A DNA stretch of 64,000 nt. Source: Ceratotherium simum simum (taxonomy: Eukaryota > Chordata > Mammalia > Perissodactyla > Rhinocerotidae). Both the position numbers and the translations under genes were made by a program. The stretch covers positions 2,494,822 to 2,558,821 of the forward strand of contig NW_004454217.1 in assembly GCF_000283155.1 (NCBI RefSeq), written 5' to 3'. The notes beneath the pieces are model-generated. The model was given only the letters and a program-made list of their open reading frames with translations. It was not told where the DNA came from and ran no database searches. The stretch's first letter is position 1; every line of letters begins with the position of its first letter. Shown here in pieces: positions 1 through 64,000 of this stretch.

Positions 1-2090
1 TTTTAAATTTTTAATATAATTTACTTCCTTCAAAATCATGTTGTGAGCTAAATGTTATGAAGCATTTAAGTTATAAGATATGATCAAAACTTTCAGTGAA
101 TTTTTTTCATCTTTTAATCAGATTACGTAGTAATTGTAGAATAGGTATATTTTTAGATTTACTTATCTTTGTATTCCAAATTTTGCACGTAAGGAATAAC
201 ATCATTTTTATTCTCACTTAGTGAAATTTTATAAAACTAAATCAGATGCTGTCATTTAAGCTGGTGGGGTCACTCAGAAGTGTACTTGCTAATCTACTTT
301 TATCAGAAAACCTCTAAAGAATCTACTCTCTCAAAGCTAAACGAGCTCCCAGAGGGGCTTCAATCAGATTATTTATCCACTCTATTGGTGAGTACATAAA
401 GAATATGAATGAAGAAAAGAGCTGAGTGGGCTCAGGCAGACTGGAGAAGACTGAAACAAATTCCCAAAGGATCTGTGGAGAGCAAAGAATATTTTCCCAA
501 GGTGCACTGTGGATATGACCTGATCTGATTCTCCATCCCACTTTGCATTACTTTGACTCTCGTGGAGCAGAATCATGTATAATACTATGCTTTCTGAAGA
601 TCAGAATGAAAGTTGTAAGAATAACAAAAATTTAGGCCCAAAGCATGCAGAAAAAAATAAGTGATCTAAATTTAAATTCTAAATAAATGACAGGTAGCAT
701 GAAAACACAATCCAATACGAAACACAGGATAAAAGTAGTAATGATGCTAATCATGTAAATATATTACTTTTCCCCTATTTCTCATGTAATTTGTTCAAAG
801 TAGTCTTTTTGGTCTCATTTCCTAATGTACCTTTTCTAAATTTCTGGTTTTCTTGACTTAGACTTATCCTAATATGGGCTTACATGCCTACTTTGACTTA
901 TTTTCCACTGTCCCTCAACATGCACACATGCCTGCAGAAAGACACACATAGAACATTCCCTGGATAGGTCATTGTCTTTACTCTCTCCAACACAGGCTTA
1001 CTCTTTTACCTCTGTTTCTCTCAGCTGGGGTACCCTGAATTGCATCTTCTAATTCTCCCAATACTATTCTTCCTTGGAGACGCCAATGAAGTTCTCATAC
1101 AGTATAAAACTCTCTAACTCTCGAATTCTTTATCTTTTATTAGTGATTTCTAAAGTTTGTCATCAGGCTGCCTGAAATCTAGCGTCCAGAAGAGGTGATT
1201 CAGAAGGTGAAATTGTGCGGGTGGTCACAGGAACATTGGTGAAACGGGCACTGGGAGTCAGAAAAGCAATAGATTAAAGACAAGCAAGTGTCTAAACCAG
1301 CGACAGAAGTATGGGAAAAAGCCGACAGAGGACCCCTGCAAAGTGCAGCTGCATTGCTTGCTGCTGGCCCTTCTTGTTGTTCTCAGTTTCCATGTTCAGA
1401 TGCTTCAGCCCCCTAGAGTGTGTTAAAGGTCCTGAAAAACTCATGATATATTCCAGCCTTCAGTAATCTCTTTTTTGCCATAACACCCAGAAATCATTGC
1501 ATGGTTAGAATAGAAAATTGTGAATATCCTAGATGATAATTAGATGCTTAAAATATTATGTCTGTAGAAGACTCTAGAGATGATATAGTGCAGGACTTTT
1601 CAACTGTTTTTTTCTCTTTTGTCTTGAACTCCTTTGGAAGTCTGGTGAACCCTGTGGCCTATTTTTCAAAATAATATTTTTACATGCGTAAAATGTAATA
1701 CATGGGATTACGAAGAAACCAACAATATTGAAATATAATTGTCAAAATATTTTGAAAACATCTAATTCGTGATATAGTAATATATGTCCTTATATATTAA
1801 CATGATAAAGAGAGTGGAATAATATTATCTAATCATATTTTCAGATATTTGTGATATCGTAATGTGATATGAAAATATCTATAATTGTGATTTCTCATGG
1901 TGTCAAATTCAGAGATGCCACTAATACTTTTATGATTATCTGTCTATATTCATAATGGAAGGACATAGTAAATTTCTATTAGAAGCCATCGAATGAGAAG
2001 AATTTTTTCCGCTATTCAAATTCACAGGCCCTGTGAATTCTACCCACAGACTGCCCAGAGAGTTGACGGGTCCCAGATTCAGAACCCCAA
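1..2090. other. Intergenic A+T-rich sequence, no gene recognised
   Basis: No coding region, RNA gene or clear repeat was recognised. The short open frames around 323-576 on the minus strand have no domain and overlap one another in different frames, as expected by chance. Part of the stretch may be decayed repeat that cannot be placed by eye. Confidence 0.5.
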
Positions 2091-2094
2091 TGTA

Positions 2095-2240
2095 GCGAAT
2101 CCTTTCCTTTTATGTATGAGGAAATAATGGAGGGGGTACAGCAGCCTGCCCAACACCATAAATTTTAGTTGGAAGCATTGGAATTAACAGAAATCCTATT
2201 TTCTCCCACTGAAACCAGGGTTCTTAAAACCACACTCTGC
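2095..2240 (-). repeat. MIR-type SINE fragment (antisense)
   Basis: The order of words matches the antisense MIR core as I know it: a 'tatgaggaaataatgga' block, then a 'cctgcccaacacc' block, then a degenerate 'cactgaaaccagggttct' end. MIRs are ancient tRNA-derived SINEs mobilised by L2. The copy is heavily mutated. Confidence 0.5.
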
Positions 2241-2589
2241 TAATTCATGAGCTTTCATTTTAAGATAGTCACAATGTTAGTGTGTAAATTGGAGACATAT
2301 CTTCATAAATCCTCAGAAAGCATCCTGTAAATAGAGGATTTATTACATTGTGCTCATCTCTGTCTTGTAAATTACTGCCTTACACCAGAATGATCTGTAT
2401 GTTAATCTATCACCCCCAATAACCAATAAACTCTTGTAGAAAGTCCCTGTGAGATATTTATCTCATTACCCCTGGAACCTTCTATTGGGCTTAGTGTGGT
2501 TGTTGGAGCTGAATTTAATTTATTAATTTGTGTATTTATTAACCCCCTGTCCTTCATAGTTTGCTTTTGTTTCCTAGGGTGTATTCTTG

Positions 2590-2700
2590 TTTCCTCACTG
2601 GACTGAAAGCTCCTGGTGACAGACAATTCTCTCCAACTTCCATACCCCACAGTGCTTAGCACGATGCTCTGTACACTTTACAAGGATTTCTACAGAGGAA
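2590..2700 (+). repeat. L2/CR1-type LINE 3' end fragment
   Basis: A 'ggactgaaagctcctggtgacag' block followed by 'cacagtgcttagcacgatgctctg' and an A-rich end resembles the typical L2 3' untranslated region. It is a short, diverged remnant and could also be a MIR tail. Confidence 0.4.
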
Positions 2701-2870
2701 ATAAAATATCTTTGAGAAGAGAACATAATTTACTGATTAAGATAAATTAAAACCTATATTTTTAAATGAGTTTCTCAAAATACTATAGAAAATAAATTAA
2801 TATGAAAGTTTACTATAAATGAGCAGCTTTGCATATTTTATATGTTTAATGCATAATTAAGATACATAAT

Positions 2871-3124
2871 TTTTTTTTTTTTTTTTTTGGTGAGGAAGAT
2901 TGTCCCTGAGCTAACATCTGTTGCCAATCCTCCTCTTTTTGCTTGAGGAAGATTGTCCCTGAGCTAACATCTGTGCCCATTTTCCCTTATTTTGTATGTG
3001 GGACACCACCACAGCATGGCTTGATGAGCTGTGTGTGTGTCTGCAACTGGGATCTGAACCTGCAAATTCCAGGCCACTGAAGTGGAGCACGTGAACTTAA
3101 CCACTACGCCATCGGGCCAGTCTC
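2871..3124 (-). mobile_element. ERE SINE, short form, minus strand
   Basis: The plus strand reads poly(T), then two 'gaggaagattgtccctgagctaacatctg' units, then 'ccaccacagcatggcttgatgagc', then the tRNA-derived head ending 'cttaaccactacgccatcgggcc'. This is the antisense of a perissodactyl ERE element. Imperfect flanking duplications (aagatacataat before, aagatataat after) suggest a target-site duplication with a 2-base difference. Divergence from the other copies implies an older insertion. Confidence 0.93.
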
Positions 3125-3130
3125 AAGATA

Positions 3131-4070
3131 TAATATTTTAAAACTCTTCTATGAACGTACTGGATTGGAAAGGTCAATACTTTTTAGTTATTCCCCAAAC
3201 AGATAACCTAGACAAAGAACATTTGCCAGTCTCACCCTAGACAATTTGCTACTGTACTCAAAGGATGGTATTCTAGAAATAAAAGTACATTGCATCTTGG
3301 GGTATTTAAGAAATAAATTTAATTTGGATTTTCCACCAACCACATTTTTCTCACTTCTGTTATATTTGGATGTCATTTAATTTCACAGAAGCTTTATTTT
3401 CATTACTGTCTTGGGGGAATTAGCTTCTTCACAAGTATGATTGCCTGTTCTGTTGTGGTGAGTGGTTTTATATCTTACTCTCGTGCTGTTACCAACTGAG
3501 TTGACTCCCTACAATTCTGCTATTGCTATCTTAGGTCAGGTTGAGACCTAAAAATAATGCTCAAAGATAATACCTGATATTGGGTATTAAACATGGGTAA
3601 CATGTTCCAATCCTACTAGCAATTTTTCTTAACAATTTTTAATACCTTTTCTAAATAAGAATTTTTAAAAATTTAATTTCCATTTGAGACATGGCAGTAT
3701 TAGGAGTTTATAAATGATCAGATAATCTTTGCCTATTTTTCTGTCTTGCTGACTGTCCTTTTAAATGGAGATTCCACTATCTCTAATTAATTTATTTAAC
3801 ACCCAAGTCCATGGATTTTGCTATATGTGATGGTGGGAATCATATTTTATTAAAAATCTTATATATTATTTTTATTTGAATTTAAAATTGGCCAATTTCA
3901 AATATAATGTCAACTTTTGAAAGCAAAAGTTTATGAGATACTCTAATGAGGAAGTTTGATGTGATTTTGAAATATTCTGATGATTTAATAATTAGGATGA
4001 TGCTTTAAAGTTTTCTCTGTGTTATAGAATCTTTTTGGTTGGTGGAGATAAAGAGCTACTACTATTCCAC
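3131..4070. other. Intergenic, no gene recognised
   Basis: A+T-rich sequence without a supported gene, RNA or recognised repeat. The 62-residue minus-strand frame near 3188-3376 has no recognisable motif. Confidence 0.5.
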
Positions 4071-4076
4071 TAGTTT

Positions 4077-4190
4077 TCTTTCTTTTCTCTTTTCCTTCTT
4101 TCCTTTCTTTCTTTTTCTTTCTTTTTTCTCTCCCTCATTCTCTCTTTCTTTCATTCTTTTGTTACTTCCTTCTCTTTCTATCAAACATTC
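4077..4190 (+). repeat. Polypyrimidine (CTTT/CCTT)n tract
   Basis: More than 100 bases of almost uninterrupted C and T in irregular CTTT, CCTT and CTCT units. It is a low-complexity tract, immediately followed by a CAT array. A 66-residue open frame across both is a by-product of the composition. Confidence 0.9.
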
Positions 4191-4194
4191 ACAG

Positions 4195-4230
<36 letters not shown>
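4195..4230 (+). repeat. (CAT)12 microsatellite
   Basis: Twelve perfect CAT units. In one frame they translate as a histidine run, which should not be read as a protein. Perfect arrays of this length are usually polymorphic. Confidence 0.97.
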
Positions 4231-4235
4231 TTCAC

Positions 4236-4325
4236 ATAATTATTTTCAAATGTTACTTCATTACACTCTTATAATAATCTTGAGTGGTAGGTATTCTTTC
4301 TTTGTTTTTTTTGAGAAGAAATATT
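4236..4325 (-). repeat. MIR-type fragment (antisense)
   Basis: A 'taataatcttgagtggtaggtattc' block followed by a T-rich segment and 'gagaagaaatattccagag' is the degenerate order of an antisense MIR core. Confidence 0.4.
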
Positions 4326-5257
4326 CCAGAGGATATTCACCTTTCCTTATTCATTCATCCTTGATTCTTCTACATTAATAAAAAGGTTGGTCACTTAAAA
4401 TTAAATGGTTTGAGTTTCAATTGTTATTTAATCTTTTAAGAAAGCCATTAATCACTATTAATCAAATATTAATATTTACTATTATGGAGTAAAATGTATA
4501 ATTTATTTAATTTATCAATGCAGTACATAAAATTTCCCCCAAAATCAATTGTAAGATAATGTATTACTCATAAGAAACTCCATACTTTGACAATAGTCTC
4601 ATCATAATTCACATCTTGCTTTCTTTCTGTTCATTATTGGAGATGGCAGAGTGACACCATTATGTTATTGTGTTACCACATGTGTTATAGAAGAAGCAAC
4701 ACTGGAGTGAGTCAATGAACAATGGTGGTAGTTTCCCTACATAACCTCCCTAGACACACGAGGCAAAAAACCCACAGCCAAGTTAAAATTGAACTGCATA
4801 ATACCACAAACTCATACATACTAGAACCACCCCTTTCTCTTTTTCCTTCGTCTTTTCAAACACTTCTTCCAATTGTTTTAAAAAGAAAATGATCTCTCTT
4901 ATCAGACCCAGAAGTGGAGGGGAATTACTAATCTACTTGAAATAAAAAAACTGAAAAAAATCTAATTCAGTTGTCACACAAACATTATTTTCAACCTTTT
5001 ATCCCAATCTCCCTTTAGAATAAAAGTTCATACTTTCCTTTAATGTCTAAAATTTCAAAATGTGTTATTTATTGGTCAAGAGAAATCAAGGCATTGATAA
5101 TTTTAGAATATTTGTTTTCAAATTACACTTGTACCTATTGCAATACAGAATCAGAGAGTCAAGCAGTGCGTGTTACTATGGGACTAAAAATCGTGATCAT
5201 AAGTAGATATATAAATTCATATCAAATAAACTTACTTTATCATTGAATTTGAGCATT
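4326..5257. other. Intergenic, no gene recognised
   Basis: A+T-rich sequence with no supported gene or recognised element. The 67-residue plus-strand frame at 5043-5246 shows no family signature. Confidence 0.5.
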
Positions 5258-6985
5258 ATATTTCATTACAATATTTATTTATTCAACAAATAGTTATTGA
5301 CCACTGACTATGTTCTATACAATTTTTTAGGTGCTGGGGATACAACAATGAACAAAACAGACAACTATTCCTGGGTTACTTGGAGCTTATATTGGAATGC
5401 ATGAAATATATGTCAGGAAGTGAAAAGTGCTCTGAAGAAAAATTGAGTAATGGGGAAAGGGATTGCTAATCATCAGGTACAACTTTAAATAAGGTGGCGA
5501 CTTTATTGTGAAAGTGACTTTTGAGCAGAAAATTTACAAAGTGAGTAAACACTTAAGGAATTGCCCACTAGGCAGAGGAAACAGCAAGGGAAATGGCCTT
5601 GAAGTAACAACATGCTCAAGTGTGGCTGGAACAGAGTATGGAAGGTGGAAATAGTAGAAAATGAGTCCAAGTAGGTAAGGTGAGAAAGTGACCTTGTGGA
5701 GTATCATAAAAACTGATGTTTTTTCTGACTGAGCTGGGAAGTCATCAGAAGCTATTGTGTGCAGAGAGTGACTTTTATGTTTAAAAGATTACTGTCGATC
5801 CTGTATTGAGAATTCAGTAGTATGTGTAGACAAGATGAGGTGAACAGGCAGAAGCAGGGAGCCCAGTTAAGGGACTGTTCTAATAATCCACTTGAAATAT
5901 GAAAGAAGTTTTTGCTAAAGTGGTAGTGTTTGAGGCTGTGAAGTAGTCAGATTTTGGGTAGATTTTGAAGGTAATACCAACAGGATTCACCTATAGATTG
6001 CCTATTGCCTATAGATTGGATGTGGGGTGTGAGAAAAACTGGAACCGTTGGAAAAATGGAGTTGCCATTTTCTGGGAAGACTGTGGGAGTGGCAGGATTT
6101 CAGGCGGAGTATTGAGAACCTGGTTTAGAGCAAGTTTGAGATGAGAATTAGACATCAAGAAGAGAAGTCAGTTAGAGAATTCAAGTAACAGGTGTCTGGA
6201 ATTCAAGTAACAGGTCCAAGCCGGATAGAGAAATTTGGACATCATCTGCGTAAAGCCATGGGAGTAGATGAGATCCTATGCCAAGAAATGTAGACGGAGA
6301 AGAAAGGAGGGCCATAGACTGAATTTTGAAGAGTCTTAGCCTTTAAAGTTTGAAGAAGTGAGGAAGAACAGTAAAGGGGGTTAAGAAGGAGTGGTCAGTC
6401 TGGTAAGGAAGAAATAGGACTGCAGTGACCTGAAGACCGAGAGAAGAAGATATTTCAAGGAAAGCGAATAACTGTGTTTCTATTAGGAGAGATATTAGGA
6501 CTGGTTTGTCAAGTTATATGACTTCAGATTTTACCAATGTTGAGAAGAGCAGTTTGGTGGAGTGTTAGGTATGCGTTATCAGGAGGAGAGATTTTGGAGA
6601 TAAAAATATAGATAACTATATAAAGAAATTTTGCTGTTAAGGAAAGTAGAGAATGGGATGGTAGCTGTAAAAGGATGTGTAGTCAAGAGACTTTATTAAG
6701 AGAAGCTACAACAAATTTGTATGCTCATAGGAATAATCTAATAAAGATGGTAACAATTATGGTGAAGGATAGAGATGAGAGGGTTGCCCGAATAATGTCC
6801 TTGAGTGGACAAGAGGGAGAAGGATCTAGTGCTCAGGTGGAGGACTGACCTTAGATAGAGACCCAGACAGTTCATATTTAGTATATTTTGTATTATACTA
6901 GTGACTAATGCTTGTTTAAAACCAGCTTCATGAACATTTAAGCATTCGTATCCCAAAGAACTAGGTCTCATAAAAATGACACAGG
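5258..6985 (-). mobile_element. L2 (CR1-clade) LINE fragment, antisense
   Basis: The plus strand starts with the reverse of the L2 3' end ('attcaacaaatagttattgac', 'ggtgctggggatacaacaatgaac') and runs about 1.7 kb through blocks that, on the minus strand, are L2 second-ORF reverse transcriptase. The polymerase motif is visible in antisense at 6241-6252, where the minus strand reads Tyr-Ala-Asp-Asp followed by Val-Gln-Ile. The coding frame is broken by many stops, so this is a dead ancient LINE. Small internal direct duplications occur at 5990-6018 and 6177-6215. Confidence 0.85.
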
Positions 6986-6989
6986 AAAT

Positions 6990-7125
6990 GAGAATTTTTA
7001 TTTTTCCTATTTTATAGATGAGAAGAACTGTAGGTAAACTGGTTTCAGAAATCCACTACAGTCACAAAATATGCTGCAAAAGTTGAATTCAAATCTTACA
7101 CTTCCTGGGGATTTTAATTAGAAAT
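6990..7125 (-). repeat. MIR-type fragment (antisense)
   Basis: 'tattttatagatgagaagaactg' followed by 'gaattcaaatcttacacttcc' follows the antisense MIR core order. The copy is degenerate. Confidence 0.5.
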
Positions 7126-7194
7126 TGACTGAGATCAGCCCTTAACACAGATAATTTAGATTCATCTTAGCCCTCTAGGGGTGATATTGTTTCT

Positions 7195-7310
7195 AAATTT
7201 AGCTGTACACCAGAATCACTTCTGGGATTTCATTTTGCTTTGTTTTGAAACAGAATCTCTGGTCTAAACCTATGGATAGTCTCATTCATTGGATTTGGGA
7301 GAGAATGGGT
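7195..7310 (+). mobile_element. MER5A-like hAT fragment (weak)
   Basis: 'caccagaatcacttctgggatt' followed by 'cagaatctctggtctaaacc' resembles the MER5A non-autonomous hAT-Charlie element. No terminal repeat or target duplication was found, so the assignment is tentative. Confidence 0.35.
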
Positions 7311-9540
7311 CATCTGTGCTTTAAAGTAAAGCATCGCAGTTGTTTCCAGAGTGGCTTCACTGTAGAGTCAGACATATAGACTCTATCAAATGGCTTTCTA
7401 TGTATGGATATCCTCTGCAAGCCAGATATATTTTCCATCACGAAAGTTGAAGTTAGTTTTTCAGAATGTAGTTTTTATGATGAAAGACTTTCAGTGGATT
7501 CTCTTTCCTAATTAATAATGTTAGACACATGAATTTGCTTTTTATAAAGATTGGGGGGATTAGTTGGTTTTAAAGAAAGAGTGGTAAGACCTAATTCAAG
7601 TGTTGGTTTTCAGTTCTGTCCAGCGAGCCCTAAGTTGGTGAGGAAGTGTGTCCAGGGCTGAATCAGGGGCTCTAAAGAAGGCTGGTCCCAATTTTAACCA
7701 TAATTATCTTGCTTTCAAGGGCCCTGTTTAATATTTCATTTCAAAGAATATTAATATTTTGTTCAAATGCTAAAAAAAAGACTGAATTAGAGAAATGGTA
7801 TTCATCCAGGACTCAAGACCCCAAATACTCAACTGCTTAGTCAGCTTTCTAATATCACTGCAGCCTTCATCCAAAACAGTTTTGTCAAACAACACTAATC
7901 AATCAAAAGATGCTTACCTATTAGTCTCACATTCCTTGACACAACACTCTAGACAAAACTACCACCTTTACGGAGACTCCGTGGAAATAAATTGATTTTA
8001 CACTTTTGCCCTAGGGTAACTGGAGGGACTTACATGTACAGAGAAAAAACAAACCAAAAGTGTGAGCTTTACCCCTGAATTCTTCTGATAAGAAGAAGTC
8101 TTCTGATAAGCTGGGCTAGATGTAGGCAACTTTAAGAATTATTTGCACCGAGTAGGCAGATCTAACGCTTAGAACAAAATTAAGCTTCCTTGGCCCTTCT
8201 CCCACTAAAACCACACTCTTATTCTGACTATTTCAGTCTTACAACTCTGATTCATAAATTAATGAGGGATTTAATTAAAAATATAAAGAAACATTTTATG
8301 TTAGTATAGATTCTTTGATAAGCAGAAATCAAGATGGAAATAAATATCAAGAAATTTATTATGGAAAAAATCTGTAATAGACAAAATGGGGGAGGGAGCC
8401 AGGAAAGGTTGAGAGCCATCAGACCACCTTACAAGTCTGACTCAGAGTAAAAGAGAAAGAGAAGGGAGGAAAGAAGTTTGGATGGAAGCATCTTAGACTA
8501 CAGTGCAGTTGAAAGGAAATTGTGGCAAAGCCACTGGTGAATCCTTGAGCCAAAGTCGCCCAATAAAGGAGAGCAGCTCCTCCAGGAACAGGCCTACATT
8601 AGCATCTCTATCATGCTCAGTCATTGGCTGAGAGAAGCTGTGGGATATATGGCCTCCGTGTAAACATTGCAATAGGTTTTAGAGGTTGTGGCTGGAGCCA
8701 TTGGTCAATTACACTTTCTACAATTGGAGATTTGAGAGGCACATTCTCATAACCACATATTTATATTATAAAGATGTGTACTTGTATGTCTGAGTTTGTG
8801 TTATTTTTTGTCCACTGTTCCTGACGTAAGTTAAAACTTTGCCTCCAATAACTGTAGAGGCTGGAGATTACCTGAATTCAACTACAATAACTGGGCCAGA
8901 GAACCTGGTACTCCTCCTTTTCATATCACCATCTAAACAGTGTGATGTCTAGTTTTCTATTTCTTGCTGTTATTTCTAGAGTCAAAACCATAGGGGAAAT
9001 GGAATGTACTCCTGTTTCTACGTAAAACGAAGTTACTTTTCCCAGGAGCCACCATTAAGAAAGACTGAGAAGGTGGCAGTCTCGAGACCGCGGACTGAGC
9101 CGCCCTTTACACACCACCGACTCCTCTCCTTCCTCATCCTCACCAGCTAATGGAATACGCTCCTTCAAGGGGCAAGATTTATTCACAAAATGACTCCAGA
9201 GAAAAATGTACAAGGAGTGAAGCAATTCTGCCGTTAGGGTGATGGAATTCTTTATGCTCTGTTTGTGAAGTGATCGGTGTTTACTCCCAGTTATCTCTGT
9301 GCTTTGGCTTCAATTTAAGATTGCCAGGTGTCTGCCTTTCCACGGAAGAAATTTGAGGATGTTTAAAAGGGATAAGAAATATTCCTGAAGTTATGTGCGT
9401 TAGCTCCAACCACAAACTTGGGCTGGTCCTGGAGACACAAAGATGAATACGCATGATCTGAAGCATTAGGTTGCTCACAAACTCTTTAGGGATTTAGGGA
9501 ATTTGTATTCTGGAAGGTAGATAAGTTTAATGATGTTAGG
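7311..9540. other. Intergenic; possible old antisense repeat at 8338-8760
   Basis: No gene was recognised. Between about 8338 and 8760 the sequence changes character to a purine-rich then GC-richer block beginning with an antisense AATAAA-like signal ('gaaatttattatgg'). This resembles the polyadenylation end of an old LTR or LINE read in reverse, but I could not name the family. A 65-residue minus-strand frame at 9281-9478 has no recognisable domain. Confidence 0.35.
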
Positions 9541-9544
9541 AATC

Positions 9545-9620
9545 TTGAGATTTTTGTTTTAGTCTCAGTTCTGCTCTGTGACTGCGAAAATCATTTAAAC
9601 ATCTTAAATCAGAGGTTTCT
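9545..9620 (+). repeat. MIR-type fragment (sense)
   Basis: 'tctcagttctgctctgtgactgc' followed by 'aaaatcatttaaacatcttaaa' matches the sense order of a MIR core (category, function word, then 'tcacttaacctctct'-like end) in degenerate form. Confidence 0.4.
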
Positions 9621-9783
9621 TACCTGAGCTGGCTGAACTAGCAGACCAATGTGAAGGACACCTCCGGGAACTTTACAGCATGGCAGCCCTACATCATAGT
9701 TACCCTCCCATCTGTCAAAATCTGTTTTTAATTGGTGATATAGAGGATCTCAGAGTGGAATTTCTATAACAGCGTTCAGCTGA

Positions 9784-9828
9784 GTGTGTGTGTGTGCACA
9801 TGTGTGTATATATACATATATATATATG
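9784..9828 (+). repeat. (TG)n-(TA)n compound microsatellite
   Basis: Alternating TG units pass into alternating TA and CATA units. Alternating purine-pyrimidine DNA of this kind can adopt non-B conformations; no function is implied. Confidence 0.9.
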
Positions 9829-9989
9829 ATGGTGGGATTATTTTGGAAATAAAGAAATAGTCTCAATTTAAAGCAGGAGGACTTTTCGAAATAGTTTGTG
9901 GACATGAAAATGAAGCAGAGAATTTTAGAGCCAGGAGATATCTCAGCCTATATTTTTTTAAAAAACCTGTTTTTGGTCTACCTATACTA

Positions 9990-10400
9990 TATCAACTATG
10001 ATATTTTTAAAAATACCGATTCCTGGGCGGGCCCTGTGGCACAAGCGGTTAAGTGCATGCGCTCCACTTTGGCGGCCCGGGGTTCGCAGGTTCAGATCCC
10101 AGGCGCGAACGGACGCACTGCTTGGTAAGCCATCCTGTGGCAGCGTCCCATAAAAAGTAGAGGAAGACGGGCACAAATGTTAGCTCAGGGCCACTCTTCC
10201 TCAAGAAAAAAGGGGAGGATTGGCATCGGATGTTAGCTCAGGGCTAGTCCTCTTCACCAAAAAAAAAAAAAAAAAGATTCCTGGGCCTTACCACAGACCT
10301 AATAAAAATTCCTTTGATCTGGGGCCCAGGAATCATAATTTTTAACAAAGTCTCTGGATCATTCTTTTACATGTGAGTATTTGAGAATTGCTCACCTAAT
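9990..10400 (+). mobile_element. MER5A-type hAT element, split by an ERE
   Basis: Left part ('ttaaaaataccgattcctggg') and right part ('gggccttaccacagacctaat', 'ggcccaggaatcataatttttaac', 'tttgagaattgctc') join into one MER5A-like non-autonomous hAT-Charlie copy when 10028-10275 is removed. The inner duplication of GATTCCTGGG comes from the ERE insertion, which shows that the hAT element was there first. Confidence 0.7.
10028..10275 (+). mobile_element. ERE SINE, plus strand, inside MER5A
   Basis: A full ERE: tRNA-like head with A box (10037-10048, tggcacaagcgg) and B box (10089-10099, ggttcagatcc), body with 'ttagctcagg' units, and a terminal A run. Perfect 10-bp target-site duplications, GATTCCTGGG, lie at 10018-10027 and 10276-10285. 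SINEs of this kind are transcribed by RNA polymerase III and mobilised by L1 enzymes. The intact head and tail suggest a comparatively recent insertion. Confidence 0.96.
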
Positions 10401-10524
10401 CCAAATCTTGCATTTTATAGATAAAGAAACTGAGGCTCAGAGGTGATGGTATATGTTTATTGAGTGGAATTGATCAAAATGATCCAAATAGCTAGTATTT
10501 GAATTCCAATTGAAATGTTAATAT

Positions 10525-10553
10525 CATTCATTCATTCATTCATTTATTCATTC
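10525..10553 (+). repeat. (CATT)n microsatellite
   Basis: Five to six ATTC units with one interruption. It probably arose from the tail of an adjacent L2/MIR-type copy, where ATTC repeats are common. Confidence 0.9.
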
Positions 10554-10554
10554 C

Positions 10555-10770
10555 TCTAACAAAAATTTATTGAATATTTACTTAGGTACAATGCTAAGTG
10601 TTTCTATAGATTAGCTTATCTAATACTTAAAATATCTCTGTGTAATAGCTCAGAAGTTATAATTACTTCTCAGGAGACTGGGGCTAAATACTTTAAATAG
10701 CTTGCCTATGTTCTGACCCCTAGTCAGCTGGTGGTTTAACTCCAGAACTCATGCTCCTTAACTCCGACTT
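10555..10770 (-). repeat. MIR/L2-type fragment (antisense)
   Basis: 'aatttattgaatatttacttagg' followed by 'caatgctaagtgtttctatag', 'agactggggctaaatac' and 'agctggtggtttaactccagaac' is the antisense order of a MIR-family SINE with its L2-related 3' end. Confidence 0.6.
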
Positions 10771-10794
10771 GTGTTTCCTCCGAAGGCAGAAAGG

Positions 10795-10985
10795 AACTAA
10801 AATTTACTGTGTGCCTATGATGTAGCAAAACTTTTACACACACTATGTCATTTAATCTTTTCCTCAGTGACTTAGATAATATATATATCTCGCTTATACA
10901 AAACAGGAAATCGAGACTCAAACATTTAAAGGAACAGGACCTAGATCACAAAAGCCCAGGCATTTGACTTCCAGCCTTCGACAAG
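10795..10985 (-). repeat. MIR-type fragment (antisense), second copy
   Basis: A second copy with the same order: 'tactgtgtgcctatgatgtag', 'catttaatcttttcctcag', 'acaggaaatcgagactcaaac' and 'cacaaaagcccaggcatttg'. It lies directly behind the previous copy in the same orientation. Confidence 0.6.
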
Positions 10986-10999
10986 TAACATTAATAATA

Positions 11000-12340
11000 T
11001 GTTTTTTAGACAAGAAGACTATGACTAGCTACTTGAAACTTCTATCAGTTGGAGTGTGAGGATCTAGACCTTCTGAAAGAGTGTCAGCTCACACCCTCAG
11101 CTTCTGATTTCTGAATTGCATATATTACTGAGGATGCTGGAGCCTAGCCCCACTGCACTGGAATGCTCCTCCAGCCTGTCAGCTGAGTTATCAATGGCTA
11201 TGTGTTTCAATCAAGCAGTGGAATGAGGAGAAAATGAATGTGGTTATTTCCCCATATTTCAGTTTGCTGCCTCGGAATATTGTCAGCTGGGACCATACAT
11301 TATGCTAATGTTATTGCAGCATTGTCTTCTTTGCATTCCAACGGGGACTGCTTTTGTTCTCGAAAACTGTACCTCACTAAAATCTGGAAGTATCTGGTTT
11401 ACATATTCACTGCCATTTCTGGCTTCCTCAGGGACCATTTCAAAGTACTAGACGATGGTAAGCAAATTAGTTATTTGGTTTCCATGAACCGAGGTCAACA
11501 TAACATCTGTTTTCTTCAACTTTGCTATTACCTTTATTTCTGCAGTGTTTGCTTGTGCCTGTGATTCATTCTGTCATCTAAGAGCATTTTCAGTGACCTG
11601 GAGCCTCTTGTCTTTCATGTCAATGTTCTTTCAAGTTGTTTTCTTGCCACAGCCTGGCAGGTAAACTATAACTGACTGAGTAACCAATGAAAATTCCTCA
11701 AATTCTGCTGTTTTCAAACCATACAAATGCCCTTTCCTTCCAGCAATTTGAGCAGTGGTATTTGACAGAGTGGACATAAACATTTCTGTTGTCAGTTCTG
11801 GGAAAAGAAGGACAAAAGTCTTTGGTCACCCACTTCCATATCAAGTCACCCTAAGGCAATGCATTCATTAGTCAAGTATCTCACAGAACAAAGAATTTAC
11901 TAAACAAATATTTTAGGAATCATTTTACCTATTTTTTAAAATCTATGTTCTTTAAGAACTAGGAAACTTTGAAGAACCTTTCAAAATATGCAATCACCAC
12001 TGCCCCCTCAAGTCATCAGCTTTCAAATTCAAATTCCTTTTGGCCAAGATGGCTGTTCACATGGGTTCACATGGGGGGTGAATAAGAACGGATTGAACTA
12101 GCTTGTTATTGCAATGCATTAGAAGCAGTCTCTATCCAAAAGATATGTACAACTGTAGTCCTCCAGGAGCACCAAAGTCGAATGAAAGGAGAGACATCAG
12201 GTGTCAGGTTCAAGAGGTGAGTGTGGGGGGAAAAAAAAGCAGAAAGGTCAGGAGCAAGAACGTGAGACAGACTGAAAAGTAGAGTGCATTTTTGCAGCCA
12301 TGCTTTAGCTGTTTTTCCAACACCCCTGCCTCACCCCATG
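11000..12340. other. Intergenic, apparently repeat-poor, no gene proven
   Basis: I recognised no repeat here, which is uncommon in this window. A 108-residue open frame (11238-11564, plus) overlaps a segment with an AG acceptor-like end after a short pyrimidine run (11260) and a good GGTAAGC donor-like sequence (about 11457). The protein has no recognisable domain and one plausible exon frame contains a stop, so I do not call an exon. Confidence 0.35.
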
Positions 12341-12499
12341 GAATACACTATTATTTTCTGTCAGTTCCACTCCGTGCTATCCCTCAAATACCATTGTTTT
12401 CCTCCAGCTGACCTATAATGCCTGTCAGTCTCAGCCATAAGAGACTATCACATGAGGCCTTAACTTGTTTTTCAGCCTCTGTTATTGAATCATCTCATT

Positions 12500-12939
12500 C
12501 CATGGTCTACATGGCACTTACAGTCAGTTGTATATTTAGAAAGTAAACCAGATCCTTTTGCCATCCTGCTTGAAACTTTTCAACAGTCGTTCATTGCTCT
12601 TTTATGGCTTGTAAGGTGCAGCATGATTTTACTCCTATCTGCCTTCCATTCTTATTTTGTACGTCACTCTCCCACTTCATTGTATTTGAGCCACGCCTGA
12701 CTTCTCTCTCTTCCTCGGCTATACTCTTCCCAACACAATGACTTTGCAGTTGCACATCATTTTGCAGTTCGTTTACCAGCTCTTCAAATGACTGACATTA
12801 GCACCTTTCTTCAGCTCTCTAATCAAATATCAGCCTCTCAAAGAGCCCTTTCCAACCATAGTCAGCTCCTAAGACTGACATTTTATTCTCTATCACACCA
12901 CTTAAGTTACTTGCTTATACCATTCATCTTAATCTGCAA
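12500..12939 (+). mobile_element. L2 LINE 3' region, left part
   Basis: 'ttcctcggctatactcttccc', 'ccctttccaaccatagtcag' and 'cattttattctctatcacacc' are degenerate versions of the L2 3' region in sense orientation. The element resumes at 13448 after an LTR insertion, where the 'ttatttatttatttgtttg' and 'cactagaatgtaagctta' blocks follow. Confidence 0.6.
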
Positions 12940-13447
12940 TGTGATGGATTCTGTGGATTGGTGCATTCAGCCTCCACTCTGCCCACCCTCTAGGTTGCCT
13001 TCCTATACCACAGAGACTGGTGAGCTAAAATCTATACTTCCTAGACTCGTTTGCAGTAGGATTCTAGATGAAACTGAGTATTATATGGCATTTGGAAGGT
13101 AGAGGTGAGGTACAGGCTATCTTCTTGCTGCTTTTCTTGACCAGCAAGGTTGTAGAGATGAGAATGCCAAGACACTATTGAAAAGATTGAATTTCGTGTT
13201 TCAGTGTTTACTCTATAGTTTCATGAATGTCAGAGGAGATAGTGGTACAAAACCAGCTTCTTGAGTGCAGCTGAGCAGCACTGGGGCGCTGTTAAACCTA
13301 TGAGCACCAGTGGCAGTCCTGATTTTCATTTCTTCAGCCTTTGGACCTATTTTGTGTTGCATTTCTCTGTTAAATCTCTGTTTCAAACCTCTTCTGTTTA
13401 AAGTACCTAGAGTGTTCTCCTTAACTGCATTGAACACGGACCAATCA
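12940..13447 (+). mobile_element. Probable solo LTR inserted into L2, family not named
   Basis: About 500 bases separate two halves of one L2 3' end. The insert begins TGTGATGG and can be ended at a CA (13446-13447), matching the TG...CA rule of LTRs, and its start resembles MaLR-type LTRs. I could not confirm a target-site duplication, so boundaries are approximate. The minus-strand 74-residue frame at 13213-13437 is not a gene. Confidence 0.4.
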
Positions 13448-13610
13448 TTGTACTGATCTTATTTATTTATTTGTTTGTTATTTCTATCTTGCCTGCGTCC
13501 ACTAGAATGTAAGCTTAAAAAGGACAGGGGCATGTCTTGTTCAGCACCGCACAATTGTTTAACACTAAAACAATTCTTGGCCCAAAGTAAGGACTAATGA
13601 ATATGGATGG
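13448..13610 (+). mobile_element. L2 LINE 3' region, right part
   Basis: Continues the L2 interrupted at 12939: 'ttatttatttatttgtttgttatt', 'cactagaatgtaagcttaaaaa', 'ggacaggggcatgtcttgttc' and 'ggcccaaagtaaggactaatg', the classic 3' order in sense orientation. Confidence 0.65.
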
Positions 13611-15276
13611 AGCACATGAGTGGATAAATTAATACAAATGAACCAAGTTTAATTCATTCAAGAAATCGGTCAAAGATATCTAGACCATAATATCTTTGGT
13701 GCTGATCTTCTTTGTATATTTTTTTTGGACTTAGCTGGCTTTAGAGAAAGAAACTACTTTAGAAACCAAGATTACGATGCCTGTGTTTTTGCTTTTCAGG
13801 ATACAGAAATGTTAACAGTTTCTATTGAATAGGTTTTCATTTAGGTGTCAACAAATCTCAGTGAAAAAATATGAGAGATGGATTAGAAGCTTTCATCCAT
13901 AACAATGGCTTTCAATGAAGTTATTGCTTTTCTGACAATCTGCATATTCATCCTGGTGAATAAAATCTTATTTCCATAAGTTGTGTTTTGCATGAGGAAT
14001 CTGGAAATGGCATACATATTGGCTGTGCTGCAAGCTTCCGAGTTACTCTGGCTCAGGCATATAGGCTTCGTTCACTTCCAAGTCTCCTCTCCTCGCCTTT
14101 CTTTCTCTTTTGAGTATGAATTAATATCATACAACAGGCTGACTAACGTAGCTTATAATGTCATCATTCACAGAAATGAGTCAGCATCTTTCACTAAGCA
14201 ACTTTCTGCCTGGAGGTAGCTTTAAATGTTTTGAAATACTTGACTTCTTCTGATGGGAAGAGTCCCCCCAGTCAAAATGGAATTGCTGTTCCTGTTACTC
14301 TTCTCTCTCACCTGCAATACTTAATCATATCACAAGGCCCTCTTGTCTTCTTTTTTTCTTCTGGGTATTTAAAAATGATCCCGTGCCCATGACTAGTGAA
14401 TAGATTCTAAGGCGTTGGGAGCTGCTGCTGTTATTGGATGCACTTATGAAATCTCTGTTGTCTTTTCTATTTGTTTCTTTCCTTTTTTTAAAATAACATG
14501 TAACTTTCTAGTATCTGCACAGATAATATACATTTTTATCTGGCTCCCCTCAAAAAATTACAGATAAAGGAAAACCTGTCATGTTGGGCTATTCCAAAAG
14601 CTGCATAAAGGGAAACACAATCAAACCACTTTTTTCTTTTCCTGAGGCAGTTTTGCGAGTTCTGAAGCAAAGAGCAATTTTAGCCAATAAAAACCGATTT
14701 TCTCAAGTGCAGCAGGAAAATGTGGTTCATTGCAATAGAGGAGGGAGCTGGAAGCCAGAGGATCGATGTTGCCCGCTTCCAATGGCTTTCATGAGCTCAC
14801 TCAATGCCCTTGTGATGAGCAGCATTCAGTGTGCAAAGAGCTAGAGAGGCACACGAGTGTGCATGTTGATGAGCATAACTGCTCACCATTCACCAACTGC
14901 AGCCTGCTCCTTCAGATCCTCTTTTCTGTCGGGAGAAGAGAGAACACAAGAATATGTGTTTATGAGTTCTCTTTCTGTTTATGTTAGAAGAAAAAGAGAA
15001 GGGAAACTGGCTGGGGGATTGAAATACACCAGCAAACCAAAGAAGAGGTAAAGGAACGCAAAGGAGAAAGGGGCAGAACCTAACAAACTACATTTCTCAA
15101 AACAGTGATGAAATTCTCTCCTTATGTTCTTTGTTCAAAAGAAACAAAGCAAGAGGGCTGACTTGGCATTGCAGGTATGGAAGAAGAAATAGAAGGAACA
15201 AGAAGTGGGTTCTGCTGGTACATCTAATGCTTAATATATCACACCATGAAGAATGATTTTTATCAGCTCTACGTAT
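13611..15276. other. Intergenic, few recognisable repeats, no gene proven
   Basis: Several open frames of 64-87 residues (for example 13983-14219 and 14581-14844) overlap in different frames and show no domain. The stretch 14570-14990 is more GC-balanced than its surroundings and may be unique sequence. A polypyrimidine tract follows. Confidence 0.35.
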
Positions 15277-15364
15277 CTCCTCCTTCCTTCCTTCTTTCCT
15301 TCCTTCCCTTCTTCCTTCCTTCCTTCCTCCCTCCCTCCCTCCCTTCCTTTTTTCTCTTTCTTTC
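15277..15364 (+). repeat. Polypyrimidine (CCTT/CCCT)n tract
   Basis: Almost 90 bases of CCTT, CTTC and CCCT units with almost no purine. Open frames across it on both strands encode Ser/Phe/Pro-rich or Lys/Glu/Gly/Arg-rich strings and are artefacts of composition. Confidence 0.92.
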
Positions 15365-15439
15365 AATTACTGGACTGCAGCTAGAGATTATACGTCCCAG
15401 CCCTCTTCCCCTGCATGTGAAGGATCAGACCCCTCTTAA

Positions 15440-15556
15440 AAAATGACCTACCATTAAGTGACCTGCCAAAGATAGTTTTATCAATTCCTATAAGAGTTGA
15501 AAATATAACTCAGGTTCCCTGACTTCCATTCCAGTGCTCATTCCACTATACAATCC
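15440..15556 (-). repeat. MIR-type fragment (antisense)
   Basis: 'ttaagtgacctgccaaagatag', 'ataactcaggttccctgacttcc' and 'gtgctcattccactata' follow the antisense MIR core order closely. Confidence 0.65.
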
Positions 15557-16324
15557 AATATTATTATTATCATTAGTAGTAGTTGGTATTTCTTTGAGCA
15601 TTAACTGAAATGATATTTTCCTAAAATGTATCATTGTGTAAAATGCACAATTGACATCGATAAAATACGTTTTAAAAAAACTTTTAAAAATCGGTATTGA
15701 ATTGCAGGGAGAAATTACAAAGTTATATTTTCTGTTGTCAGGAACTCAGAGGTAGTCCACGTGGAGTCACGATCAAACAGCAAATTCTCAATCATTTGAA
15801 GTAAAATCCATTCTATGCCTGATATTTCTGAGGTGCAAAATGGAAAAAGAGAACTATTGTGAACTCTTAAATTTACTGGTAAGAGGTCATGACTAAGTTC
15901 CAACAACTGAGATTTTTGGTAGAATTGAAGGATATGGTAGATTTCAGATATAAGGAATGAAGGATGTGGCAGTGAAAAGGAATGCCTTGTATCATGCTAC
16001 TGGGGAACTTTGTTTTTAAAAAAATTTTGCTAGAAAGTACTGGCTATTCTGAAAAAAAATTAGATGATAAAAGTCATATATTAAAGCAATGGTCTTAATA
16101 TCTCAGGCCAAACAATATTTCCCCTCAAAATATACAAATAATTGAAACAAAATATATTTTGTTCTAGGAAGGAATGAATCCAAAATGTGAGCCAATATCC
16201 AATTCTTCAATTTACATGTCATAATGAAGCCTAGTACCTGAGGGTTACTATAAATATTCAATAAGATTACCTTTCAAGCTTGTTATGAAAAGAAGTTAAT
16301 CTTGTCAATTTACTGTTTTTTTTG
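15557..16324. other. Intergenic, no gene recognised
   Basis: A+T-rich sequence with a short (TTA)n/(AGT)n patch near 15560-15585. No gene or named repeat was recognised; the minus-strand frame at 15715-15906 has no motif. Confidence 0.45.
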
Positions 16325-16690
16325 TTTAACCTGAGGGGTGACTCAAGGGTCATAAGGATTTATGTGCTTGTTTTACAGAAGAAAAAGAACGTCTTCAAGG
16401 ATCACCAGATAATTAGCCCCCAGCTGCCCTTGATGCTCAGAAGTCAGATTGCCCAGGGGCTTATTGGGAGTGAAAGAAATGGGAATCACCCCTTTGTTTC
16501 TCCAAAACTCCTCCTGCCAAGCCCCTGAGCTCTGTAAAACCACCTGCTCTCTTCTCTTGTTAAGGTGGATTTGAGAGAACATATCCTCCCTCCTTTTCGT
16601 TTTGGCCAATTTGAATAAAGCTTTCTCCATCTCCAAGCAGTGGATGTCTCAACGATTGGCTTACTGTGCCTCAGGAACATGAACTTGAGA
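16325..16690 (+). mobile_element. Possible solo LTR with AATAAA signal
   Basis: The segment is GC-richer than its flanks. It has an AATAAA signal in 'ttgaataaagctttctcc' (about 16613) followed by 'cagtggatgtctcaacgattggc', a layout typical of the R-U5 end of retroviral LTRs. I could not define TG/CA ends or a target-site duplication. Overlapping frames on both strands (68, 87 and 64 residues) are not credible genes. Confidence 0.35.
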
Positions 16691-16809
16691 TTAAGAGGTT
16701 TGTTATCAATAACATTACCATAACAACAAGAATAATCTCAATGTTTTTTAAAATTCATAAAAATGGATTAATGTATCAAAAGGAAACGCTAGAAGAGATT
16801 CTTAAAATC

Positions 16810-16975
16810 ATGTAATCCAGATCTTTGATTTGGTAAGGAAGAAAATTAAAGCTAGAGAATAAAGTACATTACAAAGATGTTAATTGATTTACTTAAGTTC
16901 TGAAAATAATTATTTTCAAAAGTGAAGCTAGAAACCAATTCAACTGTTTTCTCCACAATGCTAGATACCAAACAG
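16810..16975 (-). repeat. MIR-type fragment (antisense)
   Basis: 'tcatgtaatccagatctttga', 'taaggaagaaaattaaagctag' and 'gtgaagctagaaaccaattc' give a degenerate antisense MIR order. Confidence 0.4.
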
Positions 16976-17094
16976 TGGGCAGAATAATTCTGGAGAGTCA
17001 CAGATTTATTGCAAGTGATCTGTTAATCCATAAGTACAACAAGCCTTGTCTACAGGCTTGAATAATGAGCTTTACTTAAATATATACTGTATTT

Positions 17095-17136
17095 CACACA
17101 CACACATAGATAAATAGATAGATATATAGATAATTA
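17095..17136 (+). repeat. (CA)n-(GATA)n compound microsatellite
   Basis: A short CA run passes into AGATAAATAGATAGATATATAGATA units. It is a simple sequence repeat. Confidence 0.8.
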
Positions 17137-17247
17137 ATGTAATTAATACCAAAGCATTTACAACTGTTGTTGATTTAACAGTGGTTTTCCTCATATTTTT
17201 TTAAGTTCATTAAGAATCAATGCATTTCCCAATATAAGAATCACCAC

Positions 17248-17752
17248 TGAAGGGGAGCAAAATATACCATCCCAAAATATGCCTCTTTGGCGTATTGATT
17301 ATTTTAAGCTGGTTATTTAAAAAAACCAGCAGACATGAGAGCTTTGAAAACTGAGTAGAAGTTACCCTTTTGCAAAAAATATTTACAATTATAAGGGAAA
17401 TCTCAATTTGTAAGGGTGTCTCCTTCTCTGTACCAGGAAGAGAAGGACGACTCTAAATCTCTACAAACTCTAAGCAGTGGAGAAGGCACTGACTTAAATC
17501 TGCACAACAATCTTACTCTTGTTTACTATGCTTTTTCTTATAACTTCCCATAACTGACTCCTACCTCTAACATCTTCTTTTATCTTTAGCTAAACATGGT
17601 AGTTAAGGGGATGGCTTCGGTCATTTTGGAGAGTTTCTCAGTTTTCCTGGGTAATTCCCATGTGTACACGTTATTAAACTTTTGTTTGATTTTCTCCTGT
17701 TAATCTGTCTCATATCAATTGGATTATTAGACTGGCCAAAGAACCTAGAAAG
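17248..17752 (+). mobile_element. Solo LTR, copy A of an inverted pair
   Basis: The 3' half (about 17590-17750) matches, in reverse complement, the block at 17960-18110: 'tcagttttcctgggtaattcc', 'cgttattaaac', 'gattttctcctgttaatctgtc' and 'agaacctag' all recur with scattered differences. An ATTAAA polyadenylation-like signal lies in that shared part. The 5' end begins near 'tgaaggggagcaaaatatacc' and diverges more from copy B. Copies A and B are best explained as two solo LTRs of one family, name not assigned. Confidence 0.6.
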
Positions 17753-17959
17753 GAAGAAAGGAAAACTTTAACTGCTCCTTCATTACTGTCATTTTAATGT
17801 TTCTTAATATTTTTAATGTTTAAAAGGGACTTCATATTTGAAAATATTGAGAAATACTGTTCTGCTTCATGAATGAATTATCCTTAACAAGCCAAGATTT
17901 AATGTTAGAGTTTATCATTTAATTTTTGGACAAAAATGTTGCCAGTGTAGAGGAGGAAG

Positions 17960-18489
17960 AACAATTCCTCTACCCTCTAGGTTCTTCTGGCTGGTCTAAG
18001 AGTTAAATTGACATGAGACAGAATAACAGGAGAAAATCAAAGTTTAATAACATGTATACATGGGAGAAACCCAAGAAAACTGAATAACTCACTAAAATGT
18101 TTGAAGCCACCACCTTAAATACTGTCTTTAGCTAAAGACAAAGGAGGTAATGGTTTGGGACTTGAAAGGGGAGGCAGGCAATTCACAGGGAGAAGAAAAA
18201 GTGAATGTTTGGTAAACATATGTTTGCCATACCTTGCAAAAAAAAAAAAAGGGACATGGAGAGGGCTTTAATTAGGTGGACCTTGTTAGGTTCCTCCCTG
18301 TCTACCACACCTAATTCATATTACTCTATAGTTATCTATGGTATTAGCTCCTTCCTGGGACAGGCCTTCTACCTTAAATTCTTTTAGGCAGTTAGGGGAA
18401 AGGTCAAATTTTCTTTCTGAGTCTTTTGTTCTTGAACATAATCATGCCAGAGAGACACATTTTGGGGTGGCAAATTCTGATCTCCCACA
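17960..18489 (-). mobile_element. Solo LTR, copy B of an inverted pair
   Basis: Antisense relative to copy A at 17248-17752, with about 200 bases between them. On the minus strand it begins TGTGGGAGATCAGAATTTGCC (end at 18489), contains the ATTAAA region ('catgttattaaactttg' in sense) and ends near the 'agaacctagaggg' block. The two LTRs therefore point towards each other at their 3' ends. A 60-residue plus-strand frame inside it is not a gene. Confidence 0.6.
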
Positions 18490-19635
18490 CCAGGAACCTG
18501 GGTTCTGGGCTAAATCATAATTTAAAACTACCTGGAAATTTTCCTTATTATCAGCTTGGTTCCCACTCTTCAAGTATTGTCATGTCCAAATTAATGTTAC
18601 ACTTTACTTACATGCATCTTTTTCTAACTGGCAAACGTGACAAAAAAATTACATTCAGTCAAAACTCCAATGACGTTATACATCAACTTGTAATTTTTGT
18701 TTTTTCAGGTCAATCTTTTTGTGAAGTGTATTTCTTTTTCTTGTCTGAATTCCCAGAGATTCTGGAATGTGAGCATGCTAAAATTGGCTATCAGTATTGC
18801 ATAGTGACATTCAGAATATCTTGGGAGGTAATTTTGAAAAGTTTAGTTTTGTATAATATTAAACCACATTATATACTATTCTCTGACTCCAGGATTCTCC
18901 TGCGAAGCACCCACATAGGATTTAGCCCCTGGACCTTGGAAGTTCTAAAGCCTGCCAATGCATGGACACCTGGTGGGTTAGGACTCCATTTGTTGAGGTT
19001 TCATGATGGCACCCAAGTCACTTCAAAGTGACTCATCAAAGGCAAAGTTTGGCAAGAGTAAGAAGATTTTCAAAGGACTCGGATCACTTCAATTAACCAT
19101 ACCACAGGGATTTAAAATAAAACAATTAGCAGACTTAAATAACACAGGGTGGTGGAATGCAGTCATTATTTTGGCTTTCATAATATAATTTTTTTTTAAA
19201 TCACTGATTGAATGAAATGCTGCTTCTCTGGAGTTACATGTAAAAAGAGCCAATAGAATGTAACACTTTTTTAAGGTCCCCTAGCAATTGCTTCTTGAAT
19301 CTTAGCACCTAATTGTGTCAAAATACTTTAATTATCTAAATATGCATTTTTACTTAATTATAGGTCCAAAGAGGGTTCCTAATATGACAATAGGGGAGCA
19401 ATTTAGAATCAGACTCTGGGGTAAACCTTAGGTGTATTTTGCTAAAAGCAAACTTGGGTTTGGAATTGGGGGTGGGGGAAAGGGGATGACAAAGATGCCC
19501 TAGATTATCTACAGCCAAATATAACATATCTTTCATGTTTAGATTAAACTTGTGGTTTTTGAATAGAACCTAAAGATAACTTGCCAGAGGTATACATAAT
19601 GAGCTATGGAAACAGAGAGAGAGAGACAATGTCTT
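18490..19635. other. Intergenic; contains the longest open frame (201 residues), not called as a gene
   Basis: The plus-strand frame 18426-19031 begins inside the antisense LTR copy and continues into A+T-rich DNA. It has no recognisable domain, no Kozak-like start, no repeat in composition, and many Phe/Ile/Leu/Ser residues as expected from random A+T-rich sequence. I regard it as chance. Nothing else was recognised. Confidence 0.5.
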
Positions 19636-19639
19636 GGGG

Positions 19640-19760
19640 TTAATCTTGGTTGAGTTATTTACTAGCTGTGTGGTTTGGAACAAAGATTTTGTTTTGTTTT
19701 TTTTAATTTGATAATCTGCTCATTTTCTTCTATAACACAGTATTATAACTGCCTTATAGC
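19640..19760 (+). repeat. MIR-type fragment (sense)
   Basis: 'ggttgagttatttactagctgtg', 'tggtttggaacaaag' and 'gataatctgctcattttcttc' follow the sense MIR core ('cacttactagctgtgtgacc' and on). Confidence 0.55.
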
Positions 19761-20019
19761 ATTGTTGGAAGTACAAAGTAAAATACATAAAAATAGCATA
19801 GACAGGACATTATTTTAAAATAAGTTGTTTCTTTTCTTTTTTTTCTCTTTTTAAAGAAATCTAACAGAGAAGAATACCTACCAAGGTATTGCCTATAAAG
19901 TGGTTTAAAAATTAACACAAAAATCATACATGTTAGATCTGGAAGAGGCATTAAAAAAGTCATTTGATCCCTTCTTAAAAGATAAAAGAAAATTGAGAAC
20001 TAGAGTGCTGTTAAAGAAA

Positions 20020-20470
20020 AAATTTTCACGACACTTGTTAAAGTTGGTAAGGCAGAATTTATTCAGGGAGACTACTACGATGGGATTTTGTAGTAGGAGA
20101 AAGAGATCAGCTCGACTCTGAATACAAAAAGAAAAGTGAAAATTTTTAGCCAAAGAGCAGAGCCAGGGGTCAGTGGATGGAAAATTACTAAGAGGAAACT
20201 TCAGGGATAAGAGGAGACTCTGGCTAAACCAACCTCACAGGTTTCTTGCTGAAGTCAGGCCAGGGTGATCACACATCACCTGGGCGATGGGGGAGCACGA
20301 GGAACCAGTTAGATATGCAGGATAATCAGGTATCAAGGATGGGGGATTATGGCTAAACCAATTAAGGAGGATTCTTGCTAAAATTGGACAGTAAAAAAGA
20401 TGATCATAGAATCCCAAAAGTCAGGGCCTACTTGAAAAGAGAGTTCAGAGGAGCCTGACTAAAGTTTGGT
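20020..20470 (-). mobile_element. Probable antisense solo LTR
   Basis: Read on the minus strand, the block has an AATAAATTCTGCC polyadenylation-like segment (about 20055-20068) near its end. It also holds internally repeated motifs of the type 'tggctaaaccaa...ttcttgct' (near 20221-20255 and 20349-20385). The composition is distinct from the A+T-rich flanks. The family was not identified and the ends are approximate. Confidence 0.4.
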
Positions 20471-22150
20471 CAAAGGCGGAATCTTTGTCAGTGGCCAAGT
20501 GATTTTTCCATCATGAGCTTTAAACAAATTTCCTAAAGAACTGGGCATCAATTTTGGTTCAAGCCGTAGCAGTGATATAGGGATTTCAATGCTGTCCCTT
20601 GGATTTTTCCATTTTTATCAACTACACATATCACTTTAAATGGGATGCTCTTTGCTTACTAAAGTTTGATAGACAGCTATCGAACTCTGGCAAAGAAATA
20701 AATGACTGGAAATTACAAAAAAAATCATTTCACAGATTTTTCTCCATTATAGAGAAAATTCTGCATGCTTTACTAAAATGATATGTTTTCTCAGAAATTG
20801 TATCTATCTCTACGAGGTTATGCTGACTGCACTAAACGCTATAAAAAGATATATTTTTGTTCTGTTTGTATCCTTAATATATCTTTCTGCTGATGACAAT
20901 TTTCTAATGAGACAACATCGTTAAACGGTTCTTTAAAAATGAGCAATAAAAATAATTTATCTTAAAAATCCTCAAATATAGTTGTTAATGGTATCAAAGA
21001 TATTATTTTAATTCAACCAAAGTAAAGAAACTAAGATATTACATATTAGATAATTAAAATAACATTTGTTTTTACGAGAAAGCATAAGATAAGAGAAAAT
21101 AAGCCATAAATAAGCTTGCAATGGTTGCATTTCCAGATTCTATGGAAACATTCAGCACATATCAGAAAATACTTGTCTTCTATTGGTAATAAACACTCAA
21201 TAATGTTCACTGAATTATCTAAAATTCATAATGTCTGATCAAATTGATTTTACAGCAACAACAATATAAGCTAGAAACCGAATACATGGAGAAATCCAAC
21301 ATGATCTATAGCATAAAGAAGTTTAGAATTTATGGAGGGAGTTGGACTTAAATAGCAACAGTTCAACATGAAGACGCCATTATGGAGCTAAAACATAGTG
21401 TAGTCAGAGCAGAGAGAGGGATCAATTAACTACCTTACAATAACAGAGAAAGTCTTCACAGAAAAGTGGCATTTCAGTCTCATTTTGGATGATGAACATA
21501 ATATTTAAATGAAATTAAATTTCTAGGAATTTACATTTTTTATAAGAAGTGAATGAGGCTGTTTTGAGATAAATTTCTTCCAGAATTTTATATATGATTT
21601 TGTACATTAGAGAAGAGGTAGATAGTCAGGTGGTTTGAATTAACCTGGCTGTGTTTTAAGAAAATTTCACTTGATAGTTTGAAGATTTCAAGAGGGAAAA
21701 TAAATCAGCAATATTTTTAAGTGATGAGATTTGTTACTTGAGTATTTTTCTTAAGATCATTGCAAAATTAGACATAATTTAGGTTGGGACTAGAGTTCAG
21801 TTCTGCTAATGTTTGTTGACTTTGTCATGTCACTGGGCCATAAAATAGCAATTCTACACTACCAATTTTACAAATCAGAAAGGAAAAACAAGCATGCAAT
21901 GTGACCTGAATGCAAATATTATGTCTCCTTGACACGGTTTCACACTTCTTGGGGACCAGATATCAATATCTGCTTCACAAACCTATTTCCAATTACTCTT
22001 GGAATAGTATCTTACACATCAGAAGTGATTAGTAATTAAATTAAGTTCCACACAAGAGTTCTATTATGTGTCAGAGGAGAGTGAAATCGCAACTGGCCAG
22101 CAGAATTAGAATAGACTTCAAATAGGAGGTGATATTTGAGATGGACTTTA
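20471..22150. other. Intergenic, A+T-rich, no gene recognised
   Basis: No supported gene, RNA or named repeat. Open frames here are short and low-complexity. The last part leads into an L1 3' end. Confidence 0.45.
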
Positions 22151-22154
22151 AACA

Positions 22155-22978
22155 TCAAAAATTGAAAGAATATATACAAATGACCAGTAAGAATATAAAA
22201 AGATGCCCAACATCATTAGCCATTAGGGTAATGCAAATCAAAATCACAATGAGATACCACTTCACACCCACTAGGAAGGCTATAATCAAAAAGACATATA
22301 AAAGTATTGGTGATGTAGAGAAATTGAAACCCTCATATAATGCTGGTAGGAATGCAAAATAGTACAGCTGTTTTGGAAAATAATTTTGCAGTTCCTCAAA
22401 AAACTAAATATAGGCCAAATGTGACCCAATAATTCTACTCCTAGGTACGTACATAAGAGAAACGAAAACATATGTTCACATAAAGACTTGTACACAAATA
22501 TTCATAGCAGCATGTTCATAACAGGCAAGAAGTGGAAACAACCCAAATCTCCATGAACTGATGAATGGATAAATAAAATGTGGTATGTCCATACAATAGA
22601 ATATTATTCAGCAATAAAAAGGAATGAAGTACTAATACATGATACAACATGGATGAACTTTGAAGACATTTTGCTAACTGAAAGAAGTCAGTCACAAAAA
22701 ATGGCATATTGTATGATTCCATTTACATGAAATGTGCAGAGTAGGCAAATATAGAGAGAAGGGAAGTGTAATAGTGGTTGCATAGGGCTGGAGAGGGAAA
22801 ATGGGGATTGATTGCTAATGGATATGCGGTTTCTTTTTGAGGTGATGAAAATGTTCTAAAATTAATCATGGTGAGAATTGCACACATGTTTGAATACAGT
22901 AAAAGCCATTGAATTGTACACGTTAAGTGGGTGAATTATATAGTATTTGAATTATATCTCAACAAAGCTGTTAAAAAA
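22155..22978 (+). mobile_element. L1 LINE 3' end, 5'-truncated
   Basis: The sequence follows the end of L1 ORF2 and its 3' untranslated region in sense: 'gcaaatcaaaatcacaatgag', 'cccaataattctactcctagg', 'caaatattcatagcagcatg', 'gaatggataaataaaatgtgg', 'aatattattcagcaataaaaa' and a 3' end at 'ctcaacaaagctgttaaaaaa'. Short open frames on both strands are remnants or shadows. The many substitutions indicate an old, inactive copy. Confidence 0.92.
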
Positions 22979-23117
22979 TAAATAGAATTTCAAAACCCTT
23001 TCCACTAAAACAAGGCAGGGATATTCCAATTTGGAGGATGGCATGAGCAATGCTGAACAGCGGTGAGAAAGGTCAGAACCTCATGGGAAAGCAGTGAATA
23101 GTTTAATGACTAGAGTA

Positions 23118-23698
23118 TGTGGTAGGTAGAATTCTAAGATGGCCCCCAAGAGTCCCTGGCCCTAGTATACACATATTCATCCAGTGATTTCATCAAAGAT
23201 AAATTTAGGTGCAAAGGGAATTTGTAGATGTAATTAAAGTCCCTAATTAGCTGGCTTTAAGTTAATCAAAAGGAAGATTATCCTGGGTATACCTGACCTA
23301 ATCAGGTCACTCCTTAAAAGAAGTCAGAGAGATTCTAGGCTGCCGTGATTTTTCTCCTGTTGGCCTTGCAGAAGCAAAGCGGTCCACACTGCAAGGAACT
23401 GAGAATGACCTCTGTGAGCTGACGGCAGTCCCAGACTGACAGCCAGCAAGTAAATGGGAATGTCAACCCCACATTTGCAAAGAACTGAATTCTGACAACA
23501 ACCAATGAGCTTAGAAGAGGATTCTGAACCTCAGATGGCATCAGGCTTGGCTCTCATTTTGATTTCAGCCTGGTGATACGCGAAATAGAGAAACCAGCCA
23601 GACTGCTGACCCACAGAAACAATGAGATAATAAATTTGTGTTGTTTTAAGCCATTAAGTCTGTGATCATTTGTTACACGGCAATAGAAAACTAATACA
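23118..23698 (+). mobile_element. MLT1-type (MaLR/ERVL) LTR, sense
   Basis: It begins TGTGGTAGGTAGAATTC and ends 'gcaatagaaaactaataca', the typical start and finish of mammalian MLT1 LTRs. In between are 'agatggcccccaagagtccc', 'ttgtagatgtaattaaagtcc', 'tttgcaaagaactgaattc' and 'aataaatttgtgttgttttaagcc'. The AATAAA signal and the TG...CA ends are visible. The 68-residue minus-strand frame inside it is not a gene. Confidence 0.85.
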
Positions 23699-24620
23699 AA
23701 TGCCTAATGAAAAAATGAAAGACAAGTCTAGAAAAATATAAAGATTGGCTTACTCCTCCCTGGAGCCTTCAGTGATTGGTTGTTTGAAATTAATTTGTTT
23801 TCTTTCAAATTTGTTAGCATAAAAATGATGAAGCTGTTACCTAATTTTATGTCCGTGTTTCAAATTGTGTTTAGAATATAGGAGCACATTTTCATTAATT
23901 CCAACTTTTTCTTTGGACTCAAGCTGTGAAATTATTTTTACCACCCTTTTCTTGTGACATGTACATATGTTTCCTTCTTTACAATTCGATAAAAATATGT
24001 TGGACATTTCTGATAATTTTGCTGAAATATGTTGTTCACATTTCTGCTTTGGAGAATTTGGAAACAATAATTTTCACACATCAGTCTTTGATTTTAAAAG
24101 GTAATTGGTCTTTCAATGTCTCTGGCATCACTGTCTATAAATAGACTAGGAAATCCAAGTTATATTTGAAATAATAATGTTTATTACTTTTTCTGAGCAT
24201 TTTACATGTATCACAGGCATATCATAGAAATTTTGAAAACTTTAGAAAATGAAAGTTATTTGGGACTCGAAAATACAGTTTATATAAAAATATGACTAAT
24301 AATATTATTGCTTATTATATACCTTTAAACTCCTCTACATGTGTATGTATCTCTCCACATTTAAATATTGTAATCAGTTCTAAATGCTTTTGTGTCTGCC
24401 TTTCTACCTAAATGTCGTAAATACTTTGCATGTTGTTTTTATTCCCCAGCATCATACTACATAGAGATATAGATGTATACGTAGTAATTACAAACGTTTT
24501 TTAAGGAAAAGTGAGAAAATACGAATAAACCTAAAGAAGACAAGATTTTAAAATTGTATTATCACAGTGAAATATATATGCTTTTATATATAAAAATGGA
24601 ATCATACCTCTCATTTTTGG
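23699..24620. other. Intergenic, no gene recognised
   Basis: A+T-rich sequence between two LTRs. No supported feature was found; overlapping short frames on both strands near 23837-24144 show no motif. Confidence 0.45.
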
Positions 24621-25181
24621 TGTATTTGTTTCCTATTACTGCTGTAACAAATTACCACATACTTGGAGGCTTGAAACAACACAAATTTATCTTATAATTG
24701 AGGCCCAAAGGCCAAAACGGGTTTCACTGGACCCATGGTGTTGGCAGAGCTACATGCTTTCTGGGGGCTCTAGGTGAAAATTAGTTTCCTTGTCTTTTCC
24801 AGCTTCTATAGGCTATATCATACCATATCATACCATATCATATCACATCATATCATATCATATTATGTTATATTATATTATAGTCAATATTTCTTGGCTT
24901 ATAGGCCCCTTCCATCTTCAAAGCCAGCAGTGTAGCATTTTCAAATCTCTCTCTGACTCAGACACTAACTCTCCTGCCCAGTTCTTTCGTTTATAAGAAT
25001 GCTTGTGATTACATTGAGTCTACCTGGCTAATCCAAGACAATCTCCACATCTCAAGGTCAATCGATTAGCACCTTAATTCTATCTGCAGCCTTAATTCCC
25101 GTACGGCCATGTAACATAAGAGACATAGGTTCTGAGGATTAGAATATGGACATCTTTGAGGGGTCATTATTCTACATATCA
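24621..25181 (-). mobile_element. MLT1-like (MaLR/ERVL) LTR, antisense
   Basis: The plus strand starts 'tgtatttgtttcctattactg', 'ctgtaacaaattaccacatac' and 'ggcttgaaacaacacaaattt', the reverse complement of the conserved 3' end of MLT1-like LTRs. It then runs through 'tttccagcttctataggct', 'ccatcttcaaagccagcag', 'ttgtgattacattgagtctacc' and 'ggggtcattattctaca'. It carries an internal ATATC-type microsatellite at 24811-24884. It lies opposite in orientation to the MLT1 copy at 23118. Confidence 0.75.
24811..24884 (+). repeat. (ATATC)n pentanucleotide microsatellite
   Basis: Repeats of CATAT/CATAC pass into TTATA units inside the antisense LTR. Expansion of a local pentamer is the simplest explanation; an open frame across it encodes a Tyr/His/Ile-rich string and is not a gene. 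Confidence 0.85.
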
Positions 25182-25479
25182 CCCTTGATATTTGCTTTTC
25201 ACATAGCACTATATATACCCATATCTATATACATTCATATGTATCATTGTTCTTAATGATTTCTTAGATTCCAGTGTTTGTTTTATCAGATTATCTCTTG
25301 GCACTTGCTGTATTTAATTTGTTTTCTATTTTTTCCTACTATAAATTGGTAACAATTTACTTAGTCATTCAATAATGTAATTTATACATCTTTTTATTTA
25401 TTCCACATGCAATAGTCAAAAATAATTTTTTAACAACAACTATGTGATTTCTACAAATGAAAATCATTAGAGGTCAATG

Positions 25480-25665
25480 GTCAATAGAAGTTCTGAATCA
25501 GAACATCTGAATTCAAATACCTGTCTCATCACTTACTGTCCCTGTGATCTTAGACAAGTCACACAATCATTATGAGCCTCAGTTTCCCCATTTGTAATAA
25601 TATCTACCATTGAGATTGTTATGAAAATTGAATATATCGATTCTTTAAAGTGCTTGAAAGGCAGT
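25480..25665 (+). repeat. MIR SINE, sense, good copy
   Basis: The full core order is readable: 'ctgaattcaaatacctgtctc', 'cacttactgtccctgtgatc', 'agacaagtcacacaatcat', 'gagcctcagtttccccatttg', 'taataatatctaccattgag' and 'attgttatgaaaattgaatat'. This is the clearest MIR copy in the window. Confidence 0.85.
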
Positions 25666-26320
25666 CTGGCCTATACTGCAACATCATTGGCGATCACTAT
25701 GGTTGTCCAAGTGCTGGTATGTGTTGGGTGTGCAACCATGTACAAAATATCACCATCCCTGCCTTTGTGGAGCATAAAATCTACTGGCCCATGCATCTTT
25801 GGCAACAAGTCCATTTATATCCAAATGATAAATTCCTAAGCAGAGAATTGCTAGATAAGATGATACTATAAATTCAGTGCTTTTTCATAAATATTATGAA
25901 GTGTATAATTATATGATCTTTCTAGTATAACTCATTTGGTTTTTCACTATAAGTTCATTACCTAGAACTTACATAATAATGTTATATGGTTATACATACA
26001 GGCATTCCCTTGTTGGCTCTTATTTTAGTGAGAATGATTTAATGTGGCTTGAGTTTGAAATTGTGCTGGCAGTTGATTTGGAAAAAAAATTTTTTCGTTT
26101 ATGGAAATAAAACTCTTGTCAGGATTTTAAATTATTTATATAATTCGTTATTTAAAAATGTATATTGACTTTTATAGAATTTGTATTTGTCATCTACTGA
26201 GAGATTTTTATGGATTTTTTCCTCCTCCATGATCTGTAACTATAGCAGACAGTAATATATATCCTAATATGTAATCATCTAGAAAAATGCTTACTCTGCC
26301 AGTTTTAGCTCTGTATTCTC
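25666..26320. other. Intergenic, no gene recognised
   Basis: Contains overlapping plus-strand frames (25621-25871) that start in or beside the MIR copy and show no domain. Otherwise A+T-rich. Confidence 0.45.
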
Positions 26321-26718
26321 CTAGAAACAATGCACTTTTGGTAATAGTTTATTGGATAATGCAATCCCAATGTGGCAGGACTCAAAGAAAACACAAAATG
26401 AGGCAAGGAAGGAGAGAGAGCAAATATAAGGAGATATTTTCCTGAGTGGCTTCAACTTAGTAATAAGTGAGGCTAATTTTTGGTTTTGCAAGGCATCTTC
26501 AGAGGCTTGATGGACTATGGTGTCCAGGAGTAATGAAGGGAGAAGAATGTATCCCTCGCATCTCCCTGTCACCCGTATCTCATTGGTCAAGTCCCCTCTA
26601 AAGGGCCTTAAGTCACATGCACTTTCATGTTGCAGGACCAGTCCTCTGGAGGAAGCCACTGGAGTGAGGCAGTGGGTGGCACTGCTCCTAGCATACAGAT
26701 GCAGCATGTAGCCTCCTT
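26321..26718 (-). other. Unclassified block with a 128-residue minus-strand frame; possible LTR
   Basis: The segment is GC-richer than its surroundings. On the minus strand it carries an AATAAA signal ('ccaataaactattacc', about 26340-26355) near its end, which is a common LTR layout. The 128-residue frame (26321-26707, minus) has no domain I recognise, has Cys/His/Ser/Leu spread without pattern, and ends just beyond the AATAAA signal, which argues against a normal gene. I favour a solo LTR of unknown family. Confidence 0.3.
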
Positions 26719-26737
26719 ATTGGGTAGCACCACACAG

Positions 26738-26750
26738 CCCCCCCCCCCCC
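26738..26750 (+). repeat. C homopolymer (13 bases)
   Basis: An uninterrupted run of 13 C just beyond the GC-richer block. Homopolymers of this length are prone to sequencing and replication length errors. Confidence 0.95.
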
Positions 26751-26759
26751 ATAATTGTG

Positions 26760-27310
26760 GTCTTGGACGCCATGGAGTGATCCGTATTTAGGAATAAGCT
26801 TGGTGAATGTTTGTGTGCGCCCGCACATGTGGGCACACTAATGATGCAGCTGGGGAGAGTGATCACATGATTTTATTAAAGATCAACCAGTACAATTATG
26901 TGATATTTGTCTTTAAATATATGTTAGATGCTTTTAAGAAAAATTTTGCTTTAGTGTTTTTTCAAAACTCTATATTTTCATGTATTTTATTTTAATTGGT
27001 ATGCAAGAATATTTTAGACACTATTTCTTTTGTACTGTTTGTTTTCATCCAGTATGAGAGTTTTGAAGTGTTTATGATATTTTAAAATTCATTCACTGTG
27101 GAATCTGACATTCTGTTTTTTTTTAGGCAATGCTGTGTTTCATAATTCTTTGGTCATTTAAAAGAAAATTTAGAAGGTGGTTGCTAAGCAAGAGGGTAAA
27201 TTTAATATATGGAAATAAAAGTACTTCTTATCATTGCAAACTTTATGTTCAAAACTGTATTGCTTTAATTTGTATTCTAAGTAATATTTCATTTTTCTGT
27301 TATAGTATAT
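26760..27310. other. Intergenic, no gene recognised
   Basis: A+T-rich sequence. Short frames at 26807-26995 and 27130-27394 on both strands have no motif. Confidence 0.45.
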
Positions 27311-27314
27311 CATG

Positions 27315-27912
27315 ACCAAATTAGTTGTATCCAGGAAATGCAAAGATGGTCTAATGTAATTTTCCGCATTAACAAATTGGAGAAGAAAAATCATATGACC
27401 ATTTTGGTAAATGCAGGGAAATATTTCATAAAATTCAATACCATTTATGATTTTTCAAAAAGGTTCTTAGTCAACTAGGGAACTTAGAATATCTGCTTAA
27501 GGATATCTGCACACACACAAAAAGACAGAAAACAATATTCATAATGAGAAAAGTTTGGAATTAACAAGAACCCTAATGTCACTGCTGATATGAGGCGTAG
27601 ACACATGTCACGCAGTATGGCCATAATGTAAGGTTTCCTGAAGGAAAGTCACAGCAGAAGAGGTGGCCAGGTGGATTGCTAAACCATTATCTGGCCATGC
27701 TGAGGAAAGGAGTGCCAGGAAGGGGGCATTTCTGAAAATGAACCACCAAAAGGGCATAAGGAAACTTCTAGAAGTGATGGATATGTCTATTACCTTGAAT
27801 AGTGGTGCTAGTTTCACGGGTGTATACATATGTGCAAACTCATCAAATTATATATTTTAAATATATGCAGTTTTTTGTACATCAATTATACCTCAATAAA
27901 GCTGTTAAAGAC
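27315..27912 (+). mobile_element. Old L1 fragment, internally deleted, with 3' end
   Basis: The left part (27315-27605) follows L1 ORF2 in sense but degenerate: 'cattaacaaattggagaag', 'aaaatcatatgaccattttgg', 'ataaaattcaataccatttatg'. The right part (27770-27912) is an L1 3' end: 'gtgatggatatgtctattacc', 'catcaaattatatattttaaat', 'atacctcaataaagctgtt'. The intervening sequence is not confidently placed. Everything between the two normal L1 positions is missing, so a large internal deletion or two separate fragments are both possible. Confidence 0.6.
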
Positions 27913-28019
27913 AAAGAAATAGTGAAATTACTACGTATATGGGAGGAAACTTTGGAAAGTAAGTAATGCATCAGTGAGGACTGATGCACAAAGGCCCTCA
28001 ATCATGGTAAAGTTTTTAT

Positions 28020-28640
28020 TTCCGTATCTGTTGAGGTTCAGTCAGGAAAACAGCACAGCAGTTATCTCAGCAGAGAAAACGTTAATATAAATATTTATTT
28101 AACCAGGTATTGAAAGCTGAAAATGAAAAAAAGAAACTGACTTTTTTTGAAATTGTGACTGCAGAAAGTAGCAACGCATCCCTAGAGTGGAGGAAGCAAA
28201 GGAAAGTAGTTGGAGTGTTAGAAGCTTGGAGGAGGGGCTAGTGCAGGCCCAGCCCTCTGAGGAGGTGGTATTTCCATGCTGGTGCTAGGGCTTCAGGAAC
28301 TAAAAGAAGAACAGAGCTGGGTCTCAGACCTCTGCAGAAAGGGGTGTAGATTTTATGAGGTTCTTGTCCCTAAGGGCATGTGATGCATCTGGTACTAGGC
28401 ATGAGAGAAAACTAATTGTCTTTGCCAGGAAGAAGAATCATTGAAGGGTGCAAACAAGAACAGGAAAATAACGGAAAAGAGAAAGCCGTTTATCTTTAAC
28501 CTTCCTCTAGCCATACAGTCCCTCTGGTGCCCCCTATTGACAGAATTTAAAATGGAGCCAGCTGGTAAAGGAGACATTTGGTTTGCTGTCCTAATACTAG
28601 CGTCAAAGCAGAATGTGGATGGGTGGGTTTGAAGTTGTGA
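28020..28640. other. Unclassified block, probably an old interspersed repeat
   Basis: The block has purine-rich segments, 'ggaggaggggctagtgcagg' and 'ccctattgacagaatttaaaatgg'. It resembles, by impression only, old LTR or LINE 5' regions with a terminal genomic-repeat look. I could not assign it. Two 60-residue frames on opposite strands overlap each other and are not genes. Confidence 0.3.
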
Positions 28641-28795
28641 AATAGTAGCTTAATAATTCCCATATCATTATTCCCTCTTAATCTACTAGTTCATCACGAT
28701 AGTTATGTATGTGAAAAAATATATAGGTTAGTGTGTATCTGTGTGTTATGAATACTTTTGGAGTCACAGGGTTTGCAAATGTAGTAAATACTTTT

Positions 28796-29051
28796 TCTTT
28801 TACAGGTGAGGATTCTTCCTGACCTAACATCTGTTGCCAATCTTTCCTCATTTTTTTTCCTTCTCCCCAAAATCCCAAGCATGGTTGTGTATCCTAGTTG
28901 TAACTCCTTCTAGTTCTTCTATGTGAGCTGCCACCACAGCATAGCAACTGACAGATGGGTGGTGTGGTTCAACAACTGCGAAGTGATCCCAGGCTGTCAA
29001 AGTGGAGAGTGCGAAATTTTAACCATGTTGGGCCATCAGGGCTGGCTCAAC
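28796..29051 (-). mobile_element. ERE SINE, long form, antisense, diverged
   Basis: The plus strand reads 'ttacaggtgaggattcttcc', 'ctaacatctgttgccaatc', an inner T run with 'ccttctccccaaaatccc', 'agttgtaactccttctagttc', 'gccaccacagcatagcaac' and the tRNA head ending 'gggccatcagggctggctc'. A perfect 18-bp target-site duplication, AATGTAGTAAATACTTTT, flanks it (28778-28795 and 29052-29069). The body is diverged but the duplication is exact. Confidence 0.93.
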
Positions 29052-29329
29052 AATGTAGTAAATACTTTTGAGGGAGCACAACACTCTAGAATTTGTATAT
29101 TTTTACTGTTTGGCAAGGATCTCATAATTTGAAAAATTATGGGAGCAAACTCGATTTCTCTTGTGCACTCATACAAAGTGATTTAAATTATTTTCTTAGA
29201 AAAAAAATACTAAAGGGATACTATTGTTAAAATTAATGTTAAAATCTGAATGGCTATCTTGCAATCAAAAGACCACTGAACAGAGACAGAGACAAAAGAG
29301 AGATGTTGAGAGTTAAGAGAACTGGGTTT

Positions 29330-29475
29330 TGATCCAATTTTTGCTAAATTACTGGTTATGGAATGTGGCATAAATCACTTACACTTCCAGGTTCTGTCTT
29401 TTTGTCTGTTAAATGACTTAGCTGGAGAAGGTGATCCTTCAAGTCTCTTCTGGTTCCAATATTCTATGTACATTT
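29330..29475 (+). repeat. MIR-type fragment (sense)
   Basis: 'tttgctaaattactggttatgg', 'cataaatcacttacacttcc' and 'ttgtctgttaaatgacttagc' follow the sense MIR core order in degenerate form. Confidence 0.5.
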
Positions 29476-29479
29476 CCCA

Positions 29480-31060
29480 TAAAACAGTGCAGCAGTGTTT
29501 ATTTGTTCATTCCTTAATTAATTAATTTTAATTTGAAATAAAAATTTCAGACAGTCATTTCTGGGCCCGGGACAGTTGGTAAAGTAACATGGCAACATTG
29601 TTCTGAAAAGTTCATTTTTTGCATTTTTAGCTTCCTATTCATTTCTATATTCATCTTTCAAGCTGCTTGATGGTGTCACAGCATATTTTCATTTTCCCTT
29701 CTGAATTGACCACAAATGAATAGCTAAAGTGACAACTGTAGCCATTCTTTGGCTTTAATGAAGATATTTATAAAATTATTCCTAAAGGTCAGGCGTATGT
29801 CAAGACCAAAATTAAGCAATATCTGCTGCTAACCTGGTGTTTTATGGTCTACACTTTTTACATATTTCTTTAAATATCACCTTTTAAGAAAAAAAACATA
29901 AATAGGAAAGTTTTCTTATCAAGGACTAAATAAAACGCTTTTTAAAAATTAATGTAAGAGTTGTTTGGGGTAGAAATCTAGACACAGTAATTCCAATAGA
30001 AATACTTTCACGATTTTTCTCAATCAATTGTTAAGCTACAGGAGCAGATCCACACTTCCCCTCAATTTTATCTAGTTGGTAACAAGATATTTAATCCCAC
30101 TGGTAAGAAGATATTTAATCCCATAGACTGTGATTAAATTTATATAAACTTATACAAATTTATATTAAACATATATTTTATAAGTTGCCTGAACTGTAGT
30201 GTCTTATGTATAACATATTTTGCATTGTTTTTCTTTGCCCGTATATCTAGAATTATTCAAGAAATACACCAAAATACCTTTTGACACCTAAAGCAGTTGA
30301 ATCTAGTTATCCTTTTCATTTAACAGTAATGCAATTACCTTATCTATTCTTTTCCTTGGAGGATATGAGCTGTGGTATGATCAGTAGGTCACTTATCACT
30401 TGCCTTTTCCACTTCTTCCTGAATGATTCTCTGCTTTTAAATGATGTCTACTGTTTTGAAGCCCTCTGTGTATTCTCGTGTTCTTTTCTTCTAGTCTTTG
30501 AGTACATATTAAGTTGTTTTAGTAAGAAAGAATGTAATCACAAGTTATGATTGATAAAAATATGTCACTTACTGAATCACAACGTAAATGGTATTTATAT
30601 ATTTTCTGCATATACAGTAGATGGAGTTTAGGAGAAACGTGATGATGGAGTAAGGAAATGGTGACAGGGTAAAAGATGTATTCTCTGAATGTTGAGAGGA
30701 CAAATGGGCTCTGAAACTCACCTACATGTCGACTAAATATGAATACTATCAGTGTTTTGGGCAACTGAAAAACTCAAAGCAATAAAAAAGCTCACATCAC
30801 AATCAGCAAGGAAATTAAATATACTTCCTCAAGGCCACAATTTCCAGCTTTCTAATTTTGATTTGATTTAAATTTTTCAACACTCTCAATTAGACATTTC
30901 ATCCAAAAGCCATTGCAGTTCTTTAAGAAGTGCAAAATATTTCCTTCCTATGGCCAAAAATACTGAGAAAATGCTCTTGTTTTTGTTAACCATCTTCTCA
31001 TACTTGCCATATTGGTGAAGAGGGAAAGAAGAAAAAAATTAAACCTATATATAATGTTGC
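29480..31060. other. Intergenic; contains a 24-bp tandem duplication at 30077-30124
   Basis: No gene was recognised. At 30077-30100 and 30101-30124 a 24-base unit (tggtaacaagatatttaatc plus four bases) is repeated head to tail with two differences. Open frames up to 89 residues (30281-30550) have no domain. Confidence 0.5.
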
Positions 31061-33400
31061 TGTAGGTACATTGTGTTAGTCAAGGTAAACTAATTGTTAT
31101 ACCAAACAATCTCAAACCTCAATGGCTTATGGAAATAAAGGACTCTCTCGGACTCATGTCACAGTCCAGTTGAATTTTTTGTGGCTAGTTTTCCACCTAG
31201 GAGAGGATTTAGAGACTCAGGCTACTTCTACTAATGGCTCTTTTGTTTCCTATGACCCCTCAGTCTTTGGCCTCTACTCAGGAAACCAGTGAAGAAAGAA
31301 TGTGGAGGAATGCTTATGGGGAAATATTATGGTCCAGGTCTGGAAAAGATGTTTTCCATTGTACAGAACGTTGGGATATGAGGTTTAGCTGTCTGTCTAG
31401 TACCTATGTTGATTCTACTAAATCTCAATATTGATAGGTAAATATTTCCAGAAATGTTTCTTAAGGATAAAACTAAATTTTGAAGGCATATACATGGTGA
31501 TCGACTCTTCTGCTTTGCCTGGAACTTTCTTGGTTTTAAAGCTGAAAGTCCTGCATCTCAGGAACCCTACCCTGCCCTGGGTAAACTGGGAGGACTGGTC
31601 ACTCTGCAAACCAGGAAGTTCTAGTGTCTAGATTTCAAGAGATTGAGCCTGTTTCTGGGTCCACTACAAAAATGCTATGTTTGTCCTTGGAAAACTCACT
31701 TAACCTTTCTGAGTGGTAGTATTAAATTTTTAATAAAACATTTATTTCATTTCTAACACATCATGATTCTATAGACGGCTGGGCATTCACATGGCAAGGG
31801 GTGTGGCTAAATGTCCTGCTGCTAAATATCCACAAATAAAAACAAAAAATGCTATAAATCAGCTGTAACTGCCTCACTGAGGCCATGGGCAGGACAAGCC
31901 TGCTGCTCCTCCCCGCTGGACCACATGATCGCCGTCTACGTACTCACGTCCTCAAGAAACAGTGTGTGGTCTAGTCAGTTAGTCAAGGTTCCAAAGCACT
32001 TGGTAAAATAGACAGAAAACTATCATATTTGAAAGGATATAGGAATTTCCTTAGAATCTTCTGAGATATCTTTTTGTATTAGAGTATTTAAGCTTGCTGT
32101 TATATAAGAGGACAAGGTCTTTTTGTGATTTCTCTGACATTCTCTGCATCTTTACGGCTCCAAATGGGATTCTTCAGCCTTAAAGATACTTCAAGCTTCT
32201 GGTTTCTCCCACAGTGGAGTATAGGAGCTTGCCAATCTTCAACCATTTTTGACCTAAAGAATCTTGTAGTTTCTTACAGTTCCACCTATAACATGGCTCT
32301 GCCGCCACAGTGGTAGAGCAGGGATGTGGAATCTACAGAATGTGTGAAATAAGGTTATTTCTGGATTTCTACTCTCAGCAGAAAATCTGGAGATACTGCA
32401 TCCAAAAAGCAATGAGTTCTTGTATGAAGTAAAATTTGCATCATGTTTTGTCAGGTGTGCCTGAAACAAAAGAAATCTGTAAGAGCCAAAATAAACAAAA
32501 CTGTGTGATCTAAAAATAGATGGGAATGCCTTAAAGGACAGAGTTATGCTGATGATGATATTGGTGCAAAGTAAACAAAATTTAGAATAAGCTAGTAACC
32601 TGGAAGGGTGTCAGAGTGGTCAAAACTCCAACTGGCTTCTGGAAGAATCAAACTAAAATCTCCTTTGAGCTCAGCATACCCCGGTTTAGACCCGTAGGTT
32701 TTCCATAGATTAAGAAATGAGATAAAGCAAAAAAAATTCAAAATCAAAAATCATCAAAACACAAGGGAATAAAACAATGTGAGTGAGAATCATTAATAAC
32801 AAAAACAAAGGCTTTAAATACCTGAGCACCTCAGATAGTAGAAATATGAACTACAGAGTTAGACCATCTCTGCAATAATAACTGCTAATACTTGGCACTC
32901 TTCTAAGTATGTTACTTATATTGACTAAGTCGATTTTACAGGAAAACTGATTAATCTGCCACATTCTGAGAGAATTCAAGTTACAACCCTCCATTATTAA
33001 TAGGAAATATAGCAGACTCCTTTGGGTCTCCCCACAGTCACAGTATACCCCCTACACCCTTGCAACAGGGGCAACACTCCATGGGGCAACTCTCAAACAG
33101 TGGGGAATACGAGTCAGTAGATAAATTCTTCAGCTTCCCATACTGGGAACTGGGAGCATTCTGAGGTAGATTCTATCCAGGTCCTCAGAGGGTCTCAGTG
33201 TGACAGCTCCAGTTATCCTCTGTGGACAGTAGCCTAATAAAGCATCCTATTGAATTTGAGATGTTTATTATTCATCCAAGAGGAAATGTCAAATAGAGTG
33301 ATAACTGTACAAATATGGAGAGAAGCTTTGGCTGAGTCTTTCTATAAATTTAAGAATTTGCTGCTGTTTATTTCTCTACTTTGCTATTGAGGAATTGATA
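31061..33400. other. Intergenic; possible LTR-like start at 31077 and MIR remnant at 31645-31725
   Basis: A 'gtgttagtcaaggtaaac' to 'caatggcttatggaaataaag' segment resembles the antisense end of MaLR-type LTRs but cannot be confirmed. A MIR-like segment in sense ('ccttggaaaactcacttaacc') lies near 31690. No gene was found; paired frames near 31234-31631 lie in different frames on both strands and carry no domain. Confidence 0.35.
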
Positions 33401-33415
33401 TTGTGCTCAAGCTCT

Positions 33416-33816
33416 CACTAGCCCTGGTGGTCTAGTGGTTAAGATTCGCTCTCTCACCGCCAAGGCCTGGGTTCATTTCCCAGTCAGGGAGCCACACCAC
33501 CCATCTGTCAGTTGACAAACTGTGGCAGCTGCATGTTGCTGGGATGCTGAAAGCTATGCCACCGGTATTTCTAATACCAGCACCGTGACCTATGGTGGAC
33601 AGGTTTCAGCGGAGCTTCCAGACTAAGACAGACTACGAAGAAAGACCTGGGCGCCCACTTCTGAAGAAAACTGGCCGTGAAAAAGCAGTGGAGCTTTGTC
33701 TGATACAGCACCAGAAGAAGAGGAGGAAGAACAGGATGGCCCGCGAAGACCAGGCAGGGTTCCGCTCTGCTGTACACGGGGTCTAGGAGTCAGAATGGAC
33801 ACAGCGCTAACAACAA
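33416..33816 (+). mobile_element. tRNA-Glu-like SINE with RTE-like tail
   Basis: The head has a Pol III A box (tggtctagtgg, 33428-33438) and B box (ggttcatttcc, 33469-33479), as in tRNA-Glu-derived SINEs. The body runs 'gatgctgaaagctatgccacc', 'ggtttcagcggagcttccag' and 'gggttccgctctgctgtacac', and the tail ends 'ggagtcagaatggacacagc' then (AAC)n. I infer that the 3' part resembles the ends of RTE-type LINEs rather than L1. There is no poly(A) tail. Flanking CAAGCTCT copies (33408-33415 and 33817-33824) fit a target-site duplication. Frames across it are not genes. Confidence 0.75.
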
Positions 33817-33824
33817 CAAGCTCT

Positions 33825-33991
33825 TGCTTCTCGAAGTGTGGACCAGCACTCCACGGAGCAGCAGCAGAATTACATAGAAAGTCATTAGAAAGCTACAACC
33901 TCTGCCCCAGCTCAGGTCTACTGAATCAGAATTTGCATTTTTATAATATCCTCAGGTGTGTATTATGCACATTTAAGTTTGAGAAGCACTG
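33825..33991 (+). mobile_element. MER5A-type hAT-Charlie element
   Basis: 'cttgcttctcgaagtgtggac', 'ctgaatcagaatttgcattt', 'taatatcctcaggtgtg' and 'atttaagtttgagaagcactg' are the characteristic words of MER5A, a short non-autonomous DNA transposon. It starts directly behind the SINE and ends nine bases before the next element. Confidence 0.8.
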
Positions 33992-34000
33992 CTCTAGACC

Positions 34001-34285
34001 TTCACTGTCCTAGATGGTAGCCAATAGTCACATGTGATTTTTAGGATGTGCTATAAGTGCAAAGTACATACCAGACTTCAAAGACTTACTATGAAAAAAA
34101 TATATATATATATTCTAATATCTCAATTATTATATTGATTTTATAATAATATTTTGTATATATTGGGTTAATAAAACATGTTATTAAAATTAATTTCCTC
34201 TCGCTTCTCATTTAGTTAATGTGGTCACTATAAAATTTGAAATAACATATGTAGTTCACATCATATGTATATTGGACACGGTTTC
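34001..34285 (-). mobile_element. Non-autonomous hAT element (MER3-like) with 8-bp duplication
   Basis: 'cactgtcctagatggtagcc', 'aatagtcacatgtgattttt', a long A+T-rich middle and 'gtatattggacacggtttc' match, in reverse, a common mammalian hAT-Charlie element. Its inner ends begin CACTGTCC and finish GGACACGG. Perfect 8-bp duplications TCTAGACC lie at 33993-34000 and 34286-34293 (9 bp if the preceding C is counted), the size hAT transposases make. The subfamily name is uncertain. Confidence 0.75.
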
Positions 34286-34299
34286 TCTAGACCATCAAA

Positions 34300-36819
34300 T
34301 GCCCCACAGATAAACAATAAGGAACTTATATTCTCTCGTCCCCTGAGTTTGCATGTGATTTGAACATGTTTTGTTAAGAGGAAAATATTCTGCAAATGGT
34401 CTTTCACTTTTATTTATCAGGCTTTTGTACAACTAATATTGCAGTATATCTTACATTTATTATGCCATATTCTTTTATTCTAAATAGTTGATAATATGGT
34501 TCTGCACTGTGCTATCAGAAAGATTGTGAAGAAGGTAAATAGGTCCCTTTCCTGAAGTAATTTGTAGCCTACTATGTTAAAACAAATAACACAAAATCAT
34601 AGTTAAGTGTAAGGAAGGCATACAAAGTATAGGGTGATATGAGGAAAGAAAGAAGGGCTTGGATTTGGAAATGGTTGACAGTCACATTACCCAAGGTAAT
34701 GTTAGAATTGTAGGTGGGTTCATAGCAGAGAAGATCATTGCTTAAAATGAACTTTCAGGTTCAAGAGTGAGAATGGGTAGAGGTGGAGGTATTCTCTCTG
34801 TACTCACTGAAATCTTAATATAAAAGTATCTCCTATTCACTCTGCTTGTGGAGACACCAGTCTTGCCGCATACCACATAGCTCCTACATTTGATAATTTT
34901 TTTGTACAAAGAAAATAGAGGAAATACAAGGCTTATAGTTCATCTGCTTTGGAAGTCTAATGCCTTCAATCATTTACCTGTTGGTTTTCAACTTGTTAGT
35001 GGCCCCAGTGATCTGCGCTGACTAAACTCACAGTACAAAGCATTTTTTTGTTGCATTAGGCAGAAGCATTTACAAAACTATCTGAAGGTAGTGTATTTCC
35101 CACACCTACTTTGACGTTTCTAGAGCAGATTTTTAAAATATATTTGAAAATATATATTTAAAATATTTTAAAAATATTTGAAATCTATAAATTTTGGATG
35201 CGGAGCTGATTCATTTCCTTTGTGATTGATTAGGTCATACATATCAAACTTTAGTGAGGATCTCCCATTGTCTTTGATTTAGACCGTATTTCCCAAAGAG
35301 ACTTAAGATGAAAAACACAGATCCTCCTTAAATAGATCCTCTGTGCCTTTAACCATCATACTGGTGACACTATACCTCTTTCTATGCCTGAGTGGGGGGA
35401 TATTTCTGTGGGGAAACTTGAAGCTGGAAAGTGATTGGTTTATGCAATGTATGCATTTAACATTTTCATAAATTCATTGCCTTAAACTGTGGTAGATCTT
35501 GGATAACAGCTTTTATGTAATTTTCTTCCTACTGGACTATAAATTGCTAAGAGTTCATTACCAAATGGTTGGGAAAAAAAGAGAGATTCAGAAAATATCT
35601 AGAAAATCTTAAATGCTTTCCATTCTGCAATAAATAACAGTCACGTCTCACTTCAGTAACTGGCCCAAAAGAAACCTAGGATTATGTTACTTAGAACATT
35701 TAGAATTTCCATGCAGGAAAGAGCTCTTCTGATGGTTACTATTGAGGATTAAGTGCTAGAGAAATTCAGAGAATCTCTAGGAAAAAATGTCCCTGCAAAC
35801 GGTTTTATGTAGGTCTATGAAATAAGAGCCAACTTTGCCATTTTTGTTAGCATATAGGAAATATGGAGTCAAATTCTGTGCTTAGACATAGCTTCTCTCA
35901 AGGCTGGGAGAATATTATCTCTGTTCCTGTTCAAAAAGTTCCATCTGTTTTTAATCCTAATTGTTCTATTTTTCAGATTTAACTTTTAAACTGCCTCAGT
36001 GGAGGAGTGGGACATTTGAACTTAAAAGAAAAAAAAGAAACAACTCAGGAAAAAAAGTATCTCTGCCTTCCGGCCCCTGACGTGATTGCAAACAAGCACA
36101 GGAAGCCGGCTCCTTTCCCAGACCTGCACCTTGGAGATGCCACAAAAGCGAGATGGAATTTGACAGATCTCAGCACGTTAAAACCTTGAGGAACTCCCGG
36201 AGAGGCAGAAGGTGGTAGGCTCTTGGTCCTGGATTAGAAGAGGATCAGAAGCACCCATGGGGACTGAGCATTATCGTTGTTCCTTTTTTTCTCTTTCTCG
36301 AATTGTCTGAGTGTATCACTGTTCACCTGTTACATCACTGACAAGATCAAAAAAGAGAATAATCAGTGAAGGAGCTGGGAGGAGGAGTTCAGGGATTACA
36401 GAGCTGGCTGTGCTGGAAGGCAAATAAGAAGAGCTAGGGGTAGAGGGACCAGCCTCTGATGTTTCAATACTTCTATCCTCCACTCCCTCTGCTCTCGGTC
36501 CTCTAGGTTATCAGAACCCAGAGAAGAAACCCTTGGGTGTGAGCAGTGCCCAGACCAGAATACAGAAACTCTCCTGGTTGAGTATGTGTCGAGGGCAGGA
36601 AAATGGGTTGAGTTGGCAAGCTCAGATTGTAAGAAAAGAACACCTCCACCTTGAGACACGTTCCTCACACTCACTTCCTAAATTCCTCATGGAAGATATA
36701 ATTCAGAGTCTGGATAATATAATTTTTCTGGGCCAATGCAATCCCAGCCAATGCAGCTCTTATTCCCAAAAGACTATGAACTCACAGGATGAAATTAGAA
36801 ATTTCCAGAATATGAAATG
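34300..36819. other. Intergenic, no gene proven
   Basis: Mostly A+T-rich with short palindromic TATATTTAAAATA patches near 35130-35190. The part from 36000 to 36720 is GC-balanced and holds overlapping frames (60, 92 and 97 residues) on both strands with no domain. No named repeat was recognised by eye. Confidence 0.4.
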
Positions 36820-36842
36820 TAAATAATAATAATAATAATAAA
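36820..36842 (+). repeat. (AAT)n microsatellite
   Basis: Seven AAT units followed by an AAAG-rich patch. The minus-strand frame across it has a Tyr run and is not a gene. Confidence 0.9.
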
Positions 36843-37187
36843 GAAAGAAAGGAAAAGAACAAAAATAAAAATTAATTGAACAGACCTCCCCTGCCAAATC
36901 AAAATAAAGCATTACAAATACCCTCAAACAGACAAGTGAAAATGATAGAAAAATGAAGCAGAAGTAAGTAGTTATAAGAAACAACCAAATGAAGATTGTG
37001 TGAAGATTTAAATAGACTAATAGCCAAAAGATCAAATGAATGATAATGAAATACTAACTTTTGCTTACATAAAATATCGATAAAATAATCCTAAGCCCAG
37101 ATGTTTTTACAGATGAGTCTTTCCAACATTTTTAAAAACAGACATCCCTTTCTTTTACACATTGTTCCAGAAAAGAGATGTAGTTAT

Positions 37188-37576
37188 TTAGGGTTCTCCA
37201 GAGAAACAGAACCAATATGATGTGTGTGTGTGTGAATATACACATACACATATATGCAAAGAGGTTTGTTGTAAAGGACTAGCTCACACGATTATGAAGG
37301 CTAGCTATTCCAAGATCTGCTGTGTGGGCTGGCAGGCTGGAAACCCAGGAGAACTGATGGTGCAGGTGAAATCCAAAGGCAATCTTCTGGAGAATTCCAT
37401 TTTGCTCCATGGAGTTGGAAGGGGGATGTCTTTTTGGTCTATTCAGACCTTCAAATGATTGGTTGAGCCTCACCCACGTTATGGAGGGCATAATGCTTTA
37501 CCCAAAGTTCACCAATTTAAATGTTAACCTCACCCAAAAACACCCTCCAAGTTGACACATAAAATTAACCATCACA
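37188..37576 (-). mobile_element. MaLR/ERVL-type LTR, antisense
   Basis: The plus strand begins 'tatttagggttctccagagaaac' and ends 'cacataaaattaaccatcaca', so the minus strand begins TGTGATGGTTAATTTTATGTG, a familiar LTR start. In between are 'gaccttcaaatgattggttg', 'ccacgttatggagggcataat' and 'caccaatttaaatgttaacctc'. A TG/CA microsatellite (37220-37254) lies near the 3' LTR end. Subfamily not assigned. The 78- and 70-residue frames on opposite strands are not genes. Confidence 0.75.
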
Positions 37577-37789
37577 GTAGAAAAAGGTCAAAAAACATTC
37601 CATTAATTTAGAATGCACGTTTAAAATCCAGATTTCTAACCATATGAGGATAGCATGGAAATAGAAAAGCATAGGCTTGTCTCATTTATAATAATAGATG
37701 TGAAATTTCCAAGGAAAATATGAACTTTGCATGGTATTAAGAATGTTTAATATGTGTTTAAATTAGAAAAATACCAGAGTCACTTCTTT

Positions 37790-38105
37790 TTTTTTTTTTT
37801 TTTTTTTGTGAGGAATATCAGCCCTGAGCTAACATCCATGCTAATCCNNNNNNNNNNNNNNNNNNNNNNNNNNNNNNNNNNNNNNNNNNNNNNNNNNNNN
37901 NNNNNNNNNNNNNNNNNNNNNNNNNNNNNNNNNNNNNNNNNNNNNNNAGTTGTATGTCATAGCTGCACATCCTTCTAGTTGCTGTATGTGGGACGCGGCC
38001 TCAGCATGGCTGGAGAAGTGGTGCGTGGGTGCACGCCCGGGATCCGAACAATGGCCGCCAGTAGCAGAGCGCACACACTTAACGGCTAAGCCACAGGGCC
38101 CGCCC
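37790..38105 (-). mobile_element. ERE SINE, long form, antisense, containing the assembly gap
   Basis: Poly(T), 'gaggaatatcagccctgagc', then 100 N, then 'agttgtatgtcatagctgc', 'ctagttgctgtatgtgggac' and the tRNA head ending 'aacggctaagccacagggcc'. A perfect 16-bp target-site duplication, CCAGAGTCACTTCTTT, occurs at 37774-37789 and 38106-38121. It is nearly the same as the copy at 53550-53865, which suggests the same young subfamily. Confidence 0.93.
37848..37947. other. Assembly gap (100 N)
   Basis: Exactly 100 N, the usual placeholder for a gap of unknown or small size. By comparison with the sister ERE at 53550 the missing part should be about 95-100 bases of SINE body including an inner T run. 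No gene is likely to be hidden here. Confidence 0.97.
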
Positions 38106-38121
38106 CCAGAGTCACTTCTTT

Positions 38122-39075
38122 ATTCAAAAACAAATAATAACATCAGAAGCAAAAACATTTCATGTGCTAAAGATATCTTTTCCACACAAACAAAAAGCAC
38201 GTGCCCAAAATCTAAGTCATCTTTTCAAACATAAAGATTACCTTGTAGATGCTTTTTGACACATTGAAAGCATTTTGACAAACTGAAAGAATTTTAACAA
38301 ATTGAATAGAAGGAATTTACATACCTAATAAGTGGTTTTTGTTTCTGTTTTACTTTGATGTAGTCCAAGGAATCTCCCCTTAGGTGATTAATCAGCTACT
38401 CGCAGATCGTTCTTCAGTTTTTAGTTTCTTTCTAATCGAATCTGTGTAAAAGGAGACAAACATATTTGTTACTGAATGTTTTTCTTTACAAAGGGATATG
38501 TTTACTTCCATACTATTTGGCTGCAAAAGTATTAAAATTTATGACATTCCCATATATTTTATCCCTAGAATGCAAGCATGATTTAATGTCTTAAAATCTA
38601 GTAACACAATTTGTCATAGAAGTTGTGTAAAAAGGAAAATCACATCATTTTCCCAACTGAAACAAAAAAATTCAATAAATCTCAAACAAATCATGATTAA
38701 AAAAATCACTCAAGACTAAGCAACTTGCTTTATTTACTAAATTTATTTACCAAATGTGTGTGTGGATGTGTGCATGAATCATATGAATTATAAGCCTGAT
38801 GCTTAAGAGAAAAAAAGTTGACACATATTACCTCTAAGAAAAAAAAAGATGTACATTATTACCACTACTGTTCATCATATGCTAGAAGTCTTGGCCTAAG
38901 TAATAAGTCAGAGGAAACAAGAAATAGAGGTATAGGATCCAAATGGTAGAGTCAAGATTGTCTTTACCTATGAAAGATATAAATCATGATATACACAGCC
39001 CTATAAATTCAATAGTTACTTTATCCAAGATCAAATTTCAAAAAATCAACTGTGTTCTAAGAATTTTACTTCTCA
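38122..39075. other. Intergenic, no gene recognised
   Basis: A+T-rich sequence; parts near 38830-38960 ('attaccactactgttcatcat', 'gctagaagtcttggcctaag') resemble decayed L1 second-ORF sequence in sense. I do not recognise a gene. Confidence 0.4.
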
Positions 39076-39664
39076 TATGACCAATTACCTCCTATCAGAC
39101 CAACTTTCCCTAACAACTAAAAACAACTGACAAGAAATAAAAAATAAAGAAGCTGCTAGAAAGCACACGGGAGTGACCAGTAGCAGGCAGATATTGGCAG
39201 GGAGGGGTGAAGTTGACACTTTGAAGAAGGAAATGGCACTGAGTGCATTTCCTGTGTTTACAGCTTTTACTCTAAACACAAGCTGTCGAATTCCATTAGA
39301 AAATGAAGAATCAAAGTTTTGGGTTGTAGAAACCATAGAAACTTGAAACGGAGGCAATGAAATTCAAGAGAGGAGAGAGCCAGAAAGGAGAATTCTCAAT
39401 TGTTGCTGCAAATTCTGCCCGAACTACTGACTAAGACATGAACTGGAAATGCATGGGGAAGAGCCCAAGCAAAAACAGGTAAGCTGCAAAAATCTAAACT
39501 GTTTTGAGCTGCTCCCCCCCACAGGATCGTAGAGTCTGCAAAGTTTGTCCAAGTTATGTGCGAGTTAAAAAATAAAACAAAAGAACAAGAGAAATACTCT
39601 TCAGAAGACCATAAAAGAATTCAGAGTTTCTAAAACATATTATACATAATGTACTGAATGCAAT

Positions 39665-40013
39665 CTATAATTTTCCAACATATGTAAAACAGGAAAACAT
39701 TACATGACTTCAACTAACCATGGATCAAAAGGCCTATGAAGTTGCGTCTCTACTGAACACGTACAGACCTTTTTTCTTGTCATTATTCCCTAAATAATAC
39801 AGTATAACAACTATTTACATAGCATTTACATTGTATTATTTATGATAAGTAATCTAGAGATGATTTAAAATATATGGGAAGATGTGGAGGGTATATGCAA
39901 ATACTATGCCATTTTATATAAAAAGGGCTTGAGCATCCTGGATTTTGGTATCTACGGGGGTCCTGGAACCAATTCCCTGTGGATACCAAGGGACGACTGT
40001 ATTCACCAGAGAA
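39665..40013 (+). mobile_element. Tigger-like (TcMar) non-autonomous DNA element
   Basis: The block 'ccatggatcaaaaggcctatg', 'ttacattgtattatttatgat', 'atatgcaaatactatgcc', 'agggcttgagcatcctgg' and 'gataccaagggacgactgta' is the reverse-type end of a known Tigger-family element of the human genome. The right end is clear; the left end is degenerate. It interrupts the L1, so it inserted afterwards or the L1 is two fragments. Confidence 0.65.
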
Positions 40014-40301
40014 AGGCAATCAATGAAGACCAACTCTAAGATGAATTAGATATTGGAATTAATAGATAAGGATTTTAAAGCAACTAGAATAACGACACTC
40101 AATGAGGAAAAATATGGTCATAATAAATGAAAAGTAGTAAAACCTCAGTAGAAGAATAGAAAATATACAAAAGGACCAAATATAAATTCTAGAACTAAAA
40201 TATACAATATCTAAATAAAACATTCACTAGATGAATCTAACAGTAAAACGGAGATGCCAGAAGAAAGAGTCAGTGAACTTGATGATTAATCAACAGTAAG
40301 T

Positions 40302-41420
40302 ATGCAATCTGAAAAAAAAGAGGGGACTGGTCTCTGGTTTAAGGTCCAATATGCAAGGAGATTGGAAGTCATCACTTCTGTCCTCCCAAAAAAAAAAAAG
40401 CTGAGAAAACTGAAAATCAATGATTTAAGTGAAATTAACCAATTCCTTGAAATATCAAAACTACCAAAACTCACACAAGGTGTAATAGATAATCCCAATA
40501 GGCCTATATTTATTAAAGAAATTGAGTCAATAGTTAATAACCTTCCAAAAAAGAAATCAGTATACCCAAATGGCTTCAATGGTGAATATCACCAGATATT
40601 TAAGGAAGAAATTAAAATTAATTATAATCTGTTACAGAAAACAGAAGCAGAGGGAGCACTTACTAACTCATTCTATGAAGCAAGCAGCAAGCAATACCAA
40701 AACCAGTTAAAGACAGGACAATAGAAGAAAAGATTACAGAACCAATATCTCTCATGAACATAGGTGCAAAAATCCTCAACACAACTTAGCAAATGAAATC
40801 CAAAAATACATAAAAATAATTACACAATACAACCAAGTAGGACTTATTCTGGTAATGTAAGGCTGTTTCAACATACGAAAATCACATAGTGTAATCCGTC
40901 ACGTCAATAGGCTAACAAGGAATAATCACACCAATACATGCAGAAAATGCACTTGACAAAATTGAATACCCATTCATGATAATCTCTCAGCAAACTAGGA
41001 ATAGAGGAGACCCTTCTCAACTTGATGAAGATTATCTACAAAAACCTACAGCTAATACTTTATGCAATGGTGAGAAACTGGAAGTTTTCCCCTAAGATCT
41101 AGAACAAGGCAGGGTGTGCTCCCTCATTGCTCGTACTCAACATCATGCTGGAAGTCCTAGCTATAAAACAATAAAAGGAAATAAAAGACATATGTATTGG
41201 GAAGGAAGAAATAAAACTGTCTTTGCTCACATGTGACATAATTGTCTATGTAGAAAATCACAAAGAATCAACAAAAATAATCCTGGAACTAGTAAGTGGT
41301 TGTAGCAAGGTTGTAGGATACAAGGTTAATTCAATTGCATCAGAATTCAATTGCTTTCCTAAATACCAGCAACGGAAAGTCAGAAATTGTAATAAAAAAC
41401 ATATTAGCAACAAAAAATAA
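40302..41420 (+). pseudogene. L1 ORF2 (reverse transcriptase) remnant
   Basis: The frame 40302-40724 contains words of the L1 ORF2 region just upstream of the polymerase fingers, such as 'KKSVYPNGFNGEYHQIFKEE'. It then breaks, and the sense continues in other frames through 'ggtgcaaaaatcctcaacac' and 'gtgctccctcattgctcg'. A later open piece (41223-41420) keeps part of the following domain ('ENHKESTKIILELVSG'). The catalytic FADD-type box is expected around 41226-41260 but is not intact. Multiple stops show it cannot make an active enzyme. Confidence 0.75.
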
Positions 41421-42192
41421 AATACTTAGGTATAAATATCACAAAATACGTACAGGATCTATATGAGAAAATCTAGAAAACTCTGATTAAATAAGTCCAA
41501 GAAGATCTAAATAAATGGAGAGATAGTCCATGTTAATTGATAGGAAAATTCAGTATTTTTCAGACGTTAATTCTTCCCAATATGACTTATGGATTTAAAG
41601 CAACCCTGGTCAAAATCCTTGCAAGTTATTTTGTGGATAGCAACAGATTCTGAAGTTTATATGGAAAGGCACATGACCCAGAATAGCCAAAATAATATTG
41701 AAGAGGAACAATGAAGATAGAGGACTGACTCTACCTGACTTCAAGATTAAAGTTACAGTAATCAAGATAGCATGGTATTTGTGAAACAGCAGACAAGTAG
41801 ATTAATGGAACGGAAGAGAGAGCCCAGAAATAGGCTCACCCAAGTATAGTCAACTGATCTTTGACAAAGGAGCAAAAGAGATACAATGGAGAAAGGACAG
41901 TCATTTCAACAAATGGTGCTGAAATATTGGACATTTATATGCCAAAAACATGAGTCTACACACAGATCCAACACCTTTCACAAAAATTAACTGAAAATGG
42001 ATCATAGACCTAAATATAAAACTCAAAATTATAAAACTTCTAGAAGATGCTGTTAAGAGAATGAAAAGTCAAGCCACAGACTGGAAGAAAATGTTTGCAA
42101 AATGAAGGACTTGTATCCAAAATATGAAAAGAGTTCTTAGCACTCAAAAATAATAAAACAAATAACTCAGTTAAAAAATGGGCAAACCATTT

Positions 42193-42453
42193 GGGGCCGG
42201 CCACGTGGTGTAGTGGTTATGTTGGCAGCCCAGGGTTTGCAGGTTTGGATCCCAGGTACGGACCTACACCACTGATTAAGCCATGCTGTGGTGGTGACCC
42301 ACATGCAAAATAGAGGAATGCTGGCTTCCTCTTCCCCACAGATGTTAGGTCGGGGCCAATCTTGCTCAAGCAAAAAAAGAGGAAGACTGGCAACAGATGT
42401 TAGCTCAGAGTGAATCTTCCTCACCAAAAAATAAATAAATAAAAATAAATTTT
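42193..42453 (+). mobile_element. ERE SINE, plus strand, inside L1
   Basis: It begins 'ggggccggccacgtggtgtag', has the tRNA-like head and 'gttagctcagagtgaatcttcc' body, and ends in (AAAT)n. Both sides continue the same L1 sentence (left 'aaaaatgggcaaaccattt', right 'aaaaatgagtaaatgatct'), which also are imperfect copies of a target-site duplication. The L1 was therefore present first. Confidence 0.93.
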
Positions 42454-43475
42454 AAAAATGAGTAAATGATCTGAACAGGCACCTCACCAAAGAAGATATA
42501 GAAATGGAAAATAATCATAGGAAAAAATGCTTGAAATTTATCCTATCATATATTTATCATAATCATATATCATTAGGGAATCACAAATTAAAACAACAAT
42601 GTGATAGCACTCCATACCTATTAAAATGGATAAAATCCAAAAAATTCACAGTACTAAATGCTGGTGAGGGTATAGAGCAACAGAAATTCTCATTCTTTGT
42701 TAGTGGGAATGAAAAATCATACAGCCACTTTAAAAGAGAGCTTGGCAATTTCTTTCAAACTAAACATACTCTTATCATACAATCCAGCAATCACTCTTTT
42801 AGCTACTTAGCCAATCGAATTGAAAACTTATGTCTATACACAAACCTGCACACAAATGTTTATAGCAGCTTTATTTATAACTTCCCAAAGCTGGAAGAAA
42901 CTAAGATATTCTTCAACAGGTGAATGGATAAACAACCTGTGGTATATCCATAAAATGGAATATCACTCAGCAATAAAAAGAAATGATCTATTACGCCATG
43001 AAAAGACATAGAGGAACCTTAAATGCATATTGATAAGTGAAAGAAATCAATCTGAAAAGGCTACCTATTGTGTGATTCCAACTATGTGACAGTCTAGGAA
43101 AGGCAAACTATAGAGAAAATTATAGGATCAGTGGTTTTAGGGATTGGGGGAAGAAGGGGAGACATGAATAGTTGAAGTACAGAGAATTTTTAAGGTAGTG
43201 AAACTATTCTGTATGATATGTAATTGTGCATACATGACAATATGCTCTTCTCAAAACCCAGAGAGCTGTACAAGAGTAATCTTTAATGTCAACTATTTAT
43301 TAATAATATATCAGTATTGGTTCACTAAATGCACAAATGTACCACACTAATGCAATATGTTAATAATAGAGAAAACTGTATACAGGGATATATGGAACTC
43401 TGTACTATTTGATCAATATTTCTTGCAATTTTTGAATGTAAAACTGTTCTAAAAATAAAATCTATTAATTTAAAA

Positions 43476-43757
43476 CAGGAGAAAGATTGACAAAGTGAAG
43501 AGAGTCAGGAACCTGTGCAACAAAATAAAAATATAACATACATGGCTAATAGTGGTCATTTCAGAATTATTAATAAAAATCTCAAACTGGAAATATGTAC
43601 ATGCCCACGAATAAATTATATAAATGATTTATATATATTTATTCAATGGCATATTATACAGTAAAGAAAACATACTACTAAATGCAACCCATGGCTTAAT
43701 CTCACAGAAATAGTGTTAAAAGACAGACTCCAAAATTTAAAAATTACATATTGAATA
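43476..43757. other. Intergenic, no gene recognised
   Basis: Short A+T-rich stretch between the composite L1 and Tigger1. No feature was recognised. Confidence 0.4.
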
Positions 43758-46103
43758 AACACACACCTTGGAGATATTGCAGGTTTGGATCCAGACCACT
43801 GCACTAAAGTGAATATCGCAATAAGCAAATCACAAGAATTTTTTGGTTTTCCAGCCAGTGCATATAAAAGTTACATACTGTATTCTAAGTGTGCAATAGT
43901 GTTATGTCTAAAAAAAAATATACACGCCTTAATTAAAAAATACTTTATTGCTAAAAAATGCTAACCAATATTTGAGCCTTCAGTGAGTCCTAATCTTTTT
44001 GCTGGTGGAGGATCTTGTCTCAATGTTGATGGCTGCTGACTGATCACGGTGGTGGCTGTGACAATTTCTTAATATAAGACAACAATGAAGTTTGCCACAT
44101 TGATTGACTTTTCCTTTTATGAAAGATTTCTCTGTAACATATGATGCTGTTTGATAGCATTTTACCCACAGTAGAATTTCTTTCAAAATTGGAGTCAATT
44201 CTTTCAAACTTTCCTACTGCTTTACCAACTAAGTTTATGTAATATTCTAAATACTTTGTTGTCATTTCAAGAGTCTTCACAGCATCTTCACAGGAGTAGA
44301 TTCCATCTAGAGAAACCAATTTCTTTGCTCATGCATAAGAAGCAACTCTTCTTCCATTAAAGTTTTGTCATGAAATTGCATCAATTCAGTAACATCTTCA
44401 GGCTCCACTTCTAATTCCAGTTCTCTTACTATTTCCACCACATCTGCAGTTACTTCCTCCACTGAAGTCTTGAACCCCTCAAAGTCATCCATGGGGGTTG
44501 GAATCAACTTCTTCCGAACTTCTGTTAATGTTGATATTTTGACCTCTTCCCATGAATCATGAATGTCTTAATGGCATCTAGAGTGGTGAATCCTTTCCAG
44601 AAGGTTTTTAATTTTCTTTGCCCGGATTCATCAGAGGAATCACTATCTATGGCAGCAATAAACTTACAAACGTATTTCTTAAATAAGAATACTTGCAAGT
44701 TGAAAATACTCCTTGATCCACGGGCTGCAGAATGGATGTTGTGTTAGCAGGCATAAAAACAACATTAATCTCATTGTACATCTCCATCAGAGCTCTTGGG
44801 TGTCCAGGTGCATTGTCAATGAGCAGTAATATTTTGAAAAAAATGTTTTTTTCTGAGCAGTAGTTCTCGACAGTGGGCTTAAAATATTCAGTAAACCATG
44901 TTGTAAACAGATGTACTGTCATCCAGGCTTCATTTTTCCATTTATAGAGCACAGGCAGAGTAGATTTAGCATAATTCTTAAGGTCTCTGAGATTTGCAGA
45001 ATGTAAATGAACATTAGCTTCAACGAAAGTCACCGGTTGCATTAACCTCTAATGAGAGAGTCAGCCTGTCCTTTGAAGCTTTGAAACCAGGCACTGACTC
45101 CTTCTCTCTGGCTATGAAAGACCTTGATGGCATTTCTTCTGATATAAGGCTGTTTTGTCTACAGTGAAAATCTGTGGTTTAGTGTAGCCACCTTCATTAA
45201 TTATCCTAGCTAGATCTTCTGGACAACTTGCTGCAGCTTCTACATCAGCACTTGCTGCTTCCCCTTGCACGTTTATGTTGTGGAGATGGCTTCTTTCTGT
45301 AAATCTCATGAACCAACCTCTGCGAGCTTTAAACTTTTCTTCTGAAGCTTTCTCACCTCTCTCAGCTTTCATAGAATAGAAGAGAGTTAAGGCCTTGTTC
45401 TAGATTAGGTTTTGACTTAAGGGAATGTCGTGGCTGGTTTGATCTATCCAGACCACTAAACCCATATTAATAAGGCTGTTTCCCTTCACGTGTTCCCTGG
45501 AGTAGCACTTTTGATTTAACTTCAAGAACTTTTTCTTTGCATTCACACCTTGGCTACATGTTTGGTGCAAGAAGGCTATCTCAGCTTTTAACATGTCTTC
45601 CTTACTGCACTTAATCATTTCTAGCTTTTGATTTAAAGTGAGAGATGTGCACTTCCTTTCACTTGAACACTTAGAGGCCATTGTAGGGTTATTAATTGGC
45701 CTAATTTCAATAACGTTGTGTCTCAGGGAATAGGGAGGCCCAAGGAGAGGGAGAGGTGGGGGAACTGCCAGTTGGTGGAGCAATCAGAACACACACAATA
45801 TTTATGGATTAAATTCACTGTCTGGCATGGGAACGGTTCATGGTGCCCCAAAACAATTACAATAGTAACATCAAAGATCACTGATCACAGATCACCATAA
45901 GAAATATAATAATAACGAAAGAGTTTGAAATATTGCGAGAATTACCAAAATGTGATGCAGAGACATGAACTGAGAAAATGCTGTTGGAAAAATGGAACTG
46001 ATAGACTTGTTCCATATGGAGTTGCCATAAATCTTCAATTTGTAAAAAATGCAATATCTGTTAAGCACAATAAGATGAAGTGCAATAAAATGAGGTATGC
46101 CTA
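43758..46103 (-). mobile_element. Tigger1 (TcMar-Tigger) DNA transposon, near full length
   Basis: Left end 'acaccttggagatattgcagg' and right end 'gaggtatgccta' are degenerate versions of the Tigger terminal inverted repeat. TA dinucleotides stand at both flanks (43756-43757 and 46104-46105), the TcMar target duplication. The length, about 2.35 kb, is close to the roughly 2.4 kb of full-length Tigger1. The right half holds the start of the transposase gene on the minus strand. Cut-and-paste elements of this family were active early in placental evolution, so this is a fossil. Confidence 0.93.
43980..45681 (-). pseudogene. Tigger1 transposase pseudogene (pogo/CENP-B-like, DDD)
   Basis: The start codon is at 45679-45681, followed by 'MASKCSSERK', the usual Tigger1 N-terminus with a CENP-B/pogo helix-turn-helix region ('LTLNQKLEMIKCSKEDMLKA'). 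Five open pieces in several frames follow. The catalytic acidic residues can be placed: first Asp in '[10 protein letters not shown]' (45157-45159), second in '[11 protein letters not shown]' (44815-44817), third in 'LQPVDQGVF' (44716-44718). The residue after the first Asp is Lys where I expect Glu. Frameshifts and stops near 45400, 45372, 45042-45112, 44507-44647 and 44207-44319 exclude activity. Confidence 0.9.
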
Positions 46104-46105
46104 TA

Positions 46106-46533
46106 ATTCTAGCAGGCATAAAGTTAAAAAAATGGCAAAACTAACTCTAATGGTTGAAATGAAACCAGAGATTACCTTGAGCAGGGAAATGAGTGGATCT
46201 GGAAAGGCAAAAGGCTTCTAGGGTGTTGGTAACATTCTTTATATTAATCTGGATGAAGTTTATATAAGTGTATTTGTTTTGTAAAAATGGATCAGGTAGT
46301 ATACTCTTAAGATCTGTTCACTTTAAAATATTTATATTTCATTTCTACAAAAAGGTAAATAATAAAAAATAAATCCTTATTACAAAAAATTTAGTTAATG
46401 TAGGTCGAGCACAGAAATTCAAATTTATGTCTATACCACTAGATATATAAATTATCACACTTGTATATTATCTTACCTTTCTCCATCCATTTTTTCTACT
46501 CAGTACTAAGATCATTCTCTGTATATACTGTTT
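46106..46533. other. Intergenic, no gene recognised
   Basis: A+T-rich sequence without a supported feature. The 98-residue plus-strand frame 45925-46221 starts inside Tigger1 and has no domain. Confidence 0.45.
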
Positions 46534-46550
46534 TGTAACTTTGCTTTTTT

Positions 46551-46793
46551 TGTGTGTGTGTGAGGAGATCAGCCCTGTGCTAACATCTGCCAACCCTCCT
46601 CTTTTTTTGCTGAGAAAGACTGGCCTTGGGCTAACATTCATGCCCATCTTCCTCCAATTTATATGGGACGCCGCCACAGCATGGCTTGCCAAGCAGTGCG
46701 TCGGTGCATGCCCGGGATTTCGGATCCCAGCTAATCCCGGGCCGCCACAGCAGAGCGTGTGCACTTAACCACTTGCACCACCAGGCCGGCTCC
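46551..46793 (-). mobile_element. ERE SINE, short form, antisense
   Basis: T-rich start, 'gatcagccctgtgctaacatc', 'actggccttgggctaacattc', 'tatatgggacgccgccacagc' and the tRNA head ending 'cttaaccacttgcaccacc'. A 17-bp target-site duplication, TGTAACTTTGCTTTTTT on the left and the same with one change on the right, flanks it (46534-46550 and 46794-46810). The open frames across it (98 minus, 75 plus) are SINE artefacts. Confidence 0.95.
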
Positions 46794-46974
46794 TGTAACT
46801 TTTCTTTTTTATGATTATTTTCAAGGTCAATACATTTCGATATGAATCATCAAAAATGAGGAAAGAATGGATTATTTATTGGGTGGAATTTGAGAAACTG
46901 GCTTACTATATGGAGAAAAGTTCAGTTGATTACTTACCTTTTACTGTATAAAAAGGTGACCTTTAGGTAGTTAA

Positions 46975-48000
46975 ATTTTCCAGGTCAGGGCAAAAAATGT
47001 AAAACCATTAGAAGAAAATTTAAGAGAAATGCTTTGTGATCTGGGAACCAGCTCTAATAGGACAAGTATAGAAAAAAAAAAATTGATGAATTTAAGTATT
47101 TCTATTAGGAGTGATACTTTAGGTGATGTTCAATGACTTCCCTCAGATTGCAAGATTTTTTTTCCTATATCTATGACTATCGATAAATTAATATTTATAT
47201 TATGAAAAGAATATCTGAAAACCAATAAGAAGAGTTAACGAAACCCATTAAAAATGGATAACTGATATAACTATGCTATTATTATAAAGAACAGTCTGAA
47301 TGGACAGAATGTACATTAATAGGCCCTCAGCCTTTCTCATAAACAGAGAAGTGCAAATTAAAACAATGAGACAATTTTACTATTCGTCAGAATACAAACA
47401 GTAGAAAAACTGATGATGCTAGATGTTAGAGAGGTTGAGTGCAAATGTGAACCCTCATGCACTGCTGGTGGGATTGTTGATTATTGACTGACGTTGCAGT
47501 CTAGAAAACAATCTTCCAGTGTTTAGTAAAATTGAGCATGTTTATACCCTTGACTTCAGTAGTCCCAATATAGATAAGTGATAGATAGATTGATATCCCA
47601 AAGAACTTTAAGAACATAAAAAAAAACACATGAATATGTATTAGTATGTTCAGTGTAGCACTATTTATACTATCAGGGGACTTGGGGATAATTCAGAATA
47701 TGGATGAGTACAATGTGAAGAATATGAGTAATTAGACATTATATGATAATCAGAAGCAATGGTTTAATATACATCCAGCAAAATGGATAGATATTAAAAA
47801 CATAGTTTTGATTAAAAAAATAAAATAAAGAGCGATATTTATAAAATAACATTGCTTTTTAGTCAAAAACATACACAAAGAATATAGATTTTTAAAAGAA
47901 AAACATATTCCTAAGACATATATGAATTTGAGTGGATGAGAGTATTCCAATGGCAGGGGCAGTGAGGGATAAATGGGAGACATAATAAAATATAACAAGA
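46975..48000 (+). mobile_element. Old L1 3' region (sense)
   Basis: 'aaaaccattagaagaaaattt', 'aggccctcagcctttctcat', 'gcactgctggtgggattgtt' and 'tggatgagtacaatgtgaag' follow the L1 ORF2 end and 3' untranslated region in order. The copy is strongly diverged and probably belongs to the L1M group. Confidence 0.7.
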
Positions 48001-48034
48001 TCTGAGGGCTTGTCTTAAAGTAATTCATGCATCT

Positions 48035-48135
48035 GTTTTTCTATTCCATAATTATTTAACGAGTGCCTTTCAAGTGTCAAGCAGTGTCGTAGGCACTAGG
48101 AATAGAGCGTTGAAGAAGACAGCAGAAGTCCTATG
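48035..48135 (-). repeat. L2-type 3' end (antisense)
   Basis: 'ccataattatttaacgagtgcc', 'gcagtgtcgtaggcactagg' and 'aatagagcgttgaagaagac' are the degenerate reverse of the L2 3' end. Confidence 0.6.
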
Positions 48136-48224
48136 AGAGAAAACCAATAGGAGGAAAAAAACTGGCTATGTGTTTGGGGTACTTGGTTTTTCAAAAACAG
48201 TCAAAAGACTAGAACAAGAGCTTC

Positions 48225-49020
48225 ACAAAACGGTGTACACCCCAAGATGCTAATAAATGAGTGCTTAACTTGTTACTCTTCACAGGAAATGCAAATTAAA
48301 AACACAACGAGATACCAATGCATACCTATTAAAATGACAAAAGTTTTAACAGTGGACAATATCAAGTGTTGGGGAGGCTATAGATGGATTTCTTCCACGT
48401 TGCTGGTAGGTGTGTAAACTTGGCAGTTTTCACTGAAACTAAATACATGTCTACCTTGTGATCCAGTAATTCTACTCCTAGGTATATACCCAAGAGAAAT
48501 AAATGTGTATGTCCTGCAAAAGACTTGGAGAAGAATGTTCATAGAAGCTTTACTCACAATAGTGCCAAAATGGAAATAATCAGATGCCTATGAACACGTG
48601 GAAGAATAAACAAAGAGGGGCTCATTCTCATAAAATATGAAATAGTGGTGTTCATTCAGTGAAACACTACACAACAATTAGAAACAAAAAGAACAAATTA
48701 CTGGTACCTGCAACATGTTCTACTTTACCAATATCATACTGAGTGAAATAAGCCAGACACACAAGAGTATACATTGTATATTCACAATTATATGAAGCTC
48801 AAGGACAGATAAAACTAATTGATGTTCCTAGAAGTCAGATTAGTGGTTACCTCCAAGGGGAGCATGAACTGGCAAAGTGCACAGTGAAAATGTATGAAAT
48901 GCTGGAATATTCTGCATCTTGTTTGGGGTGGTTACACCAGTATACACATACATATGTGTATGTATAATCATAAGATATACGCTTTAAGATTAGTATACCG
49001 TACAGATCTTACTCCTTATA
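48225..49020 (+). mobile_element. Old L1 3' region (sense), second copy
   Basis: 'tcacaggaaatgcaaattaa', 'acgagataccaatgcatacc', 'gatccagtaattctactcct', 'ctcacaatagtgccaaaatgg' and 'actgagtgaaataagccagac' repeat the L1 end order a second time in the same orientation, separated from the first copy by an L2 fragment. It is followed by a (GA)n run at 49024-49039. Confidence 0.8.
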
Positions 49021-49023
49021 TTT

Positions 49024-49039
49024 GAGAGAGAGAGAGAGA
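49024..49039 (+). repeat. (GA)n microsatellite
   Basis: Eight GA units directly after the L1 3' end. Confidence 0.85.
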
Positions 49040-49459
49040 TTGGCGTTAGAGTGTAATTATTTCATGAACTCGTCCTAGACATGGAAAATAGGAGTATCAT
49101 TAACATAATTATTCACCAGAGATTCCATTTAATTTTTTTCTTAAAAGTAGGTCAAATTTCTTTATGATAAGTAAGTTTAGAGTTTTTTAAAAATTTTCTT
49201 CAGAGAGTTTTGGTATCGTAGCAGATTTTTCAGTGTTTATTAAATATCAGGTGGATTTCTATGTGTTTGGTTATATACTGAGCATGAGGGTATGGAAAGA
49301 AAATCTCAGGGGAAAAAAACAAAAAGCTATGAAAAACAGAAATTTTGAATATAACAATACTTTGCTGCTGCGGTTAGGGTCTTTCTAAATATCTTAATAT
49401 AATTAATGTTTAGTTTTGCTAAAAATCAGTGTGTGGCTTTTTAGAACTTTTCTTGTAGC

Positions 49460-50490
49460 ATAGTAATATTAAAATGATGCCATTAAAAGTAGCAGAAAAA
49501 TTCAAATACCTTTACATAAATCGACTGAGACATTGTGAGAGAGCTCCACTCAGAAAACTACAAAATGTTTTTGAGAAAAATTAAAGCACACCTGAATAAA
49601 CCAGCTGATACCATGCTTATGTATTGGAAGACTCAATATTGTAAAGATGCCAAATCTCACCAATTGATCTATGGAAAAGTACAATCCCAATAAAAATCTC
49701 TACAGATTTTCTATTGCATGGAAACCGATAAGTTGGTTCTAAAATTTATATGCAAATGCAAAGAGTCAAGCATAGCCAAGGCAATTTTGAAGAAAAATAG
49801 CAAAACTAGATAAGTTACACTGCCAGATATCAAGACCTATTATAAAGCTATAGGAATTAGAAGAGTTTACCATTGGCACAAGTTTAGACAAATTGACCAT
49901 ATGAACAGAGCAGATTATAGAAACAGACCCAATCATGTATGGTCACTTGATCTATTTTTAAAAAGTGAAATTAAAGGGCACCTTTCAGTATATGGTCCTG
50001 GGTCAAATAGAAATCCATAAAGTAAAAATAGCTATCTGAACTCCTGCTTCACATCAGACACTAAAATAAATTCCAGATGGATTTCAGATCTAAAAGTGAA
50101 AGATAAACAAGAAAGCTTTTTAAAAGATAGCATAAGAGAAGATCTTTGTGAATTTAAGGAAGCAAAGATTTCTTAAACACAAAAAGTGCTATTAATGGTG
50201 GAAAAAAATGATAAACTGGAAAGCATTAAAGTGAAGGACTTTATCTAAAGATTTCATTAATAGAATAAAAAGGCAAGCTGCAAAGTGAAAAAAGGTACTT
50301 ATAATACATATATTTTTCAAAAAATATATTATATATAGAATTTGTAATCCTATTTTTAAAGTCTATACAAAGGATTAAAATTATCCTATAAATCAATGAA
50401 AAGAAAGAAAATCTCACGGAAGAACGGACAAAGGTCTTCAAACAACGCTTTACAACACAGAAAATACAGAATAGAGAGGAAATGCTTCCC
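49460..50490 (+). mobile_element. Old L1 ORF2 3' part (sense), third fragment
   Basis: 'tttacataaatcgactgagac', 'gatgccaaatctcaccaattg', 'caagcatagccaaggcaattttg', 'gatatcaagacctattataaag' and 'gaaaagaaagaaaatctcacgg' follow the C-terminal part of L1 ORF2 in order. Decay is heavy. The frame 50241-50498 on the minus strand is a shadow. Confidence 0.7.
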
Positions 50491-50744
50491 ATTGCCAACT
50501 ACATATTAATACTAAAGTGTTAAAGATGCTTTTAAAGTCCCTGATCATCGGGCACCATCTGTTTATAAGACTTTAGACCGTATGTTTCTCCTACACAAAC
50601 AAATTAGTTTGCTGTTAGTCTTCTGATTCCCTGCTCAGTATGCTTCTTTTATCTTTTACCTCGATCTTCCCTCTCTTCCCCTTGTCTGCTCTTCCTTACT
50701 TCTTTCCTGTTCTTCTTTGCATACAATAATTTTTTTAAATAAAG

Positions 50745-50915
50745 GGAACGAGTATTCATAAAGCCCTTACTATATATCTCATGTGATGTTCATACTTGAG
50801 TACGCTTCTCATCCTCACTGTACAGTTGAGGAACCAAACATTCAGTGACGTGTACTTGCCCCAGACCTTGTAGAACGTAAGAGGGAGATCCAGCGCCTCT
50901 TGACTCTAAGAACTC
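50745..50915 (-). repeat. MIR SINE (antisense)
   Basis: 'taaagcccttactatatatc', 'ctcatcctcactgtacagttg', 'cttgccccagaccttgtag' and 'agggagatccagcgcctc' follow the antisense MIR core. Confidence 0.65.
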
Positions 50916-50974
50916 TGCAATACTGATGTCCCTGCCCTGCTATAAATCACAGCAGTGCTATGCATTTGCTGTAA

Positions 50975-51090
50975 TAAGAGCATTCATCATGCTGAACACT
51001 TTACATATATTTCTCTTTAATTTTCACAAAAGTTCTATGAGGTATGTACAGACGTTATTTCCTTACACACATGAAGAAACAAAAGATCTC
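50975..51090 (-). repeat. MIR-type fragment (antisense), adjacent copy
   Basis: 'ctgaacactttacatatatttc', 'tctatgaggtatgtacagacg' and 'cacatgaagaaacaaaag' repeat the antisense order a second time. Confidence 0.55.
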
Positions 51091-51255
51091 TCTCATATAT
51101 GTATATGTGTGTACGTGTTTATTATACATGTGTGTATATTATAAACACATACATATACATACATATATATGTATCTCTATATAAACACATATATCTCTCT
51201 CCCTATACAAACATATATGTATGAGAGAGAGACAGACAGAGACAGAAAGGCAGAG
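51091..51255 (+). repeat. Compound (TA/TG)n and (GA)n low-complexity tract
   Basis: About 165 bases of alternating ATATGT, CATATACATAC and GAGAGACAGAC units with inverted TATACA/TGTATA stretches. It is simple sequence and may adopt unusual conformations; no function is implied. Confidence 0.85.
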
Positions 51256-53531
51256 AATCTCCTTTCTCAAGCTAATTATGTACTTATGATCTGTACTATA
51301 TTAAATCATTCCTGACAGTTGGGAAAATATAATTAAAACAAAATCTTCTTTCACTCTAGAAAACCTCTCCATAAAGGTAGATAAGAAGGAAAACAGTTTT
51401 ATTATTAAATAAACATTAAACCAGAATGTGATATATATCACAGGCAATCTACCAAACAGATTGCAAAGACAGAAAGAAATCTCATTCTCTTATGGCTAAG
51501 CAGCTACAACCCATTACCTACATGTTCTCAAGATAAACAATAACTAGTCTTCAAGTAAAAGGACTTGACAGTGCCATTTGTCACACACAGTTTATTCTAA
51601 ATTTACTTGTTAATTGGGGTGACTATCTGCGTTAAATTGGCTTAGCAAAAGGAAAAATAATATTGTTATGGCAGGAGGTCATTTTGTAACTTAGAGCAAG
51701 GTATCCAGTGAAATTAGGTCCCTACCCTCTCATAGAAACTGGGAGACAGGGGTACTATCTTTCTCCATGATTATGTTTCAAAGAGATGGTTCCCCAGTCC
51801 TTGAGAAAGATATTCCTGCGTCTTAAATCTGGCAAGAGGTTTACTTTGCTTTTCAAAAAGATTTACATACATTTCAAAGAGACAGAGAAAAAACTTGTAA
51901 TTACAAGTTTTCTAAAAGTACTGCTCTAAGAAAAGCGAAGATGGGAGGAGTCTCTTTCCCTTTTTGTGCAGGAGATTTTTTTTTCTTTTTGAATTTGTAT
52001 TTACCCTTACATGATCTATATTCTGTAGTATATAATTTACCATATACTGTATACTTCTACACAAATTGTTTCATTCATATCATTTGTCCCAAATAGATTG
52101 CACCTTATTTAAAAAAAATAGACATGTATTACTAAATTACTGTTTTGATAAATTTTATTGAGAATTATGGGATACCAAATAGAGAAGAGCTGAGAAGTTT
52201 CCATCCCTCAAATATCAAAGTGTATAAAAAGCTAGCTAGAGTGAAATAGTTTCTTAATGCTGGAGGTAGGCGTCATGGGGGTAGGTTGGAAAGTACTTCT
52301 AAGGTCCAGAAAATATCTGGGTATAGAAGAGAAGAGGCAAAAACTAAAGAATATATTACACAGTGAATATATGCAAAGATTCAACAACAGCAGCCAGTAA
52401 TCGTGATGAAAAAGTGCTTTCCAAATACTTTTTTTATTGAAATGTATCTTTATGAAGAAGAGAAAAAAAAATGCATAAGTTGGGGAGAAAGAGAAAATTA
52501 TAAGCCTCTTTGTCGTTGGAAAGTAACTTAAAATCAAAGAAATCACCTTAAATAGAATACCACATTGTTCCCAAAGTCCACGGAAATTTACTTTAAATCT
52601 GCAAGAAATCAGGTAAACTTTGAAGATTAAAACAACAGGACTCAAGACTACATTCTATACATTCCAAGGTGAATGAGATAGTGCATATCATTCAATAAGC
52701 ACATAACTGAAGTACTCTCATGTATAGTTGTTTCATAAAAATACTGAAACTGGAATATTCCTAGTCTTTGAAAAACCATCTACTTCCTTATTGCATGTTC
52801 CTGCTTGTATTTCTATTTCCCTTCAGATATATTATTCCTCAGGTATAAGAAAATGAGATTACTAATGAGACATGGCCAGATATATTTTGGAGAACTTTTG
52901 GATGACGCCAACCAAGCATTTAAACACATTAGTATCTTATTGTTTGATGACATCGTGGAGAAACCAAATCATGTTAGTAACAGAAAATATAACAGGACAT
53001 TTTTTTTCTTTTTTCTTTTAGTTGGCAGTTTGAAAGTTGTAGTTTCCTATGTTTTTGCAGTCCTTGATGGAATATAATGCTAATGGAAATATGAAATTCT
53101 AGAAATGTCTCAAAGACATTCTATAGTCATTATATAGAGCAACTCCCATAGAAGCTGAAGAAAATTGGGCGACCAAGACAGATCAAGAGCATGAACACAT
53201 ATTAAATGCTGCAGCTCAATGCTCTACATTTATTTATTTATTTCAGTTTAGACTATGACCAGAAGAAGGGGTTTTCAGCCTCAACAGAATCAGGGTAAAA
53301 ACTAACTCTTCTTATTGCCCCCTGATTGATACATTTTTTTCTTAAGATAGTAATTTAAGTAGATTATTGGTGACAATTAGCTATGGAATGGTTTTAAATA
53401 GTAGGATGTAAAAGAAATAAGTCTACCCCAAAAACCGTAAAATAAAACAGACATAATCGCTAAAAGGGAAAAACAAAAGTTGCTGATAATTATTGAATCA
53501 TTTTTTAAAATTAGTCCAAACAAATCTCAAT
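51256..53531. other. Intergenic, no gene proven
   Basis: No named repeat was recognised. A 137-residue minus-strand frame (52232-52645) is rich in Phe, Ser and Leu, has no domain, and sits in A+T-rich DNA, so I do not call it. A 90-residue plus frame at 52805-53077 contains a plausible-looking start but ends in a Phe-rich stretch from a T run. Confidence 0.45.
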
Positions 53532-53549
53532 CACTGATATGTAAATTCT

Positions 53550-53865
53550 GAGGTTTTTTTTGTTTGTTTTTTTGTGAGGAAGATCAGCCCTGAGCTAACA
53601 TCCATGCTAATCCTCCTCTTTTTGCTGAGGAAGACCAGCTCTGAGCTAACATCTATTGCCAATCCTCCTCCTTTTTTTTTTTTTTCTTCCCCAAAGCCCC
53701 AGCAGATAGTTGTATGTCATAGTTGCACATCCTTCTAGTTGCTGTATGTGGGACGCGGCCTCAGCATGACTGGAGAAGCAGTGCGTCGGTGCGCGCCCGG
53801 ATCCGAACCCCGGGCCGCCAGTAGCGGAGCACGTGCACTTAACCGCTAAGCCACGGGGCTGACCC
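53550..53865 (-). mobile_element. ERE SINE, long form, antisense (first of a tandem pair)
   Basis: T-rich start, two 'gagctaacatc' units, an inner T run with 'cttccccaaagccccagcag', then 'agttgtatgtcatagttgc', 'gctgtatgtgggacgcggcc' and the tRNA head ending 'cttaaccgctaagccacgggg'. The 18-bp target-site duplication, CACTGATATGTAAATTCT, is perfect (53532-53549 and 53866-53883). It is the best-preserved long-form copy here and lets one predict what the assembly gap in the sister copy at 37790 lacks. Confidence 0.96.
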
Positions 53866-53894
53866 CACTGATATGTAAATTCTAAACACTAAAT

Positions 53895-54146
53895 TTTTTT
53901 TTTCTTTTTTGGTGGGGAAGATTAGCCCTGAGCTAACATCCATTGCCAATCCTCCTCTTTTTGCTGAGGAAGATTGGCCCTGGGCTAACATCCGTGCCCA
54001 TCTTTCTCCGCTCTACATGTGAGACACCTGCCACAGCATGGCTTGATAAGCAGTACATAGGTCCACACCCGGGATCTGAACCCACCAACCCGGGGCCATC
54101 AAAACGGAGCACACGAACTTAACCACTACGTCACTGGGTCGGCCCC
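53895..54146 (-). mobile_element. ERE SINE, short form, antisense (second of a tandem pair)
   Basis: T-rich start, 'gattagccctgagctaacatc', 'gattggccctgggctaacatc', 'gagacacctgccacagcatgg' and the tRNA head ending 'cttaaccactacgtcactggg'. AACACTAAAT occurs at 53885-53894 and 54147-54156, a 10-bp target-site duplication. It is 29 bases beyond the first ERE, and a different form, so two separate insertions into nearly the same spot are the simplest reading. Confidence 0.94.
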
Positions 54147-54159
54147 AACACTAAATATT

Positions 54160-55320
54160 TTTAATGAAGAGATATATGGCAACATGGTAAGATAGGAAAT
54201 GCAGCAATACAAAAAATTTAAATGAGAAAGAACTCATTTTAAAGTCTTATAAAAAGAACAGAGGATTAAACAGTATAGCATTATCTTAGTGTGCTGTTTT
54301 AAACCAAGCACAAAGTTTAACTTTAAAAAAATATACCAAATCCATCTTCTCCAGGGTAGGATGATAAAGCAGATCAAGAAATGTTTGTAAAGATAAGATT
54401 GGCCTTGAAAAGACTAAAGGAGTGCTCAGGGGGGATTTCTCTCCTTCTGACACTGACCAGCGTACAAATGGCTAAATTAGCTAACAATGGAGGACTTTCA
54501 CATCCAAAGAATGAATTGTCTCCAAGCAGAAATGTGTAAATGAGCAAAGGAGATGGCTTTAGGAGATGAACCAATGAAATCCCAAATAGCCTTATTCTTA
54601 GTGAGGAAAACAGATACATGTTGCCCTTTTCATGCCCTGAATTATAATTCCATGGAAACTTTAAATGTTCTCTCAGTCCAAATCTATTTGAAAGGCAGTT
54701 TATAAATGCTGACCGTCTTAGTTCAAACATTCTATGCAAAATCCTCAGGATTTGAAACTCCCTTTATGTTTTAGCCCTATTTATCTTTGATTGTTGTAAT
54801 TTGGGGAAGACTAGTGCTTTTCTAAAAATCATTAAATCAGCTCCAGTTCTCTCAGACTCCATGTCAAATGCTATAATGAGTAAAGCAAAATAAAAAGGAC
54901 TTTTAGGAACATTTTATGTTTCTATTTTAAGATAAGATAAGATTAATTGTCCCCTAGTCATATAAACTTGAGTTAAATAAATACAGATCGTTATAAAGTC
55001 TGGGTCAACTCTCATATACACTAAGCTTCCAGTTTTATACCTCACATCAAAGACGTACTTACTACAAAAGGCAAAACAAATAAACTCAAATGAAAAATTG
55101 GTTATATTTCTTTCTTAACTGCAAATAAGAATTTTTGGGGGAGTAATATGCCTTGCCCAATACTATATGTCTCAAACTCCCTTGCAGACAGATGTGACCT
55201 TATGAAACAGTTTGACCAATTAGAAACAGGCTGATGTTATTAGGAAGGTGTTTAAGCAACTATTATTTGTGTTTTTCCTCATATTTCAAGAAATTCAATT
55301 CCTAACTGATAAGATACCGT
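54160..55320. other. Intergenic, no gene proven
   Basis: No named repeat was recognised. The 121-residue minus-strand frame (54374-54739) has no recognisable domain. I see a slightly more balanced composition than in the surroundings and cannot exclude an unknown exon, but no splice context supports one. Confidence 0.4.
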
Positions 55321-55530
55321 AGGGCATGGGTTGGCACAGTATGGTCCAGGGCCACCTCTGGCCAGGAACCTGTTTTGTATATAAAGTAATACCAGAGCGC
55401 AGTCCCACCCATCGCTTTAGATTTGCTGCTTTTGAGCCATGATGGCAGAGTTGAGACAGACACCATAGGCCACAAAGCCTGAATTATTTACTACCTTCTC
55501 TTTTATAAAAAGTGTTTTCTGACCCCTTCT
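55321..55530 (+). mobile_element. hAT-Charlie non-autonomous element
   Basis: 'gcatgggttggcacagtatgg', 'aggaacctgttttgtatataa', 'ttttgagccatgatggcagag' and 'agtgttttctgacccct' are a familiar mammalian Charlie-type element, with degenerate inverted ends (GGGTTGGCAC and its partner TTCTGACCCC). Sense orientation. It sits 44 bases before the retroviral LTR. Confidence 0.7.
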
Positions 55531-55574
55531 ACAGAGAACCTCTCACACAAAAACAAAGGAGAAATATTTAGGGA

Positions 55575-55985
55575 TGACCAAGTGTTCACAACTGTCATTT
55601 GTCACCTCTGCTTTGTCCTGAGCAAACTTCACTGAGGCTCCTCTCCTTCCTACAGGCCCCTGAACTCTGCATGCTCCCAAGCATGAGCAAGCACTAAAAA
55701 AGTGGACTCTGCCCCTCTTATCAGCTTCTCCGGGGAATCAACTAATCACAGCAAGACCCTGTTCTTGGCAGGCCCACTGGTCATTTCCCTTTGCTTGCCC
55801 AGCGTCCTCTTAAAAGATTCTACCTATCTCTGTTTGCCCCTCTTTTACCTTATAAAGCAAAAAGCTTTTTCTATTGGATTGTGAGATGCTTGCAGATTTC
55901 TGAGGTTGGAGCATTCTCTCTATTGCTGTAGCATTTCCTCTGAATAAAGCCTCCCTGTAAATCCGGATTTGCTTTTAATTTGACA
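55575..55985 (+). repeat. 5' LTR of the endogenous retrovirus
   Basis: It begins TGACCAAGTGTTCACAACTG, which recurs with two changes as the start of the 3' LTR at 63977 (TGACCAAATGTTCACAATTG). It has a TATAAA at 55851-55856 and an AATAAA at 55943-55948, the usual U3/R-U5 spacing. I place the 3' end at the CA in 'ttaatttgaca' (55984-55985), about 411 bases, but a few bases either way is possible. As a promoter it would once have driven the provirus; present activity cannot be judged from sequence. Confidence 0.75.
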
Positions 55986-55990
55986 GTTTC

Positions 55991-56008
55991 TAGTGTCATG
56001 ACATGGAT
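55991..56008 (+). promoter_or_regulatory. Candidate primer-binding site (tRNA-His type)
   Basis: The 18 bases TAGTGTCATGACATGGAT lie five bases beyond the assigned LTR end. Against the tRNA-His primer site of HERV-H-type elements, as I remember it, 13 of 18 agree, and three of the differences are C-to-T or G-to-A as expected from CpG decay. I am confident only that a decayed site is expected here; the His identity is an inference. Confidence 0.4.
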
Positions 56009-56469
56009 GGAGTGTTGACTGACTCTCGCACCCTGCTGTCTTTACCCAGGTATTCACGCTGGCTACTCAAACTCCTCGTGTCTTTCTTGGCTGGGGGAAT
56101 CGGGTTCCACGGTGGGGAGTCACACCTCTTAATCCAGTGCTCCGCACAATTTTCTGTCGTAGCACGATAGGGAGTTGCTTTAATTCTATTTAATTGGGCT
56201 CTTCCCAGTTCTTTTCCATTTGAGCAGGACTTCCTAGTTCTTTTCTGTTTGAGCAGGACTTTTCTTGGCTCCATTCTGTCCCAGTGAGAATCGTACTGGA
56301 GAGAAGTCTTCTAGATTCTTTTTGAGTGAGGATTTACAACTTGACTCTCCAAAGGGAAATCCTCAACTCTTCTGTGATGCCTCTCTGCTTTTCCTGATTC
56401 CTTGTTCAGGGATTATAGAGTGAGTCTTTCAGCCCCCCAACAAGGATTGCATGAGGGACCCCTTTTGGC

Positions 56470-57790
56470 TCCCAAATGAGGATTGTGCATGGAACTGATT
56501 TGTTATTACCTGCCTCCTTTCTCTACTTGATCCTGCTCCTCCCATGGATAACTCTCAATCTATCAGGATTTAGAGTAGATTACCTCTGGTTAACTGTATG
56601 CTTCACCACTATGGCACTAATTTTGTCCAATACCTTCAAAAATGGTGAAGTTTTACTAAGGATAACTTGGAATTGCAATGGCCACTTTGGGGCTTTGGGA
56701 ACCTCCCTGATTTAGTTCACCTTCAGGGAGCTCTTGAATCCTAGGTGTCTAGAATGCCCACTAAACAATGGTCTGCTTTCTTTTCTTTGGTATGAAGAAG
56801 CCAAAAAACTGCATTCACAATCAAATCTCAATCAAAGCCTTCAATATTCTCAATCTATGAGAAGGTATGCTCCTCAGTCTCCCAAGGACCATCTGTTCTC
56901 CTCCAAAGCTACTCCTTTTATCCCCAATTCTAAAACACTGTTGCCCTCAACACTTTCCACTCCTTTCCCTTCTGCTCCTCCAAATTTGTTCCAGTCTCTC
57001 CCACAACCTTGTTCGTGTCCATCTGGTGTTTTTCCTTCACCCCAGCCTCGCCAGCTTCTCAAATCCCCCTCAGTGTCCTGTGACTTTAGTCCAGCTCTTT
57101 CAATGTTAGGCTTCTAAGGACAAGAAACTATAGGGCCCCAATTACATCCTCCCCAGCAGATTGTTTTTAAACATTTGCCTCAATCTGACCTGCATGCTAC
57201 AATTAAGAATTTCCCTGACCAATGTAAAAGTAGAGAAAAAATTTCTACACAATTCAGGTTAATCTTAGGGGCATACTCTCCAGGACTCTCAGATCTCTAC
57301 CAATTGGCTTAACTCCTTTTATGTCCTGGAGACACCTGTTTATGGTTTGAAAAATCTAAATTGGTCAGACTTAATAATGATGATTTACAAGTAAATAAAA
57401 ATACCCCTGAGGCCTATAACAGAGATAAGGAAATTGGAGAAAAGCTCTTAGACTCTTAGAAAATATCTAGAAACATTATTTACGTCTAACACTAGATGAC
57501 CACATGGCATCTGCTTTGGTTACCAGCTTTGTTAATGAACTCCATCTAGAACTGAGAGAGGCATTCAAAAACATCACATTAATTGGCAAAACACCCCTTC
57601 TCTGAAATCCAAGCTTTAACAGAGCATCATGAGATATATAGATTGGTAAAGCTAAGTGTACACAACACAAACTCATGACTCTCCAACGTAAACAACTTGA
57701 GGGAAATCATTTTAAGACCTTAGGGCCTTCCTTGACTTCACCAAAATCTTCAGTAGAGGTATCTGTGGCTATTGCAGGGGAAAAGGACAC
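56470..57790 (+). pseudogene. Retroviral gag remnant
   Basis: After a Pro/Ser-rich stretch (open frame 56734-57117, with repeated Pro-Ser-Pro words typical of matrix/p12 regions) the sequence enters a capsid-like region from about 57150. There the motif order 'FKHLPQSDL', 'PDQCKSREK' and 'YSPGLSDLYQL' follows gammaretroviral p30. The frame is broken within it (stop near 57310, others later). I cannot see a clean CCHC nucleocapsid box. No start codon with retroviral context is certain. It is noncoding today. Confidence 0.75.
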
Positions 57791-57879
57791 TAAAGAATGC
57801 CCCAGAACAAAAAGACAACAACAAACCTGACAATAATCCTCAGAGTCTCGACTCCCCTCTGAGAGATCCGCTCTTGTCT

Positions 57880-58060
57880 GCCCCCAAATACCCTTAAATA
57901 AGCTAGGGGAAATAATAATCCCAATAAATGGGCATGACACCACTTTTCTGGTAGATACCAGGGCCACCTGCTCCACACCTGACACCTCACAATTCTCCAC
58001 CATTATCCCTCAGAGAACATAAACAATCTTTGTGGTGCACTTAGATAATTTACCATATTT
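57880..58060 (+). pseudogene. Retroviral protease remnant with a changed active site
   Basis: The translated segment 'FLVDTRATCSTPDTSQFSTI' is the retropepsin core, normally Leu-Val-Asp-Thr-Gly-Ala. Here the Gly codon has become Arg (57960-57962), giving Asp-Thr-Arg. Since that Gly is essential in retropepsins, the enzyme would be inactive even without the surrounding stops. It lies between gag and reverse transcriptase, as usual. Confidence 0.75.
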
Positions 58061-58890
58061 TCTCCCTCTCTAAACCCCTTTCTATATCTCTTGGGCCACA
58101 TGATGCCCAACATAGCTTTTTATGAAGTTCCACAATTCAGTTCATCTGTTAGGCAGAGATGTATTTTCTAATTGGAATTTTAATATTTCATGTTCACCCA
58201 AGGTACTGACCCTTGAACTCTAGGATTCCTGTCCCACTCATCTTTGTTCTCTGACAGCTCTGATAAATAACCCATTTTCTTGCCCCTTTCACAGCTCCCA
58301 AGCCCTTGACAATACCCACATTCAAAGTATGTTCACTCACATTCTTGACTCACTTGGGCTACAGGAACAACAGACTTAGGACATACGTGGGAGGCAGAAT
58401 CCATGCAGGTAGATGTAGATCCCACTATGGCCCTTCCTGATACTATCCTCTCTTCCATCCTCTCCTCCCATACCACTCATTTTATCATTATTGGCTTATA
58501 CTTCGCTTTCTTCAGTTGATCCTTTTATCTTAACTTCCAATACCTATTTACTTTTACATGAGAAAATCATGACTTGGAGAGTCATGCCCTACATACGAAT
58601 TTACAGAAGCCGCCATATATTTTTCCTGGACATTAAGTGCAAATCTAAAATACTTGATCTTCCCTTGTAATTCAACCCTCATTCAATATGTGGATGACCT
58701 CCTTCTTTGTTCTAAGACATTCAGAAATTCTTTACATGACATCCAGTACTTATTAAAAGACTTAGCTCAGAAGGGCCATTCGGTCTCAAGAGATAAAGTT
58801 CAGCTCTGTTGCCCTCAAGTCTATTATTCAAGTCATGATATTCCGCCAGAGGAAAAAACCTGATCCCCAGATCACATCAAGACCACACTT

Positions 58891-59699
58891 TTTTTTTAAA
58901 TTTTTTGTTTATTTCAGTAACATTGGTTTATAACGTTGTATAAATTTCAGGTGTACATCATTATACTTCTATTTCTGCATAGATTACATCATGTTCTCAT
59001 GTTCACCCCCCAAATACTAATCACGATGCATCACCACACACATGTGCCTAATTATCCCTTTTGCCCTCCTCCCTCCCCCTTTCCCCTCTGGTAACCACAA
59101 ATCCAATCTCTGTCTCTATGTGTTTGTTTGTTGTTGTTGTTATCTACTACTTAATGAGGGAGATCATACGGTATTTGACCCTCTCCCTCTGACTTATTTC
59201 ACTTTGCATAATACCCTCAATGTCCATCCATGTTGTCACAAATGGCTGGATTTCATCGTTTCTTACCGCTGAGTAGTAGTCCATTGTGTATATATACCAC
59301 ATCTTCTTTATCCATTTGTCCCTTGATGGGCACTTAGGTTGCTTCTAAGTCTTGGCTATTGTGAATAACGCTGCAGTGAACACAGGGGTGCACGTATCTT
59401 TTCGCATTGGTGTTTTCAAGTTCTTTGGATAAATACCCAGCAGTGGAATAGCTGGATCATATGGTAGTTCTATCCTTAATTTTTTGAGGAATCTCCATAC
59501 TGTTTTGCATAGTGGCTGCACCAGTTTGCACTCCCACCAGCAGTGTATGAGAGTTCCCTTCTCTCCACATCCTCTCCAACACTTGTTGTTTCCTGTCTTG
59601 TTAATTATAGCCATTCTGACTGGCGTGAGGTGATACCTCATTGTACTTTTGATTTGCATTTCCCTGATAGTTAACTATCAGGGAAATGCAAATCAAAAC
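58891..59699 (-). mobile_element. L1 LINE 3' end, antisense, inserted into pol, with fold-back 5' end
   Basis: The plus strand begins with a T run and then the reverse of the L1 3' untranslated region ('tcaggtgtacatcattatac', 'ccctccccctttcccctctgg') and ORF2 end ('atccagctattccactgctgg' in reverse). Direct duplications ACCACACTT (58882-58890) and ACCATACTT (59700-59708), differing at one base, flank it. The uninterrupted target would read ACTT then AACAA, matching the TT/AA preference of L1 endonuclease. The 5' end is truncated and finishes in a perfect palindrome (59647-59698). The few internal changes suggest a relatively young insertion. Confidence 0.95.
59647..59698. repeat. Perfect 52-bp palindrome at the L1 5' end
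   Basis: The 26 bases at 59647-59672 are exactly the reverse complement of 59673-59698, with GTTAAC at the centre (59670-59675). The left arm is the antisense L1 end; the right arm is the same L1 words in sense. The rest of pol resumes two bases later. It can be drawn as a snap-back of the L1 cDNA 3' end onto itself. Confidence 0.97.
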
Positions 59700-60270
59700 A
59701 CCATACTTAACAACCTCTCATCTGAAACCAAGAGATAACTTCAAGGCTTTCTGGAACTGATTGATTGGCTATCGTGGAATGTGGATTTCTAACTTCTCTG
59801 CTATAGCATACTCTTTATATGGCATGACTAAAGAAATTGTTATCTGAACCTCTGAAATGGGATTTGCCTTCTGTAACGTCGCTTGAATCCCTAGGATCTC
59901 CCTTTCTTCCATCCCACTTAGGGCTTCCTGACTACTCTTTGCCTTTCTCCCTATTTGTTCATGAAAGAGTAGGACACACCTTAGGGGTTTTATCTCAAAA
60001 ACATAATGGAAATCAGAGGTCCATTGGATATTTCAGTCTTACTCTAGATCTTGCATCTCAACATTTTCCTCCCTGCTTTCTAGCAGTAGTGGCAACTGTG
60101 AAATTAGTTCAAGCCACAGCTGACCTTGCGCTATGTCATACCCTGAACATCAATGCCCCTCATGCAGTTTGGACCCTTCTCGTAACTGAAAATACCCAAC
60201 ACTTTTTAACCTCTCAGTTCTCCTGTTATGAGATTCTTCTGCTCTCTCCATCTCACATCACTATCCACCC

Positions 60271-60825
60271 ATGTCAAAATCTCAAGTATGTTACCCTCTT
60301 CCAGCTAAAGGACAGCAGCATGATTACATTATAGACACTCAAGCCTCAATCCTCTCTCATCCCAACCTTTTAGAAATCTTCTTTGCAAATCCAGACCCCA
60401 CTATCTTTGTTGATGGTTCATATCTTTATATCTCAGAAAGAAGTTTTCAGGCAGGATATGCCATTACAGATTTTCAAAATCCCGTAGAATTTAAGTCTCT
60501 AGTTGGTGCAAAGTCAGCTTGGATCACTGAATTTGTGGCTCTCATAAGAGCCTACGCTTTGGCTAAAGGTAAGAAATTTAACTTCTATACAGACAGTAGA
60601 TATGTTTTTGAGGTAGTACTTGATTTTGGTATGTTATGGAAAACCAGAGGATTTAAGATAAGAGCTAGGACTTCAATGGAAAATGGAAAACAGTTGTCTG
60701 ACCTCTTAGAAGCTTTATTACTGCCAACGGGGACAGCCATACTTAAGATAGAAGCTTATAGGGGCCACAAAACCCCTGAAACAAAAGGAAATCCATTGGT
60801 TGATGGATATAGCAAACTGTTATAA
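60271..60825 (+). pseudogene. Retroviral RNase H domain, open frame retained
   Basis: A 184-residue open frame holds an unbroken RNase H domain. The four acidic catalytic residues can be placed: Asp in 'FVDGS' (60412-60414), Glu in 'WITEFVAL' (60529-60531), Asp in 'YTDSRY' (60592-60594) and Asp in 'NPLVDGYSK' near the end. The histidine of the substrate loop is in 'YRGHKTPET'. The frame survives by chance between broken neighbours; no promoter or initiation context of its own is seen. Confidence 0.85.
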
Positions 60826-62109
60826 AGCTGTTTCACCCTAAATCTACTCTGATTACACCTGATCCTCTAATTGACATACCTAAAACCTCCGTTCAAAGCC
60901 CTTGAACATTAAAAGGCCAATTGGAAACAAGTTGGCTGTCTTTTCTAACTAGTTGAATTTTAGAAACACTTGGATAGCCACTTGGTATCTCCTTGGTCCC
61001 TCAGCTAGAATTTAGTCTCTGACCTTCATAAAATCACTCACCGTGGAAGGAAGAAACTAAATCAACTCCTTTGCCAACGTCAGTGGGGGAAAGTTCATTC
61101 CCAACCTGGAACAAGTGGTAGCGTTTTGTCCCACCTGTCAAAAACACAATACTGGTAAAGCTGCAAAGGTGGGGCAAGAAAAGGAACCCCTCCAGCAGGA
61201 CCTTTGCTTTATTGGCAATTAGATTTACTCAGCTCCCTAAATCTCATGGATATCAACATATTCTCATTATTATATGCATGTTCTCTCACTGGCTTGAAGC
61301 TTTCGCTCGTAAAAGGACCGCTGCCACTACTGTTACTAAACTTTTGTCACAACAATTATTCCCTACATGGGGAATTCCGTGGGCTCTTTCAAATGACCAG
61401 GGGGCTCATGTCATTGGTAAAGTCATCCAAGAAATCCAACAAGTTCTTCCCTTATCCCTAAAGTGACATTGTCTCTATCATTCCCAGTCATCTGGGATGA
61501 GAAAGAGAGTTAATGGACCATTAAAATCAGAGCTTGCTAAACTGATGGAAGAACTTCATCTCCCATGGCCTGCGATTGCCCTCTAGGCCTCTGCTGCTGG
61601 ATAACTGCGACTGTCCCTATACAAAATAAGCGAATGACCCATGGTAATTCCGTATTCTGTCTGGACTCTTGAAAATTCTCTCTCAGTCAATTCAGACATT
61701 CTAAAATATTGCAAGGGACTTGTTAATTTTACCCACACTTATCATCAAAAGGATGAGGCTGCTATTCCACCAGTTCTTTCATCCAAACCACTCTACAACC
61801 TAAAAATTAGAGACTTAGTTTTCTGGAGCTGACATCACCTGAAAAGCAATCTTGAACCCTATTGAAAGGGCCCTTACATCGTTCTCCCTACTACTAACAC
61901 TGCTGCCAAACTCCAGGGCGACTAAACCTGGATTCATGTTTCTCAAGTGAAAGGTTTCAATGCTACTCTGAGTGGAAGTCCACTCCAAATGGAAACTTTA
62001 AAGTGAGGCTTTCTCAAGAGTCGCCAGACGCAGACAGAGCCACAAGGTAGATAGCTTTAAGACAAGCTGATGATGTCACAGGTGGTCAGCTTCCCCCCAA
62101 GATGCCAGA

Positions 62110-63850
62110 ACAAAATCTCCTACAATTCCCTTAACTTCTTCCTAGTCTCATGATTTTTATTGTCCTCTTTGGCTTCACTATCCTTCTCTATCCCTCCTCA
62201 TCACCTTGCAATCCATTCTCCACATTTCAACTGTAACTTTCCATAATGAGCTTTATATTGTACTATCTCTTCCCCTCTCACACTAGCTGTTCCGCCTTTA
62301 ATAATTCCTCCATCCCTGAAAGCATCTTAGAACCTATGGCATTCCTTCACTCAATTTGTAGCACAATCTCACAACTCTATTTTTGATTGCTATATATACT
62401 ATATATAGTATATATACTCTATACTATATATAGTATACTATATACTATATATAGCTATATATACTCTATATACTCCTTTTCCTTTGGAAGCCTCTGGTTT
62501 CCCCTAAATTCCTATACCTGTCTCAGATTTCAGGGCATCTTTTGAGTCATCACACAGGGGTCGTTTTGCTTTCTATTTTAGATTTCAAAAGGAACTCCTT
62601 TCAACTTCAAGACTTTTCAAAAAAGGCAATCTATGCTTCTACTGTAACGTAACCAAGGACCCTTTCATGGGCCTTAAGTATTGCAAGGTACTTTGCAAAT
62701 GTACCTACTTTGCCACAAATACACTATTACCATGGGAGGCAAAAGTACGTATTTCTTGCCTTGTCGTATGAATCTAATAGACCTAGATGATCCTAACCAT
62801 AATTTTACGTGGTATGCTTGGAACTGTTCATTTTGTAAGCAACAACTTGATCACTTTCCTCTTCCCAATTGGATGAGACAACATCTCTATCAAAAAGGTT
62901 CAAATGAATTTGAAGACGCAAATCCATGGGACAATTATTTAATGAACCCTGGGCTCTAATGAGGCATACTTGTGTCTATTGGTCTCTGCCTGCTAGTTGG
63001 ACTGGATCCTGTTACCTAGCTAATCTAATTAGTGCTTATCAAATTTTTAACCAGACTGCCTTCTTTTTTCACCTGAACTATTCTATTACCTCTAAGTTTT
63101 CCAGGCACTAGATGAACCAAACTATCTACACTGACATGTTACAACTACAAACTTAGGCACATAATACCAGCCCCACAAGGAGGCTGCAATTTTCCTTTCT
63201 CAGCAGGTTCTCAAGAAGTCTTAGAAGAAGAGGGTAAGAAATTGAGAGTAAATCTAAAAGACTTGACTGCTGCAGCAGATCATGTATGGACAACCTTCGT
63301 GCCTGGAGTTGTTATTGTGTGGGCCACTTAGGAAGTTTATCAGAACTCCTTCATCTTCCTCGCTCTACTCTAGGAAATATCATGGCTGTGGGCAGTATTA
63401 CCAGAACTACCAACATCATTGCCAAAGAACTACAGGACTCTAGTCGTCCTTCACAATCGTCTGGTATTGCACATGATCCTGGCTTTCTGAAGGGGCACTT
63501 GCTCAGTGCTTGGAAAAGACTGCTGTGTATGTTTCCAGAATCTTCTCTGATGTCTATGCCATCATCAAAAACATTCAGACCATCAACCAGGAAATTTGTC
63601 ACATAGCCGTTGATACTCTCACTCTACCATCCAAATAAAGATGTTTCAGGCCCAACATCTTGGAATCTTCTCAACTGGCTTCCTCCAAACCTCATATCTC
63701 TGTTTTACTCACTTATTCAACCTTTAAAACTTATTCTTTTTGTTTTATTCCAACATATATATCTTATTAAATTCTCGATCTCTAAGATTCTCCACCAGCT
63801 CTCAGTCTGACAGCACCCTCACTGTATTATAGAGGTAGTCCTTCAAGGCC
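62110..63850 (+). pseudogene. Retroviral env remnant with a CX6CC motif
   Basis: An N-terminal hydrophobic segment near 62145-62200 could be a signal peptide. Surface-subunit-like words are legible ('NFTWYAWNCSFC' in 62681-62959, and 'LPASWTGSCYLANL' in 62926-63111). A transmembrane-subunit CX6CC motif (C-S-V-L-G-K-D-C-C at 63500-63526) is seen in a different frame from the 106-residue open frame around it. Hydrophobic segments near 63690-63780 fit a membrane anchor. Stops and frameshifts throughout, and an AT-rich palindromic block at 62389-62476, show it is non-coding. Confidence 0.8.
62389..62476. repeat. (TA)n palindromic low-complexity block in env
   Basis: Multiple TATATATA/CTATATATAG units in both orientations over almost 90 bases, able to form many hairpins. 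It interrupts the env remnant and probably arose by microsatellite growth. Confidence 0.9.
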
Positions 63851-63960
63851 AATAAGAATCTGAAGGGCATCCTACCCCTGAAAACTATTTGGACCAACCT
63901 CAACCTCACAATGACTCTTATTCCACCGCTAATAGTGTCTAAGGACAGATTTTGTCTCTT

Positions 63961-63976
63961 AAAGAGAAGGGAGGAC
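63961..63976 (+). promoter_or_regulatory. Polypurine tract of the endogenous retrovirus
   Basis: AAAGAGAAGGGAGGAC lies directly before the TG of the 3' LTR and is almost all purine, as required for plus-strand DNA priming in retroviruses. Its position next to the LTR start supports the boundary. Confidence 0.85.
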
Positions 63977-64000
63977 TGACCAAATGTTCACAATTGACCA
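63977..64000 (+). repeat. Start of the 3' LTR (24 bases)
   Basis: TGACCAAATGTTCACAATTG corresponds to the first 20 bases of the 5' LTR at 55575 with two differences. The remaining LTR lies outside the window, so neither its length nor the provirus end duplication can be seen. Confidence 0.9.

What the first reader, a model, noticed from the sequence alone, without database searches (positions are those of the whole stretch)
59647..59698. Perfect 52-bp palindrome made at the 5' end of an L1 insertion
The L1 inside the retroviral pol ends in 26 bases followed immediately by their exact reverse complement. A 5'-inverted L1 made by twin priming usually has an inverted piece from elsewhere in the element. 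Here the inverted piece is the neighbouring sequence itself, as if the growing cDNA had folded back and copied its own end. Perfect arms imply that the event is recent relative to the surrounding provirus. Such an end is rarely described.
Basis: partly seen in the sequence, partly recalled or inferred. Interest (0 to 1): 0.75.

Follow-up and report, generated by a model that had tools for sequence, protein, structure and literature searches.

The report
Twin-primed LINE-1 end forming a palindrome
A common jumping gene (LINE-1) landed in an old viral gene and its front end carries a short mirror copy of itself; this looks like a very short case of a known insertion accident (twin priming) rather than a new mechanism.

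Summary
The 52-bp zero-spacer palindrome is real. It is the 5' end of a minus-strand, 5'-truncated LINE-1 inside a retroviral pol. In 20 of 20 other copies printed from the same genome, L1 runs on past this centre without an inverted arm, with G where this copy has C at 59646; the arms were probably 27 nt at birth (59646-59699). The inverted arm lies between the L1 end and a 9-nt target duplication (8 of 9 match), so it belongs to the insertion.

At least 10 of 59 other copies have an inverted L1 piece at the 5' end; in 6 of those 10 the second cDNA starts within about 25 nt of the first one's end. One, L052, is another fold-back-like end (spacer 5). The centre, TTAA, is self-complementary and part of the L1 consensus. 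Best reading: twin priming in which both cDNAs stopped at one template position and joined through TTAA. Overlapping twin-primed cDNAs are published (PMC12016303). A strand folding on itself needs a loop; none is present. Near-perfect arms do not show recency. Known mechanism, extreme geometry.

The parts
58882..58890 (.). Target-site duplication, copy next to the L1 poly(A) (ACCACACTT; last two T shared with the poly(T) run)
   Evidence: best ungapped match between the flanks, 8 of 9; an uninterrupted relative aligns with both flanks around this place
58891..59674 (-). 5'-truncated LINE-1, direct piece (first cDNA), tail on the left, ORF2 C-terminal part; 59671-59674 (TTAA) shared with the inverted piece
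   Evidence: matches residues 1099-1207 of solved LINE-1 ORF2 protein, E 2.2e-56; repeated copies in the genome, 3.9% from the sampled consensus
59646..59672 (-). Direct arm of the palindrome (27 nt at birth; 59646 now differs from the L1 consensus)
59671..59674 (.). TTAA, self-complementary centre, part of the L1 consensus; candidate microhomology joining the two cDNAs
   Evidence: both alignments to the consensus cover these 4 nt; other copies read GTTA followed by A (12) or G (8)
59673..59699 (+). Inverted L1 piece (second cDNA, 27 nt; 29 nt counting the whole shared centre)
   Evidence: 59671-59699 matches the consensus in reverse, 29 of 29;
59700..59708 (.). Target-site duplication, copy at the 5' side of the L1 (ACCATACTT)
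   Evidence: the nick reads TT/AAGT in L1 orientation
58654..58827 (+). Retroviral reverse transcriptase remnant left of the L1
   Evidence: Pfam RVT_1, 24.2 bits, below the curated cut-off of 29.6
60400..60807 (+). Retroviral RNase H remnant right of the L1
   Evidence: Pfam RNase_H, 55.1 bits, cut-off 25.8

Best explanation
A twin-primed LINE-1 insertion with a very short inverted piece. The first cDNA was primed at the bottom-strand nick on the poly(A) tail and ran about 780 nt up the L1 RNA. The 3' overhang of the second (top-strand) nick annealed inside the same RNA, about 27 nt short of where the first cDNA ended, and primed a second cDNA. Both cDNAs ended at the same RNA position, either at a broken RNA 5' end or because the second reverse transcriptase ran up behind the first. 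Their identical ends finish in TTAA, which is self-complementary, so they could anneal to each other and be filled in, giving a palindrome with no spacer. Shown: two L1 pieces in opposite orientation, the shared TTAA, their place inside a target duplication, and other inverted copies with overlapping pieces in the same genome. Inferred: the order of events, the shared stop, and joining by TTAA.
For: L1 lacks the inverted arm at this centre in 20 of 20 other copies. The arm lies exactly between the L1 end and a 9-nt target duplication, and a 77%-identical relative of the right flank shows no insertion there. Among 59 other copies at least 10 have inverted L1 pieces at the 5' end. With the window that makes 11 events; the second cDNA starts 3-29 nt inside the first in 6 of them (window 29, L069 23, L052 22, L044 16, L049 7, L081 3) and about 6 nt beyond it in one (L062). 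Inverted pieces range from 16 to 1014 nt, so 27 is within the range. The inversion junction shares 4 nt (TTAA) in the window; in the 10 others it shares 0-4 nt, except two with 1 and 3 extra nt. The target copy that the insertion left untouched, read downstream of the nick, fits L1 antisense best of all 2181 positions at 15 nt (11 matches) and of 2178 at 18 nt (13 matches) at a place spanning the outer edge of the inverted piece, as expected if it annealed to the RNA there. Published: overlap of the two cDNAs in 42% of germline 5' inversions, overlap median 12 bp (PMC12016303, passages); microhomology often found at the ends and at the inversion junction of 5'-inverted L1 (PMC2912911, passages).
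Against: An overlap of 27-29 nt is above the published quartile range of 4-17 bp. The target duplication is 9 nt with one mismatch; 42 of 200 random window pairs reach its score when free to slide, and 5'-inverted L1s mostly have 10-20 nt (PMC4245944, passages). The target/L1 fit is best only at 15 and 18 nt; at 9 and 12 nt 26 and 14 positions do as well or better. When G-U-type wobble pairs are allowed the boundary is not the best place (not in the top four at 12 and 15 nt, fourth at 18 nt, this copy's own sequence). The target side has two extra nt relative to simple extension of a 9-nt primer (own reading). The same target homology would also suit capture of a folded end.
Confidence: 0.8

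Rival explanations
1. Fold-back (snap-back) of the growing L1 cDNA: its 3' end folds on itself, is extended, and the new end is joined to the target.
For: The inverted piece is the neighbouring sequence itself. A second copy, L052, has a fold-back-like end with a 5-nt spacer, which a hairpin could give. Short fold-back inversions, most about 5-34 bp, occur at DNA breaks in yeast (PMC11724301, passages). Target homology at the outer edge would also help capture of a folded end.
Against: No spacer: a strand cannot pair its last base with the next one. The yeast cases use a loop (41 nt). Of the 10 other inverted copies, 9 are not fold-back-like; they have longer inverted pieces, partly overlapping, abutting, separated or starting in the poly(A).
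Confidence: 0.12
2. Dual priming or template jump: the second cDNA used a different L1 RNA molecule, or the first enzyme jumped onto the end of the second cDNA, giving the same product.
For: Two sampled copies, L039 and L051, have inverted pieces that begin in the poly(A) and lie wholly within the direct piece, close to the dual-priming scheme of PMC2837659 (passages).
Against: Needs a second RNA ending at the same place, or an extra jump. It cannot be told from twin priming by the sequence here.
Confidence: 0.05
3. Assembly or library artefact (chimeric fold-back read).
For: The assembly has N runs at the L1 in 3 of 20 sampled loci (L071, L072, L085), and one run of 100 N in the window.
Against: An artefact would be expected to run back through the whole L1, not stop after 27 nt at a target duplication; the two arms already differ at one base. 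No raw reads were available.
Confidence: 0.03

Closest known systems
Twin-primed (5'-inverted) LINE-1 insertions with overlapping cDNAs (Ostertag and Kazazian 2001, not held, known through citations; PMC12016303; PMC12350158; PMC5668948)
   Same: Two pieces of one L1 in opposite orientation, poly(A) end, target duplication, shared sequence at the inversion junction; overlaps or duplications at that junction are reported (passages)
   Different: The inverted cDNA is only 27 nt, lies wholly within the overlap, and ends at the same base as the direct cDNA, so the junction is a palindrome
Short fold-back inverted duplications at DNA breaks (yeast, PMC11724301, passages)
   Same: Size range and inverted duplication of adjacent sequence
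   Different: Those form through inverted microhomology and a loop; here there is no spacer
Fold-back inversion upstream of somatic L1 target sites (PMC10191854, passages: n = 3, plus n = 1 with an L1 inversion too)
   Same: Inverted duplication at the 5' side of an L1 insertion
   Different: There it is described as upstream of the target site and put down to additional DNA synthesis; here the duplicated sequence is L1

Membership tests
Twin-primed LINE-1 insertion | Direct 3' L1 piece with a poly(A) end | tested here: met
   the A-run is short (T9 at 58889-58897, then AAATTTTTT on the + strand)
Twin-primed LINE-1 insertion | Inverted piece of the same L1 at the 5' side | tested here: met
   29 of 29 to the consensus in reverse
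Twin-primed LINE-1 insertion | Target-site duplication bounding both pieces, endonuclease-like nick | tested here: met
   9 nt, 8 matches, nick TT/AAGT; weak alone (42 of 200 random pairs when free to slide), strengthened by touching both ends; relative without insert
Twin-primed LINE-1 insertion | Microhomology at the inversion junction | tested here: met
   TTAA, 4 nt
Twin-primed LINE-1 insertion | Microhomology between target overhang and L1 RNA at the start of the inverted piece | tested here: inconclusive
   Best of 2181 and 2178 positions at 15 and 18 nt, but not at 9 or 12 nt, nor with wobble allowed
Twin-primed LINE-1 insertion | Two cDNAs made separately on one RNA | not testable with these tools
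   Only the product is visible
cDNA fold-back (snap-back) | Spacer (hairpin loop) between the arms | tested here: not met
   0 nt between the arms
cDNA fold-back (snap-back) | Natural inverted microhomology in L1 that closes the hairpin around a loop | tested here: not met
   the only sequence shared at the junction is the central TTAA, which leaves no loop

The most novel reading that the evidence does not exclude
Zero- or near-zero-spacer palindromic L1 5' ends are a recurrent, under-counted outcome: two reverse transcriptases on one RNA run to the same end, and the products join where that end is self-complementary. Inverted pieces under about 30 nt would probably escape callers that map the two parts of an insertion separately. 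Two such ends are seen here (window, spacer 0; L052, spacer 5), the second among 59 copies that were not chosen for it.
Probability: 0.25. Interest if true: 0.5.

Novelty: new member of a known kind. Interest (0 to 1): 0.3.

Why it matters
It places an odd-looking palindrome within a known insertion pathway, and gives a cheap test of how the two twin-primed cDNAs are joined: if palindromic ends centre on self-complementary L1 words, end-to-end annealing of two cDNAs is the likely step. It also corrects two tempting inferences: that inverted neighbouring sequence excludes twin priming, and that perfect arms show recency.

Tried and rejected
Rejected: L1 naturally containing both arms (20 of 20 printed copies do not). 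Chance. Perfect arms as a clock (and own arithmetic). A fold-back made after the insertion, because the arm sits inside the target duplication. L084 (extended as L090) first looked like another palindromic end (arms 13, spacer 2), but L1-like sequence resumes beyond it, so it is not counted as a fold-back end.

Led nowhere or only a little: viral contigs hold no match to an L1 pattern. Fold-back anchors elsewhere in L1: one found only the L052 place, one found none; so three anchors, gave 1, 1 and 0 places. Two further patterns (one centred on TTAA, one on another anchor) were sent repeatedly and never answered. Pfam did not name the L1 peptide; solved structures did. Literature searches: 5 of 5 listed; 22 of 22; 6 of 6; 20 of 44; 15 of 44; 15 of 831. 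I saw titles and openings of abstracts there, and passages of eight papers; none that I saw names zero-spacer palindromic L1 ends. That is not proof of absence.

Limits of the counts: of the 20 copies, three end in N (L071, L072, L085), L080 has no end in range and L083 is unclear; they stay in the denominator of 59. The L1 reference covers 2.2 kb, so inverted pieces from further up are missed; 10 of 59 is a lower bound. The 59 are the copies most similar to the window's query pieces, not a random sample; the 20 copies are among the 39.

Full report
The palindrome is there. Arms 59647-59672 and 59673-59698 are 26 nt, fully complementary, with nothing between them. Twenty simulated windows of the same dinucleotide make-up gave longest arms of 9 to 12 nt at spacers up to 12. 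A pattern built on its arms occurs at one place in the assembly.

It is the 5' end of a LINE-1 on the minus strand. The 109-residue frame 59348-59674 (minus) matches LINE-1 ORF2 protein chains of solved structures at residues 1099-1207, best E 2.2e-56; Pfam gave nothing for it. The surrounding frames, searched as separate pieces, match reverse transcriptase (below the curated cut-off), RNase H (above it) and integrase (below it). The L1 is thus nested in a decayed retroviral pol. A search with the right flank found one relative, 77% identical over query bases 22-152; it has no insertion at this place.

What L1 looks like without the event was read from the same genome. In 20 of 20 copies printed the sequence continues CCCTGATAGTTA, then A (12) or G (8), and on through L1; none has the inverted arm at this centre. 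Four of these 20 do carry inverted pieces further up (L049, L051, L052, L062). All 20 have G at the position equivalent to 59646. The window has C there, and the right arm still has the complement of G at 59699. The inverted piece matches the consensus over 29 of 29 positions, 59671-59699, and the palindrome was probably 54 bp when made. A majority consensus from 39 copies puts this copy at 3.9% divergence. Two 27-nt arms at that rate should show about 2 differences (own arithmetic); one is seen, so the arms say nothing special about age.

The inverted arm is part of the insertion. In L1 orientation the 5' flank has AAGTATGGT next to the inverted piece and the 3' flank begins AAGTGTGGT after the poly(A), 8 of 9 matching. 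That score is reached by 42 of 200 random pairs when the match may slide, so it is weak on its own; its value is that it touches the insert at both ends, at a TT/AAGT nick. The inverted arm lies inside it.

Comparison with other ends. I examined 39 copies with 5 kb each and 20 more with 1.5 kb (three extended). At least 10 of 59 have an inverted L1 piece at the 5' end; five of the 20 short loci were unreadable or unclear and the reference is 2.2 kb. Coordinates relative to 59672, positive towards the L1 5' end (differ by a few nt, and for L084 by 37): L044 direct end 170, inverted piece 155 to 978; L049 239, 233 to 295; L069 165, 143 to 742; L081 -504, -506 to -462; L062 255, 262 to 1275; L052 41, 20 to 35; window 2, -26 to 2. 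In L039 (14; -788 to -477) and L051 (170; -778 to -690) the inverted piece begins in the poly(A) and lies wholly inside the direct one. In L079 (-440; 239 to 405) and L084 (-519; -131 to 84) there is a gap instead. So in 6 of 11 events, window included, the second cDNA starts 3 to 29 nt inside the first, and in one more it starts about 6 nt beyond. In 4 of 11 (window, L052, L039, L051) the inverted piece lies wholly within the direct one. Exact target duplications of 10 to 18 nt were found in 5 of 5 other events where both edges were given to the script (L044 14, L049 10, L052 11, L062 10, L081 18); the same script found no exact repeat over 5 nt for the window, whose duplication has a mismatch; L039, L051 and L084 lacked one edge, and L069 and L079 were not tried.

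L052 (also fetched as L005 and L012) is a second fold-back-like end: 16-nt arms, 5-nt spacer, with an 11-nt target duplication. It is the only genome match to its anchor pattern. A third anchor found none. With exact anchors these are lower bounds.

Mechanism. In twin priming the overhang of the second nick primes inside the RNA. The target copy untouched by the insertion, read from the 3' flank, fits L1 antisense best of 2181 positions (15 nt, 11 matches) and of 2178 (18 nt, 13 matches) at -33, a stretch that spans the outer edge of the inverted piece (-26). Against this, at 9 and 12 nt 26 and 14 positions do as well or better, and with wobble pairs allowed other places score higher. At the centre both cDNAs include TTAA, self-complementary, so two identical 3' ends can anneal. 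This accounts for the missing spacer, which a single strand folding on itself does not. The fold-back inversions of PMC11724301 used a 41-nt loop (passages). That both cDNAs stopped at one place is inferred; a broken RNA end or a second enzyme running up behind the first would each do it.

Literature. PMC12016303 (passages) reports overlap of the two cDNAs in 42% (44/106) of germline and 15% (28/181) of somatic 5' inversions, overlap median 12 bp, and detects inversions from two areas mapped in opposite orientation, which would probably miss a 27-nt piece (inference). [quoted passage not shown] PMC12350158 (passages and one section) shows duplications and deletions there in a figure legend. 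PMC2912911 (passages) reports microhomologies at the ends and the inversion junction. PMC4245944 (passages) gives 10-20 bp duplications for 5' inversions. PMC10191854 (passages) reports rare fold-back inversions upstream of the target site. PMC2837659 (passages) describes dual priming. The 2001 twin-priming paper is not held.

Verdict. A real and tidy feature, best read as a twin-primed LINE-1 whose inverted piece is so short that it is all overlap. New member of a known kind; interest modest.

Noticed in passing
L012 oriented 836-872 (same copy as L052 and L005; G000:C67): Second fold-back-like L1 5' end, 16-nt arms with 5-nt spacer, 11-nt target duplication.
   Followed up: yes
L039 and L051: Inverted L1 pieces that begin in the poly(A) tail and lie wholly within the direct piece, as in the dual-priming scheme.
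   Followed up: partly
L090 777-804 (same copy as L084): A palindrome with 13-nt arms and a 2-nt spacer at an inverted L1 piece, after which L1-like sequence resumes; perhaps a local template switch.
   Followed up: partly
window 62386-62472: TA-rich array with several overlapping inverted repeats (arms up to 18 nt with a 7-nt spacer).
   Followed up: no
window 59699-59850: This proviral stretch has only one other scored match in the assembly (77% identity, contig C44), suggesting a low-copy retroviral family.
   Followed up: partly
window 37848-37947: Run of 100 N (assembly gap).
   Followed up: no
window 22216-22691 and 42572-42979: More diverged L1 fragments (about 69% and 64% identity to this L1) in the opposite orientation.
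   Followed up: partly
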